64,000 bases of DNA from Phytoactinopolyspora halotolerans (GTDB lineage Bacteria > Actinomycetota > Actinomycetes > Jiangellales > Jiangellaceae). Positions within the stretch are counted from its first letter, which is position 1. Each line of letters begins with the position of its first letter. The stretch is taken from positions 124,001 through 188,000 of the forward strand of contig NZ_JAAGOA010000014.1 of the NCBI RefSeq assembly GCF_010550675.1, read 5' to 3'. The notes under the pieces were generated by a model, which saw nothing but the letters and a program-made list of their open reading frames with translations, made no database searches and had not been told where the DNA came from. The position numbers were made by a program, and so were the translations under genes. Below, one piece after another: positions 1-64,000 of the stretch.

Positions 1-1196
1 CCGCCCAGGCACTCCAGCGCCTCGGCGACGACGTTCGGGGTGCGTTTGCAGACCCAGAACTTCGCCAACGGCAATCCGATCCGCCGCAGCGCCCGCTCGT
101 GCGGATCGTCGGCCCGGTCGACCGACGACGCGAGACGGATGGCCAGCGCCGTGGCGGCCTCGGACTCGACGGCGAGATCGGCCAGCACGGCCTGCATCAG
201 CGGCGCGTCGTCCAGCTTGGTGCCGAACGCGCTGCGGTGCGCCGCATGCCAGCAGGCCTCCGCGACGGCCCGGCGCATCAGGGCGGCCGAGCCGAGGGTG
301 CAGTCCAGGCGGGTGGCCGCGACCATCTCGATGATCGTGGCGACGCCGCGTCCTTCCTCGCCGAGCCGCCGGCCCCAGGCGGCGTCGAGCTCGATCTCCG
401 CTGATGCGTTGGCCCGATTGCCCAGCTTGTCCTTCAATCGTTGCAGCGCGATCGCGTTGCGTGTGCCGTCCTCCAGCATCCGGGGCACCACGAAGCAGGT
501 GAGCCCGCCGGGAGCCTGCGCCAGCATGAGGAAGACGTCGTTCATCGGTGCGGAGCAGAACCATTTGTGGCCTGTCAGCCGGTACCAGCCGTCGGTCGCC
601 GGAGCGGCCGCCGTGGTGTTGGCTCGGACGTCCGAGCCGCCCTGTTTCTCCGTCATCGCCATACCCGCCAGCGCGCCCGCCTTCGCCCCGGCGGGGCGCA
701 ACCCGAAGTCGTAGGTGGTCGACGTCAGCCGCGGCTCCCAGACGGCCGCGAGCTCCGGGTCCATGCGCAACGCGGGCACGGCCGCGTACGTCATCGATAT
801 CGGACACATATGCGCGGCCTCGACCTGGCTCCAGATCAGGAAACCGGTGGCGCGGGTGGCATGCGAGCCGGGGACTGAGCTGCCCCAGCCGCCGCTCTGC
901 AGGTGATGGTCGACGGCGGTTTCCATCAGACGATGCCACGACGGGTGGAAGTCGACCTCGTCGATGCGGTGGCCGAAGCGATCGTGGGTGCGCAGCGCGG
1001 GTGGGTAGGCGTCGGCCTCCCGCGCCCACCGCTGCGCCTCGGCCGACCCTGCCTTGGTTCCCAACGCGTGCATGCGGACCAGCTCGTCCTGATCGCCGTG
1101 CCGGTTGAACGCCTCGACGAGCGCGGCGTCGGCGGCGAAGACGTCGTAATCGGCCAAGGGAGGCGGCTGGTTGGTGACCTGGTGGGTGGTGCGCAC
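1..1196 (-). CDS. AidB-like acyl-CoA dehydrogenase (3' end outside window)
   Basis: A flavin-dependent acyl-CoA dehydrogenase of the AidB/isovaleryl-CoA dehydrogenase branch. The visible 398 codons begin with THQVTNQPPPLADYDVF, the characteristic AidB N-terminus, followed by the acyl-CoA dehydrogenase core with GMAMTEKQGGSDVRANTT (FAD/substrate-binding motif) and TGHKWFCSAPMNDVFLML. AidB proteins are about 540 residues, so roughly the last quarter lies beyond position 1. The GTG at 1196 is chosen because the family N-terminus starts there; the frame stays open upstream, so an earlier start is possible. E. coli AidB protects DNA from alkylation, but the substrate of this homologue cannot be inferred. 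It is divergent from the small membrane protein at 1302. Confidence 0.88.
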   Translation of the reverse strand, partial: MRTTHQVTNQPPPLADYDVFAADAALVEAFNRHGDQDELVRMHALGTKAGSAEAQRWAREADAYPPALRTHDRFGHRIDEVDFHPSWHRLMETAVDHHLQSGGWGSSVPGSHATRATGFLIWSQVEAAHMCPISMTYAAVPALRMDPELAAVWEPRLTSTTYDFGLRPAGAKAGALAGMAMTEKQGGSDVRANTTAAAPATDGWYRLTGHKWFCSAPMNDVFLMLAQAPGGLTCFVVPRMLEDGTRNAIALQRLKDKLGNRANASAEIELDAAWGRRLGEEGRGVATIIEMVAATRLDCTLGSAALMRRAVAEACWHAAHRSAFGTKLDDAPLMQAVLADLAVESEAATALAIRLASSVDRADDPHERALRRIGLPLAKFWVCKRTPNVVAEALECLG

Positions 1197-1301
1197 CTCA
1201 CCACCGTAGCCCGACGGGACGCGGCCGGACAGCGTCAAACGCCAGCTGGTGGGTACCGGCGGGGGAGAACTGATCGCTCATTGAGCGGATCTGGAGGAGA
1301 G

Positions 1302-1490
1302 ATGTTGAAGATCGCGCTGTTACTGCTTTTGCTCGCGCTGCTCATCGGCGGATTCGGGTTGGCGATCGAAGCCGTGCGCTGGATGCTCATCATCGCCGTC
1401 GTCGTGCTGCTCGCCAGTGCGGTCGCCGGCTATGTCGGGCAACGCGGAAATGCGAAGAACACCTCCGACGGGCCCGGGCCGACGCCGTAG
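1302..1490 (+). CDS. Small two-helix membrane protein
   Basis: A 62-residue hydrophobic protein. Residues 1-22 and about 27-46 form two membrane helices separated by a short EAVRW turn, and a polar tail (GQRGNAKNTSDGPGPTP) follows. A strong GGAGGAG Shine-Dalgarno sequence lies just upstream of the ATG. Similar tiny hydrophobic proteins are common in actinomycetes next to stress genes, and here a manganese catalase follows 100 bp downstream. No function is assigned. Confidence 0.7.
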   Translation: MLKIALLLLLLALLIGGFGLAIEAVRWMLIIAVVVLLASAVAGYVGQRGNAKNTSDGPGPTP

Positions 1491-1560
1491 AGGCGTCTTC
1501 GTCTCTGGGCGCAAGAACTTCGCATATGGGTCGTAGTCGGACGGCGCGGGCGGGGTAATG

Positions 1561-1580
1561 CTGGCGGAACGTTACGCCAG
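1561..1580 (+). promoter_or_regulatory. Hairpin abutting the catalase ribosome binding site
   Basis: CTGGCG (1561-1566) pairs with CGCCAG (1575-1580) across an 8-nt loop and directly touches the AGGAGG Shine-Dalgarno (1581-1586) of the manganese catalase gene. It could affect translation or mRNA stability; this is inference from position only. Confidence 0.35.
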
Positions 1581-1591
1581 AGGAGGCAAGG

Positions 1592-2473
1592 ATGTTCTTT
1601 CACCGGCAAGAGCTCCAGCATCGTGCCAAGCCCGACCGCCCGGACGCGGTCTATGCGCGCAAGCTACAAGAGGTGCTAGGCGGCCAGTACGGCGAGATCA
1701 CCGTGGCGATGCAGTACGGGTTCCAATCCTGGAACGCGCACATTCCCGGCAAGTACCGGGACCTGCTGTTCGGTATCGGTGCCGAGGAATTCGGTCACGT
1801 GGAGATGCTCGCGACCATGATCGCGCAGCTGCTGGAGAAGGCGCCGGTCGGCGTCACCGAGGACGCCGTCCAGGACGACCCGACGGTCGCGGCCGTGGTC
1901 GGCGGCATGGACGTCCAACACGCCATCGTCGCCGGCGCCGGTGCGCGGCCGGTGGACAGCAACGGCAACCCGTGGTCGGCGGCCTATGTCACCGCGAGCG
2001 GCAACATGCTCGCGGATTTCACGGCGAATGCCAACGCGGAGATGCAAGGTCGGCTGCAGGTGTCGCGGCTGTACCACATGACCGACGACGCCGGTGTGCG
2101 CGACCTGCTGTCATTCCTGATCGCACGGGACACGATGCACCAGAACCAATGGATCGCGGCCGCGCGCGAACTGCAGGAGGAAGGCGTGGAGGAACTGCCG
2201 GTGCCGAGCAACTTTCCACGTTCCGACGAGGACAGCGAGGCGGCGTACCAGTACATCAACTTCTCGAACGGCGAGCACGCCGGTGAAGGGTCGTGGGCAC
2301 GGGGTCCGACCCCGGACGGGGACGGGGAGTTCAGCTACCTGGACGAGCCGCCGGCCGGCGAGCCGATGCCGTCGCCCACCAAGCCGGATTCCCGGTTCTA
2401 CGGCACCACCAACCTGCCGAACGTCGCCGAGAAGGCGGCAGGCAAGGTCCAGGACAAGCTCAATAAGGAGTAG
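1592..2473 (+). CDS. Manganese catalase
   Basis: A 293-residue non-haem manganese catalase that dismutates hydrogen peroxide in the cytoplasm. The ferritin-like four-helix core is visible: GGQYGEITVAMQYGFQSWNAH and GAEEFGHVEMLATMIAQLLE carry the first carboxylate/His ligands of the dimanganese site, and MLADFTANANAEMQGRLQVSRLYHMTDD and FLIARDTMHQNQWIAA carry the second pair. Length and the C-terminal tail (FYGTTNLPN...) match the family. The ATG follows a near-perfect AGGAGG sequence. Its neighbours (small membrane protein, hydrolase, copper-storage protein) suggest a general stress group. Confidence 0.95.
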   Translation: MFFHRQELQHRAKPDRPDAVYARKLQEVLGGQYGEITVAMQYGFQSWNAHIPGKYRDLLFGIGAEEFGHVEMLATMIAQLLEKAPVGVTEDAVQDDPTVAAVVGGMDVQHAIVAGAGARPVDSNGNPWSAAYVTASGNMLADFTANANAEMQGRLQVSRLYHMTDDAGVRDLLSFLIARDTMHQNQWIAAARELQEEGVEELPVPSNFPRSDEDSEAAYQYINFSNGEHAGEGSWARGPTPDGDGEFSYLDEPPAGEPMPSPTKPDSRFYGTTNLPNVAEKAAGKVQDKLNKE

Positions 2474-2489
2474 CGAACTGCAGACGGGC

Positions 2490-3284
2490 ATGGCGGGCGA
2501 CGCGGATTGGGGCGGGCCGGAATTCACTGAGACCGCTGGAACGCGCATGCATGCAGCCGTCCTCGGACCGTCCGGTGCCGAGCCGGTGGTGTGCGTGCAC
2601 GGGTTAGGGGTGTCGCACCGGTACTTCGGTCCGTTCGCGCGCAGTCTCGCGCACGAGGTGCGGGTCGTCGCTCCGGACCTGCCCGGATTCGGGCGCACGG
2701 CGGCGCCGTCACGGCACGTGCTGGATGTGCGGGAACTCTCGGAGGCACTGGCGAAGTGGCTGCGGGCGACCGGCCGCGCGGGGGCGGTGATGGTGGCCAA
2801 CTCCGCGGGTTGTCAGGTGGTGGTCGATCTCGCGGCGCACGCGCCGGACCTGGTGGGGCCGGTGGTGCTCAACGGGCCCACGGTCGACCGGCACGCGCGT
2901 TCGGTGCCGCGGCAGATCGTCCGGCTGATCGCCAACGTACCGCTGGAACGTCCGTCACTCGGACTGCTCGTGGCCCGCGACTACCTCTCGTGTGGTCCAC
3001 GCCGGGTGTGGGGCACGTTCCGTTGTCTCCTGGACGATCCCGTCGAGGGAAAGCTTCCGGCCGTACAGAGCCGGGCCGTCGTCGTCCGGGGTGCTCGAGA
3101 TCCGGTCAGCTCGCGCGCCTGGGCCGCGGAGGTGGCCGGGCTGCTGCCACGCGGAAGCCTGGTAGAGGTTCCGGGCGCCGGGCACACGTTGAACTACTCC
3201 GCGCCGGAGGAACTCGCCCGCATCACCCGTGAGCTGATGCGTGACGCGGGTAACCAGACAACTCAGATGAAGGAGGAGTCATGA
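2490..3284 (+). CDS. Alpha/beta hydrolase
   Basis: A 264-residue alpha/beta-hydrolase. Visible elements are the oxyanion-hole motif VVCVHGLGVSHRYF, PDLPGFGRT, a nucleophile elbow VANSAGCQ with Ser in a slightly atypical N-S-A-G context, VVRGARDPVSS with the acid Asp, and PGAGHTLNY with the catalytic His. The substrate is unknown. The ATG at 2490 is preferred because the preceding part of the open frame overlaps the catalase gene. The stop overlaps the next start by 4 nt (ATGA), so the two are translationally coupled. Confidence 0.85.
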   Translation: MAGDADWGGPEFTETAGTRMHAAVLGPSGAEPVVCVHGLGVSHRYFGPFARSLAHEVRVVAPDLPGFGRTAAPSRHVLDVRELSEALAKWLRATGRAGAVMVANSAGCQVVVDLAAHAPDLVGPVVLNGPTVDRHARSVPRQIVRLIANVPLERPSLGLLVARDYLSCGPRRVWGTFRCLLDDPVEGKLPAVQSRAVVVRGARDPVSSRAWAAEVAGLLPRGSLVEVPGAGHTLNYSAPEELARITRELMRDAGNQTTQMKEES

Positions 3285-3739
3285 CCTACACCCGACAACT
3301 GATCGACACCTACCCGGCCGAGATCAACCTGGACCGGGCTCAGCTGGCCGAGGTGATCGACGCACTCAGTGCGTGCGCGCAGGCGTGCTCGGCCTGCGCC
3401 GATGCATGCCTGTCCGAGAGCGCGGACGCGCTGCCGCGGCTTGCCCGTTGCATCCGCGACAACCTCGACTGCGCCGACATCTGTGCCGCCACCGCCGCGG
3501 TGCTGACCCGGCAGACGGGTTACGACGCGCGGGTCACGCACGCTCAGGTGCAGGCGGCCGCGCAGGCCACCAGGACGTGCGGAGACTCCTGCGCTGAGCA
3601 TGGCGAGACACATGCGCACTGCCGGGTCTGCGAGCAGGCCTGCCGGGAGACGGAGCAGCTGCTCAAGGATCTGCTTCCGCAGGTCGAGCCGTCCGGACAG
3701 GGGCCGTCGCGGCCCAGCCAAGCCGCGCCGCAGACGTGA
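3281..3739 (+). CDS. Four-helix-bundle copper-storage protein (Csp/DUF326 type)
   Basis: A 152-residue Cys-rich helical protein. Cys pairs in CAQACSACADACLSE, CIRDNLDCADICAATAAVL, TCGDSCAEHGETHAHC and CEQACRETEQ line the inside of a four-helix bundle, the pattern of cytosolic copper-storage proteins (Csp3/DUF326) that load Cu(I) on thiolates. There is no signal peptide, so it is probably cytoplasmic. AAGGAGG lies just before the ATG, which overlaps the hydrolase stop. The mildly acidic Ser/Pro-rich last 20 residues are probably disordered. Confidence 0.9.
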   Translation: MTYTRQLIDTYPAEINLDRAQLAEVIDALSACAQACSACADACLSESADALPRLARCIRDNLDCADICAATAAVLTRQTGYDARVTHAQVQAAAQATRTCGDSCAEHGETHAHCRVCEQACRETEQLLKDLLPQVEPSGQGPSRPSQAAPQT

Positions 3740-3795
3740 GCGTCGCGTTGCGGGGGTGAGCGTCGCGCTGCGGGGGTGAGCATCGCTCAGCGCCA
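3736..3795. repeat. 20-bp tandem repeat between convergent genes
   Basis: GTGAGCGTCGCGTTGCGGGG is repeated with one change at 3756-3775, and a third, diverged partial copy runs into the end of the facing gene. The first unit contains the stop codon of the copper-storage gene. Confidence 0.7.
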
Positions 3796-5178
3796 GCTGA
3801 CCCGGCCGTCCGCCGCATAGCCCTCGACGAACGTGTCGATGTCGTCGACCCGCAGCGGGGAGGGGATCGGGAAACGGCCGGGCAGCTCGGCGAACGCCGG
3901 CTGGAAGCGGAGGCTGCTGCCCAGATCGGCCGGATAGGACCGTTCATCGACGCCGATGATCTCGCCGTGTTCGCGCGCATGCTCCTGGATGAGCTTCCGC
4001 CAGCGGTCGATACCCACCACGCCGGGGGAGCGGAGCCCTTGCGAGAACAGGTTGAGGTGGATGGTCCGGTACGGCTCCGCGTCGGCGAGATAGCCGGCGA
4101 ACTCCTGGTAGCTGGGCTCCATGTTGAATCGCAACCAGAACGGAACGACGCCCAACCGCAGGACCCACATCGGGTCCCACTGCACATAGCACTCGGCGAG
4201 CAGTCGATCGGTCGGCCGATCCAGCCGCCCGTACCACCAGCGGTGGAGATCGGCGACGAGCGGGCTGAACTCCTGTGGTTCCTCCGCCACCAGCCGCCGC
4301 ACCGTGAACCCATGCGTGTCGGCGAGTTCTCGGACCTCGGCGGACAGCGCGTCGTCGAATCCCCATTCAGCCTCCGCACGGCGCGCGTCGCTCTCGGGTG
4401 GTTCCCACACCCGGTACTCCGAGCCTTCCGCGGCCAAGTACTCGGCGATGCGTCCGCCACTGTTGTGGTACTCCTCCTCGCTGACCCCGCCAAGACAGCC
4501 GAACTGGAAGTAGGCGCGCTCGCCGACCGCGCGGCTGCGCCAGGTGCGCGTACATTCCACCTGGATCACGGTGCCGCCCGGGGCGAGCCGTTCGGCGATG
4601 AACCGGCGGAGCCGGTCGCCCAATCGGGCGCGCTTGAGCCGCATATAGGCCATGCCCTGCAGCATCGGCCGGTCCTGTGCCGGATCGTGCATGTGGTAGA
4701 CGCTGATGTCCGGGTTGTTCCGGGCCAGCAGCCGAGTGATCGGAGCCAGCCGGTCTATGGCGTCGGCTGGATCGTCCGGATGGGTGGCCCGGTCCCGTAC
4801 CGACACCAGGGTCGTCTGCGGTAGGTAGGGTGCCCCCAGCGCCGCCGCCAGATGCAGTACGGCGCCGCTCGCGGAGCCGATGACGATGACCGGGTACGGG
4901 CCGGGTCCGTACTGCTCGGTGATCCAGTGCGCGATGTCCTCGGATCGGACGTCGTGCACCCGGTGCAGCGGTACGCCTTGCTGCAGGCCCATGCCGATGT
5001 ACGCCCGGCGGCGCACGGCGTAGGGCAGCTTCGCCGCGACGTCGGCGAGCAGCGGCGAAGCGGGCCCGACCGACATGGCCCCGTGGTCCCTGCCCCGAAG
5101 GAAACGCCCGAGGGCCCGGACCATGTTCACGCCGGAATCGAAGTCGGTGTGGAATCTGGCGGCTCGCATCCGCCGCAT
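3787..5178 (-). CDS. Conserved protein of unknown function
   Basis: A 463-residue protein I cannot assign to a named family. The middle (YPVIVIGSASGAVLHLAAALGAPYLP) looks like a Rossmann-like or alpha/beta nucleotide-binding segment. The rest is rich in Trp, Arg and Tyr, with no signal peptide or membrane helices. A region around GGTVIQVECTRTWRSRAVGERAYFQFG is strongly polar and probably conserved. It lies 6 nt downstream of the SDR gene on the same strand, so it is co-transcribed with it. The ATG at 5178 gives a rather basic leader (MRRMRAARFHTDF); a start a few codons later is possible. Confidence 0.7.
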   Translation of the reverse strand: MRRMRAARFHTDFDSGVNMVRALGRFLRGRDHGAMSVGPASPLLADVAAKLPYAVRRRAYIGMGLQQGVPLHRVHDVRSEDIAHWITEQYGPGPYPVIVIGSASGAVLHLAAALGAPYLPQTTLVSVRDRATHPDDPADAIDRLAPITRLLARNNPDISVYHMHDPAQDRPMLQGMAYMRLKRARLGDRLRRFIAERLAPGGTVIQVECTRTWRSRAVGERAYFQFGCLGGVSEEEYHNSGGRIAEYLAAEGSEYRVWEPPESDARRAEAEWGFDDALSAEVRELADTHGFTVRRLVAEEPQEFSPLVADLHRWWYGRLDRPTDRLLAECYVQWDPMWVLRLGVVPFWLRFNMEPSYQEFAGYLADAEPYRTIHLNLFSQGLRSPGVVGIDRWRKLIQEHAREHGEIIGVDERSYPADLGSSLRFQPAFAELPGRFPIPSPLRVDDIDTFVEGYAADGRVSWR

Positions 5179-5184
5179 GGCCGG

Positions 5185-6450
5185 CTACCCGCGTGTCCGG
5201 CTCAGCCGGCCAGGAATATCGCGGATGCGTTGGGTCACCGGCCTTCGTAGCGGCTTGCCGAGGCGCGAACGACGGAGGGCGCCGGCGCCTTCGCGTCGCG
5301 CACGATCAAGCGGCGAGCGTCCGGGCCGTATGCGATCGAGTGTCGAGCGCCCGGGGCGTATGCGATCGAGTGTCGAGCGCCCGAACCTTGAGCGGCGCAG
5401 CGGCGAGCGGCGGAGTCTGGGCGGGCTGAACGTGGAACCGTTGATGGTCCGGCCATCCAGACGGGGCCGGCCGGACTGTTGCCGGGAGGCCAGTTGCCGC
5501 ACGGCCACCACGGCACCGCCCGCAGCCGCGGCCGTGGCGAGCCGCCGCACGGCCGTCCGTCGGCGGCCGTGCCATCCGCCCTCGGCATGGCCATCGCCGG
5601 GTTCGGCGTCGTACAGGTTGCCCGACGTCTCGCCCGCGGGGTTCTCGCGGGACAGATGCGCCCGATCCACCATCACACCCATGGCTCGCTCGACCGTGCC
5701 GGGCGCCACCTTGTGCTCCATCACCATGCTCCTCGGCACGGATCCGACGGTGACCTCCCTGCGCGGGAACCGGACCAGGTTCACGATCGCCCGCGCCACC
5801 CGTTGCGGCGAGTAGACCGGAGGCATGGCCACCGCCTCCCGGCCGGTGTAGTTGGCCGCGTGGTGGAACAACGGTGTGTCGATGGTCCCCGGCATCACGG
5901 TGCAGATGTGGATGCCGGAGGACCCCTCCAGCGCCAACTCTTGACGCAGGCTGGTACTCAGCGCGTTGATCGCCGCCTTGGACATCGAATAGGCGTGCGT
6001 GTACGGCTGCGGCACGGCGGCGACCACCGACGAGACGTTGACCAGCACGCCCCGCCCGGTACGCCGGAAGTGCGGCAGGGCCGCCCGAGCACCGTGCACG
6101 TAGCCCATGATGTTGACATCGAGCAGCCGCTGGATGTCCTCCAGCGGGGTCTCCGAGAACGGACCGAAGACCGTGACGGCCGCGTCGTTCACCCAGACGT
6201 CCAGCGAGCCGAACCGCTCGACGGCCGCCGCGGCGAGATCCTCCACCGCCGAGGCGTCGGCCACATCGCACGGCACGGCCAGCGCGTCCGCCCCGTGCGC
6301 TTCACACTCCGCCCTGGCCTGCTCCAGCGCGTCCGCGTTGCGCGCCGCCAGCACCACGGATGCACCGGCGCGGGCCAGTGCGATCGCCGTCGCCCGTCCG
6401 ATCCCGCTGGAGGCTCCGGTCACCACGGCAACCGTGTCCTTGACCCTCAT
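5185..6450 (-). CDS. SDR-family oxidoreductase with Arg-rich repeat tail
   Basis: A short-chain dehydrogenase in residues 1-250: TGASSGIGRA (NAD(P)-binding), the DVWVNDAA variant of NNAG, VSSVVAAVPQPYTHAYSMSKAA with catalytic Ser, Tyr and Lys, and PGTIDTPLF. Beyond about residue 250 comes an extension of some 150 residues without SDR character, ending in a very Arg/Ser/Pro-rich tail with tandem decapeptides (STLDRIRPGR twice, then a variant). The tail should be strongly basic and may bind nucleic acid or the membrane; this is inference. It forms an operon with the unknown gene 6 nt downstream. Confidence 0.85.
   Translation of the reverse strand: MRVKDTVAVVTGASSGIGRATAIALARAGASVVLAARNADALEQARAECEAHGADALAVPCDVADASAVEDLAAAAVERFGSLDVWVNDAAVTVFGPFSETPLEDIQRLLDVNIMGYVHGARAALPHFRRTGRGVLVNVSSVVAAVPQPYTHAYSMSKAAINALSTSLRQELALEGSSGIHICTVMPGTIDTPLFHHAANYTGREAVAMPPVYSPQRVARAIVNLVRFPRREVTVGSVPRSMVMEHKVAPGTVERAMGVMVDRAHLSRENPAGETSGNLYDAEPGDGHAEGGWHGRRRTAVRRLATAAAAGGAVVAVRQLASRQQSGRPRLDGRTINGSTFSPPRLRRSPLRRSRFGRSTLDRIRPGRSTLDRIRPGRSPLDRARREGAGALRRSRLGKPLRRPVTQRIRDIPGRLSRTRG
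5317..5376 (-). repeat. 30-bp in-frame tandem repeat coding for the SDR tail
   Basis: Two adjacent 30-bp units (5317-5346 and 5347-5376, two differences) share GTATGCGATCGAGTGTCGA; a third decayed unit follows. Each unit encodes ten residues (STLDRIRPGR), so copy-number change would keep the frame. Confidence 0.8.
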
Positions 6451-6526
6451 CTGCCCCCTCCTTCCGTCTCGTCGGCACCACTACCCGCCCGAGATCACGC
6501 CAAACAAGACGGCCCGTCCAGCGTGT

Positions 6527-6540
6527 TTGACATCTGTCAC
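6527..6540 (+). promoter_or_regulatory. Palindromic element upstream of putP
   Basis: TTGACATCTGTCAC, with dyad TGACA-TC-TGTCA, lies 160 bp before the symporter ATG. It shares the core ACATCTGT with the perfect palindrome at 9513-9528 in front of the proline genes, so it could be a second site for the same regulator or simply contain a -35 hexamer (TTGACA). Confidence 0.4.
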
Positions 6541-6699
6541 GGCACGATCCCCAGCGTTTGCGCACATGTCGGTCGTGGCCGCCGCGCCTTCTCCCTACAC
6601 TCCTCGGAATGTTCGTCCGCGTCCGGACGCGGAGGACGAGTTCGTGCCCCTGCCCGTACATCGGCGCATCACAGCGGCGCCCATTCGAACGAGGCCTAC

Positions 6700-8271
6700 A
6701 TGATCAACGTCAGCGCACCGATCGTCACCACGTTCGTCGTCTACCTGGTCGCCATGGTGGCGATCGGCATCTGGGTCTATCGCCGGACCCACGATTTCAC
6801 TGACTTCGCCCTCGGCGGCCGCAGGCTCAACGCACCGACCGCGGCGCTGTCCGCACAGGCCAGCGACATGTCCGGCTGGCTGCTCCTGGGGCTTCCGGGT
6901 GCGGTGTACGCCGCCGGGATCGGAGCGACCTGGATCGCCGTCGGACTCGCCGTCGGCACGTACCTGAACTGGAAGTTCGTCGCACCGCGGCTGCGCACCT
7001 ACACCGAGCGTGCCCGCAACGCGGTCAGCCTCTCCGCGTATCTGGAGGAACGGTTCGAGGACCGCACCCGGCTGCTGCGCATCGTGTCGGCCGCGGTGAT
7101 CGTGGTCTTCTTCACCGTGTATGTGGCCAGCGGTCTGGTCGCCGGCGGGGTGCTGTTCGAGGAGATGTTCGGGATGGACTTCGAGCTTGCGGTGACCGTC
7201 TCCGCTGTGGTGATCGTGGTCTACACGTTCCTGGGCGGTTTCCTGGCGGTCAGCCTGACCGACGCGGTTCAGGGCACGCTGATGTTCCTGGCCCTGCTGG
7301 CCATACCGATCATCGGGATCGGACTGCTGGGTGGGTTCGGAGCGCTCACCGACGCGCTCGACGACGAGAGCCCGGACCTGCTGGACATCGGGGCCGAGGC
7401 CAGCTTCGCCGACGGCACCTGGGCCGACGGCGGCTCGCTGAGCGTGGTGGCCGTCGTGTCTCTGGTGGCCTGGGGGCTCGGGTATTTCGGCCAGCCGCAC
7501 ATCCTGGCCCGGTTCATGGGCATCCGCAGCGTCGCCGACATCCCGGTCGCCCGGCGGATCGGCACCAGCTGGGTGGTGGTGACGCTGGCCGGCGCGTCCC
7601 TGGTCGGCCTGGTCGGCATCGCCGAGCTCGACGAGCCGCTGGCCAACCCGGAGACCGTCTTCATCGCGCTGACCGAGCAGATGCTCGACCCGTGGCTGGC
7701 CGGCATCATCCTGGCCGCGGTGCTGGCGGCGATCATGTCGACGGCGGACAGCCAGCTGGTGGTGTCCTCGACGGCGCTCACCGAGGACTTCTACCGGGCC
7801 TTCCTGAACCGGGAGGCGTCGAACACCACGCTGGTGTGGGTCGGCCGGCTGACCGTGACCGGGGTGGCGATCGTCGCCTACGTGATCGCCCTGGGCGGCG
7901 GGGCGGTGCTGGAGATCGTCTCGTACGCCTGGGCCGGCTTCGGAGCGGCGTTCGGGCCGGTGATCGTGCTGTCGCTGTTCTGGCCGCGGATGACCTGGGC
8001 AGGCGCGATGGCCGGCATGGTGGGCGGCGCGCTGACCGTGGTGCTCTGGGAGTACATCGACCCGCACACCGGACCGTTCGAGGGCATCTACGAGATCATT
8101 CCCGGCATCCTGGTGGCGACGGTGGCGGCGCTGCTGTTCGGCCACTACGTGGGTACGCCGCCGCAGCGACGCTGGGCCGGGGCGATGCAGGATCCCTCGG
8201 ACGACGAGCCGGCGCGCCTCGCCATGATCATCGAGGATGTGCGGGGTCATAGCCCCGCGGATCCTCGATGA
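6700..8271 (+). CDS. putP: Sodium/proline symporter
   Basis: A 523-residue sodium:solute symporter (SSS family) that imports proline with Na+. There are about 13 membrane helices. Family signatures include DFALGGRRLNAPTAALSAQASDMSGWLLLGLPG in the first helices, GYFGQPHILARFMGIRS, and AAIMSTADSQLVVSSTALTEDFYR (Na+-binding helix 8). The ATG at 6700 starts the first membrane helix; the open frame upstream has no membrane character and is not coding. The gene converges on the PucR-type regulator and belongs with proline dehydrogenase and P5C dehydrogenase downstream. A hairpin covers its stop codon. Confidence 0.95.
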   Translation: MINVSAPIVTTFVVYLVAMVAIGIWVYRRTHDFTDFALGGRRLNAPTAALSAQASDMSGWLLLGLPGAVYAAGIGATWIAVGLAVGTYLNWKFVAPRLRTYTERARNAVSLSAYLEERFEDRTRLLRIVSAAVIVVFFTVYVASGLVAGGVLFEEMFGMDFELAVTVSAVVIVVYTFLGGFLAVSLTDAVQGTLMFLALLAIPIIGIGLLGGFGALTDALDDESPDLLDIGAEASFADGTWADGGSLSVVAVVSLVAWGLGYFGQPHILARFMGIRSVADIPVARRIGTSWVVVTLAGASLVGLVGIAELDEPLANPETVFIALTEQMLDPWLAGIILAAVLAAIMSTADSQLVVSSTALTEDFYRAFLNREASNTTLVWVGRLTVTGVAIVAYVIALGGGAVLEIVSYAWAGFGAAFGPVIVLSLFWPRMTWAGAMAGMVGGALTVVLWEYIDPHTGPFEGIYEIIPGILVATVAALLFGHYVGTPPQRRWAGAMQDPSDDEPARLAMIIEDVRGHSPADPR

Positions 8272-8275
8272 TCAT
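8224..8275. terminator. Bidirectional hairpin over the putP/regulator junction
   Basis: ATGATCATCGAGGAT (8224-8238) pairs perfectly with 8261-8275, and an inner GCGGGG/CCCCGC stem closes a 6-nt loop. The hairpin contains the last codons and stop of putP (8271) and the stop of the convergent regulator (8272-8274). It probably terminates both strands; there is no T-tract. Confidence 0.75.
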
Positions 8276-9447
8276 CGGCTCGTCAGCAGCGGGGCGAGGG
8301 TCAGCCCGAGGTGCAGCAGCAGCTGCTGATCGCCTCGGGCCAGGTCCAGCCCGGTGACCTGCTCGATGCGTTCCAGCCGGTAGTAGACGGTCTGCCGGTG
8401 CACGTTCAGCGCGGCGGCCGTCTGTTGCACGTTGCCCGCATGGTCGAGGTACGCGCGGGCGGTGGCGATCAGGTCGCCGTCGCCGTGGTCGAGCAGGCGC
8501 AGCACGGCATGGTCCAGCACCGCTCCGGCCAGCGTGGAGTCGGAGCCGCAGCCCAGCAATCGATAGACCCCGAGCTCCGGCCAGCCCGCCACCGGCCGCA
8601 GCGCCGGAACGGCCTGCGCCACCCGGGCCGCCAGCCGGGCTTCCTGCCAGGAGCCGCGCGCGTGGGCCAGGTCGGGCCTGGGCGCACCGATGCCGGCCAC
8701 CAGCTCGGCGCTGCGAGCGGTCGCATGCGACTCCACTGTCGAGACGAGGAGCCGCTCGGCGACGTCGCGGGCGGGCGTGGTGCCCGTGTCCTGCGGCGAG
8801 GATCCGGGGGAGCCGACCGGGACCAGCAGCGTCGCGTGGTCGTCGGCCGTCGACACCAGCACCGACCGGGGCAGCTGGGAGAGGTTGACCGGGAACGGGC
8901 CGGCGGCGGCCACTCGGAGCTCGACGACCGCCACCGGCGTGCCGCGGGTGATCAGGCCGTCGTCGTCGATCTCACCGGCGGCGCGGTCGGCGATCTCCGG
9001 GTCCGCGGAGAGCAGGTCTCGCAGCTTGTAGCCCAGATCGTCGCGGACCCGGGCCTGCTGCGCCAGCATGGCACCGGCCCGGCCGGCCAGGTCGAGCAGC
9101 TCGGGCAGGGCGTCGTCGTCGATCTCTTCGTCCGGGTCGAGCAGCCAGAGGTATCCGTAGGTCACGCCGTGCCAGCGCGCCGGCAGGCACAGGCGGCCGA
9201 GCACGCCGTGCTCCGGCGACGACGGGATGCGGACCGGCACGTCCGAGTCGGCGATGCCGAACTGCTCGAACCAGCTGCGCACCTCGGCGGTGGACTGACG
9301 GCGCAGGATGGTGTGCTGGCGGACCTCGTCGATGCCGTCGTCGTGCGAGCCGAACGCCACCAGGTTGAAGCGCCGGTCCTCCAGCGTGGCCGGCTTCCGC
9401 AGCACCCGGGATACCTCGTCGACGATGTCCTGCAGTTCGGGTCTCAT
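8272..9447 (-). CDS. PucR-family transcriptional regulator of proline use
   Basis: A 391-residue regulator. The C-terminus has the PucR helix-turn-helix: ATARAYLDHAGNVQQTAAALNVHRQTVYYRLERIEQVTGLDL. The N-terminal and middle parts resemble the sensor and CdaR GGDEF-like domains. The ATG at 9447 has GGAGG eight nt upstream; an ATG at 9468 is the alternative. It is divergent from proline dehydrogenase and convergent with putP, and PucR-type activators (for example PruC of mycobacteria) control proline catabolism, so it very likely senses proline and acts at the palindrome 9513-9528. Confidence 0.88.
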   Translation of the reverse strand: MRPELQDIVDEVSRVLRKPATLEDRRFNLVAFGSHDDGIDEVRQHTILRRQSTAEVRSWFEQFGIADSDVPVRIPSSPEHGVLGRLCLPARWHGVTYGYLWLLDPDEEIDDDALPELLDLAGRAGAMLAQQARVRDDLGYKLRDLLSADPEIADRAAGEIDDDGLITRGTPVAVVELRVAAAGPFPVNLSQLPRSVLVSTADDHATLLVPVGSPGSSPQDTGTTPARDVAERLLVSTVESHATARSAELVAGIGAPRPDLAHARGSWQEARLAARVAQAVPALRPVAGWPELGVYRLLGCGSDSTLAGAVLDHAVLRLLDHGDGDLIATARAYLDHAGNVQQTAAALNVHRQTVYYRLERIEQVTGLDLARGDQQLLLHLGLTLAPLLTSR

Positions 9448-9512
9448 CGCCGTCCTCCAGTGCGCCATCGTGCCGGGATCCGCGCTGGCCAGCGCCCCGA
9501 CGTCCAGACCAG

Positions 9513-9528
9513 TTGTACATCTGTACAA
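9513..9528. promoter_or_regulatory. Perfect palindromic operator in the proline promoter
   Basis: TTGTACA-TC-TGTACAA is a perfect 7-bp dyad in the divergent region between the PucR-type regulator (start 9447) and proline dehydrogenase (start 9619). Position and symmetry suggest the binding site of the regulator. Confidence 0.65.
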
Positions 9529-9618
9529 CCCGGCGCCGCAACGCCGTGGCAGCTGTCCGCTGTGCGCACGCGCGACGGCTGCGTACGTTCGCCCTCTAGC
9601 GTCGTAGAAGGAGGTCAT

Positions 9619-10545
9619 GTGCTCGGTCCCACGCTGCTGGCGGCATCGCGCAGCGCACGCGTGAAACGCCTGGTCACCAGCGCGCCGGTAGCGCGACAGC
9701 TGGTCGCTCGGTTCGTGGCGGGGGAGGCCGACGACGCCGCGGCGGACGCGACGCGCCGGCTGATCGGCTCCGGCCTGGCCGTCACGATCGACCGTCTCGG
9801 TGAGGACGTCCTGGACGCCGGCCATGCGCAGGAGACACAGGCCGCCTACGTCCGGCTCCTGAACCGGCTCGCCGAAGACGGGCTCGCCGCCGGCGCGGAG
9901 GTGTCGCTGAAGCTCTCCGCCGTCGGGCAGGCGCTGCCGGGCGACGGCGAGCGGGTGGCGCTGGACCATGCGCGGGCGATCTGCGCCACGGCGCAGCGTG
10001 CCGGGACGACCGTCACCGTGGACATGGAGGACCACACCACGGTGGACTCCACCCTGAGCATCGTCGGCGAGCTGCGCGCGGACTTCCCGTGGGTCGGTGC
10101 GGTGCTGCAGTCCTGCCTGCGTCGCACCGAGGCGGACTGCCGTGCGCTTGCGGTGGCGGGCTCGCGGGTACGGCTGGTCAAGGGCGCGTACGCCGAGCCG
10201 TCGTCGGTGGCGTACCCGGCCAAACACGACGTCGACCGGGCCTACGCGCGGTGCCTGCGCATCCTGATGGCTTCGCCGGCCTACCCGATGGTCGCCACGC
10301 ACGACCCGCGCATGTTGCGGCTGGCGGATGCGCTGGCCAGCCGGTACGGGCGCGGGCCGGAGAACTTCGAGTACCAGATGTTGTACGGCGTCCGCCCGCG
10401 CGAGCAACGAAAGCTGGCCGCATCCGGTGCGCGGGTCCGGATCTACCTGCCCTACGGCGCCGATTGGTATGGGTACCTGATGCGCCGGCTGGCGGAGCGG
10501 CCGGCCAACGTCGCCTTCTTCGCCCGTTCGGCGCTTAGCCGCTAG
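9619..10545 (+). CDS. pruB: Proline dehydrogenase
   Basis: A 308-residue monofunctional FAD-dependent proline dehydrogenase, oxidising proline to 1-pyrroline-5-carboxylate. Family motifs are EVSLKLSAVGQAL, TVTVDMEDHTTVDSTL, VLQSCLRRTEAD, RLVKGAYAEP (FAD/proline site), ATHDPRML, FEYQMLYGVRPREQRKL and YLPYGADWYGYLMRRLAERPAN (signature Arg pair contacting the proline carboxylate). AAGGAGG at 9608-9614 indicates GTG at 9619 as start; the ATG two bases earlier is out of frame. A TAGCGT box lies just upstream. P5C dehydrogenase follows after 111 bp. Confidence 0.95.
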   Translation: MLGPTLLAASRSARVKRLVTSAPVARQLVARFVAGEADDAAADATRRLIGSGLAVTIDRLGEDVLDAGHAQETQAAYVRLLNRLAEDGLAAGAEVSLKLSAVGQALPGDGERVALDHARAICATAQRAGTTVTVDMEDHTTVDSTLSIVGELRADFPWVGAVLQSCLRRTEADCRALAVAGSRVRLVKGAYAEPSSVAYPAKHDVDRAYARCLRILMASPAYPMVATHDPRMLRLADALASRYGRGPENFEYQMLYGVRPREQRKLAASGARVRIYLPYGADWYGYLMRRLAERPANVAFFARSALSR

Positions 10546-10656
10546 CGCCGCATGCCCGGAGCTCACGCGGACCTGGAAACCGCTGGACCTGGAGCCCGCC
10601 GGGACCGTCCGAGTCTCCCTCGCACCATCCACATCCGCCGACGAAAGGAACGCCAG

Positions 10657-12270
10657 ATGGACGCCGTCACGCATCCGCCGATGCCGGTGAACGAGCCGGT
10701 GAAAACCTACGCACCGGGAAGCGCCGAACGCACCCGGCTGGAGGCGAAGCTGAAGGAACTGGCCTCCGAGCAGCTGGAGCTGCCCGCGTCGATCGGCGGC
10801 GAGTGGCGCCCCGGCGGCGGCCCGGAACAGTCCGTCGTCCAGCCGCACGACCATACGCACGTATTGGGAACCTACCGGTCGGCCACCCACGACGATGCGC
10901 GGTCGGCGATCGCCGCGGCCGCCGAGGCGGCGCCGACGTGGCGGGCGATGAGCTTCGACGACCGCGCCGCCGTCCTGCTCAAGGCGGCCGAGCTGCTCTC
11001 CGGCCCGTGGCGGGACATGCTCAACGCCGCCACCATGCTCGGGCAGAGCAAGACGTTCGTGCAGGCGGAGATCGACTCGGCGTGCGAGTTGATCGACTTC
11101 TGGCGGTTCAACGTGCACTTCGGCCGGCAGATCCTGGCCGAGCAGCCGGCGGCCAACGCACCCGGCGTGTGGAACCGGCTCGACCACCGGCCGCTGGAGG
11201 GGTTCGTCTACGCGGTCACGCCGTTCAACTTCACCGCCATCGCCGGGAACCTGCCGACCGCGCCGGCCCTGATGGGCAACACGGTGCTGTGGAAGCCCGC
11301 GCCCACCCAGCAGTTCGCCGCCTACTGGACGATGCGGCTGCTGGAGGAGGCGGGGATGCCGCCGGGCGTGATCAACATGCTCCCCGGCGACGGTGTCGCG
11401 GTCTCCGACGTCGCGCTGGCCGACCCGTCGCTGGCCGGGATCCATTTCACCGGCTCGACGGCCACCTTCCAGCATCTGTGGCGCACGGTCGGGGAGAACC
11501 TGACGACGTACCGCTCCTACCCGCGTGTCGTCGGTGAGACCGGCGGCAAGGACTTCATCCTCGCGCACCCGTCGGCGGATCCGGCCGTGCTCCAGGCGGC
11601 GCTGATCCGGGGCGCGTTCGAGTTCCAGGGGCAGAAATGCTCGGCGGCGTCGCGGGCGTACGTGCCGCGCAGCCTCTGGCGACGGATCCGCGACGACCTG
11701 GTCGCCACCGTCGATGCGCTGCCCGTCGGCGATGTACGCGACTTCGGGAACTACCTGGGTGCGGTGATCGACGCACGCTCGTTCACCCGGCTGAAGGGCG
11801 CCATCGACCGTGCACACGCCGAGCCGTCGATCCGCGTCATCGCGGGCGGCAGGTACGACGACGAGGCGGGCTACTTCGTCCGGCCCACCATCGTGGAGTG
11901 CGACGACGCCGACGACGAGGTGTTCCGCACCGAATACTTCGGGCCGTTCCTGGCCGTGTACGTCTATGACGACGAGGACTTCGAGCGCGTCGTGGACCAG
12001 ATGGAGCGGGTCGCGCCGTACGGGCTCACCGGCGCGGTGATCGCGCAGGACCGCTCCGTCATCGCGTACGCCACCGAGGTACTGCGGTTCGCCGCGGGCA
12101 ACTTCTACATCAACGACAAGCCGACCGGGGCCGTCGTCGGGCAGCAGCCGTTCGGCGGCGCCCGGGCGTCCGGGACCAACGACAAGGCCGGCGCGCCACA
12201 GAACCTGCAGCGCTGGACCTCCACCCGGGCGATCAAGGAGACGTTCGTGCCGCCGACGACGCACCGCTGA
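10657..12270 (+). CDS. pruA: 1-pyrroline-5-carboxylate dehydrogenase
   Basis: A 537-residue aldehyde dehydrogenase of the P5C dehydrogenase type: second step of proline degradation, NAD+-dependent oxidation of glutamate semialdehyde to glutamate. Seen are EGFVYAVTPFNFTAIAGNLPTAPALMGNTVLWKPAP (NAD site), GIHFTGSTATFQHLW, RVVGETGGKDFILAH with catalytic Glu, EFQGQKCSAASRAYVP with catalytic Cys, and the C-terminal NFYINDKPTGAVVGQQPFGGARASGTNDKAG. The ATG at 10657 follows AAAGGAA. The 3' end has a diverged partial copy at 15.7 kb. Confidence 0.97.
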   Translation: MDAVTHPPMPVNEPVKTYAPGSAERTRLEAKLKELASEQLELPASIGGEWRPGGGPEQSVVQPHDHTHVLGTYRSATHDDARSAIAAAAEAAPTWRAMSFDDRAAVLLKAAELLSGPWRDMLNAATMLGQSKTFVQAEIDSACELIDFWRFNVHFGRQILAEQPAANAPGVWNRLDHRPLEGFVYAVTPFNFTAIAGNLPTAPALMGNTVLWKPAPTQQFAAYWTMRLLEEAGMPPGVINMLPGDGVAVSDVALADPSLAGIHFTGSTATFQHLWRTVGENLTTYRSYPRVVGETGGKDFILAHPSADPAVLQAALIRGAFEFQGQKCSAASRAYVPRSLWRRIRDDLVATVDALPVGDVRDFGNYLGAVIDARSFTRLKGAIDRAHAEPSIRVIAGGRYDDEAGYFVRPTIVECDDADDEVFRTEYFGPFLAVYVYDDEDFERVVDQMERVAPYGLTGAVIAQDRSVIAYATEVLRFAAGNFYINDKPTGAVVGQQPFGGARASGTNDKAGAPQNLQRWTSTRAIKETFVPPTTHR

Positions 12271-12288
12271 CCCGCGTCTGCTCGACGT

Positions 12289-12348
12289 CGTTGTCTCACG
12301 TAACGTTTGCGCGGCCTACGCCGCGGCTAAGCGTTACGTGAGACAACG
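12289..12348. terminator. Long palindrome after pruA
   Basis: A 17-bp arm (12289-12305, ending CTCACGTAACG) is repeated perfectly inverted at 12332-12348, with an inner GC stem in the 26-nt spacer. It sits between pruA and psuG, so termination of pruA is likely. A diverged equivalent occupies the same position in the duplicated copy at 15825-15890. Confidence 0.75.
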
Positions 12349-12420
12349 AGGTGCGCGTGGGGCCGCGCGGCGGCGCCAGTGCGACGGGGGCCGTGGCCCG
12401 AAGAGGTAGCGTCGGTGAGC

Positions 12421-13362
12421 GTGAGTGAACCAAGGATTCGCGTCAGCGGCGAGGTGAACGATGCGCTGGCCGCCGGACGGCCCGTCGTCGCGCTGGAGAG
12501 CACGATCATCTCGCACGGTCTCCCGCAGCCGGACAACCTCCGGGTGGCGCGGGAGATCGAGCAGGTCGTGCGGGCGCACGGTGCGGTCCCGGCCACCGTC
12601 GGCATGGTGGCCGGGGAGATCCTGGTCGGGCTGGACGACGACGCGCTCACCCGGCTGGCCACCGGCGACGAGGTGGCGAAGCTGTCCGTGCGGGACGTGC
12701 CGATCGCGGCGGCGCGCGGTGCCGACGGTGCGACGACGGTCGCCAGCACCAGCGCTATCGCCGCGTCGGTGGGGATCGAGGTCTTCGCCACCGGCGGGCT
12801 CGGCGGCGTGCACCGGCAGGCAGGGGAGACGTTCGACGAGTCCGCCGACCTGGTCACGCTGGCGCGGATCCCGATCGTGGTCGTGTGCGCCGGGGTGAAG
12901 TCGATCCTGGACGTGGGCGCCACACTGGAGCGGCTGGAGACGCTCGGGGTCGGCGTCGTCGGCTACCGCACCGCCCGCTTTCCGGGGTTCTTCGTCACCG
13001 ACAGCGGGTTCGACCTGGATTGGCGGCTCGACTCGGCCGAGGAGGTGGCGGCTGCCTGGCGGGCGCACCGGGCGTTCGGTGTGAGCCCGGGTGCGCTGGT
13101 GGTGGCGAACCCGCTGCCGGAAGACCAGCAACTCGACCGGGAGCTGCACGACCGGGTGCTGGCCGAAGGGCTGGCGATCGTAGAACGCGACGCGGTGACC
13201 GGCAAAGAGGTGACGCCCGTGCTGCTGGCGCACTTCCACAGCGCCACCGGCGGGGCGAGCCTGGCGACGAACATCCGGATCATCCTCGCCAACGCCGCCC
13301 TGGCCGCGCAGATCGCCGCCTCGGGAGCGGCCCCTGCCACGGCGGCGCCCGAGTCGCTGTGA
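12421..13362 (+). CDS. psuG: Pseudouridine-5'-phosphate glycosidase
   Basis: A 313-residue PsuG, which splits pseudouridine 5'-phosphate reversibly into uracil and ribose 5-phosphate. Family motifs are PVVALESTIISHGLPQPDNL with the conserved Glu, PATVGMVAGEILVGL, ASTSAIAASVGIEVFATGGLGGVHR, VVCAGVKSILD with the catalytic Lys, GYRTARFPGFFVTDSG and VVANPLPEDQQ. The GTG at 12421 matches the start of the duplicated remnant at 15933, and both have a TAGCGT box some 10 nt upstream, consistent with a leaderless mRNA; GTG 12415 is the alternative. The expected partner psuK now lies 2.65 kb downstream. Confidence 0.93.
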   Translation: MSEPRIRVSGEVNDALAAGRPVVALESTIISHGLPQPDNLRVAREIEQVVRAHGAVPATVGMVAGEILVGLDDDALTRLATGDEVAKLSVRDVPIAAARGADGATTVASTSAIAASVGIEVFATGGLGGVHRQAGETFDESADLVTLARIPIVVVCAGVKSILDVGATLERLETLGVGVVGYRTARFPGFFVTDSGFDLDWRLDSAEEVAAAWRAHRAFGVSPGALVVANPLPEDQQLDRELHDRVLAEGLAIVERDAVTGKEVTPVLLAHFHSATGGASLATNIRIILANAALAAQIAASGAAPATAAPESL

Positions 13363-13460
13363 TCGTCGTCGTCGATGGCTCGACGATGTGTGCGCCTTCG
13401 GCGTTTCGAGCCCGTGATTGCGGGTATGGCCTGGCCATCCGATTCCGGTAGGGGGCTGTC

Positions 13461-14009
13461 ATGGCACGTAACACGGTCTTACACGCACTGCACGACGTCG
13501 GGCTTGCCGCATGGTTCGGCGGAACGCTGGCTAATGCGGTCTCGCTGAACCAGGCCGCCAGTGCGGTGGATGATCCCGAAAGCACGGGTACGGTCGCGAA
13601 CGTCGGCTGGAACCGTTGGACGCCGGTCAATGCCGCGGCGATCGGGGTCCACCTCGTCGGGAGCGCGGGACTACTGGCTGCGAACGCGCCTCGGCTCAAG
13701 GCGCAGCAAGGTGTCCTCGCCATGTCTGTGGCGAAGACGGTGCTGACGGCAGCGGCGCTGGGGGCCACCGCCTATGGCCGAGCCCTGGGTGCCAAGGTGT
13801 CGAAGCGACAGGACATGCCAGCGGAAAGCGGCACTGAGCCGGCCGAATCGACGCATTCTGAAGCAGCCGCCGCCCAGCGCCAGCTGTCCATGCTCCAGTG
13901 GGCTATTCCCGCGCTGACCGGCGGGATCGAGGTAATCAGCGCCTACGCGGACGAACAGCAACGAGCCACCGAGGTGCACAAGGGCCTGCTCAACCGCCTC
14001 ATGGGCTGA
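13461..14009 (+). CDS. Conserved membrane-associated protein
   Basis: A 182-residue protein of unknown function. The first half has three moderately hydrophobic stretches (about residues 10-30, 57-75 and 85-105), the middle has an acidic/Ser-rich linker (AESGTEPAESTHSEAAAAQ), and the end (WAIPALTGGIEVISAYADEQQRATEVHKGLLNRL) is helical. First gene of the insert; 3 nt before the next gene, so co-transcribed with it. Confidence 0.7.
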   Translation: MARNTVLHALHDVGLAAWFGGTLANAVSLNQAASAVDDPESTGTVANVGWNRWTPVNAAAIGVHLVGSAGLLAANAPRLKAQQGVLAMSVAKTVLTAAALGATAYGRALGAKVSKRQDMPAESGTEPAESTHSEAAAAQRQLSMLQWAIPALTGGIEVISAYADEQQRATEVHKGLLNRLMG

Positions 14010-14012
14010 ACC

Positions 14013-14717
14013 GTGAGCGAGCAGACTCAAGCTGCTCAGGAGCGTGCGGCGCTCGGGGTCAGGGCGGCCGGCTCGTTGTTCGGAGCCATATTCAGGGCGG
14101 CTGGGGTTCTTCGAGGTGGTAAACCCATACACCCGAAGGGTGTCATCTTCAACGCCGCCATCCGACGTACCGGCTCGCAGGTCGCATGGGGGTGCCCCTG
14201 GCTGGACGAGCGCGGAGAGCATGGTGGAACGGCTCGACTGTCCAGATCAGTCGGCCTCCCCACACCGGTCCCGGATATCCATGGCTTGGCGGTCACGTTT
14301 ATCGGCGATGACGGCGAACGCCACGATGCCCTGCTCGCCACGACAGGGGCGAGCAGGGCGGGCAGGTTCGTCCTCGTTCCCAGATCCGAGCCGTACGGGT
14401 GCACATACGGCTCATTGTTCCCGTACCGATCGCCCCGCGGGCTGGTCCTTGTAGCGGCTTCACCGTTCTCGGCCGTCAGCGCGCCGGATGCGTTGGTGGC
14501 GGTGTCATTTCGCCTTCAGGTGGCGGCAGTGGCAGGGCCGTGGCACACGTTCGGCACACTCAGGTTGACCTCCCCGGAGGACGGGCTGGCAGACGAACCG
14601 TTGCGGTTCGATCCTGTCTTGTATCCGCTGCCGGGCCTGCAATGGCCGATTGCGCTGCAGGGGCTTCGGGAGCCCGCCTATGCGGCCGCGCGCTGCACGC
14701 CCGCACAAGTTGGGTAG
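14013..14717 (+). CDS. Catalase-fold-like protein of unknown function
   Basis: A 234-residue protein. The run KPIHPKGVIFNAAIRRTG..WGCPWLDERGEHGGTARLSRSVGLPTPVPDIHGLAVTF resembles the N-terminal barrel of small catalase-related proteins (KGV/ARLSR/PDIHGLA), but the haem ligand region is not evident, so catalase activity is not claimed. GTG start three nt after the previous stop. The stop lies inside a 15-bp direct repeat. Confidence 0.65.
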   Translation: MSEQTQAAQERAALGVRAAGSLFGAIFRAAGVLRGGKPIHPKGVIFNAAIRRTGSQVAWGCPWLDERGEHGGTARLSRSVGLPTPVPDIHGLAVTFIGDDGERHDALLATTGASRAGRFVLVPRSEPYGCTYGSLFPYRSPRGLVLVAASPFSAVSAPDALVAVSFRLQVAAVAGPWHTFGTLRLTSPEDGLADEPLRFDPVLYPLPGLQWPIALQGLREPAYAAARCTPAQVG

Positions 14718-14740
14718 TGACGAGGTTGGGTAGTGACGAA
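14710..14740. repeat. 15-bp direct repeat at a gene end
   Basis: GTTGGGTAGTGACGA occurs at 14710-14724 and again at 14726-14740, with the stop codon of the upstream gene in the first unit. Probably a small slippage duplication. Confidence 0.6.
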
Positions 14741-14842
14741 TTTGTACGGCGGCGGAGTGACCGCGCCGTGAATGGGTAGGGCTGCACCATTCGAACGACA
14801 ACTGCGTGGGCGGGCCGGTAGGCCCGTAGGGAGGACCATGAC

Positions 14843-15304
14843 ATGTCTGACGACGTAAGAAGAGGCATGACCGCTACACCGGTGCAGGCGGCTGCCACCG
14901 TGGTCGCCGCGGTGTTCTTGGTGATCGGCGTGATGGGGTTCATCCCCGGAATTACTACCGACTTCGATGAGATGCAGTTCGCGGGTCATGAATCCGAGGC
15001 GATGCTGCTGGGAGTTTTCCAAGTTTCGATCCTGCACAACATCGTGCATCTCCTGTTCGGAGTCGTCGGATTATTCCTGGGACGCAGCTTTGCCGGAGCG
15101 CGGAACTTCCTCATCTGGGGAGGTGCGGTCTACGCCGTGCTGTGGCTGTACGGACTGTTTGTCGACGAGGAGAGTTCGGCGAACTTCGTACCGTTGAACA
15201 GCGCCGACGATTGGTTGCATCTGGTGTTGGCCCTCGGCATGGTCCTGCTGGGTGTATTTCTCGGTAGGACGCCGCGCGGCGCGGCGGGCACCGCGCAGAA
15301 CTAA
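14843..15304 (+). CDS. DUF4383 membrane protein
   Basis: A 153-residue protein with four membrane helices (about 12-35, 58-80, 85-105, 125-143) and the DUF4383 signature: PVQAAATVVAAVFLVIGVMGFIPG, FQVSILHNIVHLLFGVVGLFLGRS, and NSADDWLHLVLALGMVLLG. Function is unknown; such genes are widespread in actinobacteria near stress genes. The start is supported by GGGAGGACC some 10 nt upstream. Confidence 0.88.
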   Translation: MSDDVRRGMTATPVQAAATVVAAVFLVIGVMGFIPGITTDFDEMQFAGHESEAMLLGVFQVSILHNIVHLLFGVVGLFLGRSFAGARNFLIWGGAVYAVLWLYGLFVDEESSANFVPLNSADDWLHLVLALGMVLLGVFLGRTPRGAAGTAQN

Positions 15305-15457
15305 ACGATGGACCCGGCGGACCAGGTCATTCCCGCTGACCGCAGAAGCAAGCTCCGGTCAGCGGGGAGTGGATCAGCGCTCGGGCGCAGGTGCAACCCA
15401 CACGTCGAGAACAGTCGAACTGCGGTCGACAGAGATCGGTGTGAGTAGGAGAAGCGC

Positions 15458-15676
15458 ATGCTAGTCAAGAAAATGCACGAGATGGGCGTCAGAAGTGACC
15501 ACGTCTACAACGCCGCTGTGGGCTCTATTGGGCTGTCGGTCATTGCGTGGTTGACATCGAAGAAGGGCGAGAAATCCGGCTCGGCCTGCGCGGACCGCTG
15601 GGGAATCTTCGTCGGGACATGGGCGCCGACCCTGTTCGGGCTCGGCAACGCCTTGCACCAGTACGAGCAGAGATAG
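15458..15676 (+). CDS. Small hypothetical protein
   Basis: 72 residues beginning MLVKKMHEMGVRSDHVYNAAVGSIGLSVIAWL, with one hydrophobic helix and a second weaker one (RWGIFVGTWAPTLFGLGNAL). TAGGAGA precedes the ATG. No recognised family. Last gene of the insert, next to the pruA remnant. Confidence 0.6.
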   Translation: MLVKKMHEMGVRSDHVYNAAVGSIGLSVIAWLTSKKGEKSGSACADRWGIFVGTWAPTLFGLGNALHQYEQR

Positions 15677-15684
15677 GCGCGAAG

Positions 15685-15803
15685 CTGCGGTTCGCGGCCG
15701 GCGAATTTCAGGCCAACGACAAGCCGACCGGCGCGGTCTTCGGCCAGCAGTCGTTCGGCTGGACTCGGGCGTCCGGGACGAACGATAAGGCCGGGGCGCT
15801 GGG
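15685..15803 (+). pseudogene. Remnant of pruA 3' region
   Basis: The translation LRFAAGEFQANDKPTGAVFG..FGWTRASGTNDKAGA aligns with the C-terminus of the intact P5C dehydrogenase (codons near 12082-12200) at about 80 % identity by eye. It has no start, no catalytic parts and no proper end. It marks the edge of a partial duplication or foreign homologous flank. Confidence 0.88.
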
Positions 15804-15824
15804 GGGACCGGTGGCCGCCTTTGA

Positions 15825-15890
15825 CTTCCTGACCTTAGGTTACGTTGGCAGCCGCTGGACGGTCGCCAAGCGTAACTTAGGCCCAGGAAG
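15825..15890. repeat. Palindrome, counterpart of the post-pruA hairpin
   Basis: CTTCCTGACCTTAGGTTACG.. (15825-15849) pairs imperfectly with 15865-15890. It sits between the pruA remnant and the psuG remnant exactly as the hairpin 12289-12348 does in the intact copy, and shares the inner TTACG(T/C)TTGG-like core. Confidence 0.65.
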
Positions 15891-15932
15891 TGGGGCGGCG
15901 GTGAGCGCACGCGGGAAGGTAGCGTCCAGGGT

Positions 15933-16016
15933 GTGAGTCAACGGAGGATTCGCGCCGGCGGTGAGGTGAGCGACGCGCTGGCCTCCGGTCGGCCGGTGTT
16001 GGCGAACCCGCTGTGA
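15933..16016 (+). pseudogene. psuG mini-copy (27 codons) fused to the psuK start
   Basis: The reading frame is MSQRRIRAGGEVSDALASGR followed by PVLANPL and stop. Its first part equals the first 22 residues of psuG, and its end joins the internal VANPL motif and then the psuG stop, so most of the gene was deleted internally in frame. The stop TGA overlaps the psuK GTG, and a TAGCGT box lies upstream. It may still act as a promoter plus leader ORF for psuK. Confidence 0.8.
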
Positions 16017-16969
16017 TCGTCGTCGTCGGGGATGTCGTCACGGATGTCCTCGCTCAGGTCGGTGGCGACGGCGGCGAGCTCGCCATCGGGTCGGACACGC
16101 CTGCCGGGATCCGGATGAGCGGTGGTGGGCAGGCAGCGAACACAGCAGCATGGCTGGCGTCTCTCGGTGTGGACGTCACCTTCGTGGGTGCCGTCGGCAA
16201 TGACCGAGCGGGGGAGGACCGCGTTGCCGAGCTGCGGGATGCCGGTGTCCGCGTGCGGGTGAGTAGGCGGGACGGCATGGCGACCGGTTGCGTGATCGTC
16301 CTGGCGCACGGCGACGAGCGGACGATGATCAGCGATCGAGGCGCGAACGCGCTGCTCGACGCCGACCACGTGGCGGCCGCGATCGGGGAGATCGGACCAG
16401 AGCCGGCCGGCGGCGGCGAGACGGACGTCCGGCACCTGCACCTATCGGGCTATACCTTGCTGGATCCGGCCTCGCGAGCAGCCGGGCTGCGGGCACTGGA
16501 GCTGGCTCGCGACGCCGGTCTCACGACGAGCGTGGACGCGGCGTCGGCGGAGCCGCTGCGGGCCGCCGGTCCGGCGTTCATCGAGTGGATGCGTGGCGTG
16601 GACATCCTGTTCGCGAATACCGCCGAGGCGGAGGTGCTGGCGAGCTACATGGTGCTCCCGGATGGCGGCCGACCGGCTGATCCGGCGCAGTCGGTTGATC
16701 CGGCCCGTCAGGCGTCCGGCCTGGCGCGGCGGACGGGCGGCGAAGTGGTGGTCAAGCTCGGCGACGCCGGAGCGCTGTGGTCGGACGGCGTCCAGGTGAT
16801 CAGGCATGACGCTGTTCCGGTGCGCGTCATCGACGCGACAGGTGCCGGCGACGCGTTCGCGGCGGCGTTCCTCGAGTCTTGGACGCGTACGCGCACCAGG
16901 CCCGAGACGGCGCTCGCGGTGGGTTGCGCGCTCGGGGCGGAGGCTGTCGGTCACGTTGGCGCTCGGTAG
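16013..16969 (+). CDS. psuK: PfkB-family sugar kinase, probable pseudouridine kinase
   Basis: A 318-residue PfkB/ribokinase-family kinase. GDVVTDVL at the start, SGGGQAANTAAWLASLGVDVTFVGAVGNDRAGED (signature 1) and DATGAGDAFAAAFLE (signature 2, catalytic Asp and anion hole) are present. By its association with psuG (the insert separates sequences that join naturally) it is the pseudouridine kinase that makes pseudouridine 5'-phosphate for PsuG. Its GTG overlaps the stop of the psuG mini-copy. Ribokinase-type activity on another nucleoside sugar cannot be excluded. Confidence 0.85.
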   Translation: MIVVVGDVVTDVLAQVGGDGGELAIGSDTPAGIRMSGGGQAANTAAWLASLGVDVTFVGAVGNDRAGEDRVAELRDAGVRVRVSRRDGMATGCVIVLAHGDERTMISDRGANALLDADHVAAAIGEIGPEPAGGGETDVRHLHLSGYTLLDPASRAAGLRALELARDAGLTTSVDAASAEPLRAAGPAFIEWMRGVDILFANTAEAEVLASYMVLPDGGRPADPAQSVDPARQASGLARRTGGEVVVKLGDAGALWSDGVQVIRHDAVPVRVIDATGAGDAFAAAFLESWTRTRTRPETALAVGCALGAEAVGHVGAR

Positions 16970-17071
16970 CGGCGAGATGAAGGGTGCTGACGTTCGTCGG
17001 CCCATCTCCTCCGCAGAGATGATCAGCCGATGCGAGCCAGACCGTGTGAAGACAGATCCCAGGCGGCGCGG

Positions 17072-17542
17072 CTATCGGACGGTTGCCGTGCCGACCAACA
17101 CGTCGCTCGTCGTGCCGGCCGACACGTCGCTTGCCGTGATGCTGCCGTCCCAGTCGAGTACCCGTTCGAACGCTCGTGCCACGGTCATGCGCCGACTCCT
17201 CGGTGGCAGGACGGCGAGGACGATATGGGTCCGGCCCTGTCGACCGCTGAGAGTGACCATGCCCGAGTCGGCCAGCGGGGATGGGTCAAGTCGAATGATC
17301 CGGCCGGCTACGGGAACCTGACGTGAGGCCTTGATCCACGATGCCGGGCTGAAGGAAACCTGTTCAGTCATGAAACCTCGGCTGTCCAGGGCGTCGATCA
17401 GGGCGGGGAGCTCGGCGCTCAGGTCGAGGGATCGGGGCCACCACACGCCGCGCAAGCGTGGGTGTTGACCCGGACGGATGATTCGGTACGCGACCCGAGT
17501 CGTGGAAACGTCTGCGATGTGATAATTCGTGAACTCGCGCAT
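17072..17542 (-). CDS. DUF5994 protein, copy 1
   Basis: A 156-residue protein with the DUF5994 hallmark RLRGVWWPRSLDLSAELPALIDALDSRGF, then SWIKASRQVPVAGRIIRLDPS. Function is unknown. It is divergent from a paralogue at 17870 with the same motif (LDGAWWPRSRDLAAELPELIATLSQRGF), the two sharing about 330 bp of upstream region. The start may be some codons downstream of 17542, as the first 20 residues are not obviously conserved between the two. Confidence 0.8.
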   Translation of the reverse strand: MREFTNYHIADVSTTRVAYRIIRPGQHPRLRGVWWPRSLDLSAELPALIDALDSRGFMTEQVSFSPASWIKASRQVPVAGRIIRLDPSPLADSGMVTLSGRQGRTHIVLAVLPPRSRRMTVARAFERVLDWDGSITASDVSAGTTSDVLVGTATVR

Positions 17543-17869
17543 ATGTGCGCCTTGTCTCCGGCCTCTGCGGCCGGCCTGGATGAAATCGGCGCCGCCGTAG
17601 CTGTCTGTGTCTACGCATCAGCGCACCAGTCTCAAGTTTACACCCGGCAACACCTGAGCCCTCGGTGGCGCGGCGGGCATACCCGGCGGCTGCCTGGCGA
17701 AGTAGCCTGCGGAACGCGGTTCGGGCGGCGCCGGGTCGGCCGTGCCGGCGAGGGCGGGCCACTCGGTTTCGTTGTTAAATGATGTAGATTCGGGGTAGCG
17801 GTGTAGGACATGGAATCGCTGTTGGTTCCAGCCACACCGGCAAGAGAATGTCGGCCGTAAAGGCCGAAG
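17543..17869. other. Divergent promoter region between DUF5994 paralogues
   Basis: 327 bp without a gene I can support. It contains a relatively AT-rich island (GTTGTTAAATGATGTAGATT near 17772-17791) that is the likely promoter zone, and a short GGCC-TAAA-type hairpin near 17850. No RNA gene is recognised. Confidence 0.45.
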
Positions 17870-18463
17870 ATGGGCACGGTTATGCGACTGCCCGAAGTCA
17901 CAACACGCCACCCCCGCGCCATCCGCGCGGTATTCAGGGCACCAAGTACCAACCATATGGCCACGCTGGACGGCGCGTGGTGGCCGCGTTCGCGCGATCT
18001 GGCCGCCGAGCTGCCGGAGCTGATCGCCACGCTGTCCCAGCGCGGCTTCACTGTGGCCCGTGTCGCCTACCACCGGGACTCATGGGATAGCGTGTCCGGG
18101 AAGCTGCCCATCGCGGGCAGGGTAGTCCGGTTGGGGTGGTTCCGCACCATCGACGCACACCTTTTGAGCCTCACCGAGCTCCGCAGCGCCGACCGACTGG
18201 ACCTTCTGGTGATCCCTCCCACGAGCGACCCGCTGCTCGCCGAGCAGGCATTCGCGTGGATCCAGGACGGACATCACGACGGGCGAGCCACCGCATTCCT
18301 GACCGACGCAGACACGGCTTCTCGGCCGTCCTCGGCGTTGTCCGGGGTCCACGCAGGCAGAGTGGCCGAAAACGCGTGGGAGTCCGAGGGTGGCTCATAC
18401 CCCCGCCCAAACATGAACAACGGAGATTTGCATGAACCCAACCTCGCCCAGCTTGGCAGCTGA
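17870..18463 (+). CDS. DUF5994 protein, copy 2
   Basis: A 197-residue paralogue of the gene at 17072-17542: LDGAWWPRSRDLAAELPELI, then DSVSGKLPIAGRVVRLGWF and the C-terminal PTSDPLLAEQAFAWIQDG. The last 45 residues are low-complexity. Its 3' end overlaps the desaturase start by 32 nt, suggesting coupled translation. An internal ATG at 17882 is an alternative start. Confidence 0.8.
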   Translation: MGTVMRLPEVTTRHPRAIRAVFRAPSTNHMATLDGAWWPRSRDLAAELPELIATLSQRGFTVARVAYHRDSWDSVSGKLPIAGRVVRLGWFRTIDAHLLSLTELRSADRLDLLVIPPTSDPLLAEQAFAWIQDGHHDGRATAFLTDADTASRPSSALSGVHAGRVAENAWESEGGSYPRPNMNNGDLHEPNLAQLGS

Positions 18464-19526
18464 CACCAAACAGGAGCCTGTACCGGAGCGTGTGCGGTAC
18501 GTCAGCACGTACACCGAGCTGTCGCGCAAGGTCCAGGCTGCCGGATTGCTCCGGAGGCGCTACGCCTACTACTGGACCAAGATCATCACGCTGGTCGCCA
18601 TGTTCGCCGGTATCTGGGTGATATTCGCGTTCGTCGGCAATTCATGGTTCCAGCTGCTCCTGGCCGCTGCCCTCGGCATCGTGCTCACCCAGTTCGGGTT
18701 CCTCGGCCATGACAGCGCACACCGGCAGATCTTCGCCTCGCACCGCTGGAACGACTGGACCTCTCGGGTGGTCTCAGGCGTGTTCATGGGTCTCAGCCAC
18801 GGATGGTGGACGAGCAAGCACAGCCGCCACCACGCCAATCCCAACAAGGAGGGGCGAGATCCCGACGTCGGCGCCGGCGTCTTCGCCTTCACCCCCTCTG
18901 CCGCACGAGCCAGGCGCGGGCTGCCGGCCCGCCTCACACCACGGCAGGGCTACTACTTCTTCCCGCTTCTGCTGCTGGAGGGTCTCGCCTTACATGTGGC
19001 GAGTGTCCAGACCCTCATACAACGGCGGGATCTGAAGCATCGGTGGTGGGAAGCTGCAATGCTGACCGGCCGTCTTGGCGGGTACGTCGCGGTGCTCCTG
19101 ATCGTCTTGCCTCCGGGTAAAGCGGCTGCGTTCTTCGGCGTCCAGATGGGTTTGTTCGGATTGATCCTCGGCGCCGCGTTCGCGCCTAACCACATCGGCA
19201 TGCCCATCGTCCCAGGGACGATGAAGATCGACTTCCTGCAGCGACAGGTGCTGATGTCCCGCAACATCCGAGGTGGATGGCTGACCAGCCTGGCCATGGG
19301 CGGCCTCAATTACCAGATTGAGCACCACCTGTTCCCGAGCATGCCGCGCCCCAGCTTGCGTAAAGCACAACGCATGGTGAAAGACCATTGCGCCAAGCAC
19401 AAGATCAGCTATACAGAAACCGGCTTGTTCGAGGCATATCGCACCATTGTTCGTTACCTCAACACCGTCGAGTTCTCCGCCATCGATCCCTTCCGTTGCC
19501 CCCTCGCGTCGCAGTACCGCAACTGA
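18432..19526 (+). CDS. Membrane fatty-acid desaturase
   Basis: A 364-residue integral-membrane fatty-acid desaturase (acyl-lipid/acyl-CoA type) with the three His boxes of the di-iron site: GHDSAH (about residue 95), HSRHH (about 135) and QIEHH (about 294). Two pairs of membrane helices lie between them. It would insert a double bond into membrane lipid acyl chains, using electrons from a ferredoxin or flavodoxin. The gene overlaps the DUF5994 gene, so the two probably form an operon. Confidence 0.92.
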   Translation: MNPTSPSLAADTKQEPVPERVRYVSTYTELSRKVQAAGLLRRRYAYYWTKIITLVAMFAGIWVIFAFVGNSWFQLLLAAALGIVLTQFGFLGHDSAHRQIFASHRWNDWTSRVVSGVFMGLSHGWWTSKHSRHHANPNKEGRDPDVGAGVFAFTPSAARARRGLPARLTPRQGYYFFPLLLLEGLALHVASVQTLIQRRDLKHRWWEAAMLTGRLGGYVAVLLIVLPPGKAAAFFGVQMGLFGLILGAAFAPNHIGMPIVPGTMKIDFLQRQVLMSRNIRGGWLTSLAMGGLNYQIEHHLFPSMPRPSLRKAQRMVKDHCAKHKISYTETGLFEAYRTIVRYLNTVEFSAIDPFRCPLASQYRN

Positions 19527-19591
19527 CTCGGTCAGCTCGCCGCCGTCGCGTCGTGGCCGTCGGCAGGGCAGTGGCACGCGTCGTGGTCACG

Positions 19592-19657
19592 CTTCCTGGC
19601 TCCATGTTTCGTTTAATGCCGCCGACGGGTGGTCAAGCGCAACACAGGGCCAGGAGG
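19592..19657. repeat. Imperfect palindrome after the desaturase gene
   Basis: CTTCCTGGCTCCATGTTTCG.. (19592-19614) pairs imperfectly with 19635-19657. It resembles the palindromes at 15825 and 29545 (shared CTTCCTG outer arm and TTnCGyTT inner arm) and lies between convergent genes, so it may terminate both. Confidence 0.5.
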
Positions 19658-19708
19658 CGCCGCGGGTGACGACAGCGAGTGCTCGATGACGGACCGGTGG
19701 GTGCCCGG

Positions 19709-20596
19709 TCATTCTTTCCGCAGGAAACCGGCGATGGCGCTCATGTCCCGCTCGCCGAGCCCGGCGTCGACGGCGCCCTGGGCGACGATCCGGTTCGTCG
19801 CGGTCTGGTCCATCGCGACGCCCAGCCGCTGCGCGAGCGTGGTGATCAGGGTGAGGTCCTTGAGTACCAGGTCGAGGCTGAACGCCACCGGCGTCTCCTC
19901 CGGACGCTCGAACGCGGCCCGCTTGTACTGCACGAACGGCGACGCGATCGCGCTGGATGCGAACACTTCGTAGGCGTCGCTCCGTTGGACACCGGACGCC
20001 TCGGCGAGGACGAGCGCCTCGGACAGCACCTGGTTGACGCCCATGACGACGGCGTTGACGGCGAGCTTCATCGCCGCGCCGGCACCGGAGGCACCGACGT
20101 GCAGGACCCGTTTGGCCAGCGCCTCCAGAACTGGTTGTGCGCGGCCCAGGGGCTCGGCGTCTCCGCCGACCATGAAGGTCAGCTCGCCCTTCTCGACCAG
20201 TGCCACGCTGCCCGACACCGGAGCGTCGAGCAGGGCCGCGCCGGTCGCCTCCACCGCCGGCCGCATGTCGCGCACGGTCTGCGGGTCGATGGTGCTGGTC
20301 TCGACGATGACGGCCGCGCTGCGCAGCCCGGCGACGAGGCCGTCCGTTCCGTCGTATGTGTGGGTGACGGCGTCGTCGTCGCCCAACGAGACCACGACGA
20401 CGTCGGCCCGCTCGGCCGCTTCACGTGGCGTGTCGACGACGGTGCTGCCGGTGGTTTCGGCGACGGCGTCGGCCTTGGCGCGGGTGCGGTTGAAGAGGGC
20501 GACGACGTCGTGGCCCCGTTCGCTGAGCCGCACCGCCATGGCCGCGCCCATCCGGCCGGTCCCGACGACGGCGACGCGCGACACTGCGCCGGTCAT
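19709..20596 (-). CDS. 3-hydroxyisobutyrate dehydrogenase-family oxidoreductase
   Basis: A 295-residue beta-hydroxyacid dehydrogenase: VAVVGTGRMGAAMAVRL (NAD(P) fold), DAPVSGSVALVEKGELTFMVGG (substrate motif) and GASGAGAAMKLAVNAVV with the catalytic Lys. It oxidises or reduces a 3-hydroxyacid or short aldehyde; the substrate is not evident. It is the last gene of the seven-gene minus-strand operon; the ATG overlaps the SDR stop by 4 nt. Confidence 0.88.
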   Translation of the reverse strand: MTGAVSRVAVVGTGRMGAAMAVRLSERGHDVVALFNRTRAKADAVAETTGSTVVDTPREAAERADVVVVSLGDDDAVTHTYDGTDGLVAGLRSAAVIVETSTIDPQTVRDMRPAVEATGAALLDAPVSGSVALVEKGELTFMVGGDAEPLGRAQPVLEALAKRVLHVGASGAGAAMKLAVNAVVMGVNQVLSEALVLAEASGVQRSDAYEVFASSAIASPFVQYKRAAFERPEETPVAFSLDLVLKDLTLITTLAQRLGVAMDQTATNRIVAQGAVDAGLGERDMSAIAGFLRKE

Positions 20597-21306
20597 CGCA
20601 GCAGCCAGCCGCCGTCGACGTTCAGGTTCACGCCGTTGACCGCACCGTTGCGCAGCAAGAACGCCACCGCGTCGACCACCTCGGTCATCGATGCCAGCCG
20701 GCCGATCGGCGTCCGGGACCGGTACCCGTCCAGCACCTCGTCGGGCTTGCCGCTCCAGAACGGGCTGTCGCCGACGATGCCGGGGTGGATGCCGTTGACC
20801 CGGATCGGTGCCAGCTCGGTCGCGAGCGTGTGCACCATGCCGACCACGCCGCCGTTCACCGTCGACACCGTGGTGGAACCGGGATAAGGCCGGTCCTTGG
20901 CCAGCCCGCCGAAGACGACGACGGAAGCGTCGTGGCCCATCCGGGGGAGCAGGGCGTGGATGACCTCGGTGTAACCGACCAGCTTGAGCGTCACCAGGCT
21001 CAGCGCGCCGGCGGTGTCGTATTCGGCGGCGGTGTTCTGGTCCCGGTCGACGGCCGACAGCACCACGTCGTCGACGTGGTCGATGCCGGCCAGCGCGGAC
21101 GGGATCCCGCCGACGTCGGTCAGCTCGAGCGCGATGCCGCGGGCCGACCCACCGGCGTCGCGGACCACGTCCTTCGCGACCGCTTCTGCCCGCTCCGGGT
21201 CACGGCCGGTCAGGACAACGTCGTCGCCGGCGGCGGCGAAGTGCCGGGCCACCTCCAGCCCGATGCCGGACGTCCCGCCGACGACGAGCACGGTGCGCGG
21301 TGCCAT
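20593..21306 (-). CDS. SDR-fold protein lacking the catalytic Tyr and Lys
   Basis: A 237-residue short-chain dehydrogenase fold with VGGTSGIGLEVARHFA (cofactor site), ELAPIRVNGIHPGIVGDSPFW and the C-terminal AVAFLLRNGAVNGVNLNVDGGWLLR. Where SDRs have YxxxK, this protein reads VSTVN in GSTTVSTVNGGVVGM, so catalytic Tyr and Lys appear to be replaced. It may be a non-canonical enzyme or a binding protein. It is coupled to the dehydrogenase gene downstream (ATGA overlap) and begins directly after the cupin gene. Confidence 0.82.
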   Translation of the reverse strand: MAPRTVLVVGGTSGIGLEVARHFAAAGDDVVLTGRDPERAEAVAKDVVRDAGGSARGIALELTDVGGIPSALAGIDHVDDVVLSAVDRDQNTAAEYDTAGALSLVTLKLVGYTEVIHALLPRMGHDASVVVFGGLAKDRPYPGSTTVSTVNGGVVGMVHTLATELAPIRVNGIHPGIVGDSPFWSGKPDEVLDGYRSRTPIGRLASMTEVVDAVAFLLRNGAVNGVNLNVDGGWLLR

Positions 21307-22224
21307 CTACGTCCTCCCTTGCTCGTCTTGGTCGAGCCGTTCTCGCAGGTACTCCCAGTCTCGGGCGAACCGGTACGAGTGCCGGGGCGGCGGCTGCGGC
21401 GCCTGCGTCTCCAGCCAGCGCAGCGGACCGCCGCCGATGTTGCGGAAGCTGTGCACGCAACCGACGCCCGCCCAGGCGACGTCGCCCGGGCCGAGCTCGT
21501 ACCGCTCACCGTCGAACGTCGCCTCCGTCTGGCCCTCGAGGAAGTAGTACGTTTCCTCGAAGGGATGGTCGTGTGCGCCGGCCACCCCGTCCGGCTCGTA
21601 TTGCACCATGAACATGGTCGCCAGTTGGGCGCCGAGGTCGGAGTCGACCATCATCTTGACGGTGATGCCGCTGTAGACCAGCAGGGCCGTGCGCATGCTC
21701 GCCGAGACGGCCAGCAGGTCCTGGCTCTGCTTGGACGGGTCCATGTGCGCGGGTGTGATCGTGCCGAACCGCCGGGTGCGCGGGTCGCGTGCGTCGACCC
21801 GCACCGGCTCGGCGGTGGGCAGTTCCGGCACGACGAGCGTGTCGCCGCTGTGCGCCGCCCGCGGCGTGGGAGCCTGCATCTCCGCCCACCGCACGGCCGT
21901 CGCCCCGTCGTTCCGCCACCGGTGCGGAACACCCACCGGAACGAGCCCGTAGTCGCCGGGCACCAGCCGGAACGCGCCGTCGGGCGTGTCGACGACGGCT
22001 TCCCCGTCCACGACGAAGAAGCTCGACTCGTACGAGTGCACGTGGGTGGGCAGGTAGCCGCCGGGGTCGAGCTCGCCGATGAAGAACCCGGTGTGCACGG
22101 CGCCCGCGTCCTCACCGACCACGGTCCAGCGCCGCAGCCCCTTGGCCGCCGCCGCCCAGCCGGACGACGGAGGGGTGAACGTCGCCTCCGACGCCCAGCG
22201 AACCAGGTGACGCGAGCCGGTCAT
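21307..22224 (-). CDS. Bicupin protein
   Basis: A 305-residue protein with two cupin domains. The first has GGYLPTHVHSYESSFFVVDGEAVV and PVGVPHRWRNDG; the second has GVAGAHDHPFEETYYFLEGQTEATFDG and AGVGCVHSFRNIGG, both with the His/Glu metal-ligand pattern. Bicupins of this form include ureidoglycine aminohydrolase and dioxygenases; with the amidohydrolase next door an isomerase or hydrolase role on a nitrogen compound is possible but not shown. ATG 22224 overlaps the amidohydrolase stop (ATGA). Confidence 0.87.
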   Translation of the reverse strand: MTGSRHLVRWASEATFTPPSSGWAAAAKGLRRWTVVGEDAGAVHTGFFIGELDPGGYLPTHVHSYESSFFVVDGEAVVDTPDGAFRLVPGDYGLVPVGVPHRWRNDGATAVRWAEMQAPTPRAAHSGDTLVVPELPTAEPVRVDARDPRTRRFGTITPAHMDPSKQSQDLLAVSASMRTALLVYSGITVKMMVDSDLGAQLATMFMVQYEPDGVAGAHDHPFEETYYFLEGQTEATFDGERYELGPGDVAWAGVGCVHSFRNIGGGPLRWLETQAPQPPPRHSYRFARDWEYLRERLDQDEQGRT

Positions 22225-23582
22225 GCGGCCGCCTCGGACTTCGCGGCGGCGCCGACCAGGTGGTGACGGGAGGCCTCGACCAGATCCCGGGCCCGCGCCA
22301 CGTCGCCGACCAGCTTGCCCTCGCGCTTCCGGACCTGCCCGCCGACGATGACGGTGTCGACGTTGCTGACGTCCGCGCACAGCACCACGGCGGCCACCGG
22401 ATCGATGATCGGGGCGACGTTGATCGAACGCCCGTCGATGACGACGACGTCGGCCTGCTTGCCCGGTATGAGCGAGCCGGTGCGGTCCTCCAGGCCGGCG
22501 ACGTGTGCACCGTTGATGGTGGCCATCTCCAGCATCTGCCGCGCTGTCAGCATAGTCTCCGGCACACCCGTGTTCGCCTCCCAGCAGGTGGCGTTGACCC
22601 GGGCGCGCTCGCCACCGAACGCCGCCCGCATCTGGGTGAACATGTCGCCCGGCACCGTGGTGACCACGTCGACGGACAGGCTCGGCCGCAGCCCGAACTG
22701 GTAGGACTTGTTCACCGGCGGCCAGCCGTGCCCCATCTGCATCTCCACCTGCGCGGCGATCGAGATGGTGCCGCCGGTGTCCGCCACCCGCTGCCACTCG
22801 TGGTCGCTGAAGTAGCAGGAGTGGATGTAGGTGGTGTCCGGCCCGAGCAGCCCGAGCCGGTCCAGCTGTTCGACCATGGCGAACCGGCCGGCCAGCCGTC
22901 CCATCGCGACGTGCACGGTGATCGGGATCTGCAGCTCACGGGCGAGCTGCCATTCGGCGGTCACCACCTCGTCCTGGCAGAACCCGGGGCCGCGGGTCGC
23001 CAGCGCCAGCGTGAGCAGGCCGTCGTCGCCGGGGAAGTAGGTCTCGCGTACCCGCCGGACGTCGTCGCCGGGGATCACCTCGGCGCTGTTGAACCAGTAC
23101 TTGGCCAGCGACGTGTTGGCGGAGCCGTACGCGTACTGCGCCCGGATGCCGGCCTCGCGCAGGCCGGCGATGGCCGCGTCCGGGTGCTCGGGTGTGTTGT
23201 TGATGTGCGACCAGTCCACCAGGGTGGTGATTCCGGCGTTCAGGCACTCCAGGGAGCCGGCGAGGTTGCTGGCGTAGACGTCGTCGGGCCGGTACACCGG
23301 TGCGAACGTGTCGAGCACCTCGACGAAGTAGTCGTCCAGCGTCGCGTTGGGCGCGCAGCCGCGGATGGCGGCCTCCCAGGTGTGCCGGTGGGTGTCGACG
23401 AAGCCCGGGATGACGATCTGCCCGGTGGCGTCGATGATCTCCGCGTCGACGTCCGCCTCGATGTGCGGCTCGACGGCGGTGATCTTGTCGTCCTCGATGA
23501 GGACGTCTGCGGTCGGCAAGTCGCCGAGCTGCGGGTCCATAGTGAGTGTGTGCCCGCCACGGAGAAGCATCCGGTGCGTCAT
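22221..23582 (-). CDS. Amidohydrolase of the ATZ/TRZ (cytosine deaminase-like) group
   Basis: A 453-residue metal-dependent hydrolase. Seen are IPGFVDTHRHTWEAAIRG (HxH metal ligands), PITVHVAMG and TTYIHSCYFSD (further His), LRPSLSVDVVTTVPGDMFTQMRAA (catalytic Asp) and the C-terminal GSLIPGKQADVVVID. Members deaminate or dechlorinate N-heterocycles, adenosine analogues or guanine-like rings. The ATG at 23582 follows GGAGACC. A gap of 131 bp separates it from E1 beta, and it overlaps the bicupin start. Confidence 0.9.
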   Translation of the reverse strand: MTHRMLLRGGHTLTMDPQLGDLPTADVLIEDDKITAVEPHIEADVDAEIIDATGQIVIPGFVDTHRHTWEAAIRGCAPNATLDDYFVEVLDTFAPVYRPDDVYASNLAGSLECLNAGITTLVDWSHINNTPEHPDAAIAGLREAGIRAQYAYGSANTSLAKYWFNSAEVIPGDDVRRVRETYFPGDDGLLTLALATRGPGFCQDEVVTAEWQLARELQIPITVHVAMGRLAGRFAMVEQLDRLGLLGPDTTYIHSCYFSDHEWQRVADTGGTISIAAQVEMQMGHGWPPVNKSYQFGLRPSLSVDVVTTVPGDMFTQMRAAFGGERARVNATCWEANTGVPETMLTARQMLEMATINGAHVAGLEDRTGSLIPGKQADVVVIDGRSINVAPIIDPVAAVVLCADVSNVDTVIVGGQVRKREGKLVGDVARARDLVEASRHHLVGAAAKSEAAA

Positions 23583-23713
23583 CTGCGGTCTCCCTCTTCC
23601 TGACGTCGTCGTTGACTGGGAATCGGATGTGAGTGGTCGGTCGCCGCCGAAAGGAACGACAATGCGGCTGCTGCGGCGACCACAACGCATGTTCTTTTGT
23701 GGGGTGCGGGTCG

Positions 23714-24694
23714 TCAGTAGGCGGCGAGGGTGCGGACGGTGTCGGCGACGGCGTCGGCGTTCGGGATCACCTGATCCTCGAGGGCATCGGCGAACGGCAG
23801 CGGCACGCAGGCGGCGGCGATCCGTTTGATCGGCGCGTCGAGCAGGTCGAACCCCTCGTCGGCGACGATCGAGACCAGCGTGCCTCCCCATCCGCCCTGG
23901 TAGGGGTTCTCCTCGACGACGACGAGCCGCGACGTGCGTTCCAGCGACGCGAGCACCGTGGCCACGTCGAGCGGGACCAGGCAGCGCAGGTCGATCACCT
24001 CGCAGGAGATGTCGTCGGCGGCCAGCCGCTCCGCCGCCGCCAGCGCCGTCGGCACGGTGGAGGCGAGCGCGACGATCGTCACGTCGGTGCCGTCGCGGAC
24101 GGTGGCGGCGCGGCCGAGTTCGACCACGTGGTCCGCCGGTGCGGGATCGCCCTTGCTGGCGAACAGGCCTTTGTGTTCGAAGACGACGACGGGATCGTCG
24201 CTGCGGATCGCGGCCGCCATCAACCCGACGACGTCGGCCGGCGTCGACGGCGCGGCGATCTTGAGCCCGGGCACGGCGAACGCCCAGTTCTCCACCGCCT
24301 GCGAGTGCTGGGCGCCGAAGCCGAGTCCGCCGCCGTTCGCGGTGCGGACGACGAGCGGGACGGTGACCTGGCCGCCGGTCATGTACCTGACCTTGGGGAT
24401 CTCGTTGGCGAGGTAATCCCAGCAGCAGGCCAGGAAGTCGCTGAACATGATCTCCGCGACCGGACGGATACCGGTCATCGCCGCACCCATGGCGGCGCCG
24501 ACGATGGCCTGCTCGGAGATCGGTGTGTTCCAGATCCGTTCCGGTCCGAACTCGTCGAGCAACCCGACGGTGGTCTTGAAGACCCCACCGGCCTCGGCGA
24601 TGTCTTCGCCGAGGCAGACCACGGTGTCGTCGCGGCGCATCTCGCGGGCGATACCCTCCGCGACGGCTTCCCGGTAGGTGACTACGTCCGCCAT
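23714..24694 (-). CDS. 2-oxoacid/acetoin dehydrogenase E1, beta subunit
   Basis: A 326-residue beta subunit of a thiamine-diphosphate-dependent E1 (AcoB/PdhB type): MADVVTYREAVAEGIAREMRRDD, VCLGEDIAEAGGVFKTT with the conserved Glu, NTPISEQAIVGAAMGAAMTGIRPVAEIMFSDF and the C-terminal PNADAVADTVRTLAAY. The ATG at 24694 lies within the end of the alpha gene (13-nt overlap), so the subunits are coupled. There is no E2 or E3 gene in the cluster. Confidence 0.92.
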   Translation of the reverse strand: MADVVTYREAVAEGIAREMRRDDTVVCLGEDIAEAGGVFKTTVGLLDEFGPERIWNTPISEQAIVGAAMGAAMTGIRPVAEIMFSDFLACCWDYLANEIPKVRYMTGGQVTVPLVVRTANGGGLGFGAQHSQAVENWAFAVPGLKIAAPSTPADVVGLMAAAIRSDDPVVVFEHKGLFASKGDPAPADHVVELGRAATVRDGTDVTIVALASTVPTALAAAERLAADDISCEVIDLRCLVPLDVATVLASLERTSRLVVVEENPYQGGWGGTLVSIVADEGFDLLDAPIKRIAAACVPLPFADALEDQVIPNADAVADTVRTLAAY

Positions 24695-25659
24695 GCGCTG
24701 CCTCCATCGGCCCATACGTCGGTGAACGCCTCAGCCGGGTCTGCATCCGGCGCGTTCTTGGCCGCGTCGACGGCGGCGGCCACGGTCTGCTCGGCGCGCT
24801 GCTCGGCGGCGTCCAGGTCGGCGGCGTCGACGCCGAGCTCGGTGAACCGGCTGTGGGCGAGCGGAAGCGGGTCGCGTGCGAGCCAGTGCTCCACTTCTTC
24901 GGCCGGCCGGTACGTGGCGGGATCGGATCGGCTGTGTCCGTAGTGCCGGTAGGTCTGCGCCTCGATCACGGTGGGGCCGTCGCCGGCACGGGCCCGATCC
25001 GCCGCGCCGGCGACGGCGTCGTGGACGGCCAGCACGTCGTTGCCGTCGATGACGTGTCCGGGGAGGCCGTAGGCACCGGCCCGGTCCGCGGCCGGGTTCG
25101 GTACCGACGTGACGGTGCCGATCGGCGTGTACTCCATGTAGAGGTTGTTCTCGCAGACGAAGAGCACCGGCAGCTTCCACACCGCCGCCAGGTTGAGTGT
25201 CTCGTGGAAGGCGCCGATGTTGGTCGCCCCGTCGCCGAAGAACGCCACGGCCACCTGACCGGTACCGCGCAGCTGGGCGGACCAGGCGGCGCCGGCGGCC
25301 ATCGGCAGGTGCGATCCGACGATGGCGTACGAGCCGAGCATGCCGGACGATGCCTTGGTCAGGTGCATCGAGCCGCCCTTGCCCTGGCACAGTCCGGTGG
25401 CCTTGCTCATCAGCTCGGCGAGGCATTCTTCGGGCGCGGCCCCGCGGGCGATGGCGTGGTGGTGGCCGCGGTAGGTGGCGAAGACGTAGTCGTCGGGACG
25501 CAACGCCGCACTGGCACCGACGGCGACCGCCTCGTGCCCGGAGGCGAGATGCGTCGTCCCCTTGACCAGGCCGGCCATGAACAGGTCATGCGCGGCCTTC
25601 TCGGTCTTGCGGATCACGTGCATCTGTTCGTACATCGCGAGCAGGTCGGGTTCGGTCAT
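24682..25659 (-). CDS. 2-oxoacid/acetoin dehydrogenase E1, alpha subunit
   Basis: A 325-residue alpha subunit similar in layout to AcoA: HLASGHEAVAVGASAALRPDDYVFATYRGHHHAIARG, KGGSMHLT, and the thiamine-diphosphate motif GDGATNIGAFHETLNLAAVWKLPVLFVCENN. It would decarboxylate a 2-oxoacid or cleave an acetoin-like ketone and pass the acyl group to a partner not encoded here. ATG 25659 overlaps the M24 gene stop (ATGA). Confidence 0.92.
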   Translation of the reverse strand: MTEPDLLAMYEQMHVIRKTEKAAHDLFMAGLVKGTTHLASGHEAVAVGASAALRPDDYVFATYRGHHHAIARGAAPEECLAELMSKATGLCQGKGGSMHLTKASSGMLGSYAIVGSHLPMAAGAAWSAQLRGTGQVAVAFFGDGATNIGAFHETLNLAAVWKLPVLFVCENNLYMEYTPIGTVTSVPNPAADRAGAYGLPGHVIDGNDVLAVHDAVAGAADRARAGDGPTVIEAQTYRHYGHSRSDPATYRPAEEVEHWLARDPLPLAHSRFTELGVDAADLDAAEQRAEQTVAAAVDAAKNAPDADPAEAFTDVWADGGSAWRT

Positions 25660-26990
25660 CGGGCACCACCGCCGTCGCCGGAGGGCGTGGCGTTGCCGGT
25701 GTTCAGGTGGGATTGGGACTCCCTGGCGGTGTTCAGCGCCCCGCCGGCGGTCCAGTACTTGCGGCCGGCGACGAGCAGCTCCTCGGCCGGGAACTTGGTG
25801 ATGACCTCGCATCCGTCGGCGGTCACCACCACCTCCTCCTCGATCCGGGCGGCGGACCATCCGTCGGCGGCGGGCCAGTAGGTCTCCAGGGCGAACACCA
25901 TGCCTTCCTCGAGCGTCTCCGGTTGGTCGAGGGAGACCAGCCGGCTGAAGATCGGCTTCTCCCAGATGGACAGGCCCACGCCGTGCCCGTACTGCAGTGC
26001 GAACGCCGCCATCTCGTCCGCGAAGCCGAACTCTTCGGCCCGCGGCCAGACCGAGACGATGTCGGCCGTCGTCGCCCCGGGCTTGACCAGCGCGATCGCG
26101 CGATCCATGTACTCGCGGCAGCGGGTGTAGGCGTCGCGCTGGGCCACCGACGCGCTGCCGACGGCGAACGTGCGGTAGTAACAGGTGCGGTAGCCGAGGT
26201 GGCTGTGCAGGATGTCGAAGAACGCCGGGTCGCCGGGGCGGATGAGGCGGTCGCTGTACACGTGCGGGTGCGGGGAACAGCGTTCGCCGGAGATCGCGTT
26301 GACCCCTTCGACGTACTCGCTGCCGAGGTCGTAGAGCGTCTTGCTGACGACGCCGACGCACTCGTTCTCCTTCACGCCGGGGCGCAGGAACATGTACAGC
26401 TCTTCGTAGGCGGCGTCGACCATGGAGCAGGCTTGTGTGAGCAGCGCGATCTCGTCCGGGGTCTTGATCCGTCGCGCTTCCAGGAAGACCTGCTGCCCGT
26501 CGACGACGTCGATCCCTTCCGCCTGCAGCGCGGCCAGGATGGGCATCTCGACGACGTCGACGCCGAGCGGTTCGGCGTCCAGGCCGTGTTCGCGGAGGAC
26601 GGTGGCGACCTTTCCGGCGACGTCGGCGGCGATGCCGGCGGCCGGGTGGAACGCGCCGCGCAGCGTCGAGATGCCGGCCCGGGCGCGGTTCTCGCCGTCC
26701 AGCCAGGGGTTGTACAGCTGGTGGTGTTTGGCGGCCGAGCCGAAGTCCCAGACGATCGGTTCGCCGCCGCGGGGGAGCAGCGCGAACCGGATGAGTTTGT
26801 CCATCGCCCAGGTGCCGATGTGGGTGGAGGACATGTAGCGGATGTTGGAGAAGTCGAATGAGAGCACCGCGCCGAGCTCCGAGCGGTCGAGGGCGGTGTT
26901 CAACCGGGCGAAGCGCTCGGCCCGCAGCCGGTCCAGGTCGACGCGCTTCTCCCAGTCCACGGCGTTGGGGCCAAAGGTGCGGACCGTCAT
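25656..26990 (-). CDS. M24 (creatinase/aminopeptidase P fold) enzyme
   Basis: A 444-residue two-domain protein, the first gene of the operon. The C-terminal pita-bread domain has PHPHVYSDRLIRPGDPAFFD, QYGHGVGLSIWEKP (metal His), GMVFALETYWP (Glu) and RIEEEVVVT (Glu). The canonical second metal Asp of the D-x10-D pair is replaced by Cys (GYRTCYYRTF instead of GYxSDxTRTF). It is therefore probably not an ordinary Xaa-Pro peptidase; creatinase, ectoine hydrolase and DMSP lyase DddP are known non-peptidases of this fold. The N-terminal domain follows the creatinase pattern. Confidence 0.87.
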   Translation of the reverse strand: MTVRTFGPNAVDWEKRVDLDRLRAERFARLNTALDRSELGAVLSFDFSNIRYMSSTHIGTWAMDKLIRFALLPRGGEPIVWDFGSAAKHHQLYNPWLDGENRARAGISTLRGAFHPAAGIAADVAGKVATVLREHGLDAEPLGVDVVEMPILAALQAEGIDVVDGQQVFLEARRIKTPDEIALLTQACSMVDAAYEELYMFLRPGVKENECVGVVSKTLYDLGSEYVEGVNAISGERCSPHPHVYSDRLIRPGDPAFFDILHSHLGYRTCYYRTFAVGSASVAQRDAYTRCREYMDRAIALVKPGATTADIVSVWPRAEEFGFADEMAAFALQYGHGVGLSIWEKPIFSRLVSLDQPETLEEGMVFALETYWPAADGWSAARIEEEVVVTADGCEVITKFPAEELLVAGRKYWTAGGALNTARESQSHLNTGNATPSGDGGGAR

Positions 26991-27026
26991 GGGCCGTCAC
27001 TCCTCACACGAACACGTCAAGGCGAC

Positions 27027-27055
27027 TGTTCAGTATTGCTAATCATCATTGAACA
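27027..27055. promoter_or_regulatory. Candidate operator in the divergent promoter of the catabolic operon
   Basis: TGTTCA (27027-27032) and TGAACA (27050-27055) form a perfect 6-bp dyad around an AT-rich 17-bp centre (GTATTGCTAATCATCAT), 37-65 bp before the M24 gene start. It overlaps the likely promoter of the seven-gene operon and is a plausible target of the XRE-cupin regulator. Confidence 0.5.
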
Positions 27056-27159
27056 CATGCCGTCACGCGTCAATACCGTGTTACCTGCTGCTTCATCGAG
27101 ATTCCGGTGGGCGCTGGTCGGGCGTGTTAAGTTATGTTGACTGGCGAAGGAGGAGTGCC

Positions 27160-27900
27160 GTGGTGGCTGGTCATTCGGTGCTCGATATCGGTGCTCGGCT
27201 CCGATCCGAGCGGTCGAGGCGGGGGATCAGCGCCCGAGCGCTGGCACGCGAGATCGGCGTGTCGCCGAGCCTGATCTCGCAGATCGAGACCGGCAAGAGC
27301 CGGCCGTCGGTGAGCACGCTCTACGCGATCACCAACGCCCTGGGTGTGCCGATCGAGACCCTGTTCGACCGCGCCGATCACGTGCCGTCGGCGGTGAACG
27401 TCGTCGACCAGGTCGCACGTCCGCACGACGCGGAGCTGGCCGCGCTGGCGGCGGCCATCCACGGCGGGACGGAGCGGCCGGAGACGGCCGGCGACGCGGA
27501 GGAGCCCACGTCGTCCGGACCAGGGCTGCGGATCCTCGGGCCGGATCGGGAACGCGAAGTCGGCCCTGTCGTGCAGCCGGCCGAACGCGAGGTGCTGACG
27601 CTGGACTCCGGCGTCACCTGGGAACGCCTCGGCCAGGTGCCCGGCACCCATGTCGATTTCTTGCGCATCACCTACGAACCGGGTAGCACGTCGGCCAGCA
27701 ACGGCCGGTTGATGCGCCACCCCGGGTTCGAGTACGGCTACGTCGTGGGCGGCGAGCTGATCCTGACTCTCGGGTTCGACGAGTACCGGCTGGGCGTCGG
27801 CGACGCGGTGTCCTTCGACTCCACGACGCCGCACGGCTACCGCAACGACGGCATCGAACCTGCTGTCGGCATCTGGTTCGTGCTCGAGACCGATCAGTGA
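27160..27900 (+). CDS. XRE-family regulator with C-terminal cupin
   Basis: A 246-residue regulator. Residues 8-65 form an XRE helix-turn-helix ([54 protein letters not shown]), and the last 90 form a cupin sensor domain ([48 protein letters not shown]). Such proteins repress or activate adjacent catabolic genes in response to a small ligand. GTG 27160 has AAGGAGGAG a few nt upstream. It faces the seven-gene operon across 169 bp. Confidence 0.9.
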
Positions 27901-27928
27901 CGCGCGCGCCGTAGTGGATGGCTTGACG

Positions 27929-27958
27929 AAGTCGGGTCTTGCCGTGCTCGCGTGTTAA
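27929..27958 (+). repeat. 30-bp direct repeat, left copy
   Basis: AAGTCGGGTCTTGCCGTGCT plus ten more bases ending GTTAA; the same 30 bases with one change recur at 29612-29641. The two copies enclose the AbiE module. Confidence 0.85.
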
Positions 27959-28081
27959 GGCCCGTCATATGCGTGCAGGTTCGGTCCCTCAGGTAGTCAG
28001 TCTGGCTCCGCAGGGCATCGAGGGCGCATGGCCGATGGACCTCACAGTGTGAACGACGATTGGCGGTGATGTCATGTTCGT

Positions 28082-28942
28082 CTATCGGGTGGGGACATTG
28101 TCGATACGGTGAATGAAGTCGGTGAGGTACCGGATGGCTTCGTCCAGATCGGCCGGAGCCTCCGGGTGTTCACGCACGAGTAGTGGATAGTCGTGCGCCC
28201 ACGAGGGCGACGGTTTGACTATCGGCGGCCAGGCGTGGCTCGCTCGACGGCTGAAGGTCTCGATCGCCGCGTCACGCACAGCCTGCAGATCGTCGGCAGC
28301 AAGCAACCCTTCCAACAGCCAGATGTCGATCAGATCGCGGACCCTGTCATTGCCGTCCGGGTGTGGCTCGGTGCAGGCATGCAGCTTCTGAGCGATCTGA
28401 TACGGCACGTCCAGACATGGCACTAGGCGAGGCGGGTCAATGTCGAACTCGGCGAGCACAATTCCTTGCGGTTGTACGAGCGTATGCCGCTTTCCTGTGC
28501 GCTCGTCGATGGCAACCTCGAGGCTTGTGGAGCCGAAATCCCGGCCCTCATAGCGTATTTGGAGCGCCACCCGCCATGGCCGATACCCAAGCCCCGGCAC
28601 ATCGATTTCCAAAGGTGGGGCCTTACGCTCGACTGTGAAGCCGTTCCACGTGCGCTCAGCGATCGCCTCATCGAACCGATGTAGCCACGTGTCCATGTGA
28701 CCTCGAAAGATCACGTCAAGATCAGTTGTGGCGCGTGCACGGATGCCCAGACGTAGCTGCATCGCAGTGCCGCCCTTGACGATGAACAGATGCCCGCCGT
28801 CGTCGTGGCGGACCGCATCCAGCATGGCGCATACAACGGCGACCCGTACCAGATGCATGACTCGTTGTGGTAGTTGTCCGATCTGAGCAGAATGACGCTG
28901 CAACAGGCGTTGGAACTGTTTGGCGCCAGCGGGTCGACCCAT
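28082..28942 (-). CDS. AbiEii/AbiGii-type nucleotidyltransferase toxin
   Basis: A 286-residue protein of the AbiEii/MenT nucleotidyltransferase family: GHLFIVKGGTAMQLRLGIRARATTDLDVIFRG contains KGGTA and the RxTxDLD metal-binding motif, and DRVRDLIDIWLLEG is the later conserved segment. Such toxins block growth by acting on tRNA or other nucleotide targets, and give phage abortive infection. It begins 10 nt after the antitoxin stop, in the usual antitoxin-toxin order of the operon. Confidence 0.92.
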   Translation of the reverse strand: MGRPAGAKQFQRLLQRHSAQIGQLPQRVMHLVRVAVVCAMLDAVRHDDGGHLFIVKGGTAMQLRLGIRARATTDLDVIFRGHMDTWLHRFDEAIAERTWNGFTVERKAPPLEIDVPGLGYRPWRVALQIRYEGRDFGSTSLEVAIDERTGKRHTLVQPQGIVLAEFDIDPPRLVPCLDVPYQIAQKLHACTEPHPDGNDRVRDLIDIWLLEGLLAADDLQAVRDAAIETFSRRASHAWPPIVKPSPSWAHDYPLLVREHPEAPADLDEAIRYLTDFIHRIDNVPTR

Positions 28943-28952
28943 CTCGAGCCCC

Positions 28953-29492
28953 TTACGTGGTCAGTTGTGCGAGCAGCGCTTCGCGTTCATCGACACGGAT
29001 CGCCCCGCGTTCAGCGGCTGTGGTGATGGCCTGCCGGACCAGGGCAATAGGAACTGTACTGAGCGCATCTGTCAATGTCCGCCTGATTGTTGTCACCACC
29101 ACGGCCTCGATCTGGGTCACCTCATCGCGGCGGAGATCGGCGCGGTGCACGACGTACATCTCTCCGCCAGATCGGTTGATCCGGTACGCGCGCGGTACGG
29201 TGAGATGCACGTGGGCGGGGTTGATGTCACAGAGCTGGTGAATCAGAAGCGCCGAATCGTGCGAGATGACACCACGTCCTCGGGTGAACAAGCGTGCCAG
29301 GATGAACTCGTCGAACGGCTCTCGTGGTAAGGCGGGTACCCGGTACACGCCGTGCCCGACTCGCTCTAGCGTGCCCCGTGACGCCATCTTGCGAAGTTCA
29401 ACCGGCGGTACGTCCGGTACCAGCGCAGGTGTGACGTATCCGCCTTGCTCGACAGCGACGTCCATCACCGCGTTCCAATACTTGCCTGGCAT
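28953..29492 (-). CDS. AbiEi-type antitoxin
   Basis: A 179-residue antitoxin and autorepressor with an N-terminal winged helix (VAVEQGGYVTPALVPDVPPVELRKMASRGTLERVGHGVYRVPALP) and the AbiEi C-terminal domain (ISHDSALLIHQLCDINPAHVHLTVPRAYRI ... RRTLTDALSTVPI). AbiEi neutralises AbiEii without forming a stable complex (type IV) and binds its own promoter. An inverted repeat lies 9-25 nt upstream of the ATG. Confidence 0.9.
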   Translation of the reverse strand: MPGKYWNAVMDVAVEQGGYVTPALVPDVPPVELRKMASRGTLERVGHGVYRVPALPREPFDEFILARLFTRGRGVISHDSALLIHQLCDINPAHVHLTVPRAYRINRSGGEMYVVHRADLRRDEVTQIEAVVVTTIRRTLTDALSTVPIALVRQAITTAAERGAIRVDEREALLAQLTT

Positions 29493-29500
29493 GTAAAAAC

Positions 29501-29517
29501 AGTACCAAAAGGGTACT
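29501..29517 (-). promoter_or_regulatory. Inverted-repeat operator of the AbiE operon
   Basis: AGTACC-AAAAG-GGTACT, a perfect 6-bp dyad in an AT-rich island just upstream of the antitoxin ATG (29492). AbiEi proteins are known to bind inverted repeats at their own promoter; assignment here is by position. Confidence 0.65.
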
Positions 29518-29544
29518 CTTTTTGTGAGTTCCGCTCATGACGAG

Positions 29545-29618
29545 CCGACTTCCTGAGGGGAGGTAACGCTTGGACGCTCCTGAGCAACGCTAAGCGTTAC
29601 CTACCCTCAGAAAGTCGG
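29545..29618. repeat. Long imperfect palindrome beside AbiE
   Basis: CCGACTTCCTGAGGGGAGGT.. (29545-29572) pairs with 29590-29618 (ending CAGAAAGTCGG), over about 24 of 28 positions. The inner arms (GTAACGCTT / AAGCGTTAC) recur in the palindromes at 12289 and 15825. Its right arm runs into the right 30-bp direct repeat. Confidence 0.75.
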
Positions 29619-29641
29619 GTCTTGCCGTGCTCGCGCGTTAA
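29612..29641 (+). repeat. 30-bp direct repeat, right copy
   Basis: Matches 27929-27958 at 29 of 30 positions (a T/C change near the end). Together the repeats bracket 1.65 kb holding only the AbiE pair and its palindrome, as expected for a module gained or movable through short direct repeats. Confidence 0.85.
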
Positions 29642-29756
29642 TCGGTGGCGCCGATTCGGACCGTGCGGATAGCGTGTCGGTCAAGCACGGGCCGTGGAGG
29701 GAAGGCAGTGGCGCGGTCGCCGACCGGCTACTGCGACAAGTGAGGAGGTGAGGGCC

Positions 29757-29813
29757 ATGACTGTGAGATTCGCATGCCTGATGCCCGTTCACCTCGAGGC
29801 GCCTCCACGCTGA
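29757..29813 (+). CDS. Possible leader peptide ORF upstream of rsgA
   Basis: An 18-codon ORF, MTVRFACLMPVHLEAPPR, with a very strong AGGAGGTGA ribosome binding site (29743-29751) and its stop 50 nt before the rsgA ATG. Rich spacing and the excellent ribosome binding site suggest it is translated. It may be a regulatory leader peptide; nothing more is shown. Confidence 0.45.
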   Translation: MTVRFACLMPVHLEAPPR

Positions 29814-29863
29814 TCGATCCTCCGATCACGTCGGGTGGGGCCTCGATCACCAGGAAGGTCCCC

Positions 29864-31015
29864 ATGATGTCTCATCCACGCGAAAACAACTCGCACGCCC
29901 AATCACACGATGGCAACCCGCACAACGGTGCCCAGATCATCCCGTTCCCTACCGGTCATGTCCCGGCGACCGAGGCCGCTGAGGCGTTCCGTCCCTACGC
30001 CGGATCGCACGCCCTGGGCCGGGTCAGCCGGGTCGAGCGCGGCGGCGCCGAGGTGCTGACCGCCGATGGCGAGCTGCTGGCGACCTACGGCGGCGATGTG
30101 CTGGCGGCGGCCGCCACTGACCGGTCCCGCTTCCCGGCCGCCGGCGACTGGGCCGCGGTGCGGCGGTGGCCGGATGGACGCATCACGCTCGACGCCGTGC
30201 TGCCGAGGCGAACCGCCCTGGTCCGAGACGGTGTCGACCGGACATCGCACGGCCAGGTGGTGGCGGCGAACATCGACCTGGTCGTCATCGTCGAACATCT
30301 CGACCCGGAACCGGACGTGGGTCGGATCGAGCGGCTGCTGGTGCTGGCCTGGGGGAGCGGCGCCACTCCGCTCGTCGTGCTGACCAAGGCGGACCTGGTG
30401 CCCGATGCGGAAGGCATGCGTGCGGAGGTCGCACGGAACGTCTTCGGGGTGGACGTCCTCGCGGTCAGCGTGACCGAGGGCGACGGGATGGACGAGCTGA
30501 GCCGACGACTGACACCGGAGATGACGATGACGCTGGTCGGCCCGTCCGGTGCGGGCAAGTCCACGCTGGTGAATACATTGGCCGGAGCCGAGGTGATGCC
30601 CATCGGCGACGTCCGCGAGCGCGACGGCAAAGGCAGGCACACCACCACCCACCGGGAGCTGATCACGCTCCCCGGCGGCGGTGTCGTCATCGATACACCC
30701 GGCGTGCGAGCCGTGGGCCTCGTCGCCGACGACGAGGCGATAGCCGAGGTGTTCCAGGACATCGAGGAACTCGCCGCCGAGTGCCGGTTCCGCGACTGCT
30801 CGCACATGTCCGAGCCGGGCTGCGCCGTGCTGGAGGCGATCGACGACGGCGAACTCGGCGAGGATCGGTTGCTGCGCTGGCGCAAGCTCGGCCGGGAGGC
30901 CGCCTATCAGGCCCGACGCGCCGACGCGCGGCTGCGGCAGCAGGAACGGAACCTGTGGAAGCAACGCGAGAAGGCGCTTCGCCAGCATTACCAACACAAG
31001 GGCCGCCGCCGCTGA
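29864..31015 (+). CDS. rsgA: Ribosome small subunit-dependent GTPase RsgA
   Basis: A 383-residue circularly permuted GTPase that helps 30S subunit maturation. After an N-terminal OB-fold, the G motifs appear in the order G4 (LTKAD), G1 (VGPSGAGKSTLVNTL) and G3 (DTPGVR), and a zinc site follows (CRFRDCSHMSEPGC). The C-terminal helix is rich in Arg/Gln. The ATG at 29864 follows AGGAAGG; the 50-residue N-terminal extension up to GSHALGRVSRV is polar and not conserved. A hairpin follows the stop. Confidence 0.96.
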   Translation: MMSHPRENNSHAQSHDGNPHNGAQIIPFPTGHVPATEAAEAFRPYAGSHALGRVSRVERGGAEVLTADGELLATYGGDVLAAAATDRSRFPAAGDWAAVRRWPDGRITLDAVLPRRTALVRDGVDRTSHGQVVAANIDLVVIVEHLDPEPDVGRIERLLVLAWGSGATPLVVLTKADLVPDAEGMRAEVARNVFGVDVLAVSVTEGDGMDELSRRLTPEMTMTLVGPSGAGKSTLVNTLAGAEVMPIGDVRERDGKGRHTTTHRELITLPGGGVVIDTPGVRAVGLVADDEAIAEVFQDIEELAAECRFRDCSHMSEPGCAVLEAIDDGELGEDRLLRWRKLGREAAYQARRADARLRQQERNLWKQREKALRQHYQHKGRRR

Positions 31016-31035
31016 ACTTCGGTGCCGCTGCGTGG

Positions 31036-31085
31036 GAAGGAGCATGCATTGTGGTCGCGATCACGACCGCGACGCATGCTCCTTC
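31036..31085 (+). terminator. Hairpin after rsgA
   Basis: GAAGGAGCATGC (31036-31047) and GCATGCTCCTTC (31074-31085) are perfect complements with additional inner pairing (GTCGCG/CGCGAC). Located between rsgA and the sirtuin gene. Confidence 0.75.
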
Positions 31086-31114
31086 TCCTGGACGAGACCG
31101 CATACCCTCGAGGT

Positions 31115-31963
31115 GTGACGATCAGCATGGTGGAGGTCGACGACGCGGCGACCGCGGCGATGGAGATGGTGGACGTGCTCGGTGCCGGGCCGGTGGCGGT
31201 GCTCACCGGGGCCGGGATCTCCACGGACTCGGGCATCCCGGACTATCGCGGGCCGGACTCTCCGCCGCGCAATCCGATGACGTATCAGCAGTTCGTCGGC
31301 GATTTCGCGTTTCGCCGTCACTATTGGGCGCGCAACCACGTCGGCTGGCGGCACATCGCGCGCACCGAACCCAACGACGGGCACCGCGCCCTGGCGAAGC
31401 TGGAGGCCGAGGGGTTGGTGACCGGGCTGATCACCCAGAACGTCGACATCCTCCACGAGGTCGCGGGAAGCCGGCGGGTGATCGACCTGCACGGCCGGTA
31501 TGACCGGGTGATCTGCCTGTCCTGCCGTCGGGCGATCACCCGGGAGCATCTCGCCGAGCGCCTGACGGCACTCAACCCGGACTACGCCGCCGAGGTCTCG
31601 GACATCGAGATCGCGCCGGACGCCGACGCGGTGATCGCCGCCACCGAAGGGTTCCAGGTGGCGGACTGCGAGTACTGCGGCGGCATGCTCAAACCGGACA
31701 TCGTCTACTTCGGGGAGAACGTGCCCAAGGACCGCGTGCTGGAGGCCTACGCCTATGTCGACCAGGCCGAGGCACTCCTGGTGGCGGGTTCGTCGCTGAC
31801 TGTCATGTCCGGACTGCGGTTCGTGCGGCACGCCGCCAAGACCGGCACACCGGTGGTCATCCTCAACCGCGGCGAGACCAGGGGTGACGACCTGGCCACG
31901 CTGAAAGTGGACGGGGGCTGCTCGCCGGTGCTGACCTCACTGGCCGAGATCTATACCGGCTAG
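31115..31963 (+). CDS. Sir2-family NAD-dependent deacylase
   Basis: A 282-residue sirtuin: VLTGAGISTDSGIPDYRG (NAD site), LITQNVDILHEVAGS, IDLHGRYDRVICLSC with the catalytic His, and a zinc knuckle formed by CLSC and CEYCGG, then GSSLTVMSGLR and VVILNRGETRGD. It removes acyl groups from protein lysines using NAD+. GTG 31115 is preceded by TACCCT at about -10, suggesting a leaderless mRNA; ATG 31127 is the alternative. It overlaps the convergent TenA-like gene by 4 nt. Confidence 0.94.
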   Translation: MTISMVEVDDAATAAMEMVDVLGAGPVAVLTGAGISTDSGIPDYRGPDSPPRNPMTYQQFVGDFAFRRHYWARNHVGWRHIARTEPNDGHRALAKLEAEGLVTGLITQNVDILHEVAGSRRVIDLHGRYDRVICLSCRRAITREHLAERLTALNPDYAAEVSDIEIAPDADAVIAATEGFQVADCEYCGGMLKPDIVYFGENVPKDRVLEAYAYVDQAEALLVAGSSLTVMSGLRFVRHAAKTGTPVVILNRGETRGDDLATLKVDGGCSPVLTSLAEIYTG

Positions 31964-32655
31964 CGCGCGGCGGCGTCGCCCTCCAAGCTGCGGGCCATGG
32001 TGTCCCAGAACATCAGCTCGTAGGCCTGCAGGAGCCGGGCGGCGGACTTCGCCCTGGCCGGGGAGGCGCCGGCGCGCAGGTCGGCGTCGATGACGCGCAG
32101 CGCGTGGTCGTCGAAACCTGGCGCGGGCGTGGCGAAGAAGTCGAAGAACGCGACGGCCGCGTCGTCGGCACCGTAGGCGGTCCGCAGCGCATCGGCGACT
32201 CCGCCGCAGTTGGCGCCCCACGCGGCGAGATTCGCCAGGAACGCCACCGCCACGTCGGCCGCCGAGCCGTTCAACGCCAGCCACGCGACATAGGCGGTGT
32301 AGGCGTGCGCGCCCGGTGTGGGCTGGTAGTCGCCCAGGCTGCGCGGGTCGAGGCCGGTCCATCGGGCGAAACCGTCGAGATGCCCCAGGGCGACACTCTC
32401 GCCCTGGGCGAGGTCGAGAAAGAAGCCGGCCGCGTCCGAGTCGCCATACCGGGCCGCCAGGTGGGCGAAGCTTCGCCGGTCGCTGGTGATGATCCAATGC
32501 TGTTCGCCGGCGAAACGCTCCAGCGTGCTGCGCGGAACATGGCCGGCGGCCAGCGTGGCGACGAACGGATGGCCGGAGAGCCGCTCCTCGATCGGGGCCA
32601 GTTCGGCACGGACCTCGTCAACGAGTTCCGCGGCTGTGGGCGTGTTCGACGTCAT
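31960..32655 (-). CDS. TenA/thiaminase-II-like protein
   Basis: A 231-residue all-helical protein of the TenA/PqqC (haem-oxygenase-like) fold: HPFVATLAAGHVPRSTLERFAGEQHWIITSDRRSFAHLAARY, GESVALGHLDGFARWTG, PTPGAHAYTAYVAWLALNG and a C-terminal LLQAYELMFWDTMARS. The thiaminase catalytic Cys is not clearly in place, so a role in thiamine salvage is uncertain. Its stop overlaps the sirtuin stop (palindromic CTAG). Confidence 0.75.
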   Translation of the reverse strand: MTSNTPTAAELVDEVRAELAPIEERLSGHPFVATLAAGHVPRSTLERFAGEQHWIITSDRRSFAHLAARYGDSDAAGFFLDLAQGESVALGHLDGFARWTGLDPRSLGDYQPTPGAHAYTAYVAWLALNGSAADVAVAFLANLAAWGANCGGVADALRTAYGADDAAVAFFDFFATPAPGFDDHALRVIDADLRAGASPARAKSAARLLQAYELMFWDTMARSLEGDAAAR

Positions 32656-32722
32656 GGGGACCTCCGCGTGGGCGATGGCGGCCGGTGGTCTGTGATGCCG
32701 GTTCCTTGCACAGATTCAATGA

Positions 32723-33685
32723 TCAACCGGCGGACAGGATCTCGGCGAGCATGGCGGGGTCGGCGTTGCCGCCGCTGGCGATGGCGACCGTCCGGGCCGA
32801 CTCGGGCAGCTGATCGCGGATCGACAGGTACGCGGCCGTCGCCGCGGCGCCGCTGGGCTCGACGACGAGCCGGCCCTGGACCACGAGTGCGCGCATAGCC
32901 GCCCGGATCTCGTCCTCCGTTACGGTCACGATGTCGTCCACGTGGGCGCGGATGTGTTCCCAGGGCAGCACCCCGACCGAGACCGTGCGCAGCCCGTCGG
33001 CGATCGTGCGGTGGGTCTGCTCCGGATGCCAGGCGATGCGTCGTCCGGTGCGAAAACTCTCGCTGGCGTCGGCGGCGAGCTGTGGCTCCACGCCGACGAC
33101 GCGCGCCTCGGGCCGCAGCGCCTTGACGGCTGCCGCGATCCCGGAGATGAGTCCGCCGCCGCTCACCGGCACCAGGACGAGATCGACGTCTGGCAGGTCG
33201 TCGGCGATCTCCGCTCCGATGGTGCCCTGGCCGGCGATGATGGCGCCGTCGTCGAACGGTGGGACGAGGATGTATCCGCGCTCCTCGACGAGCTGGCGGG
33301 GGAGGATGTCGCGCTCGGCCGGCGGCACCAGCAGGACCTCGGCGCCCAGCGCCCTGGTGGCGGCGACCTTGTGATCCGGTGCGGTGTCCGGGATGACGAT
33401 GGTGGCCTTGGCATCGAACATGCGTGCCGCGTACGCCACCGCCTGGGCGTGATTGCCGCTGGACGAGGCGACGAGTCCGCGGGCACGTTCGTCCGCGGTC
33501 AGGCCGGCGATCTTGTTGTACGCGCCGCGGATCTTGAACGCGCCGATGGGCTGCAGCATCTCCGGTTTGACGAAGAGCTCGCCGGGACCGGGTGCCCACG
33601 GCGCGGGGATGAGCGGGGTCCGGACAGCGACGCCGGCGACGCGATCCTGCGCTGCCCGGACGTCGGCGATGGTGACGAGCTCCAC
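32723..33685 (-). CDS. PLP-dependent threonine/serine dehydratase
   Basis: A 320-residue fold-type II PLP enzyme: LQPIGAFKIRGAYNKIAG with the PLP Lys, VASSSGNHAQAVAYAARMF (substrate loop), VPVSGGGLISGIAAAVKAL (phosphate loop) and AIASGGNADPAML. It has no C-terminal ACT regulatory domain, so it is a catabolic-type threonine/serine dehydratase or a serine racemase-like enzyme. Start ATG at 33685 overlaps no neighbour; 38 bp separate its stop region from the next gene's leader. Confidence 0.92.
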   Translation of the reverse strand: MELVTIADVRAAQDRVAGVAVRTPLIPAPWAPGPGELFVKPEMLQPIGAFKIRGAYNKIAGLTADERARGLVASSSGNHAQAVAYAARMFDAKATIVIPDTAPDHKVAATRALGAEVLLVPPAERDILPRQLVEERGYILVPPFDDGAIIAGQGTIGAEIADDLPDVDLVLVPVSGGGLISGIAAAVKALRPEARVVGVEPQLAADASESFRTGRRIAWHPEQTHRTIADGLRTVSVGVLPWEHIRAHVDDIVTVTEDEIRAAMRALVVQGRLVVEPSGAAATAAYLSIRDQLPESARTVAIASGGNADPAMLAEILSAG

Positions 33686-33742
33686 GCCCTGACCTTATCC
33701 GATTCGTCTGTCGGCCCGGCCGGGTCTCAGCCGCTCGCCGGA

Positions 33743-34318
33743 CTACGCCTCGTCCAGGGGGAGCGTGTCCGGCACGTCGTACACCGGCCAGCCGTCGTCG
33801 TCGGAACAGCGCAGGGTGGGCCGGGCCCGGTGCGACTCGCGGCGGCCGACATCGAGCAGGTGGACGACGTCTCGTCCGTGGCAGGCGACCGCATCGGCGA
33901 TGAACGAACGATGACAGCGCCACCACAGCGTTTCGGCGCACAGAACCGCCAGCTGCTCGCCCTCGCCGGTGCGGGTGATCAGCTCCGCGACCGCGGTCCG
34001 GAACCCGGGCGTGTCCATGTGATCGGCGTACCCGCCGAATGAGGCGTTGACCAGGGCGGTGTGCCGAGTGTCCGGGCGTCGGCCGCGTCGGCCGCCGAGC
34101 TCGTCGCCGTGCCATTCATAGCGGATTCCGTGCCCGGTGAGCTCGGCGGCGAGCGCGTCGCGGCCGAACTGCGGGTGCCTGCGCGAACCCGGAAACCGTC
34201 GCACGTCCACCAGCACGTCGATGCCAGGCTCGGTGAGCACGGCGACGAAGGCCTCTATCGTGCGCGCGCCGTGCCCGAGGGTGTAGAGGGGTGCGGGCGC
34301 GGTGTCCGATCCGTCCAC
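33743..34318 (-). CDS. DUF488-family protein
   Basis: A 191-residue DUF488 protein: LYTLGHGARTIEAFVAVLTEPGIDVLVDVRRFPGSRRHPQFG near the N-terminus, and QLAVLCAETLWWRCHRSFIADAVACHGRDVVHLLDVG near the end, with the conserved Cys/Arg/His. Function unknown; the motif set suggests a metal or nucleic-acid related enzyme. A separate transcription unit between the dehydratase and the divergent epimerase. Confidence 0.88.
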   Translation of the reverse strand: MDGSDTAPAPLYTLGHGARTIEAFVAVLTEPGIDVLVDVRRFPGSRRHPQFGRDALAAELTGHGIRYEWHGDELGGRRGRRPDTRHTALVNASFGGYADHMDTPGFRTAVAELITRTGEGEQLAVLCAETLWWRCHRSFIADAVACHGRDVVHLLDVGRRESHRARPTLRCSDDDGWPVYDVPDTLPLDEA

Positions 34319-34452
34319 ACCAGCGAGCGTAATCAGCGGCGCCGTCCGGCGGCGAACGCGATGACCTGAACAGCGAGCCCGGCTGTATCTGCATCACCTC
34401 GACGGCGCGTCCGGGTGCGTGGGTGATGCCGACGCGGTCTACGCTCGCGACC

Positions 34453-35289
34453 ATGCGGATACTGGTGACCGGAGCTGCCGGGCGGATCGGACGTGCTGTT
34501 CTGCAGCTGCTCGCGGATGAGGGGATCGAGGCCAGCGCGCTGGTCATGAACAAGGCGGACGCGGACGACTTGCCGGCGGACCGGATCACAGTCGGTGACG
34601 CCACCGAACGGGCAACCGTGGCCGCTGCGGTGCAGGAGGTGGACGCCGTCATTCACCTGGCGGCGATCCCGAACCCGCTGCACGATCCGCCGGAGCGGGT
34701 GTTCGCGGTGAACACCCAGGCGACGTTCGCGGTCTTGGAGGAGGCTGCGCACGCTGGAGTCCGCCGGGCGGTGTTCGCCAGCAGCCTGTCGGCTACCGGG
34801 CTGCCGTTCGCCCCGCACGAACTGCATCCGCTCTACCTGCCCCTCGATGAGGACCATCCGGACCAGGCCGCGGATGCCTATGCGCTGTCCAAGCAGGTGG
34901 ACGAGGCCACGGCGGCGATGATGGCGCGTCGGCACGGCATGACCATCGTCGCGTTGCGCTACCCGTACGTCGCATCTGCGGAGCAGCTGCGGGAGCGTGC
35001 CGAGCAGCTGGCGGGCGACCCCAGCGGAGGCGCTGGAGACCTGTGGTCCTACTTGGATGTTCGGGATGCGGCTCGCGCTGCTCTGGACGGGGTCCGGGCG
35101 TCGTGCACGGGTATGCACAGGCTCTATGTGGCCGCATCGGAGATCCTCGCGCCTGGACCGACCGAGGAGCTGCTGCGCAGGTACCACCCGTCGGCGGAGC
35201 TGCGGCGGCCGCTGCCAGGACGGACCGGGACGATCGACACTGCTGCAGCCACGCGCGTCCTCGGCTTCACCCCTCGCCACTCCCCATGA
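34453..35289 (+). CDS. NAD-dependent epimerase/dehydratase
   Basis: A 278-residue extended-SDR protein: VTGAAGRIGRAVLQLL (NAD fold), VIHLAAIPNPL, ASSLSATG and YALSKQVDEA with catalytic Tyr and Lys, and SYLDVRDAARAAL. Sugar or steroid epimerase/reductase; substrate unknown. ATG 34453 is followed directly by the Rossmann strand (MRILVTG). The stop lies within the left arm of the hairpin at 35282-35340. Confidence 0.9.
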   Translation: MRILVTGAAGRIGRAVLQLLADEGIEASALVMNKADADDLPADRITVGDATERATVAAAVQEVDAVIHLAAIPNPLHDPPERVFAVNTQATFAVLEEAAHAGVRRAVFASSLSATGLPFAPHELHPLYLPLDEDHPDQAADAYALSKQVDEATAAMMARRHGMTIVALRYPYVASAEQLRERAEQLAGDPSGGAGDLWSYLDVRDAARAALDGVRASCTGMHRLYVAASEILAPGPTEELLRRYHPSAELRRPLPGRTGTIDTAAATRVLGFTPRHSP

Positions 35290-35340
35290 TCATGAACACT
35301 TCCCGTGCTATGTGAACGGTAAGTGTTCATGATCATGGGG
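35282..35340. terminator. Perfect 20-bp-arm hairpin, first copy
   Basis: CCCCATGATCATGAACACTT (35282-35301) is repeated inverted at 35321-35340, and the pairing extends inwards with one mismatch around GCTATGTGA. It includes the epimerase stop and ends just before the regulator promoter. An almost identical hairpin follows the ABC permease (37983-38033). Confidence 0.85.
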
Positions 35341-35342
35341 AT

Positions 35343-35387
35343 TTCTCGAAAGGGGTCTTGCGAAAGAGGTCGCTCGAAAGATAGCTT
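35343..35387 (+). promoter_or_regulatory. Promoter with three CGAAAG repeats
   Basis: CGAAAG occurs at 35347-35352, 35361-35366 and 35375-35380, exactly 14 bp apart, followed by TAGCTT (35382-35387) some 8 nt before the GTG of the winged-helix regulator. The same motif, partly inverted, precedes its paralogue at 39.3 kb, suggesting an autoregulatory operator. Confidence 0.6.
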
Positions 35388-35394
35388 TTCAAGC

Positions 35395-36216
35395 GTGTCG
35401 AGCGATGAGATCGTGGACGGCGGTGCCAGCGCGGACAAGCGCGCCACCAGCGCACCAGTCGGTGATGCACAGTCCAGTGCCGCGCCGGTCCGTGATGCGG
35501 CGACGGGAGACGAGACGACCGGCGACGAGGCGGTGCGCGAGCATGGCGTGCCGCATCGTGACCTGCGCGATCCGGCCGCGCTGCGCGCGCTGGCGCATCC
35601 GGTGCGGCTGTCGATCCTGGAACAGTTGATGCAGCTCGGATCCGGGACCGCGACGGAGCTGGCCGAGCTCTTGGAAGGCGAATCGCCGGCGAACTGCTCA
35701 TGGCATCTGCGGCAGCTGGCCCGATACGGGTTCGTCGAGGTCGCCGGTACCGGCCCGGGGCGCCAGCGACGGTGGAAGCCGGTGATCGAGAGCACCACGT
35801 TCGGCGGCAGCGACGAGACGCCAGCGCTGGCCCGCGCCGTCGACGCGGTAGACGAGGTGATCCTGGACCGCGAAGTGGAACGGATGCAGGCGTGGCGGCG
35901 GGCCAGGAGAGACGAGACGGATCGATGGCGGGACGGCTCGGTTGAGGCGTACGCGTGGGCGTGGATGACCGCGGAGGAGCTGGCCGCGTTCAAGGACGAC
36001 TTCCGGGCGCTGATCGAGCGGCACATCATGCCCCGCCTGGAACAGCGAGCCGACCCGGCGCGGCGGCCGCGTGGAGCGCGACCGGTGCGATTGGTCACCT
36101 GGCTCATCCCGACCGGACCGGACGACGACGCGGCCGACGACGACGCGGCGGACGACGACGCGGGCGATGGCGACGCGCGCGATGGCGACGGCGAGGAGGA
36201 GAGCAATGGGCGGTGA
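35395..36216 (+). CDS. ArsR-like winged-helix regulator, copy 1
   Basis: A 273-residue regulator. The HTH region is LRALAHPVRLSILEQLMQLGSGTATELAELLEGESPANCSWHLRQLARYGFVEVAGTGPGRQRRWKPV. A helical C-terminal domain (AEELAAFKDDFRALIERHIMPRLEQR) ends in VRLVTWLIPT and then a tail of Asp/Ala/Gly repeats from a GACGAC-rich tract. GTG 35395 is chosen because a -10 box lies directly upstream and the paralogue starts in the same way; ATGs inside the hairpin are unlikely. Its 3' end overlaps the ABC ATPase gene by 11 nt. Confidence 0.87.
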   Translation: MSSDEIVDGGASADKRATSAPVGDAQSSAAPVRDAATGDETTGDEAVREHGVPHRDLRDPAALRALAHPVRLSILEQLMQLGSGTATELAELLEGESPANCSWHLRQLARYGFVEVAGTGPGRQRRWKPVIESTTFGGSDETPALARAVDAVDEVILDREVERMQAWRRARRDETDRWRDGSVEAYAWAWMTAEELAAFKDDFRALIERHIMPRLEQRADPARRPRGARPVRLVTWLIPTGPDDDAADDDAADDDAGDGDARDGDGEEESNGR

Positions 36217-37219
36217 GCCTGCGGTGCTCGAGGTCGAGCGGGTGATCAAGGAATACCGCAAGGGCGTCCGGGCGAACGACGACGTCTCGCTGAGCGTGTC
36301 GGCCGGCGAGGTCTACGGGCTGCTCGGGCACAACGGAGCCGGCAAGACCACGCTGCTCAACCAGGTTGTAGGCATCGCCAAACCGACCGCCGGAACGATC
36401 CGTGTCACCGGCCGGGACGCGGTCGCCGACCCGGCGATGGCGCGGCGGATGTGCTCGATGCAGCCACAGGCGCAAGCGCCACTGGACGGGGTATCGCCGG
36501 CGGAGGCGATCGAGTTGATGGCGCGGATCCGTGGGGCGAACCGTCGCCGGGCGAAGCAGCGTACGGCGGAGCTGGTCGACGCGCTCGACATCGGTGAATG
36601 GGCGAAGACCACCGGAGAGCGGCTCTCCGGCGGAGTGCGCAGGTTGACGGCCTTCGCGATGGCGGCGGCCGAGCCGGGTCGGCTGGTGATGTTCGACGAG
36701 CCCACCAACGACGTCGACCCGGTACGTCGTCGGCTGTTGTGGGCAGAGGTCCGTGCCCTGGCGGAGAACGGATGCGCGGTGCTCCTGGTCACCCACAACG
36801 TGATCGAGGCCGAGCGGGCGGTGGACCGGCTGGCTATCCTAGACCGGGGCCGCGTCGTCGCGCAGGGATCGCCGGCCGACTTGCGCGGCGAGAACGCGGA
36901 CCGGCTCCGGCTCGAGGTCACGGCGGTGGACAGCGCGGTCGCGCGGGATCTGGCCGCACAGTTCGGCGGTCAGGACAGAGGGGAGAACGGAGCGGGGGGC
37001 GGACGAGAGGATGCCGTCGTCGTCGGGCGGCGGATGATGGCGACGGTGAACGCCGCCGAATGCGCCTCCGCGCTGGCATGGGCGCAGAACGAGCGCACTG
37101 CGGGACGGGTGGATGAGTTCTCGTTCAACCCGGTGAGCCTGGAAGACATCTATGTGCGACTCGTCGGTTCCGACGGCGGCAACAATGAGGGAGATCGGGA
37201 TGCGGCATTGGTTGCGTAG
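36206..37219 (+). CDS. ABC transporter ATP-binding protein
   Basis: A 337-residue ABC ATPase of the export type: Walker A GHNGAGKTTLL, Q-loop MQPQAQAPLDG, signature LSGGVRRL, Walker B LVMFDEPTNDVD and the switch His in VLLVTHN. The C-terminus has the extension common to DrrA/CcmA-like subunits. It is sandwiched between its regulator (overlap) and permease (20-nt overlap), forming a three-gene operon. Drug, lipid or peptide export is likely; the substrate is unknown. Confidence 0.94.
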   Translation: MGGEPAVLEVERVIKEYRKGVRANDDVSLSVSAGEVYGLLGHNGAGKTTLLNQVVGIAKPTAGTIRVTGRDAVADPAMARRMCSMQPQAQAPLDGVSPAEAIELMARIRGANRRRAKQRTAELVDALDIGEWAKTTGERLSGGVRRLTAFAMAAAEPGRLVMFDEPTNDVDPVRRRLLWAEVRALAENGCAVLLVTHNVIEAERAVDRLAILDRGRVVAQGSPADLRGENADRLRLEVTAVDSAVARDLAAQFGGQDRGENGAGGGREDAVVVGRRMMATVNAAECASALAWAQNERTAGRVDEFSFNPVSLEDIYVRLVGSDGGNNEGDRDAALVA

Positions 37220-37937
37220 CTTCGCGCTGCTGCTGAAGTGGAACATGTTGCGGGTGCGGACGGAGCTGCCGACCTTCCTGGCCATCCAGACGCTGATCTC
37301 AGCGGGGATCGTCGTGGGATTCTCCCTGCTCATCCCGGAGATCGATGCCGAGGCGGCGCTGTATCTGACCTCTGGCGCGATGACGGTGTCGCTGATCACC
37401 GTGGGTATGGTCGTGGCGCCGCAGATCGTGGCCCAGCGCAAGGAGAAGGGTCTGCTGGACTACCAGCGCTCGATGCCGGTTTCCCGGCTGGCCATGATGG
37501 CCGCCGACGCGGTGATCTGGGTGGTGGTGGCGCTGCCCGGGCTGGCCGTGACGCTGCTTGTCGCCGTCGTGCGGTTCGACCTTGAGCTGTCGATCAGTCC
37601 GTGGCTGTTGCCGGCGGTTCTGCTGGTCAGTGCGGGAGCGGCGGGTGTCGGATACTGCATCGCGTACGTGGTGCGGCCGGTGCTGGTCGGCCTGGTCACC
37701 AACCTCGTCATCATCGTCGCGCTAATGTTCGCACCGATCAACTACCCGGCGGAGCGGCTGCCGGATTGGGCCGCGGCGGTGCACGAATGGCTGCCGTTCC
37801 AGTACATGGCCCAGGCCGTGCGGGAGACGATCGACGCACCCGACACCGGCGTCGCGATGCTTCCCTTTGTCATCATCACCGCGTGGACGGTGCTTGGCCT
37901 GGGCGTCACCTCGCGCGTCATGACTCGTCGGGCGTGA
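37200..37937 (+). CDS. ABC-2 type transporter permease
   Basis: A 245-residue membrane protein with six helices in the ABC-2 arrangement (starts about residues 28, 57, 105, 140, 170 and 225) and an amphipathic QIVAQRKEKGLLDYQRSMPVSR segment after helix 2 that is typical of export permeases. ATG 37200 is preceded by GGGAGA. Partner of the ATPase just upstream. Confidence 0.9.
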   Translation: MRHWLRSFALLLKWNMLRVRTELPTFLAIQTLISAGIVVGFSLLIPEIDAEAALYLTSGAMTVSLITVGMVVAPQIVAQRKEKGLLDYQRSMPVSRLAMMAADAVIWVVVALPGLAVTLLVAVVRFDLELSISPWLLPAVLLVSAGAAGVGYCIAYVVRPVLVGLVTNLVIIVALMFAPINYPAERLPDWAAAVHEWLPFQYMAQAVRETIDAPDTGVAMLPFVIITAWTVLGLGVTSRVMTRRA

Positions 37938-37982
37938 CCCCCCGATTCGTCCCGGACCATGACCCGGACGATGACCCGGACG

Positions 37983-38033
37983 ATGATCATGAACACTAAC
38001 CGTGCTATGTGAACGGTAAGTGTTCATGATCAT
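37983..38033. terminator. Hairpin nearly identical to that at 35282, second copy
   Basis: ATGATCATGAACACT (37983-37997) pairs with 38019-38033; the loop GCTATGTGA and the flanking GAACGGTAAG are the same as in the first copy. It follows the permease, after a short tandem GACCCGGACGAT tract. Confidence 0.85.
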
Positions 38034-38132
38034 GGGTCGAAAGCGTTGGCCGGCTGCAAGCGCGGCTGTACCGCGGATCGGTACGCTGCCGCGGTCCGAC
38101 GATCGAGCGCGGAGCGTGGGGAGCAACAGCAG

Positions 38133-39227
38133 GTGGACGAGGATGTCGCGATCCGGTGGCTGTGGCCGGTGCTGCTCGCGTGGCTGGTCATACTGGTCGT
38201 CTCGACCGGATACGCCGTTCTCGCGTGCTGGGTGGCCTGGGCGATGGGTCTGCCGTGGTGGCTGGGGCTTCTGTTGCCGGCGATCACGCTCGTCGGGGCG
38301 GAGAGCATCCGGTGGATGGTCAAGGGCGGACCGTTGGGCGTGGATCCGGTGCGGTGCGGGCCGGAGGATCAGCCGACGCTGCATGCGATCCTCGACCGGC
38401 TGTGCGCCGTCGCCGGTCAAGATAAGCCCGAGGTCCGGATCATCGACATCGACGCACCCAACAGTCTTGTGTACGTCGAGCCGGGCAAGCGGCCGACCCT
38501 GTGCGTCACCAAGGGCTTGGTGGAGACGCTCGACAATGACCGTCTCGAGGCGGTGCTGGCCCATGAGATCGCCCACATCGCACACCGTGACACCCGGGTG
38601 ATGGCGTTCGCGGAGGGGATGGCGGGATGGGCGGTGCTGCTGCCGGGTGCGATCTTCATGCTGATGGGCCGGTTGGATGTGCGCATGTGCGCGGCTGCGC
38701 GAGCGTGTGGCAGGTCGTGGCGGCCGTCCTTCGTCGAGATGGAAAAGTCCGGCCTGCCGACGACGGCACCGGTGGCCGAGGTCACCGGCGGTGCGGCGAC
38801 CAGGCGCCTCGTCGCTCTGGGATTCGGCCGCGCGGCGAACGCGGTCGCCGCGATGTTCGTGATCATCCCGGCGATCGTCCTGGGTGTGCTGGTCGCGGCG
38901 CCGGCGTTCGTGCTGTCCACGCCGCTGGCTCGTCGTCGGGAGCTCGCTGCTGATCGGACGGCTGCCCGGATCACGGGAGCACCGGCGACCCTCGCCGCCG
39001 CGCTCGTGGAGATGTCGGGCGCCCAGCAGCGCGTCCCGGATGAAGACCTCCGCGCCAGGCGACTGGCGTCCGCGCTGGCGATCGTCCCGTTCGATGCTTC
39101 TGTCGAGATCGACGGCACGCCGCAGAAGCAGGGTGGGGCGGCCCGGATGTTCGAGCCGCATCCGTCGATGAAGGCGCGACTCGCCCAGCTCGAGCGGATG
39201 TCCCGGGAGCTCGGCACCGACTCGTGA
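38133..39227 (+). CDS. M48-family membrane metalloprotease
   Basis: A 364-residue zinc protease: LAHEIAHIAHRDTRVMAF with the HExxH site, and RRRELAADRTAARITG carrying the third ligand Glu. Two N-terminal helices (about residues 10-55) and two further helices (about 160-180 and 240-270) anchor it in the membrane, as in HtpX-like quality-control proteases. GTG 38133 (preceded by GGGGAG) puts the first helix right after the start; the upstream frame is not membrane-like. Lies between the two winged-helix regulators. Confidence 0.9.
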   Translation: MDEDVAIRWLWPVLLAWLVILVVSTGYAVLACWVAWAMGLPWWLGLLLPAITLVGAESIRWMVKGGPLGVDPVRCGPEDQPTLHAILDRLCAVAGQDKPEVRIIDIDAPNSLVYVEPGKRPTLCVTKGLVETLDNDRLEAVLAHEIAHIAHRDTRVMAFAEGMAGWAVLLPGAIFMLMGRLDVRMCAAARACGRSWRPSFVEMEKSGLPTTAPVAEVTGGAATRRLVALGFGRAANAVAAMFVIIPAIVLGVLVAAPAFVLSTPLARRRELAADRTAARITGAPATLAAALVEMSGAQQRVPDEDLRARRLASALAIVPFDASVEIDGTPQKQGGAARMFEPHPSMKARLAQLERMSRELGTDS

Positions 39228-39283
39228 CCGGCCCCGCACCCGGCATCCGCGTCGCATACCGGAGGTAGCATCGAACGACTTCT

Positions 39284-39322
39284 CGAAAGAGAATTGCGAA
39301 AGGCCCTTTCGAGAGGTATACC
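39284..39322 (+). promoter_or_regulatory. Promoter with CGAAAG direct and inverted repeats
   Basis: CGAAAG at 39284-39289 and 39297-39302 and the inverted CTTTCG at 39306-39311, followed by TATACC (39317-39322) eight nt before the GTG at 39330. Same motif as upstream of the paralogue at 35395. Confidence 0.6.
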
Positions 39323-39329
39323 CTTCAGT

Positions 39330-40058
39330 GTGAGCACAAAGAACGGCGACCCGTCGCGTGAAGGGCCCGAGTCCATCGCGGCGGCGCCACATCGGCAGTA
39401 CTCGTTGCCGTCGCGGGTCGTGGACGATCCGAACGAGTTGCGCGCCTACAGCCACCCGGTACGTGTGGCATTGACCGAACAGCTCTATCTGCGCGCGTCC
39501 GCCACTGCGACCGAGTTGGCTGAACTGATCCATGAATCGCCGGCCAACTGCTCATGGCATCTGCGACAGCTCGCCAAGCACGGGATTATCGAGGAAGCGG
39601 GCATAGGCCCGGGACGGCAGCGGCGATGGCGGATGGTTCCCGAGGTCACGTTGACCCCGAAAGCGAAAGAACAGTCAACGGAGCTCGCTCGTGCGGCCGT
39701 GGCCGCCAACGCCATGCGGCTCGACCGAGACCTGGCCGGGTTGCGGGCATGGTGGGCCATGCGGGAGGGGGAACCGCCCGAGTGGCAAGACGCGAGCATG
39801 GGGATTGTGCAGAGCTGGGCCTGGTTGACCGCGGAGGAGCTGGAACAGTTCCGAGCCGAGTTCCTGGCGCTGATGGATCGGCACCTCTTCCGGACTACCG
39901 CTCAGCGCCGCGATCCAGAGCGGCGGCCGCCGGATGCGCGACCCGTCCGCGTCGTCGCATGGACGATTCCGTGGGACACGAAAGCCGTCGCGGCAGGCGA
40001 AGGTGCCACGGACCACAGTATGGGAGGGCCAGATGAGCGACGGTCCACCAGGGAATGA
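39330..40058 (+). CDS. ArsR-like winged-helix regulator, copy 2
   Basis: A 242-residue paralogue of the regulator at 35395: LRAYSHPVRVALTEQLYLRASATATELAELIHESPANCSWHLRQLAKHGIIEEAGIGPGRQRRWRMV, with the matching C-terminal VRVVAWTIPWDTK. It lacks the acidic repeat tail. GTG 39330 is used in parallel with copy 1. Its end overlaps the GbsR/MarR gene by 26 nt, making a two-regulator unit. Confidence 0.87.
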   Translation: MSTKNGDPSREGPESIAAAPHRQYSLPSRVVDDPNELRAYSHPVRVALTEQLYLRASATATELAELIHESPANCSWHLRQLAKHGIIEEAGIGPGRQRRWRMVPEVTLTPKAKEQSTELARAAVAANAMRLDRDLAGLRAWWAMREGEPPEWQDASMGIVQSWAWLTAEELEQFRAEFLALMDRHLFRTTAQRRDPERRPPDARPVRVVAWTIPWDTKAVAAGEGATDHSMGGPDERRSTRE

Positions 40059-40557
40059 CGATGACAGCCATCCGCGCGACGATGTACGGGCTCGATACAT
40101 CGAAGAATTGGGCATGTTGCTGGCAAGAAGCGGCTGGAGTCGTATGGCGGGACGGGTCCTCGCGTTCCTCATGCTCAGCACCGCAAGCCAGGTGTCGAGC
40201 GGCGACATCGCCCGCGCCTTGCGGGTCAGTGCGGGCTCCGTCTCCACCGCGACGCGTGAGCTGGCCGAGGCTGGTTGTATCCGGCAGATCGCAGTTCCGG
40301 GCTCGCGCGGTCACTACTTCCGGTCTGCGGACGACGTGTGTGGTGCCTTCCTGGTGGCTGAGCAGCGACGGCACCATGTCAACGTCGCGTTCGCCGAAGA
40401 GCTGATGGGCATTCTCGACCCCGATGAGACCAAGCCGTTGAAGCGCCTAGCGAACATGCGCGACTATCACGCTTTCCTCGACCGGTCCCACCTTCGCCTG
40501 CGGCACGAATGGGAGGAGCTCAAGCGTCGTCGCGACGCCGCCCGGCACCACGAGTAG
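40033..40557 (+). CDS. GbsR/MarR-family regulator
   Basis: A 174-residue winged-helix protein: RMAGRVLAFLMLSTASQVSSGDIARALRVSAGSVSTATRELAEAGCIRQIAVPGSRGHYFR, the arrangement of GbsR-type regulators, followed by a helical C-terminus (RLRHEWEELKRRRDAARHHE). The ATG at 40033 lies after GGGAGG. Translationally coupled with the winged-helix regulator upstream. Target unknown. Confidence 0.87.
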   Translation: MSDGPPGNDDDSHPRDDVRARYIEELGMLLARSGWSRMAGRVLAFLMLSTASQVSSGDIARALRVSAGSVSTATRELAEAGCIRQIAVPGSRGHYFRSADDVCGAFLVAEQRRHHVNVAFAEELMGILDPDETKPLKRLANMRDYHAFLDRSHLRLRHEWEELKRRRDAARHHE

Positions 40558-40566
40558 ACCGCGTGA

Positions 40567-41841
40567 TCACAATGTGTTCATGTCCAGCCGCGACGCACGT
40601 CCGCGTAGGTAAGCCTGCTCCGGGACGCTGGTGGTCAGCCGCGCCGCCAGCGTGTAACAGGCACGTGCGTCGTCGGTCTGGCCGGCCATCTCCAACAGGT
40701 GCGCACGGACCGCGTGCAGCCGGTGATGCCGGGAGAGCCGTGCGTCGTGCTCGAGCGGTTCCAGGAACATCAGGCCGGCACGCGGGCCGTGTGCCATGGC
40801 CAGCGCTACGGCGTGATTCAAGGTGACCATCGGGCCGGGCGCCAGATCTTGAAGCATCCGGTAGAGGTGGAGAATCTGCGGCCAGTCGGTGTCCTGGGCG
40901 CGTTCCGCCTCGGCATGCAGCGCAGCGATCGAGGCTTGCACCTGGTACGGGCCGATCGGCGAACGGGCGAGTGCGTCGGTGATCAGGTCGACGCCCTCCT
41001 TGATGGAACGCTGGTCCCAACGGGAACGGTCCTGCTCGGCGAGAGGGACCAGGCCGCCGTCCGGGCCGGTGCGAGCGCCGCGCCGCGCGTCGATGAGCAG
41101 CATCAGCGCCAGTAGGCCGGCGGCCTCGCCGTCGTGCGGCAACAGGTGGTGGACGGTCCGCGTGATCCGGATCGCCTCCTGGGTGAGGTCCGTGCGCTGT
41201 AGGTGCGGACCGGAACTGGACGTGTAACCCTCGTTGAAGATCAGATACAGCACGTGCAGCACGGACCGGAGACGTTCGGGGTCCGGCGTGGCCGGCATGG
41301 TGAACCGGGCGCCGCCGGCCCTGATGCGCTGCTTGGCCCGGCTGATGCGCTGCGCCATGGTCGCCTCGGGGACGAGGAAGGCGTGGGCGATCTCGGCGGT
41401 GGTCAGACCGCCGACGGCGCGCAACGTCAGGGCGACCTGGGATGGTGCGGTCAAGCACGGATGGCAACAGAGGAGCAGCAATGTCAGGGTGTCGTCGCCG
41501 CCGTCGAGCATCTCGGTTTCGGCGGCCGGGGCGACGAGCGCGTCGTCCGGCACCAGCGTGACGGAGCGCTCGTCCCGGCGGCGGTCGGCCGCCTCCTTGC
41601 GGAGCAGATCGGTCATGCGACGGGACGCGACCGTCACCAGCCAGGCAGGCGGGTCGTCCGGCAGGCCCTGCTCGGGCCACTGTGTCGCGGCTGCCAGCAG
41701 TGCTTCCTGGACGGCGTCCTCCGCGGTCTCGAAGTTGCCGTAGCGACGCACGAGCGCCGCGAGGACCTGCGGCGCCGCCCGGCGCAGCAGGTCCTCGGCG
41801 TGCAGATCCTCGACGTGCAGGTCCAGGAGATGGAGGTCCAC
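40567..41841 (-). CDS. ECF42-type sigma factor with C-terminal extension
   Basis: A 424-residue RNA polymerase sigma factor. Region 2 (APQVLAALVRRYGNFETAEDAVQEALLAAATQW) and region 4 (LLRAVGGLTTAEIAHAFLVPEATMAQRISRAKQRIR) are followed by an extension of some 230 residues with the family's conserved YLIFNEGYTSSSG segment and helical repeats (DWPQILHLYRMLQDLAPGPMVTLNHAVALAMAHGPRAGL). There is no anti-sigma gene; in ECF42 members the C-terminal extension is essential, and a YCII/DGPF protein is encoded next door, as here. GTG start one nt after the YCII stop. Confidence 0.93.
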   Translation of the reverse strand: MDLHLLDLHVEDLHAEDLLRRAAPQVLAALVRRYGNFETAEDAVQEALLAAATQWPEQGLPDDPPAWLVTVASRRMTDLLRKEAADRRRDERSVTLVPDDALVAPAAETEMLDGGDDTLTLLLLCCHPCLTAPSQVALTLRAVGGLTTAEIAHAFLVPEATMAQRISRAKQRIRAGGARFTMPATPDPERLRSVLHVLYLIFNEGYTSSSGPHLQRTDLTQEAIRITRTVHHLLPHDGEAAGLLALMLLIDARRGARTGPDGGLVPLAEQDRSRWDQRSIKEGVDLITDALARSPIGPYQVQASIAALHAEAERAQDTDWPQILHLYRMLQDLAPGPMVTLNHAVALAMAHGPRAGLMFLEPLEHDARLSRHHRLHAVRAHLLEMAGQTDDARACYTLAARLTTSVPEQAYLRGRASRLDMNTL

Positions 41842-41842
41842 C

Positions 41843-42238
41843 TCACATCTCCTGGCCGGACATCTCCATGATCGGGCGTACCTCGATCGGTGAGAACCGG
41901 GTGTCGGGGAAGCGCCCCGCGATCTCGGCCGCCCGTTCCGGCGTTTCGCAGTCGACGACGAAGAACCCCGCGAGTTGCTCTTTGGCCTCCATGTAGGGTC
42001 CGTCGGTGGTCATCGGTGCGCCGTCGCGGCGCTGGACGGTCATGGTGTTCATCGGGTCCGCCAGCGCGCCGGCGGTGACCAGCTCGCCGGACTCGTGGAT
42101 CTCCCGGATCACCTCGTCGTCCTCGCGGAGAAGCCGTTCGCGCTCGTCGTCGGGGAGGGCGAGGAACTCGGGCGTCTGGGCGAAGATCGGATGCTCCCAG
42201 TTCTTGGCGTTGGTGTAAATCAAGATCACGTACTTCAT
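41843..42238 (-). CDS. YCII/DGPF-family protein, partner of ECF42
   Basis: A 131-residue YCII-related protein: MKYVILIYTNAKNWEHP, then ELVTAGALADPMNTMTVQRRDGAPMTTDGPYMEAKEQLAGFFVVDCETPERAAEIAGRFPDTRF, including the DGPYMEAKE motif that names the DGPF group. Such genes are almost always next to ECF42 sigma factors and are their known targets. Function of the protein itself is unsettled (ligand sensing or a small enzyme). Confidence 0.92.
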   Translation of the reverse strand: MKYVILIYTNAKNWEHPIFAQTPEFLALPDDERERLLREDDEVIREIHESGELVTAGALADPMNTMTVQRRDGAPMTTDGPYMEAKEQLAGFFVVDCETPERAAEIAGRFPDTRFSPIEVRPIMEMSGQEM

Positions 42239-42276
42239 CTCGTCTTCTTTCTCGATGTGGGGGGAGTGCCGGATGG

Positions 42277-42663
42277 TCAAGCGGTGCCGGCGACGCCGAT
42301 GAGGTTGCCTTCGGGATCGGTGATATGTCCGACGACGAGCGGCCCGTCGGCGGAGCGCACCGGTCCCATGACGCGCCGGCCGCCCAGGGCCTCGGCCTGC
42401 TGCAGCGCGGCCTCGACGTCCGGCACGCCGACGTAGAACAGCACGCGAGGCCGGTGGCCGTCGCCGCCGCACACGCCGCCGTTGATGCCGGTCCCGTCGC
42501 CGGTCGTGCTCCCGTCCACGAACCCGTACTGGCCGGGTGCGGAGATGTCCGTCGTCGCCGCGTCGCCGAGGTCGTATTCCCAGCCGAACAGGTCGGCGTA
42601 GTAGCGGCGGAGCGCCGGCGGGTCGCTGCCGACGATCTCGAAGTGCACGACTGCATGTCCCAT
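42277..42663 (-). CDS. VOC-superfamily (glyoxalase-like) protein
   Basis: A 128-residue protein with the bab-bb fold of the vicinal-oxygen-chelate family: VVHFEIVGSDPPALRRYYADLFGWEY, VLFYVGVPDVEAALQQAEALGGRRVMGP and DPEGNLIGVAG. Probably the first gene of the operon with YCII and ECF42 (38-bp gap). Substrate unknown. Confidence 0.88.
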   Translation of the reverse strand: MGHAVVHFEIVGSDPPALRRYYADLFGWEYDLGDAATTDISAPGQYGFVDGSTTGDGTGINGGVCGGDGHRPRVLFYVGVPDVEAALQQAEALGGRRVMGPVRSADGPLVVGHITDPEGNLIGVAGTA

Positions 42664-42962
42664 GTGACTCCTCCCTGCGCCGGTGCACCGGCGTCTGCGT
42701 TCAGGTGCGCCCGTCCGGGCCTGTCACAGCAGAGGTCGAAGCAGAGCACTGCCGTCTCGACGCCGCGCCGAGTCTTCTTTTCGATCCGTGTCTACATGTG
42801 TGGCCGCACAGATATCGGCGGCCAGGGTCCTGCATGTCTTGACCCTTCGACACCGAGAAATTCATCGGTATGGCGTCGTACATGTCGCGAGAATGCGCGC
42901 GGTGTCATCGGGGAGGTGGACCAGCGAACCAGTAGGCGCGATGCCGACGCGTGGCGGGCTGT

Positions 42963-43505
42963 TCAGGGGCGATTGAGGCGCTGCATCCACAACGAGCTGA
43001 TGTACTGGCCGTTCTTGACGGCGTACTCGCGGAAGACACCGACGTCGGAGAATCCGAACTTGCGGTGCAGCGCGACCGAGGCATCGTTGGGCAAGGCAAT
43101 GCCGGCAAGCATGACGTGCACGCGTTCGGCGGAGAGACTGTCGAACAGCGCACGGTATAGGGCGGTGCCGACGCCCTTGCCGCGAAACGCGGGGTTGAGC
43201 GCGATGCTCACTTCGACGGTCTCGCGGAAGGCTTCAAGCTGCCTATACGGCTGACTACATGCATAACCCAGCACGTGTTCGCCGCGGCGCGCGACGAGAA
43301 TACGGTGCGGCCCGGTCGATGCGAACTGCTCGAACCAGGGGATTCGGTCGCGCACGGCGATCGGCGTCGTAGTGAAGGTGGCCATCGAGTGCGCCGCGAC
43401 ATCGTTGATGATCTCGACGATCCCTGGGAGATCGCGTGCGGTCGCTGGAATCGCGTCACGCAGGTGGCGGGCGGCCGACGTTTGCCCGTCGGCGCCGCTA
43501 CTCAT
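42963..43505 (-). CDS. GNAT-family N-acetyltransferase
   Basis: A 180-residue acetyltransferase resembling the phosphinothricin-acetyltransferase group: ATARDLPGIVEIINDVAAHSMATF, ILVARRGEHVLGYACSQPYR, VEVSIALNPAFRGKGVGTALYRALF (acetyl-CoA P-loop, RGKGVG) and ALPNDASVALHRKFGFSDVGVF. It would acetylate an amino compound or amino-acid analogue. ATG 43505 is used; a TTG at 43517 is possible. Confidence 0.9.
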   Translation of the reverse strand: MSSGADGQTSAARHLRDAIPATARDLPGIVEIINDVAAHSMATFTTTPIAVRDRIPWFEQFASTGPHRILVARRGEHVLGYACSQPYRQLEAFRETVEVSIALNPAFRGKGVGTALYRALFDSLSAERVHVMLAGIALPNDASVALHRKFGFSDVGVFREYAVKNGQYISSLWMQRLNRP

Positions 43506-43573
43506 GTCGTCCTGCAATCCTCGCCATCCCGATACCTTAGATCAGCACTCCATGAATGCACATCGGCTCGGAC

Positions 43574-44542
43574 TCAGCCGCTGGAGTAGCGCCGCGCGAC
43601 CTCGTGGAACGCTTCCTTCGGCTCCCAGTGTGACGGGTCGTCGGCGGACGTCTTCACCACGCCGAAGCCCGCCATGTCCAGGTCGTGGCGGGGGTCCTCG
43701 GTGTGCGGAAAGTCGTGCATGGAGAAGGTGTAGACGAAGCAGCCGTGAACGTTGTGCCGGGCATAGAGTTCGATCAGCTCACTCAGGTACGTGGCCTGCG
43801 TCTGCTCGTCTCGCACATGCCCGTCCTTGACATGCGGCGGATCGGCGAACCAGTTCACGATCCGGAACGATCCGGGTCCGCGCAGTTCTGCACCGATGTG
43901 CGCGCCGCAGCCGAACTCCGTGATGACGACGGGCTTGTCGGTCGTGTTGAGTAGATCGCGCAGGCGCTGCTCGTATGTGTCGAGGTCGGCGCCGATCCGA
44001 TAGAGATTGACGCCGACGAGGTCGAAGCGGGACCAGTCGACGTTCTCCCAATGTCCGGCGGCGTAGGTGATCGGCCCGCGGAAATGTCGGCGCGCGGTAG
44101 CGACACCGTCTGTCAGCAGGGCATTCAGCTTGCGGGTGATCCGTCGATCGAAGAATCGTCGCCACCGCAACAGGACCTGCAGGCGGATGAAGAGCTTCGG
44201 CCCCGGGATCATGCCGGGCGAGGTGAGGGAGAACTCGGCGCCCAGCACGAGGGTGACGCGGTCCGGTTGCGATTCGCGCAGCTTCTCGGCTTCGGTCGCC
44301 GTTGTGGCCAGGTGAGCGAGCAGCTCGCGGCGCGGGCGGTCCTCCAGGTAGGGCCGGATGTAGACATCGAGGCCAGCCTCGAGAGCGAGCTGGGCCGCTT
44401 CCATTTGCCGCGCCGTGTCGGTGCCGATCAGCATCACCGTGGTGCAGTGCAGGTCGTTCCTGATGGCGCTCAGGTCGCGGCGTACGTCGTCTGTGCTGAT
44501 GTCGCCGACCACGTAGGAGATCCCCTTGACCTGCGGGTTCAT
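43574..44542 (-). CDS. TIM-barrel protein similar to glycoside hydrolases
   Basis: A 322-residue protein. The pattern of a (beta/alpha)8 hydrolase is visible: strand-like LVLGAEFSLTSPG (possible acid/base Glu), LVGVNLYRIGADLD, and PVVITEFGCGAH (likely nucleophile Glu), ending with VYTFSMHDFP. No signal peptide. Catalysis on a glycoside is inferred from these motifs only; no family number is claimed. Monocistronic by context. Confidence 0.65.
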   Translation of the reverse strand: MNPQVKGISYVVGDISTDDVRRDLSAIRNDLHCTTVMLIGTDTARQMEAAQLALEAGLDVYIRPYLEDRPRRELLAHLATTATEAEKLRESQPDRVTLVLGAEFSLTSPGMIPGPKLFIRLQVLLRWRRFFDRRITRKLNALLTDGVATARRHFRGPITYAAGHWENVDWSRFDLVGVNLYRIGADLDTYEQRLRDLLNTTDKPVVITEFGCGAHIGAELRGPGSFRIVNWFADPPHVKDGHVRDEQTQATYLSELIELYARHNVHGCFVYTFSMHDFPHTEDPRHDLDMAGFGVVKTSADDPSHWEPKEAFHEVARRYSSG

Positions 44543-44679
44543 TAATCCCTCACGCGCCCTCGGGTCGGCCGATGGAACACGACGACGGGTGGCGAGAGAA
44601 CGACGGCGTCATGAGCCGCGATGAGTTCAGCGGATGCCGGCGGTCTACCTGGTGAGAACGACGCCCGGAACCTACTGGA

Positions 44680-45171
44680 ATGGACGTGAAGGCCGTGGTC
44701 GAGAACAGATCGGAAGCGTTGTCGCGCCTGGACGCATTCGTCGGTGAATGGGAGTTGGAGGTCCGATTCCCGCCGGGCCACCCTGCAGCGGCCACCGTGA
44801 CGGATGACGCGAAAGCGCGCAGTCGGTTCGAATGGGCCCTGAACGGGCAGTTTCTGCTCCAACACACCGAGATCACGATACCCGAGGCACCTGACAGCTT
44901 GACGATCATCAGCGTCGACCCGAACACCGGCGCGTACACGCAGCATTACTACGACACCCGCGGCGTTGTACGGGTGTATGCGATGGAATTTGCGGCTGGG
45001 GTGTGGACTCTGCTCCGGGAGACGCCCGACTTCTCGCCGCTGGACTTCCGGCAGCGCTTCGCCGGCACGTTCAGCGACGACGGTCGAGTGATCAGCGGTG
45101 CGTGGGAGATCGGCTCCGACGGCGCGGACTGGGAGCTCGACTTCGACCTGATCTACCGGAGGGCCGGCTGA
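44680..45171 (+). CDS. DUF1579-like small protein
   Basis: A 163-residue protein, LSRLDAFVGEWELEVRFPPGHPAAA ... RSRFEWALNGQFLLQHTEI ... FAGTFSDDGRVISGAWEIGSDGADWELDFDLIYRR, with the FVGEW and GxW motifs of a small beta-barrel (calycin-like) protein. Function unknown. It sits 1 nt before the flavin-binding-like gene, suggesting an operon. Confidence 0.8.
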   Translation: MDVKAVVENRSEALSRLDAFVGEWELEVRFPPGHPAAATVTDDAKARSRFEWALNGQFLLQHTEITIPEAPDSLTIISVDPNTGAYTQHYYDTRGVVRVYAMEFAAGVWTLLRETPDFSPLDFRQRFAGTFSDDGRVISGAWEIGSDGADWELDFDLIYRRAG

Positions 45172-45172
45172 G

Positions 45173-45643
45173 ATGATGGCCGCCGACCTTGCCGTTCGGG
45201 CCGTAAAGGACATCGTCGAGGGTAACCTTTACCTCGTTCTCGCCACCGCCGACGCGACTGGTCGACCATGGAGCTCGCCGGTCTATTTCGCGCACATCGG
45301 TTTCACCGAGTTCCTATGGGTGTCGAACCCGGACGTGACGCATTCCCGTAACATCGCGGGCCGTCCAGAGGTGGGCATCGTGATCTTCGATTCGCGGGCG
45401 GAGATCGGCACTGGACAGGGTGTCTACATGTCCGCCGTCGGCGAGTTGCTCGAGGGTGATGACGTGCGAGAGGGCATAGACGCGTACTCTCGTCGTTCCG
45501 TCGCGCACGGTGGACGTGAATGGACGAGCGACGACGTGCGACCGGGCGGCGACCTGCGCCTCTATCGTGCCGTCGCCGACTCGCACTGGATCCTTGCGAA
45601 GGACGGACAGCCGGATCACCGCATCCCGGTGACGCTCGCCTGA
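45173..45643 (+). CDS. Pyridoxamine-phosphate-oxidase-fold flavoprotein
   Basis: A 156-residue split-barrel protein: YLVLATADATGRPWSSPVYFAHIGFTEFLWVSNPDVTHSRNIAGRPEVGIVIFDS carries the FMN/F420-binding strand pattern, followed by YMSAVGELLEGDDVREGIDAY. It probably binds FMN or F420 and reduces or oxidises a small molecule. Coupled to the gene upstream. Confidence 0.87.
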   Translation: MMAADLAVRAVKDIVEGNLYLVLATADATGRPWSSPVYFAHIGFTEFLWVSNPDVTHSRNIAGRPEVGIVIFDSRAEIGTGQGVYMSAVGELLEGDDVREGIDAYSRRSVAHGGREWTSDDVRPGGDLRLYRAVADSHWILAKDGQPDHRIPVTLA

Positions 45644-45845
45644 GTCGGTCCGTCGCGGTGGATCCGACGGCAGGATCCCGCACGCTTCTGCGACGGCGAC
45701 GGGCAGCATTCCGCTGACGGGACGCGTACGGTGGGCGGCTGCGGGATCGCTCGTGCCTTCGGCCACTGACCGGTTATCGCGATGATTACCTCGGGTTCAC
45801 CGCGTACGCCTGGAATGGCTGTGTTGGCTGCTTAGCGTACGGGCC

Positions 45846-47516
45846 ATGAGTCCACGATTTCATCGACGCGCCGGTGTCGGCGCGGTCGCCACGTTCATGG
45901 CTGTCGTCGTAGCGGCGCCGGTCATGGCCGCCGTGCCGTCGACGGCAGACGCCGACGCCCACGCCCACGCAGTCCATTCCCGCCCAGGCGGTCACACGCT
46001 GTGGCGAGAGAGCTTCAACAGTCTTGCGGACGACATCGAGGGCGGCGAAGGTTTCACCCACGACGGTCCTGACGGCTGGTCGGTGGAGATCGACCCGGTC
46101 ATGGAAGGCGTCGGCGTTGACGACTGGCGGGGTTGGAGTTTCACGACACGTGACTTCTGGGTCGCTGCCGAGGACCAGATGCGTGCCCGCTTCGGTCGCT
46201 CCGATCAGGTCATAGCGGTCGCCGACTCGGACGAGTACGACGACCGTGCCGACTCGCCCGACCGGTTCGACACCACGCTGGTCTCCGCCCCGGTTCGTGT
46301 GGCTGGGAACCGGCGGCTCGAGCTGTCGTTCGACTCGCATTACCGCCCGTGGACGGGTCAGACGGCCACGGTGACCGTCGAGTTCGACGGCAGTGGGGAG
46401 GAACAGACACTGCTGCGATACGACGGGACGAACACCGTGCACAACTACGACGGTGCCCTGGCCAACAACAACGAGACGGCGGTGTTCGACGTGCCGCCCA
46501 ACGCCCGGCACGCGGTGTTCCGCTGGCGGCTGCAGGCCCCGCGCAACTCGTGGTACTGGGCGATCGACAGCGTTGCGTTGCGAAAGGCGCTCGGTCCGGT
46601 CGATCCCAGCCGGCGGACGTCGCTGTGGGTGGTCAGCGATGTGCAGGGACATCCGCAGGATCTTGCCCACGGGCTCGGCGACCTGGCCGAGGTACGCCCG
46701 GACGCGTCGGGACTGCTGATGGTCGGTGACCTGGTGAACACCGGCGCCGAATGGGAATGGCAGGAGATCTACGACGTGATGGCCGGGGCGGCCGAGTTCA
46801 CGCCGGAGCCTGTGGTGGCTGCCATCGGCAACCACGAGAGTTACGCCGGAGAGACGTGGGAGTCGCTGCGAGACCGGTTCCTGGAGTTCGCCGACCGGGA
46901 CAAAGTGTGGGGCGAGTACGTCGTCGAGGGCGCCGGCGGTGACGTGCCCGTGCTCGTGCTGGGCCAGGAGTATCCGCGGCCGCCGGAGGTCGGGATGTCC
47001 GATGAGCAGGTCGCGTGGTTCGACGAGCGGCTTGATCACTGGACGCGGCAGCGTAAGCAGGTGGTGGTCATCACGCACTTCCCGCTGGGCGACACCGTGT
47101 CCGCGTCGTGGATCCCCTGGTACCACGACCATCATGAGCGCAACGACGAGTTGCTCTCCATACTCGGCGAGCATCCGAACGCGATCCTGCTCACCGGCCA
47201 TACGCATTACCCGTTCGAACTCGGGGACTGGGCGGTGCGCCGACGCATGCCCGGTGGGCACCCGGACGGCTTCGTGGCGGTCAACACGGGAGCCATGCAC
47301 GTGGAGTGGGATGCGCGGGGCGAGAACACCGCATCGATCCGTGAGGTGGTGACCCGCGACATCAACCGCGGCCTGACTCTGGACGTCTACCACGACCGCG
47401 TCGTCATCGAAGCACGCGACTTCGGAATTCCGGATGCAGACGGGCACAACGAGGTCAACGAGGTGGTCCGGACTCTGGAGGTGTTCAACCCGCTCGTGCG
47501 TGGTCGGCACCGTTGA
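45846..47516 (+). CDS. Secreted metallophosphoesterase
   Basis: A 556-residue exported protein. Residues 1-35 form a signal peptide (RRAGVGAVATFMAVVVAAPVMAAVPS) followed by a Asp/His-rich segment. The middle (about 60-245) is a beta-rich, possibly carbohydrate-binding region. The C-terminal catalytic part has VVSDVQG, VGDLVNTG, AIGNHESY, VVITHFPL and LTGHTHYPFE, the metal-binding blocks of calcineurin-like phosphoesterases, with Gln in place of the first His (DxH to DVQ). A hairpin terminator follows the stop. Confidence 0.9.
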   Translation: MSPRFHRRAGVGAVATFMAVVVAAPVMAAVPSTADADAHAHAVHSRPGGHTLWRESFNSLADDIEGGEGFTHDGPDGWSVEIDPVMEGVGVDDWRGWSFTTRDFWVAAEDQMRARFGRSDQVIAVADSDEYDDRADSPDRFDTTLVSAPVRVAGNRRLELSFDSHYRPWTGQTATVTVEFDGSGEEQTLLRYDGTNTVHNYDGALANNNETAVFDVPPNARHAVFRWRLQAPRNSWYWAIDSVALRKALGPVDPSRRTSLWVVSDVQGHPQDLAHGLGDLAEVRPDASGLLMVGDLVNTGAEWEWQEIYDVMAGAAEFTPEPVVAAIGNHESYAGETWESLRDRFLEFADRDKVWGEYVVEGAGGDVPVLVLGQEYPRPPEVGMSDEQVAWFDERLDHWTRQRKQVVVITHFPLGDTVSASWIPWYHDHHERNDELLSILGEHPNAILLTGHTHYPFELGDWAVRRRMPGGHPDGFVAVNTGAMHVEWDARGENTASIREVVTRDINRGLTLDVYHDRVVIEARDFGIPDADGHNEVNEVVRTLEVFNPLVRGRHR

Positions 47517-47531
47517 TCGGCGAACGTCGTG

Positions 47532-47562
47532 GCGCCCCTCACCCTGTATCGGGGAGGGGCGC
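47532..47562 (+). terminator. GC-rich hairpin after the phosphoesterase
   Basis: GCGCCCCTC (47532-47540) and GAGGGGCGC (47554-47562) are complementary with a loop of 13 nt that pairs further (ACC/GGG). Confidence 0.75.
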
Positions 47563-47719
47563 GCCGTCATGTCGATGCGACGAACTCGTTTACCGCGGTA
47601 GGTACGTCGTCGGATTTCCGTCCCGGAAAAGACGGGCGGCACCGATCAGCGATCCAGGAGGGCGTATCGGGTAGCCGTTCTTTCCAGCGCAGGTGCATCA
47701 TATGCCTGCATGGATGGGA

Positions 47720-47794
47720 TGGTGGGCGATACTGGGATTGAACCAGTGACCTCTACCGTGTCAAGGTAGCGCTCTCCCACTGAGCTAATCGCCC
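47720..47794 (-). tRNA. tRNA-Val (anticodon GAC), CCA encoded
   Basis: The reverse strand folds as a full cloverleaf: acceptor GGGCGAT/ATCGCCC, D-arm TAGCTCAGTGGGAGAGC, anticodon loop TTGACAC (GAC, Val) and T-arm GGTTCAATCC. The acceptor is followed by ACCA in the DNA. Confidence 0.97.
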
Positions 47795-47824
47795 TTGCCG
47801 ATAGAACGGCGCTTGCAAACAGCG

Positions 47825-47895
47825 AGGTGGAGACGGGATTTGAACCCGTGTAGACGGCTTTGCAGGCCGTTGCCTCGCCTCTCGGCCACTCCACC
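47825..47895 (-). tRNA. tRNA-Cys (anticodon GCA)
   Basis: Reverse strand GGTGGAGTGGCCGAGAGGCG begins the molecule. The anticodon loop is CTGCAAA (GCA, Cys), the T-arm CGGGTTCAAATCCCG, the acceptor end CTCCACC. CCA is not encoded. 30 nt from tRNA-Val and tRNA-Gly on the same strand. Confidence 0.97.
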
Positions 47896-47924
47896 GAGGT
47901 GAGGCCTGGCGGGGCCTCGCTCCG

Positions 47925-47997
47925 AGCGGACGACGGGATTCGAACCCGCGACCCTCACCTTGGCAAGGTGATGCGCTACCAGCTGCGCTACGTCCGC
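47925..47997 (-). tRNA. tRNA-Gly (anticodon GCC)
   Basis: Reverse strand GCGGACGTAGCGCAGCTGGT starts the molecule. The anticodon loop is TTGCCAA (GCC, Gly), T-arm GCGGGTTCGAATCCCGT and acceptor GCGGAC/GTCCGC. First gene of the Gly-Cys-Val tRNA cluster; CCA is not encoded. Confidence 0.97.
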
Positions 47998-48192
47998 ACC
48001 GCTCCCGGTGGCTCACCGTGTTGTTCCGGTGAACCCGGGTGCGGATAGAACATTAGCCCATCTGGGGCCCGGATTCCAAACACGGGGGCGGGCCAGTGTT
48101 GATCTTTTACGGAACCGCAGGTCGGCAGGGGGTCGGAGATGCGACATGCGTCTCGGGCACGCGTCGGTCCGAATCGGGTAGCGTCGCAGGAC

Positions 48193-49206
48193 GTGGACGA
48201 CACATCGGACGCCGTGGAGCCGGTGGCGCATCTGGGCGGCTACCTGGCCACCGGGCTGGCCGAGCTCGCCCACGATCCGGCCGTACTGGACCGGTCCGGT
48301 CGGTGGGCCGTCGTCGTGACGTTCGAGGGTGCGGTCACCTGCGCCAGGTTCGAACACTGGGAGCGGACGCCCCTGCGCGCCGACGAGCCGTGGCATGGGC
48401 CCAGCAGCGACAGCTGGACCACGTCGCTCGACCGTGACCAGTACATGGCCGCGGTGGAGGAGGTGCGTCAGCGGATCGCCGCCGGCACGGTGTACCAGGT
48501 CAACGTCTGCCGGGTGATGAGTGCGCCGCTGCCGTCGCTGGGACGGAGTGGTCTCGTGCCGCTGGCCGTCCGGCTCGCCGAGCGTCACGACGCGCCGTTC
48601 GGCGGCCTGATCCAGGTACCCGGCATGCGCGTGGTGACGGCGTCGCCGGAGCTGTACCTGCGGCGTCGTGGCGGGAAGGTCTGGTCGTCTCCGATCAAAG
48701 GCACCGGCCGGACCGAGGCGGATCTCACACCCAAGGACGAGGCGGAGAACGTGATGATCGTCGATCTGGTCCGCAACGACCTGTCCCGGGTCAGTCGGAC
48801 CGGATCCATCGCGGTGGAGGAGCTGCTGTCCGTGGAGAAGCACCCGGGGCTGGTGCACCTGGTCTCGACCGTCTCCGGGATCCTCGACGACGCCGCGGGC
48901 TGGGCGGACCTGTTCGACGCGACCTTCCCGCCCGGTTCGGTGAGTGGTGCGCCCAAGTCCAGTGCGCTGCAGGCCATCGCCGACCTGGAGCCGGTGCCGC
49001 GTGGCCCGTATTGCGGCGCGATCGGCTGGGTGGACGCGGACACGGGGGAGGGGGAGCTGGCCGTCGGCATCCGTACGTTCTGGGCCGACGACGCCACGTT
49101 GCGTTTCGGTACGGGGGCGGGGATCACCTGGGGCTCGGACCCGGCGCGGGAGTGGGCGGAGACGGAGCTGAAGGCGGAGCGTCTCGTAAGCTTGGCAACG
49201 TGCTGA
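48193..49206 (+). CDS. pabB: Chorismate-binding enzyme, aminodeoxychorismate synthase component I
   Basis: A 337-residue chorismate-utilising enzyme. Seen are VYQVNVCRVMSA, SSPIKGTGRTEADL, VMIVDLVRNDLSRV, PGSVSGAPKSSALQAIADLEP and YCGAIGWVD. Together with the downstream lyase this gives p-aminobenzoate for folate. GTG 48193 is chosen since TAGCGT lies 9 nt upstream (leaderless) and the region before it is not conserved; ATG 48139 is the alternative. The length is short because the N-terminal domain is reduced. Stop overlaps the pabC GTG. Confidence 0.9.
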   Translation: MDDTSDAVEPVAHLGGYLATGLAELAHDPAVLDRSGRWAVVVTFEGAVTCARFEHWERTPLRADEPWHGPSSDSWTTSLDRDQYMAAVEEVRQRIAAGTVYQVNVCRVMSAPLPSLGRSGLVPLAVRLAERHDAPFGGLIQVPGMRVVTASPELYLRRRGGKVWSSPIKGTGRTEADLTPKDEAENVMIVDLVRNDLSRVSRTGSIAVEELLSVEKHPGLVHLVSTVSGILDDAAGWADLFDATFPPGSVSGAPKSSALQAIADLEPVPRGPYCGAIGWVDADTGEGELAVGIRTFWADDATLRFGTGAGITWGSDPAREWAETELKAERLVSLATC

Positions 49207-50036
49207 TCTGGGTGAACGGGGAGCTGGTTCCGGCTTCCGAGGCGAGAGTGAACGTGCTGGACCACGGCCTCACCGTGGGTGACGGCGTATTCGAGACGTT
49301 GAAGGTGGTCCACGGGGTTCCGTTCGCGCTCCAGCGGCACCTGGACCGGCTGGGACGCTCGGCGTCCGGGATGGGGCTGCCGGAACCCGACGACGAGCTG
49401 ATCCGCAAGGCGGTCGGTGACGTGTTGGCAGAGTTGGGCGCGCCGCCGCTGGCGCGGATGCGAATCACCTATACCGGCGGGGTCGCACCGCTGGGCTCCG
49501 GACGTGGCGACGCCGCTCCCACTGTCATCATTGCGTGCACACCCGTGGAGCCGTATGCGCCGACGACGGCCGTCGCGACGGTACCGTGGCGACGCAACGA
49601 GCGGGGTGCCACCACGGGCCTGAAGAGCACGTCGTACGCGGAGAACGTGATCGCGCTGGCCCGGGCCAACGAGCTGGGGGCAAGCGAGGCCCTGGTGGCC
49701 AACACCCGGGATCGGCTGTGTGAAGGCACCGGCAGCAACGTTTTCGTGGTGGTGGGCGGGCGGCTGTTGACACCGCCGCTGGAGTCCGGTTGCCTGGCCG
49801 GGATCACGCGGCAGCTGGTGCTGGAGTGGACCGATGCGGAGGAGGCGGACCTCGGGTTGGAGGTCCTCGACGAGGCCGAAGAGATCTTCCTCACGTCATC
49901 GGTGCGGGACGTGCAGGCCGTCCATGCCGTGATCCACGACGACGGGCGCCGTCGGGAGTTGACGGCGCCGGGGCCGGTGACGATACGAGCCGCGGCGGAG
50001 TTCGCTCGCCGTGGCGCGGAGACGTCCGAGCCGTAG
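49200..50036 (+). CDS. pabC: 4-amino-4-deoxychorismate lyase
   Basis: A 278-residue class IV PLP aminotransferase-like lyase: VNVLDHGLTVGDGVFETLKV (family start), TTGLKSTSYAENVIALARANE with the PLP Lys, ALVANTRDRLCEGTGSNVFVV and GCLAGITRQLVLEW. It releases pyruvate from aminodeoxychorismate to give p-aminobenzoate. GTG 49200 overlaps the pabB stop by 7 nt, so both are made together. Confidence 0.92.
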   Translation: MLIWVNGELVPASEARVNVLDHGLTVGDGVFETLKVVHGVPFALQRHLDRLGRSASGMGLPEPDDELIRKAVGDVLAELGAPPLARMRITYTGGVAPLGSGRGDAAPTVIIACTPVEPYAPTTAVATVPWRRNERGATTGLKSTSYAENVIALARANELGASEALVANTRDRLCEGTGSNVFVVVGGRLLTPPLESGCLAGITRQLVLEWTDAEEADLGLEVLDEAEEIFLTSSVRDVQAVHAVIHDDGRRRELTAPGPVTIRAAAEFARRGAETSEP

Positions 50037-50078
50037 AGCCGGGCCCTGGCTGCAGGTGCCGGCCGTCGGCGTGTGGCG

Positions 50079-50633
50079 CTAGCCGGCGGCGCGTCGTCGT
50101 TCGCGATAGGCGGCAACGTGGAGCCGGTTACCGCACGTCCGGCTGTCGCAGTAGCGTTTCGACCGGTTGCGGGACAGGTCCACCAGGACGCGTTCGCAGT
50201 CCGGGGCGTCGCACACACGCAGCCGTTCCTGCTCGCCCGCGACGACGACGAAGGCCAGAGCCATGCCGCCGTCGGTGAGCAGATGCTCGGCCAGGGATGC
50301 GCCTGGCGCGAAGTAGTGGATGTGCCAGTCGTAGCCGTCGTGGTCGGTGAGGCGCGGGCAGAGCCGGGCTTTGGCGAGAAGATCGTTGACCAGCGGCGAT
50401 GCTTCGTCTGTCCTCTCGGCCAAGAAGATGTCGCGGAACTTGGGCCGCAGCGCCTGGACGTTGCTCAGGTCGGTGCGGGTCAGTGGGCCGACGTCGCTGA
50501 TCGTGTTGTCGGCGACGAACGCGCGGAGCGCGTCGACGTCGGGCAGGAGTTCCTGGCCACCACTCTCCGGAGCAGTGTTGACCAGATCGACGACGACGCC
50601 GAGCGAGTGTTGTACGTCGTGGCTGAAAGTCAC
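50079..50633 (-). CDS. CGNR zinc-finger regulator
   Basis: A 184-residue protein with the conserved N-terminal ligand-like domain (LVNTAPESGGQELLPDVDALRAFV) and a C-terminal CGNR zinc finger, CDAPDCERVLVDLSRNRSKRYCDSRTCGNRLHVAAYR. Such proteins are DNA-binding transcription factors. Its target is not known; it is convergent with pabC. Confidence 0.93.
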   Translation of the reverse strand: MTFSHDVQHSLGVVVDLVNTAPESGGQELLPDVDALRAFVADNTISDVGPLTRTDLSNVQALRPKFRDIFLAERTDEASPLVNDLLAKARLCPRLTDHDGYDWHIHYFAPGASLAEHLLTDGGMALAFVVVAGEQERLRVCDAPDCERVLVDLSRNRSKRYCDSRTCGNRLHVAAYRERRRAAG

Positions 50634-50738
50634 GGCCTACCTCGTGGGGGACAGGTACCAGGTTGGCCGACCGTAGACCGAGCAGCGGTGATCGCACAAC
50701 ACCAGGTCCCAAATAGGGACATAACGGTAACCTGGTGG

Positions 50739-51155
50739 CTACGCTCCGTCGAGCAGCGCGTCGAGTGTCAGGTCGATGTCCAGGTGCTGGCCCTCCGTGC
50801 CGGGCGGTACCAGGCGCCACGTCTCGGCCAGGAACGCCTCGATCGCCTCGGCGGGTGCGCGCAAGTACGCGTCGCCGTCGGGGGAGGAGAGTTGGATCTG
50901 GATCGTGGGCAACGCGTTGGGGCTGTTGACCGGCCAGATCGTGACGTCGCCGACACCGGTCCGCTTGTCCAGCCCTTCACTGAGCAGGTCGCGGGCGAAG
51001 ACCCAGCGGACGGGCGCCTCGGAGTTCGTTCCGAAGATCACCGTCACGGCCAGGGGGTCTTCCCGGTGGTACTCGAAGTCCGCGGGTAGCGGGCTAGGGT
51101 CCGGCGAGTCGGTGATCAGCCGGAGCGTGATGTGGTGGGAGACCATGTGTTCCAT
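50739..51155 (-). CDS. SsgA-family sporulation/cell division regulator
   Basis: A 138-residue SsgA/SsgB-like protein: DFEYHREDPLAVTVIFGTNSEAPVRWVFARDLLSEGLDKRTGVGDVTIWP is the family hallmark, and AYLRAPAEAIEAFLAETWRLVPPGTE closes it. These proteins guide septum formation and sporulation of filamentous actinomycetes, so the host is probably a hyphal or sporulating organism. ATG 51155 or ATG 51146; a GGGGGG sequence is upstream of both. Confidence 0.92.
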   Translation of the reverse strand: MEHMVSHHITLRLITDSPDPSPLPADFEYHREDPLAVTVIFGTNSEAPVRWVFARDLLSEGLDKRTGVGDVTIWPVNSPNALPTIQIQLSSPDGDAYLRAPAEAIEAFLAETWRLVPPGTEGQHLDIDLTLDALLDGA

Positions 51156-51327
51156 ACCCCCCAAGACGGAGGGTCACATGAGCTGTGACGCGGGTTTTAT
51201 AACGAAAAGATAACGGTATTGGGAGGTGTCAATAGGTCGAACGGGCGAGACGCGGACGACGTCTGGCTGGTCGGGGTGCCGGTTCGTCGTTTGGGGTCAG
51301 GGTGAGGTATGGTTCTGTTCGCGCAGG

Positions 51328-51399
51328 GGGCGATTAGCTCAGCGGGAGAGCGCTTCGTTCACACCGAAGAGGTCACTGGTTCGATCCCAGTATCGCCCA
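51328..51399 (+). tRNA. tRNA-Val (anticodon CAC)
   Basis: GGGCGATTAGCTCAGCGGGA starts the molecule. The anticodon loop is TTCACAC (CAC, Val), the T-arm GGTTCGATCCC and the acceptor ATCGCCC plus discriminator A; CCA is not encoded. The following sequence is gene-poor. Confidence 0.97.
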
Positions 51400-52290
51400 C
51401 TCGTATTTTCCCAGCTAGACGGCCTGTCGATCAACATCATCGACGGGCCGTTCGTGCGAAGTGGGAGCAAATTGGGAGCACCCGATCTTGACCACATTCG
51501 CATTCCGAAGTGTTCGTGGTGCCGTCGCGGTGCAGGGCAGGCGTCAGGCTGTGGGGCCGTCGGTGGGGAACGCTACGCCGCGAGGTGATGGGCCAAGGGC
51601 GGCAACTTGTCGCCGCCAGCGCCGAATCCGTTCCAGACAAGCTCCAAAACAGCCCGGAACGGGTCATTCTCGTGCGCCAAACACTCGACGTGATCGTCAC
51701 CCTAGCGCGACGTTGAGATCACGCACGCGGCGCACGATCAACTGGGCCCTGACCTTGTGCTACGTCTTGGGCGCGAACGTGGTGAAGTCGAATTCGGCGA
51801 CCTCGGCATCGCAAGATCAACTGGCCCCTGGCCTCATTGAAGATCGCCCGCGGGTAGGTGGTCGGGTCCACGCGTTTGCGTCGGTACCGGCGATGGGGTG
51901 TTCTCCCCGTGGAATCGGCCTCGTGGGCAGTGCCGATCACATCCCGCACGGCGATATTTTCCCGACGTCGGCACGACGCGATCCAGTTCGATTGCCTCAT
52001 CAGAACCGGGGACACGCACCACACCAACCGGAATCACCTTCACCGGGATCGGGCCCAAGGGCACCAACTCGACGGCGGGATCGACGCCCACCGACGTCTG
52101 CGGGGCTGATGTTGGCGCCGGGCTGGGGCTCAGTCCAGGGATCGGACGCCTGCGCGGTGAGCTCACCACTACTTCCTCAGGCCTATCTGCTCCGCTCCCA
52201 GAGCTGCGGACAGGTTGGGGCTTGGCACGTCTTGGGCCAGAAGGCGGTCTGGGTAACGGACCATCCCGATCAGCATGCGACACTCTGCGA
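51400..52290. other. Gene-poor stretch behind tRNA-Val
   Basis: About 890 bp with no gene I can support. On the minus strand around 51585-51715 a stretch reads HVECLAHENDPFRAVLELVW.. and ends at a stop, without start, like the tail of a lost gene. On the minus strand around 51830 another scrap reads RKRVDPTTYPRAIFNEARGQ. There are two similar GATCAACTGG direct repeats (51737 and 51812). The location behind a tRNA 3' end suggests the wreck of an integrated element. Confidence 0.4.
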
Positions 52291-52581
52291 ATGATCCGCG
52301 TGACGTTCCTCTATCCGAAGACCGACGAGTCGACGTTTGACATGGACTACTACACGTCGACGCACATGCCGATGCTCGCCGCCGCGCTCGGCGACGACTG
52401 TCAGAGCTGGGGCGCGGACAAGATCACCAGCGGCCCGTACGAGGCGATTGGTTGGGCGCTCGTGTCGAGCGCCGAAGCGTTCGGCGCAGCGATGACCGAA
52501 AAGGGCGCCGAGGTCAGGGCTGATGTTGCCAACTACACCAACGTGCGCCCCGACGTGGTCATGGGAGACGTTGTCAGATAG
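52291..52581 (+). CDS. EthD-domain protein
   Basis: A 96-residue protein of the EthD/dimeric alpha-beta-barrel family: MIRVTFLYPKTDESTFDMDYYTSTHMPMLAAAL, with the HMPM segment and the C-terminal NYTNVRPDVVMGDVV. EthD proteins accompany monooxygenase systems or act as small isomerases. The ATG directly follows a TGCGACACTCTGCGA stretch, so a leaderless mRNA is possible. Confidence 0.88.
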   Translation: MIRVTFLYPKTDESTFDMDYYTSTHMPMLAAALGDDCQSWGADKITSGPYEAIGWALVSSAEAFGAAMTEKGAEVRADVANYTNVRPDVVMGDVVR

Positions 52582-52883
52582 GGGCGACGACTGCTGGGAG
52601 CTCCGGCTCGCAGACGACGGCTAGAGGCTCCCCGGCTCCAGCCACTGTGATCCGCCGGTTGATCCGCGACACTTTGTCGGCTCTTTGTGCGCGGGTGGCC
52701 TCATTGCCGAGTTGACCTCTACTGGATCAAGGCGGCTCGCTGCTCTCGCCGCATGCCCGGCCTGGCGCCGGGCATGCGGCTTGGCGGCCGTTCCGGGCGC
52801 GGCCGGGCAGCGAGTTCGCGTCCTATCTGGGTCTTGAGGTGCCAAGGTCGTTTTCGATCGCGCCTCGTAGTGTAGGGGCCATC
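52582..52883. other. Intergenic region
   Basis: 302 bp without a supported gene. It contains a GC-rich near-palindrome around 52752-52785 (GCATGCCCGGC / GCCGGGCATGC), which may be the terminator of the EthD gene. TAGTGTA near 52868 could be the promoter of the DUF402 gene. Confidence 0.45.
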
Positions 52884-53555
52884 ATGACAGGTCAGGCGGT
52901 GCGTTATTTCGAATCGGCGAGTACTGCGGTTCGACGTGACGTCTATCGGGGGAAGGTGTGGTCGGCCACACCATGCTGGGTCGTGGAGGACGGCGCCGAC
53001 TTGATAGCACTCGCACTGTGGCCTGGCATCGAGTTGCTTGCCGCGACGACCTGGACCGAGTCTCAACGAACGGGTAGCGAAGCGGTCCGGAATCGAGGGG
53101 TTGGCCATCTCGCCTCGGGGGAATGGGAGCTGGGTCCTTGGGCGTGGCGTGACACGACCCGGCTCATGCTCTCGTCCCCTGACTCGTACTTCACCGTGTC
53201 TCTGTTCTTCGATGATAACGGCTCACAATGGATCTGGTACGTCGACTTCGAACGCCCGTACCGGCGGACACTGATCGGATACGACACCTTCGACTTGATG
53301 CTGGACCTCGTCATCGAACTTGATGGAACGTATCGCTGGAAGGACAAGGACGAATACGACCAAGGACGCCGCCTGGGGATCATCACCGATGATGACCACA
53401 AGAGAGTGTCAGACGCGCAAGAGCAGGTCATCAGCTTGCTATCGGGCCGAGAGGGCGCTTTCCATGAACACTGGACGACGTGGCGTCGTGATCCACATTG
53501 GCCACGGCCAGTGCTTCCGTCAGATGCGCTGACAATACCGACCCACGACGTGTGA
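52884..53555 (+). CDS. DUF402-domain protein
   Basis: A 223-residue protein: VYRGKVWSATPCWVVEDGADLIALALWPG, then SLFFDDNGSQWIWYVDFERPYRRTLIGYDTFDLMLDLVIELDGTYRWKDKDEYDQGRRLGIITDD, the DUF402 core with its conserved Asp/Tyr residues. DUF402 includes nucleoside di/triphosphatase-like (Ntdp) enzymes, so a phosphatase role on a nucleotide is possible. ATG 52884 fits the domain start. Confidence 0.87.
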   Translation: MTGQAVRYFESASTAVRRDVYRGKVWSATPCWVVEDGADLIALALWPGIELLAATTWTESQRTGSEAVRNRGVGHLASGEWELGPWAWRDTTRLMLSSPDSYFTVSLFFDDNGSQWIWYVDFERPYRRTLIGYDTFDLMLDLVIELDGTYRWKDKDEYDQGRRLGIITDDDHKRVSDAQEQVISLLSGREGAFHEHWTTWRRDPHWPRPVLPSDALTIPTHDV

Positions 53556-53800
53556 TCATCAAAGGATGCCTCGCGTTCGCATTCCGCCGTTCCCCTCGTC
53601 GCGGTCATTCTGCGGCCTGCGCTGCGCGGGTCAAGGGCGCTCGCAGGCTTGCGTCGCTTCGTGTTGATCTTCAATCACCCTTGACCCGCTTCGCTTCTGC
53701 CCACGGATGGCCGCTGCGAGGGGAACGGCTCAGAATGGGACCGGCCCGGTGGGTTACGGGTACGCCAGACGAGGAACGGTACGAAGGAGGTGCGTATCCC

Positions 53801-53968
53801 ATGAGTGAACCCACAGCTCACCCGCCGATGCATGGCGAGATGCTGGAGAAGAGCGTGGACGAGATCCTGGCCGGAGCGCGCCTGCTGCCGTTCGGCGACG
53901 AGATGATCATCGAGGAGCTGACCGAGGACGAGCAGCGGGACTTCCTCGATGCCATCAAGAACGCATGA
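53801..53968 (+). CDS. Small VapB-like antitoxin candidate
   Basis: A 55-residue protein (MSEPTAHPPMHGEMLEKSVDEILAGARLLPFGDEMIIEELTEDEQRDFLDAIKNA), with AAGGAGG before the ATG. It is acidic, helical and ends overlapping (4 nt) the start of a broken PIN-domain gene, in the usual antitoxin-before-toxin order. No DNA-binding fold is obvious, so the antitoxin call is by context. Confidence 0.6.
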   Translation: MSEPTAHPPMHGEMLEKSVDEILAGARLLPFGDEMIIEELTEDEQRDFLDAIKNA

Positions 53969-54298
53969 GCGCACGCGGTCGAGGGCTGGTGGTGATCGAT
54001 ACCGGCGTGCAGCGCGCGACTGGCCCGCATCCAAGAGCCGTTGGCCTCGGGGTATCTGCCGCTGGTCGAGGGGCGAGCGCGCATTCTGTCGTTGGTGACC
54101 GTGGCCGAGCTTCGCTACGGCGCCAAACGGGCGGGATGGGGAGGGAAGCAGCTCCAGCGGTTGGACTACGAGATCACGCGTTGTCAGATCGTGTGGCCCG
54201 GTCCGGAACTGGTTGACGTCTATGCCAACCTGCGAACGTGGTGCGTTAACAGCGGTCATGGCCTCGGGCACAAGGAGCATGAGGCCGACCGGCGTTGA
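53965..54298 (+). pseudogene. Broken PIN-domain (VapC-like) toxin
   Basis: The first frame reads GLVVIDTGV (PIN start with first Asp), then a frameshift near 54010 continues in another frame with ARLARIQEPLASGYLPLVEG and ILSLVTVAELRYGAKRAGW (conserved Glu) and GHGLGHKEHEADRR, then stop. The end with the last acidic residues is missing. As it stands it cannot make a full PIN nuclease. Confidence 0.72.
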
Positions 54299-54416
54299 GG
54301 ACATTGCGGGGACATTCCGAAAGGCTGACGGCTCCGGGACGTTCCAACTGGTAATCCGGGTAGCGCCGAACCCGGATGGCATATACGACCTCGTCACGAT
54401 CCTTACAAGGCAGTAG
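54299..54416 (+). pseudogene. Scrap of an unidentified gene, possibly a toxin C-terminus
   Basis: An open frame ending at 54416 reads IAGTFRKADGSGTFQLVIRVAPNPDGIYDLVTILTRQ. It lacks a start of its own and looks like the C-terminal end of a compact beta-rich domain, as in secreted polymorphic toxins. It is 2 nt before a zinc-ribbon gene. Assignment is tentative. Confidence 0.35.
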
Positions 54417-54418
54417 CC

Positions 54419-54694
54419 ATGTATGAATGTCCTGTCTGTCGCCATGCCGGTCTGGTGGCTCGTCCATACGGGACGTGGCCGCCTCCGCAGGAACTTGAGC
54501 TAACACCTCCGTATGAAGATCTATTGGGCAGGCCGTCGTACGAAGTCTGTCCCAGGTGTGGCTTCGAAATTGGGAACGACGACCACCCTGGCGGTACGGC
54601 TCGTCCGATGTCGTTCGAGGAGTATCGGCGCGAATGGGAGGAAGAAGGCCGCCCATGGTTCGATGACGATGCCCACGTCTATGGAGATGCGTAA
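54419..54694 (+). CDS. Zinc-ribbon protein, possible immunity protein
   Basis: A 91-residue protein with two Cys pairs, CPVCRHAGL and CPRCGFEIGNDDHPG, and an acidic end FEEYRREWEEEGRPWFDDD. Small proteins with this paired CPxC zinc ribbon occur beside polymorphic toxins as likely immunity proteins. The scrap just upstream may be the last trace of the toxin. No other function is visible. Confidence 0.6.
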   Translation: MYECPVCRHAGLVARPYGTWPPPQELELTPPYEDLLGRPSYEVCPRCGFEIGNDDHPGGTARPMSFEEYRREWEEEGRPWFDDDAHVYGDA

Positions 54695-55050
54695 CTGACT
54701 GACATCTGGCCATGGCGATGCGTAGCTTCACAACGCGGTGACGCGCCGCGGGCGCCGTGAAGAGAGATATTTGGTGGAGCCGACGATACTGATAGGTCGC
54801 TGCATCGCGGCTGGTTCCCCCTTTACTTTGCTCGTTGTCCCACACATTGTGGGCGCTCGCGAGGTCGTGTCGGAGGCGGTAAGGGTTGCGGCATGCCCCA
54901 TGTTGTCGGTTGTGGGTGTGATGATCACGTGACATGGCAGTGATTCGGATTGCGGTGGCGCAAGGTGTGGGGACGCAGACCCCGGACGGGATGTCGATTC
55001 GTGAGCAGGGGAGACGGGTTCGGTCGTTTCTCGGGAAGTTGAGTCCCTCA
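54695..55050. other. Intergenic region before the IS element
   Basis: 356 bp without a convincing gene. The base composition is lower in GC than the surroundings (for example around 54780-54850), and no RNA gene or repeat is recognised. Confidence 0.4.
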
Positions 55051-56446
55051 TAGTGGTGTAGCGCGGTCGCTGTTCGTCGTGTTGACGTGACGAAGTGCGG
55101 CCACCGCGTGATCCTTTCGAGTGAACCTTCCACAGCACTCTCGAGCTCCAGCATCACGATGACCGCACCTCATATTGTCGACCCTGCCGGTCTGCTTGGC
55201 CAGGCACTGTCCGAAGCCTCGCCTGATTTGATGCGGCAGTTGTTGCAGACGGTGATCAATGCCCTGCTCAGCGCGGATGCCGCCGCGGTCGTCGGGGCGG
55301 AGTGGGGCCGGCGCTCGCCAGGGGCGCACGGCGCAGCGCAACGGCTACCGGCACCGCGATCTGGACACCCGGGTCGGGACCGTCGACGTCGCAGTCCCGA
55401 AGCTGCGCACCGGCACCTATTTCCCGCACATGGCTGCTCGAGCGGCGCAAGCGAGCCGAGTCCGCGTTGATCACGGTTGTCGCTGACTCCTTACCTCGCC
55501 GGAGTCTCGACACGCCGGATGGACAAGCTGGTCAAGACCCTCGGCATCAACTCCGTGTCCAAGTCGCAGGTGTCCCGGATGGCCGCCGACCTGGACGAGC
55601 ACGTCGAGCAGTTCCGCCACCGCCCACTGGATGCCGCGGGGGGGCGTTCACGTTCGTAGCTGCGGACGCGCTGACGATGAAAGTGCGCGAGGGTGGACGG
55701 GTCGTGAACGCCGTGGTCCTGATCGCCACCGGGGTCAACGGGGACGGGCACCGTGAGGTCCTGGGCATGCGGGTGGCCACCAGCGAGACCGGGCCGGCGT
55801 GCAAGCGAGTTCTTCGCCGACCTCGTCGCCCGCGGCCTCACCGGCGTCAAGCTCGTCACCTCCGATGCGCACGCGGGCCTGGTCGAGGCGATCGCGGCGA
55901 ACCTGCCCGGCGCCACCTGGCAGCGCTGCCGCACCCACTACGCGGCGAACCTCATGGCGATCTGCCCGAAGAGCATGTGGCCTGCGGTCAAGGCGATGCT
56001 GCACTGGCGTCTACGACCAGCCCGACACCGCCGCGGTGCGTGCCCAGTTCGACCGGCTGCTCGAATACGTCGGCGGCAAGCTGCCCGCGGTGGCAGAGCA
56101 TCTGGCCGAGGCACGGGCGGACATCCTTGCGTTCACCACCTTCCCCAAGGACGTCTGGTCCCAGGTCTGGTCCAACAAGCCCGCCGAACGGCTCAACAAA
56201 CCAGATCCGCCGCCGCACCGACGCCGTCGGCATCTTCCCGAACCGCGACGTGATCGTCCGCCTCGTCGGCGCTGTCCTGGCCGAGCAGACCGATGAGTGG
56301 GCCGAAGGCCGCCGCTACCTCGGCCTCGAAGTCCTCGCCCGATGCCGCCTCGCCCCCGTCACCGACCCCACGACGGAGGTGACCACCGACCCAGTCCTCG
56401 AACTCAGCGCCTAACCTACCGAGGATCATCGGGAGCTACACCACTA
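55051..56446 (+). mobile_element. Degenerate IS256-family insertion sequence
   Basis: A 1.4-kb element bounded by TAGTGGTGTAGC (55051-55062) and its inverted copy GCTACACCACTA (56435-56446). It contains a mutator-type transposase broken by several frameshifts. No clear target-site duplication is seen. It lies between the toxin-immunity scraps and a broken MocR gene. Confidence 0.82.
55159..56414 (+). pseudogene. IS256-family transposase, frameshifted
   Basis: Pieces of one protein lie in different frames in the right order: LLGQALSEASPDLMRQLLQT; QRNGYRHRDLDTRVGTVDVAVPKLRTGTYFP; MDKLVKTLGINSVSKSQVSRM; VAADALTMKVREGGRVVNA (first catalytic Asp); GVKLVTSDAHAGLVEAIAANLPGATWQRCRTHY (second Asp); KDVWSQVWSNKPAERLNK (Glu); and RRTDAVGIFPNRDVIVRLVGAVLAEQTDEW to the stop. 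At least five frame changes are needed, so it is inactive unless the sequence has base-call errors. Confidence 0.88.
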
Positions 56447-56589
56447 CCTGGGACTTGACCGGTTGGTGTGGATCCACCCGATCCGGAGCCCACCCCAGAA
56501 CACTTTGGACAGACTTCCGATCGTGACTACGGCCGCGCTGGAGCTGAGCGTGGCGAGCGGTGTCGGCCGGTCCTGGCGGTCGAGTGGAG

Positions 56590-57469
56590 GATCAGCGAGA
56601 ACGCGGTCTTACAGGATCGTTGTTCGGCTCGCCTCGGCGGCCGACAGGGTCACGGCGGCCTGCGCGTCGCTGAGCGCGGCACCGGTGGGATTTGGAACGT
56701 TGTCAGGTACATCGCGCCCGGGGCTGTCGCGTGGATCACGCGAGTTGCCACGTCAACGAGTAGGCCGGAGGCATCGACGGGCAGGGCGACAAGTTGGCTG
56801 CGGCCTCGTCGGCGTACCGCGTCGATGATTCCGGGATAGGTCACCGCCTCGAGCGCAAACGGTCGGCGTGTCCGGTGCAGTGCCTCGGCGACCAGGCCAG
56901 CGCCTGTTGACCGCCGTTGGTGACGATGATCTCGTCGGGGCTAGCGTCGATGCCATCTCTGCGGAGCTTGTGCGCGATGGCCTCGAGCAGGACGGGGTGT
57001 CCAGCCGGGTAGTAGCCGGCGTCCTGTCTGGCGGACTGAGGCAGTAACACATCAGGGCGGGCGAGGGCGTCGAGAACGGCGGCGCGACGCCGGGGCTGGC
57101 GATCGTCAGGTCGAGATGAGGGCGTGTTCCTGTGGTGAACAGGTTAGCGAGCGGATTGGTGAGCGCGTCAATGCCGTCCCGTGCTCGCGTGGTGGCCCCG
57201 ACATGTGGCGCAGCACCCCGGCGCCCTATCAGCCAGCCGTCGTCGCGGAGTTGGCCGTAAGCCGCTGTGACGGTGTTGCGCGAGACAGTCAGCGTGGCGG
57301 CTAGGGCTCGCTCGGACGGCAGCCGGGAACCGGTGTCGACTGCACCGGCCTCGGCCAGGGCACGGATTGCTTCCGCGAGCCGTAGGTACAGCGGGCCCGG
57401 GCGGCCCCGCCATCCATGCAGCCTGGCCTTCAGATGTTCCGGAGTCACGTGCTGCGGCGTCACAGGCAT
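56590..57469 (-). pseudogene. MocR/GntR-aminotransferase regulator, frameshifted
   Basis: The GntR winged helix is intact: LYLRLAEAIRALAEAGAVDTGSRLPSERALAATLTVSRNTVTAAYGQLRDDGWLIGRRG. The aminotransferase-like part then continues in three other frames: VLLPQSARQDAGYYPAGHPVLLEAIAHKL; LVAEALHRTRRPFALEAVTYPGIIDAVRRRG; and NPTGAALSDAQAA. The PLP Lys region and the rest are lost at the IS border. It once controlled the divergent decarboxylase. ATG 57469 is the likely old start. Confidence 0.85.
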
Positions 57470-57484
57470 GGTGCCAGTTGTCCC

Positions 57485-57514
57485 GAACTGGCTCTTGTTT
57501 TCGAGAGCCAGTTC
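57485..57514. promoter_or_regulatory. Perfect operator between the MocR remnant and the decarboxylase
   Basis: GAACTGGCTCT (57485-57495) and AGAGCCAGTTC (57504-57514) are perfect 11-bp inverted repeats in the 59-bp divergent region. Such symmetry and position indicate the MocR binding site, still intact although the regulator gene is broken. Confidence 0.75.
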
Positions 57515-57528
57515 AGGAGACTGAGGGG

Positions 57529-58923
57529 ATGCCATCGAGATCGGACGTTGTCGACCAGCACACTTTCAGGGCCCGGCTCGTGCTCGACGCCGCGCAGCGA
57601 GCTGCTTCTTACGTCGCGGAGAGTCGGGAGCGTGATGTGTTTCCGACAGAACAGGCTTTGCGCGATCTTGCTGGGTTTCCGCGAGAGCTCGCCGACGAAC
57701 CGGTTCCCGCAAGTGAGGTCTTGGCGATGCTCGACGAGCTCGGTTCGCCGGCCACGGTAGTCTCAACTGGAGGCCGATACTTCGGGTTCGTCAACGGCGG
57801 GGCTGATCCCGCCGCGTCGGCGGCGGCCGTGCTGGTGTCCGCCTGGGACCAGAATGTCGCGCTGCCGGTCATGTCGCCGGTCGCGGCGCTGTTGGACGAG
57901 CTGGCCGGGCGCTGGTCGTGCCAACTGCTCGGGCTACCAGGCACGGCGATCGCCGCGTTCTGTTCCGGCGCGTCGATCGCCAATCTGACCTGCATCCTGG
58001 CCGCCAGGGACGCGTTGCTGCGCCGCGCCGGGTGGAGTGTCGAACGGCGCGGCCTGGCAGGGGCACCACGGCTGCGGGTGGTCGCTTCAGCGGAGATCCA
58101 CGCTTCGGTCGAGAAGGCGCTGCGCGCGGCCGGTTTCGGCACCGACGACGTCACGTCGGCGCCGACCGATGACTGCGGCCGAGTGCTCGTGGAGGAGTTT
58201 CCGTCCGTCGACGACCGCACCCTCGTGCTGCTGCAGGCCGGCAACGTCAACACCGGTCACAGCGACCCGTTCCGCCAGATCATCCCGTCCGTGCACGACA
58301 ACGGTGGCTGGGTACACGTCGACGGAGCCTTCGGATTATGGGCCGCCGCGTCGGACACGCAGCGACACCGTGTCGATGGCGTGGACCTGGCAGACTCGTG
58401 GGCCACCGACGGCCACAAATGGCTGAACGCGCCATACGACTCTGGTATCGCGATCTGCCGTGACCCCGCGGACTTGCGGCGGGCCATGGCATTTGACGCC
58501 GCGTACTTCGCTACCGATGCCGAACGCGCGGCTGCCCACCTCGGCCTGCAGATGTCGCAACGCGCTCGCGGCGCTGAAATCTGGGCGATCTTGGCCAGTC
58601 ACGGACGTCGAGGCATCGCCGAACTTGTCGACCGACTGTGCGCACACGCCAAGCGGATGGCTGATTTGCTCGACGCTGCAGGAGCACGAATTCTCATCCC
58701 AACAGCACTCAACCAAGTCCTGGTGCAATTCGATAACGATCAGACCACCGACGCCGTGATCGCCGCCGTGCAAGCCGACCGCACCTGCTGGGCCGGAGGA
58801 ACCCGCTGGCACGGCCACCGCGCCATGCGCATCAGCATCTGCGACTCCGCCACCACCAGCACCGACATCGAGACCGCCGCCCACGCCATCCTGCGGTGCT
58901 GGCGCACCTGCAAGGACGCCTGA
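57529..58923 (+). CDS. PLP-dependent decarboxylase (group II)
   Basis: A 464-residue group II decarboxylase: GRYFGFVNGGADPAASAAAVLVSAWDQN, AFCSGASIANLTCILAARDALLRR, HVDGAFGLWAAAS (PLP Asp) and DSWATDGHKWLNAPYDSG with the PLP Lys. Members decarboxylate aromatic amino acids, diaminobutyrate, cysteine sulfinate or glutamate; the substrate is not clear. The ATG at 57529 is preceded by GAGGGG. The intact coding frame contrasts with its broken regulator. Confidence 0.92.
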   Translation: MPSRSDVVDQHTFRARLVLDAAQRAASYVAESRERDVFPTEQALRDLAGFPRELADEPVPASEVLAMLDELGSPATVVSTGGRYFGFVNGGADPAASAAAVLVSAWDQNVALPVMSPVAALLDELAGRWSCQLLGLPGTAIAAFCSGASIANLTCILAARDALLRRAGWSVERRGLAGAPRLRVVASAEIHASVEKALRAAGFGTDDVTSAPTDDCGRVLVEEFPSVDDRTLVLLQAGNVNTGHSDPFRQIIPSVHDNGGWVHVDGAFGLWAAASDTQRHRVDGVDLADSWATDGHKWLNAPYDSGIAICRDPADLRRAMAFDAAYFATDAERAAAHLGLQMSQRARGAEIWAILASHGRRGIAELVDRLCAHAKRMADLLDAAGARILIPTALNQVLVQFDNDQTTDAVIAAVQADRTCWAGGTRWHGHRAMRISICDSATTSTDIETAAHAILRCWRTCKDA

Positions 58924-59317
58924 CGAACGAGCCTATGTTCGGCAGCCCATGAACGCCGTACGCGCGTGTCGCATCTCATGGCCCTGATGATGAACGCTCC
59001 GCCGCCGACGGGACGCCGTCAAGGTCGTCGAGCGGCGAGTTTGGGTCAGCGCTCTGGGTGCGATGGGGGTTGTTGCGCCCCGCCTGTAGTCCATCGTGTG
59101 GCACTCGTCGCGAGCCGTGCAATGGTCGGCGGCGAGGTCAGCGTGAGCGGGCTTCGGGCCAGGCCCAGGTTCCGTTCTCGATGGTTGGGCGCAGGGTGAG
59201 TAGGCGATGCAGGTTGAGCGCCGTGCCACGGTGTTGCAGCCTGTTGTCTTCTCGTGCTGGCCGTCAGCGCCAGCCGGGCACCGCTACGTCTGGTCGTGAC
59301 ATGCTAAGCGGTTTCGG
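58924..59317. other. Intergenic region between convergent genes
   Basis: 394 bp between the decarboxylase and MFS genes. No gene, RNA or terminator is recognised; short open frames have no family features. Confidence 0.45.
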
Positions 59318-60646
59318 TCAGACGGTACGGGGGCGGCCCGCCAGAGCGCCAGCGATGATCTGGATGACCAGGACCGCCGTCAGGAGGGTCAGGGGGGTAT
59401 TCCAGTCCCCTGTGGACTCGTGGAGGAAACCGAAGAAGAAGGGACCTGTCGCGGCGATGAGGTAACCGACGCCTTGGGCCATGCCGGAGAGCTTCGCGGT
59501 CACCTCGGTGGTGCGGGTGCGCAGTGCGATGACGACCAGGGCAAGGGAGAAGACGCTCATCCCCAGGCCGAGGAGGATTGACCAGAGGAGGGGCGCGGCG
59601 CCTGGGGCGGTGATGAGGCCGGTGAGGCCTGCGAGGCCGGAGGCGCCGAGGGCGATGATCCAGCCGCTTTGGCTGCTCTGGCGGACGGCCATGGGTGGAA
59701 TCAGAAGGCTGATGGGGACGGCGATGAGCGACAAGAGGGCCAGGAGTAGGCCGGACTCGCCGCGGGAGACGCCCGCGTCCATAAGGACCTGGGGCAGCCA
59801 GCCGATGATGACGAAGGCGATCATGGCTTGGAGGCCGAAGAAGACAGTAATAGTCCACGCCAGCCGACTGCGGAACAGGGAATCGGCTGTTGCAGGTTGC
59901 TCGGAGTGGGATCCGGGCGGGTTTGCCGTGCAGTGGGGCGGCTTCGGCGCTAGACGTTGAGGTGACTGCGGCGAAGACGGCGAGGTCGGTCGATTTGGCG
60001 GAGCCGGGCTCGTTGGCCCGGAAAGCAAGGAGGTGGCGCTGGCCGCTTCGGCCTGGAGGACGAGGGTGTTGCGGGAAGCGGGAAGCCATACGGTCAGGGC
60101 GATGAGGGCAAGGACCGCCCAGAATGCCAGGGCGGGGCGCCAGCCGGCGAAGGCATCGGCCAAGGGCGAGGTCAAGGCGAAGCCCAGGACCGCACCGAAC
60201 TGCAGGGCCGCCGTGTAGGCGCCCGTCATCGTTCCCACGCGGGACGGGTACGCGCCCTTGACCACCGCTGGCATCAGCACGGCGATGAGCGAGATGCCCG
60301 CGGCTGCCAGCAATGTCGCACCCAGCACGACGAACGGGCCGCCCATCGCGCGCAGCACGAGGCCCACTGCCACCAGCCCCAGCCCCAGCCAGATCACCGC
60401 GCGCATCCCCGCCCGCCGCGCCAGCGCGGGGGCCAACAGACCACCGAAGGCGAAACACAGTACGGGGATCGTGGTCAGTAGACCGGCCCACGAATCGGAC
60501 GTGCCAAGGGTCGACTGAACGCGGTCCAGAACGGGGCCGACGCTGGTGATGGCCGGGCGCAGGTTCATGGCCGTTAATATCACGGCGACGGCCATGAACA
60601 CGCCTGCGTCGGACCGTGTCGCGGTGGGCTGGTCGGGCACGGACAT
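59318..60646 (-). CDS. MFS transporter of the CynX/NimT group
   Basis: A 442-residue transporter with 12 membrane helices. ILTAMNLRPAITSVGPVLDRVQSTLG at the start and GMRAVIWLGLGLVAVGLVLRAMGGPFVVLGATLLAAAGISLIAVLMPAVVKGAYPSRVGTMTGAYTAALQFGAVLGF are the CynX pattern. Between helices 6 and 7 there is an unusual Pro/Ser-rich loop (about residues 200-245). Uptake or export of a small anion such as cyanate or nitroimidazole-like compound is known for relatives. ATG 60646 follows CAATAT at about -10, so it may be leaderless. Confidence 0.88.
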   Translation of the reverse strand: MSVPDQPTATRSDAGVFMAVAVILTAMNLRPAITSVGPVLDRVQSTLGTSDSWAGLLTTIPVLCFAFGGLLAPALARRAGMRAVIWLGLGLVAVGLVLRAMGGPFVVLGATLLAAAGISLIAVLMPAVVKGAYPSRVGTMTGAYTAALQFGAVLGFALTSPLADAFAGWRPALAFWAVLALIALTVWLPASRNTLVLQAEAASATSLLSGPTSPAPPNRPTSPSSPQSPQRLAPKPPHCTANPPGSHSEQPATADSLFRSRLAWTITVFFGLQAMIAFVIIGWLPQVLMDAGVSRGESGLLLALLSLIAVPISLLIPPMAVRQSSQSGWIIALGASGLAGLTGLITAPGAAPLLWSILLGLGMSVFSLALVVIALRTRTTEVTAKLSGMAQGVGYLIAATGPFFFGFLHESTGDWNTPLTLLTAVLVIQIIAGALAGRPRTV

Positions 60647-60751
60647 GATCAGCCAATATTGCACATGTGGCTGACGGTCAGCCGGAGGCGTCCACACGGT
60701 TTTGTCGTGCCGATATCGTGGTCGCGGATGCTCGCCTGCACCATTAGGAGT

Positions 60752-61675
60752 TCACAAGGTCCCTTGGCTGAGTTCGGCGGCAGTCGCGACCCAGCCTTCG
60801 CGGGCACTGGGATAGCGGGCTGACCAGCCGGTGGCGGTGCGGAACCGGGCATTGCTCACGCGTAGGGACCGAGTGAGAGAAGTGAGCCGGTCACCGAACA
60901 ACAGGCCGGCCCGTCCCGGTATCCGTACCCACGGGGTCGCATATGCAGCCTGGGCGAGCGCGTCGGCATATTCGCGTTTGGTCAGTGGTTCGTCATCGAC
61001 GACATTGAAGACGCCGGTGGGGGCGCGCAAGGCTGCGGTGACGGCGGTGGCCGCGTCGGTGAGATGGATCGAGGAAAGGAAGCTCTCTGGCGGGCCCAAG
61101 ACTAGCCCGACGTGTCGGCGCGCCTGGGCGAACATGTGCTCACTATGGCGGGCACCCGGGCCATAGAACAGCCCGAAGCGTAATACGATCGCGGTTCCGC
61201 CTGTTTCGGCGAATCGATGGGCATTGGCCTCGGCGGCGTGGTTGCCGGTTGCGGCCGGATAGTGGTCGACGGGGGCGTCCTCATCGATCCAGGCGGACCC
61301 GTTGTCGCGGTAGAGCATGGCCACCGATTCTTGTACCACCCGCTCGACGCCGGCGGCCAGCGCGGCATCGACCACCGCTGTGGATCCGTCGATGCGTACC
61401 CGCTCGGTGGCCCGCCACGCTCGCCGGATCATGAAGCGGGTCATCGACGGCATCGCCGTGGCCAGATTGAGCACGGCGTCATGCCCAGCGAACGCCGCCG
61501 CGAGCGCCGACGAGTCGAACAGCGACACCGTGACTGGGGTGGCACCTTGGGCTGCCAGCACGGCGGCCTTCTCTGGTGTGCGGGCCAGCGCGGTCACGGT
61601 GTGACCGGCGTGCAGCAGTGCCGGGACTGTATGTCCACCGATCGCACCGGTCCCGCCCGTCACGAACACCCGCAT
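60752..61675 (-). CDS. NAD-dependent epimerase/dehydratase family protein
   Basis: A 307-residue extended-SDR protein: MRVFVTGGTGAIGGHTVPALLHAGHTVTALARTPEKA, then GHDAVLNLATAMPS, ERVVQESVAMLYRDNG and FGLFYGPGARHSEHMF. The usual YxxxK is not clear, so it may be an atypical short-chain reductase-like protein (NmrA/atypical SDR). ATG 61675 with TACATT some 8 nt upstream suggests a leaderless mRNA. Confidence 0.87.
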   Translation of the reverse strand: MRVFVTGGTGAIGGHTVPALLHAGHTVTALARTPEKAAVLAAQGATPVTVSLFDSSALAAAFAGHDAVLNLATAMPSMTRFMIRRAWRATERVRIDGSTAVVDAALAAGVERVVQESVAMLYRDNGSAWIDEDAPVDHYPAATGNHAAEANAHRFAETGGTAIVLRFGLFYGPGARHSEHMFAQARRHVGLVLGPPESFLSSIHLTDAATAVTAALRAPTGVFNVVDDEPLTKREYADALAQAAYATPWVRIPGRAGLLFGDRLTSLTRSLRVSNARFRTATGWSARYPSAREGWVATAAELSQGTL

Positions 61676-61929
61676 GCCGGGGAATGTAGTCCACTCTGGC
61701 CGAGCAATGCCATGAACGCCCTGAGTTCCGTTCCGCGCGTGCGTCGAGCTGTGGCGTCCGGCCGTCCAGCCGCATGCTGACATCCGATTGGGCATGGGAC
61801 CTCATCGCGTTGAAGCTGCTGGCGCGGGGCGACGAGCGTCGGCCGACGAGGCCGGCTGGACGATCAGCACCGAGTACGACGAAAGAGATCTGGCCAGGGG
61901 TGGTGACGACGCGTTCGGTGGAGTCGTCG

Positions 61930-62030
61930 AAGAGCTTCACGTATGACGATGCCGGGCAGCTGACCAGCTTCACCGGCGCCGCTGGCAACACGAGCCTGAC
62001 CTCTGGCGACAACGGTCGATTGCACGCTCA
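61930..62030 (+). pseudogene. YD-repeat (Rhs-like) protein fragment
   Basis: The frame reads SKSFTYDDAGQLTSFTGAAGNTSLTSGDNGRL, the Tyr-Asp repeat of Rhs/YD polymorphic toxins, then loses similarity. There is no start or toxin domain around it. Supporting evidence that a toxin locus decayed here. The remaining 61676-62230 has no supported gene. Confidence 0.6.
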
Positions 62031-62230
62031 CCATGCGCCACAGCTTCGGTGATCCATGTGATCTTCGTATCAATGACGTGTCAAGCTTCGCTGACTTGTT
62101 GCCGGCCATCGGCGGGTCCTGCTTGCTGGCAGGATATTCGGGCAGGTCCGACCACATGGCGGGCTTACGTCGTCGATCCGCGGCGGGTCGGACATCCACG
62201 GTGCACGGACGTGACCGTAAAATCACCCGG

Positions 62231-63496
62231 GTGTCTCTAGCCTTGCCAGCATTCGCCCTGTCCCGCCGTCGCCTCATGGGCGCCGTCGTGCTGGCTGTCG
62301 GTGGTTTGACCGTCGGGGCGACAGCCGCTGCGGCAGAGGCGGCCGACGACGGGCCGGTGCGCGTCGCGACGGTCGATGAGATGATCGACCGATTGCGTGA
62401 TGATCCGATTCTCGTGCAGCCGTCGATGGGTATGGGAGATTCGGCGCTGGCCCATGATGTGCTCACCGAGGCCGCTTCGGGCGCGGAGTTGCCGGTCTAC
62501 GTGGTGTTGGCCCAGATGCCGGAGGAACTGGCGGATGGCGAACGGCCCGGCGAGCAGGTGGCCGTGCTCCTCCGGGACGAGCTTGGCGACGGTGTCTACC
62601 ACGTAGAGTTCCTGGGAGAGTCGTCGTACACGGGAGTCTGGGGCGCTCCGGATGAATACGATTTCCGCGACGCGTATATCGCATTGCGGAACGCGGAAGA
62701 GAACGGACCGGGCGAGTACCCACGGGCCTCGGCACTGTTCGAGGCGGCCGTCGTGGCGCATGCCGCCGCCAGCCCCGGTCAGGAGCTGCCACAGTCTGTG
62801 GTCGACGACTATGCGAGCCGGCCGTGGGCGTTCATTCCCGAGTCGACCACGTCCATGGCCGACGCCAAGGCCACCCGCTGGGTCGCCACCCTGGCCACCG
62901 TCATCGGCGTATTGATCGCCGGGATCATCGTCACGCTGGGTGTGGTGCGAGCGAAGCCGCTGAAGACGAAGGCCGGGGTTCCGGCTCGCCGGTCCGCCCA
63001 CGAGACGGTGCCGGAACAGATGGCGGACCGGGCGAGGAAGCGCCTGGCCAGCGCGCGTCGACGTTTCGAGGCGCTGCCGGGTACGGAGCTGACCGCGGAC
63101 CCGGGCGAGAAGGCGGCAAGGGCGATCGACGCCGCCGAGCGCGTCCTGGACACTGGCGACGAGCTCGACGCGGTCGGTGCCTATGTGCTGGCGTTGATCG
63201 CCGACCGTGAAGTGGACCGTGTGAAAAGGCCTGAGCGTCCCGCCTTCCGGCCATGTTTCATCAACCCGCTGCACGGAGAGTCGCATGACACCGTGCGTGT
63301 GGGTGGATCGTCGATCGACGCGCCTGTGTGTTCGACGTGCGGCCGGCAGCAGGGCGCGTTTCTGTCGGTCCGCAAGGGCATCCGGGGGTGGGCGCCCTAC
63401 GTTGAGACCGACACCGTCTGGGCGTGGACGGGCTATGGCGCGCTCGTCGGCGATCTCGCCGATCAGGTCTTGGCGGATCGGGGCGTGCGTCGATGA
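62231..63496 (+). CDS. Membrane-anchored protein of unknown function
   Basis: A 421-residue protein. An N-terminal signal or anchor (RRRLMGAVVLAVGGLTVGATAAAAEA) is followed by a soluble domain with IDRLRDDPILVQPSMGMGDSAL, PVYVVLAQMP and VYHVEFLG, similar to TPM-like folds, then a second membrane helix (VATLATVIGVLIAGIIVTLGVV, about residue 215-240) and a cytoplasmic domain with CSTCGRQQGAFLSVR. GTG 62231 is preceded by TAAAAT some 9 nt upstream (leaderless). Its stop overlaps the next gene. Confidence 0.75.
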   Translation: MSLALPAFALSRRRLMGAVVLAVGGLTVGATAAAAEAADDGPVRVATVDEMIDRLRDDPILVQPSMGMGDSALAHDVLTEAASGAELPVYVVLAQMPEELADGERPGEQVAVLLRDELGDGVYHVEFLGESSYTGVWGAPDEYDFRDAYIALRNAEENGPGEYPRASALFEAAVVAHAAASPGQELPQSVVDDYASRPWAFIPESTTSMADAKATRWVATLATVIGVLIAGIIVTLGVVRAKPLKTKAGVPARRSAHETVPEQMADRARKRLASARRRFEALPGTELTADPGEKAARAIDAAERVLDTGDELDAVGAYVLALIADREVDRVKRPERPAFRPCFINPLHGESHDTVRVGGSSIDAPVCSTCGRQQGAFLSVRKGIRGWAPYVETDTVWAWTGYGALVGDLADQVLADRGVRR

Positions 63497-64000
63497 AAAG
63501 GCTGATCATAGGCTTGATCGTCACCTTGGTGTGCGCGGGCATCGGCGGTGCCGCGGCCTGGTGGGTCGCCTCGTCGGGCCTTCCGGCCGAGGTTGATACG
63601 ACGACGGAGCGGGCTCGGCTGGCCGCCGACGGCCTGAGCGAATCGCACGTCTACGTCGACCCCAGTGTCGAAGGCATGTTCAGCGACGAGCAAATCGCCC
63701 GGATCGACGAGGCGGCGAATACGTCGGACCCGGAGGTTTTTGTGGTCGTCTGGCCGGAAAGCAGACAGGCCGGATACGGGCCCAGCAGCGATGTGCTGCG
63801 CCAAATCGGCCGGCTTCTGGACCGGCCCGGTGTGTACGTCCAGGTCAGCCCGGGTGACGCGCTGGACAGTGTGGACGTGGGCATCGACGGGGAGTACTTC
63901 TCCATCTACGAGTCGCCGGCTGAGGAATGGTCCAGCAGCCGGGAGACCACACTCCTGCTTGACAAGATCGCGGAGAACGACGGGCGCGAGTATGAGCTGG
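63493..64000 (+). CDS. Membrane-anchored paralogue, 3' end outside window
   Basis: At least 169 residues: an N-terminal membrane anchor (RLIIGLIVTLVCAGIGGAAAWWVASSG), then a domain similar in layout to the gene upstream (LSESHVYVDPSVEGMFSDEQIARIDEA, FVVVWPE, VLRQIGRLL). The gene overlaps the previous stop (ATGA), so both are a coupled pair. The rest is beyond the window. Confidence 0.72.
   Translation, partial: MKRLIIGLIVTLVCAGIGGAAAWWVASSGLPAEVDTTTERARLAADGLSESHVYVDPSVEGMFSDEQIARIDEAANTSDPEVFVVVWPESRQAGYGPSSDVLRQIGRLLDRPGVYVQVSPGDALDSVDVGIDGEYFSIYESPAEEWSSSRETTLLLDKIAENDGREYEL

Follow-up and report, generated by a model that had tools for sequence, protein, structure and literature searches.

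The window, which is the whole stretch of 64,000 nucleotides analysed here from Phytoactinopolyspora halotolerans, carries an AbiE toxin–antitoxin pair between an xre-cupin regulator gene and the GTPase gene rsgA (Table 1). The abiEi gene lies directly upstream of abiEii with 10 bases between them, both on the minus strand, which is the AbiE gene order, and a probable operator sits directly before the AbiEi start. PADLOC also calls the pair (9e-70 and 4e-58). AbiEii-type toxins are characterized by the motifs GG-x15-DhD and +DxxD in the available text of PMC3985639; inspection by eye of the AbiEii translation reveals GG-x15-DLD and, as motif IV, RDLID, which together with PF08843 give it the features of a DUF1814 toxin of AbiE type IV. 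Judged from its genes, this is a conventional type IV toxin–antitoxin module. It resembles known AbiE type IV systems (S. agalactiae AbiEi/AbiEii and the M. tuberculosis Rv2827c family) in having AbiEi followed by AbiEii, nucleotidyltransferase motifs and a palindromic operator before abiEi, and it differs from them in its borders, which consist of direct repeats and a palindrome of the family termed P below; no further unusual feature was seen. The nearest AbiEii relative outside the genome has 39% identity (393 genomes of the class, E 1e-30). Five relatives occur on plasmids at 29–34% identity; none was found in phages and none was confirmed in viral contigs.

Table 1. Features of the window. 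G000 is the host genome, G001–G004 are congeners and R1 is the covariance model of P.
Feature	Position	Strand	Basis or remark
P copy	12280..12357	.	model R1; not found at matching place of G002, G004
P copy	15819..15896	.	model R1; inside insertion relative to G002, G003, G004
P copy	19586..19663	.	model R1
xre-cupin regulator, left neighbour of insertion	27160..27900	+	Pfam HTH_3, Cupin_2
Left 30-bp direct repeat	27929..27958	+	starts AAGT, the right-edge sequence of palindrome P
AbiEii toxin, DUF1814 nucleotidyltransferase	28082..28942	-	PF08843 1.9e-21; PADLOC
AbiEi antitoxin/repressor	28953..29492	-	PF13338 6.5e-7; PADLOC
29-bp imperfect palindrome, probable AbiEi operator	29495..29523	.	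sequence
P copy beside AbiE	29543..29620	.	model R1, 72.3 bits
Right 30-bp direct repeat	29612..29641	+	overlaps right arm of P
rsgA GTPase, right neighbour of insertion	29864..31015	+	PF03193

Insertion between xre and rsgA

The AbiE module is an insertion, because two of the four congeners, G001 and G004, keep the same neighbours without it. In both, an upstream peptidase-like gene, xre-cupin, rsgA and sir2 follow one another with a short xre–rsgA spacer. In G001, G002 and G004 the xre-cupin gene adjoins this upstream gene as well, and rsgA has its best matches, at 72–79%, in the other four Phytoactinopolyspora genomes; G003 keeps rsgA and sir2 and has a different left neighbour. The G+C content of the cassette is lower (0.607) than that of the window (0.678). 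Acquisition of the cassette, as originally predicted, is supported by the empty site and by this lower G+C content. A second acquisition is visible in G002, where ~4.9 kb of other DNA separates xre from rsgA (L102 5486-10415) and the insert carries a second xre tail (136 bp, 81%) and a piece of rsgA (71 bp, 96%). Because G002 holds other genes with duplicated flank pieces at this place, the place appears to have taken up DNA repeatedly, and comparison of the genomes marks the xre–rsgA spacer as a small hotspot that acquired genes more than once in Phytoactinopolyspora.

The direct repeats are identical at 29 of 30 positions, start 1683 bases apart and, as the original prediction had it, enclose the AbiEi/AbiEii pair together with its operator and a long palindrome; the predicted overlap of one repeat with a palindrome arm is also confirmed and amounts to the outer 10 bases of the right arm. 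With up to 3 mismatches, a 24-base core of the repeat has two matches in the window (against none in 100 shuffles), and the 30-mer occurs at 2 places in the whole genome (7,303,666 bases), both at AbiE, rather than many times without a cassette. No inverted pair of at least 12 bases that would represent the terminal inverted repeats of an insertion sequence or transposon links the two cassette ends. The sequence TGACGA precedes both the left repeat (27924) and the left foot of the palindrome (29538); these 6 bases are suggestive at most of a true repeat of ~35 bp with the palindrome lodged within its right copy.

Such a layout could be that of a small cassette integrated site-specifically by a recombinase at the 30-bp repeat, with the palindrome as part of the att site. 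Two near-identical repeats that are unique in the genome, together with an empty site in two congeners, fit this idea, which had been put forward in the original prediction. We nevertheless consider it very improbable. Among relatives of other species, G001 and G004 have the xre–rsgA arrangement without AbiE, and no single copy of the repeat was found in them, the 24-base core being absent from all four congeners. There is no recombinase gene among the open reading frames of the cassette, repeats of this kind are missing from two further AbiE loci, and palindrome copies are found genome-wide whereas the repeat is not.

The right repeat abuts the promoter region of rsgA, and congeners share an AATC(A/G)GTGGC-like sequence at that place. 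When the repeat and its right flank are aligned with congener spacers, shuffled sequences score as well as the best alignments in 4.6% (G001), 23% (G004) and 13% (G002) of cases, and these alignments suggest only weakly that the whole 30 bp might be native to the rsgA promoter region. Within the window, positions 29740-29812 form a conserved leader before rsgA, which consists of GTGAGGAGGTGA, a short open reading frame starting ATGACTGTG and then TTCACCTCGAGG, and is similar in congeners; TTCACCTCGAGG could pair with the ribosome-binding site.

A dispersed family of palindromes

The palindrome beside AbiE has arms at 29542-29571 and 29592-29621 that are 90% complementary, with a folding z of −6.05. 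Because R1 copies occur genome-wide and in relatives, it is assigned by sequence to a dispersed repeat, P, rather than to AbiE. Alignment of 16 copies over 78 bases indicates covariation: 13 of 24 pairs have changed on both sides, which is reached in 0 of 500 shuffles. R1 was searched in 31 genomes with at most 150 candidates scored in each, and all R1 counts here apply to those candidates. Strand matches occur in 14 of the 31 genomes and are most numerous in G000 (71, at ~35 places), G004 (68) and G002 (62), followed by G015 (36), G010 (31), G005 (27) and G014 (20), with 1–12 in seven more. G003 and G001 have 7–8, nine other Jiangellaceae have 1–36, and five Jiangellaceae and 12 genomes of other families have 0 among the same number of candidates.

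In its loosest form, the P core pattern GTAACGYTT-N20-AARCGTTAC is present 8 times in G000 (in one case with 21 bases separating the halves), 7 times in G004 and once in G002, and the reversed pattern is present in none of them. Across genome contigs it occurs in 26 stretches, mostly of unrelated phyla, for which a hand estimate gives ~15 expected by chance; one, from Phytoactinopolyspora endophytica, is identical to the G002 palindrome region. Four of the 26 (L076, L083, L084, L088) lie in one Pontiellaceae genome, which is above chance there, and six stretches with the pattern were seen in viral contigs. Rfam holds no matching family for the AbiE-side palindrome, the one stretch submitted; a mir-1269 hit on it (E 0.86, far below the gathering score) is a chance match.

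Copies of P were also considered as gene-end terminators. With crude gene calls, 49 of 63 copies lie beside at least one 3′ end compared with 122 of 171 gaps generally, which is no clear enrichment, and the terminator role was rejected. Spacers are too diverged between species for the exact empty site of any P copy to be aligned. One segment of the window, 13389-16020, is an insertion relative to G002, G003 and G004 and holds a P copy and a gene-tail copy (12082-12196/15685-15799, 82%). A candidate duplicate block near 15.9 kb (12404-12485/15918-15999) was discarded because its ungapped identity is 24%, against 73% in the BLAST piece. Elsewhere in the window, at 35281-35341 and 37983-38036, near-identical palindromic sites CATGATCATGAACACTT...AAGTGTTCATGATCATG lie 2.7 kb apart near genes that by eye look ArsR-type.

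A predicted AbiEi–Vsr protein and its palindromes

Clusters of P led to a partner gene that encodes a 348-residue protein (L237 1079-2125; G000:C34:135978-137021 in the host genome). An AlphaFold prediction from 22 aligned members has a pLDDT of 88.8. In this model, residues 23-218 match the S. agalactiae AbiEi antitoxin (Z 9.5, rmsd 5.3 over 181), and residues 221-330 match the I-Bth0305I catalytic domain (Z 11.7), NGO0050 (11.0) and Vsr (9.8), with rmsd 2.5–2.8 over 91–105 residues, which indicates a Vsr-like fold. With Foldseek alone only AbiEi is significant, and I-Bth0305I is weak (E 0.57). Pfam finds AbiEi_4 in 21 of the 22 members. The candidate catalytic residues E226, D257, E268, D270 and K274 are invariant in all 22. 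No Pfam transposase family, the IS200/IS605 type (HUH, Y1) included, is found in the 22 members at E 1. By prediction, then, the protein joins an AbiEi antitoxin fold to a nuclease of the Vsr/I-Bth0305I type, and it probably cuts DNA. It resembles Vsr-like homing endonucleases such as I-Bth0305I in its predicted C-terminal fold and differs from I-Bth0305I in being fused to an AbiEi-like fold and associated with palindromes. According to the accessible part of PMC7319586, characterized AbiEi proteins bind to inverted repeats within the promoters of their own genes; recognition of the palindrome by the AbiEi-like part is therefore plausible by analogy. Of 60 genomes, 30 encode homologues at E 1e-20, and these include 10 of 38 genomes from other actinomycete families. 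One, annotated DUF559, is on a plasmid; none was found in phages and none was confirmed in viral contigs.

In the host, P lies 18–20 bases from each end of the nuclease gene (L237), and the gene also has P on both sides in G004 and G002. Among 20 close-clade loci, 13 have an R1 copy next to the gene (11 of 18 when the two loci that served to build the model are left out) and 5 have one on each side, so that 15 lack it on at least one side. The 20 loci of a clade at 40% identity have no R1 copy beside the gene. That clade was wrongly taken as a palindrome-free control, because several of its loci bear long hairpins of other sequence; L240, L242 and L257 each carry one and the same hairpin to the left and to the right of the gene.

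Left and right flanks were also compared with each other, with a score of 16 or more as a pass. Jiangellaceae nuclease loci pass in 13 of 38 cases and fail in 25 (L228 and L230 were dropped for short flanks), compared with a pass rate of 3.8% for mismatched left/right pairs and of 1 in 30 for rsgA loci. Mismatched pairs are the better yardstick because control flanks are partly coding (one flank at AbiEii loci, and often one at rsgA loci). Passes are concentrated in close-clade Phytoactinopolyspora (8/8), with 0/10 in close-clade loci of other genera and 5/20 in the other clade. In a second set, 10 of 28 nuclease loci pass against 1 of 29 rsgA and 0 of 20 AbiEii loci (Fisher 1e-4; L196 and L215 of the nuclease loci, L028 of rsgA and L066 and L067 of AbiEii were dropped for length), where the locus sets overlap partly and related species are not independent. 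Among homologues at 29–37% identity, 6 of 10 pass; of the 9 testable ones from other actinomycete families, 5 have matching flanks that bear hairpins, against 1 of 49 control loci. L215 was also excluded here because a contig end made its flanks overlap, and L216 (G009) belongs to Jiangellaceae and so stands outside the 5 of 9.

A palindrome specific to one genome accompanies a paralogue of the nuclease gene in G003: it has 10 near-identical places in that genome, two of which flank the gene, and 0 in nine other genomes. Since P lies beside the gene, flanks match at part of the loci and the G003 palindrome stands beside its paralogue, the nuclease gene and its palindromes go together in at least some members of the family. 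Between species, flank similarity also follows protein similarity (0 of 1000 permutations reach it), but this was rejected as proof of co-evolution because 42 of 53 similar pairs match further out too, so that shared location explains most of it. Many nuclease genes have thus been inherited in place rather than freshly moved. Of the other 11 similar pairs, 6 match inside the hairpin.

The palindromes could instead be operators or terminators, with the AbiEi-like protein as an autoregulated repressor with scattered sites and the nuclease acting elsewhere, for example on phage DNA. Promoter binding by AbiEi proteins, as far as PMC7319586 covers it, and the many P copies near gene ends would agree with such a role, which we judge unlikely because P also lies behind the 3′ end of the nuclease gene, is missing at matching places of congeners and, in the G003 case, has a counterpart that is present in ten near-identical copies in a single species but absent from nine further genomes.

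Units bordered by P and their possible origin

The host genome has a second toxin–antitoxin module with a border of the same kind. A HipBA module (L095 5272-7238, G000:C34; HipA_C 1.5e-50) lies between 138-bp direct repeats (95%) that consist of 61 bases followed by P and end 4 bases past the AAGT edge of P; the AbiE repeat begins with AAGT, the same edge sequence. Its neighbour is a copy of the nuclease gene with an internal stop and P on both sides. Nuclease genes lie between direct P copies in G000 (91%) and G002 (88%), as do, in G004, a PF04754 (YhgA-like) gene (92%) and a CRISPR array of ~25 units of 61-bp period (L183 2804-4358, 85%). Ten P copies, type I-E cas genes and an ImmA/IrrE-like gene (PF06114) occur in an island of G004 (L182-L184, G004:C1:1290000-1346000) flanked by genes that are, by eye from their translations, a nudix gene and pyrG. 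The palindrome matters because at both toxin–antitoxin modules the repeat is bordered by the palindrome edge. An att function of the 30 bp is unsupported. The P edge is proposed as a break or entry point because the AbiE and HipBA borders and other units sit at or between P copies, with the link to the AbiE insertion being a border shared by two modules, P on one side only of AbiE, and the duplicated piece at AbiE on the opposite side of the P edge from that at HipBA.

Repair unrelated to P is another possible origin of the AbiE repeats, if a rather unlikely one. A staggered break or one-sided homologous recombination would have left the 30-bp repeat as a filled-in or re-used end, with the palindrome there by coincidence. 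A break with a 30-nt stagger would yield the AbiE layout, and in G002, where the xre–rsgA spacer holds other inserts, flank fragments are duplicated around them and no P copy was found there. Against coincidence, the repeat starts exactly at the palindrome edge and HipBA has a border of the same kind.

Repeats with a dedicated enzyme are known from REP palindromes, for which the known enzyme class is the RAYT transposase, as described in the available part of PMC2817692. As in REP/RAYT, the palindromes here are dispersed, genome-specific and flank the gene of a DNA-cutting protein, here a predicted one; copies of one family flank the enzyme gene on both sides in part of the loci (5/20 with R1; G003). 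Flanking palindromes are inverted in REP/RAYT, as far as that source covers them, but mostly direct here (9 of 13 loci around the nuclease gene, with 2 inverted, 1 tie and 1 without a match), and the enzyme is an IS200/IS605-type transposase there and an AbiEi–Vsr fusion here. The copy number here, about 10 to 35 per genome, is a further difference. A repeat with a cognate enzyme is a known kind of system, and an AbiEi–Vsr protein as its nuclease would be new; a literature search, whose coverage excludes most subscription papers, turned up no publication connecting such a nuclease to palindromes.

Our best reading is a system of repeats plus enzyme that resembles REP/RAYT but uses another enzyme, and in which palindromes mark the entry of toxin–antitoxin or defence cassettes. 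The AbiE pair would have been inserted between xre and rsgA beside a palindrome that belongs to another gene, that of the AbiEi–Vsr protein. The AbiEi-like part would recognise the palindrome and the nuclease part would cut at or near its edge; repair of the break would then copy the palindrome to new places or capture a cassette, and leave direct duplications bordered by the palindrome edge. Taken as a whole, this account is evenly poised between right and wrong. If it is true, an unrelated nuclease with its own palindromes would make the origin of such repeats and their role in cassette capture directly testable.

A wider reading is doubtful. It would make this an actinomycete gene-gathering system in which the AbiEi–Vsr nuclease and its own hairpins provide landing places for AbiE, HipBA and a CRISPR array, and build edge-bordered rows of defence genes, with hairpins between them, without help from any known type of integrase or transposase. 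In integron gene cassettes, a gene is followed by a hairpin repeat; genes and toxin–antitoxin modules are likewise followed by a hairpin repeat here, in places in short rows, but the hairpins are scattered over the genome. What brings defence genes together in islands is an open question, and the P-flanked nuclease may point to a new route by which bacteria accumulate them. PADLOC AbiEi models score the AbiEi–Vsr fusion at 3.8e-13 (L237 1079-2125), and defence-gene finders may label it an AbiEi antitoxin.
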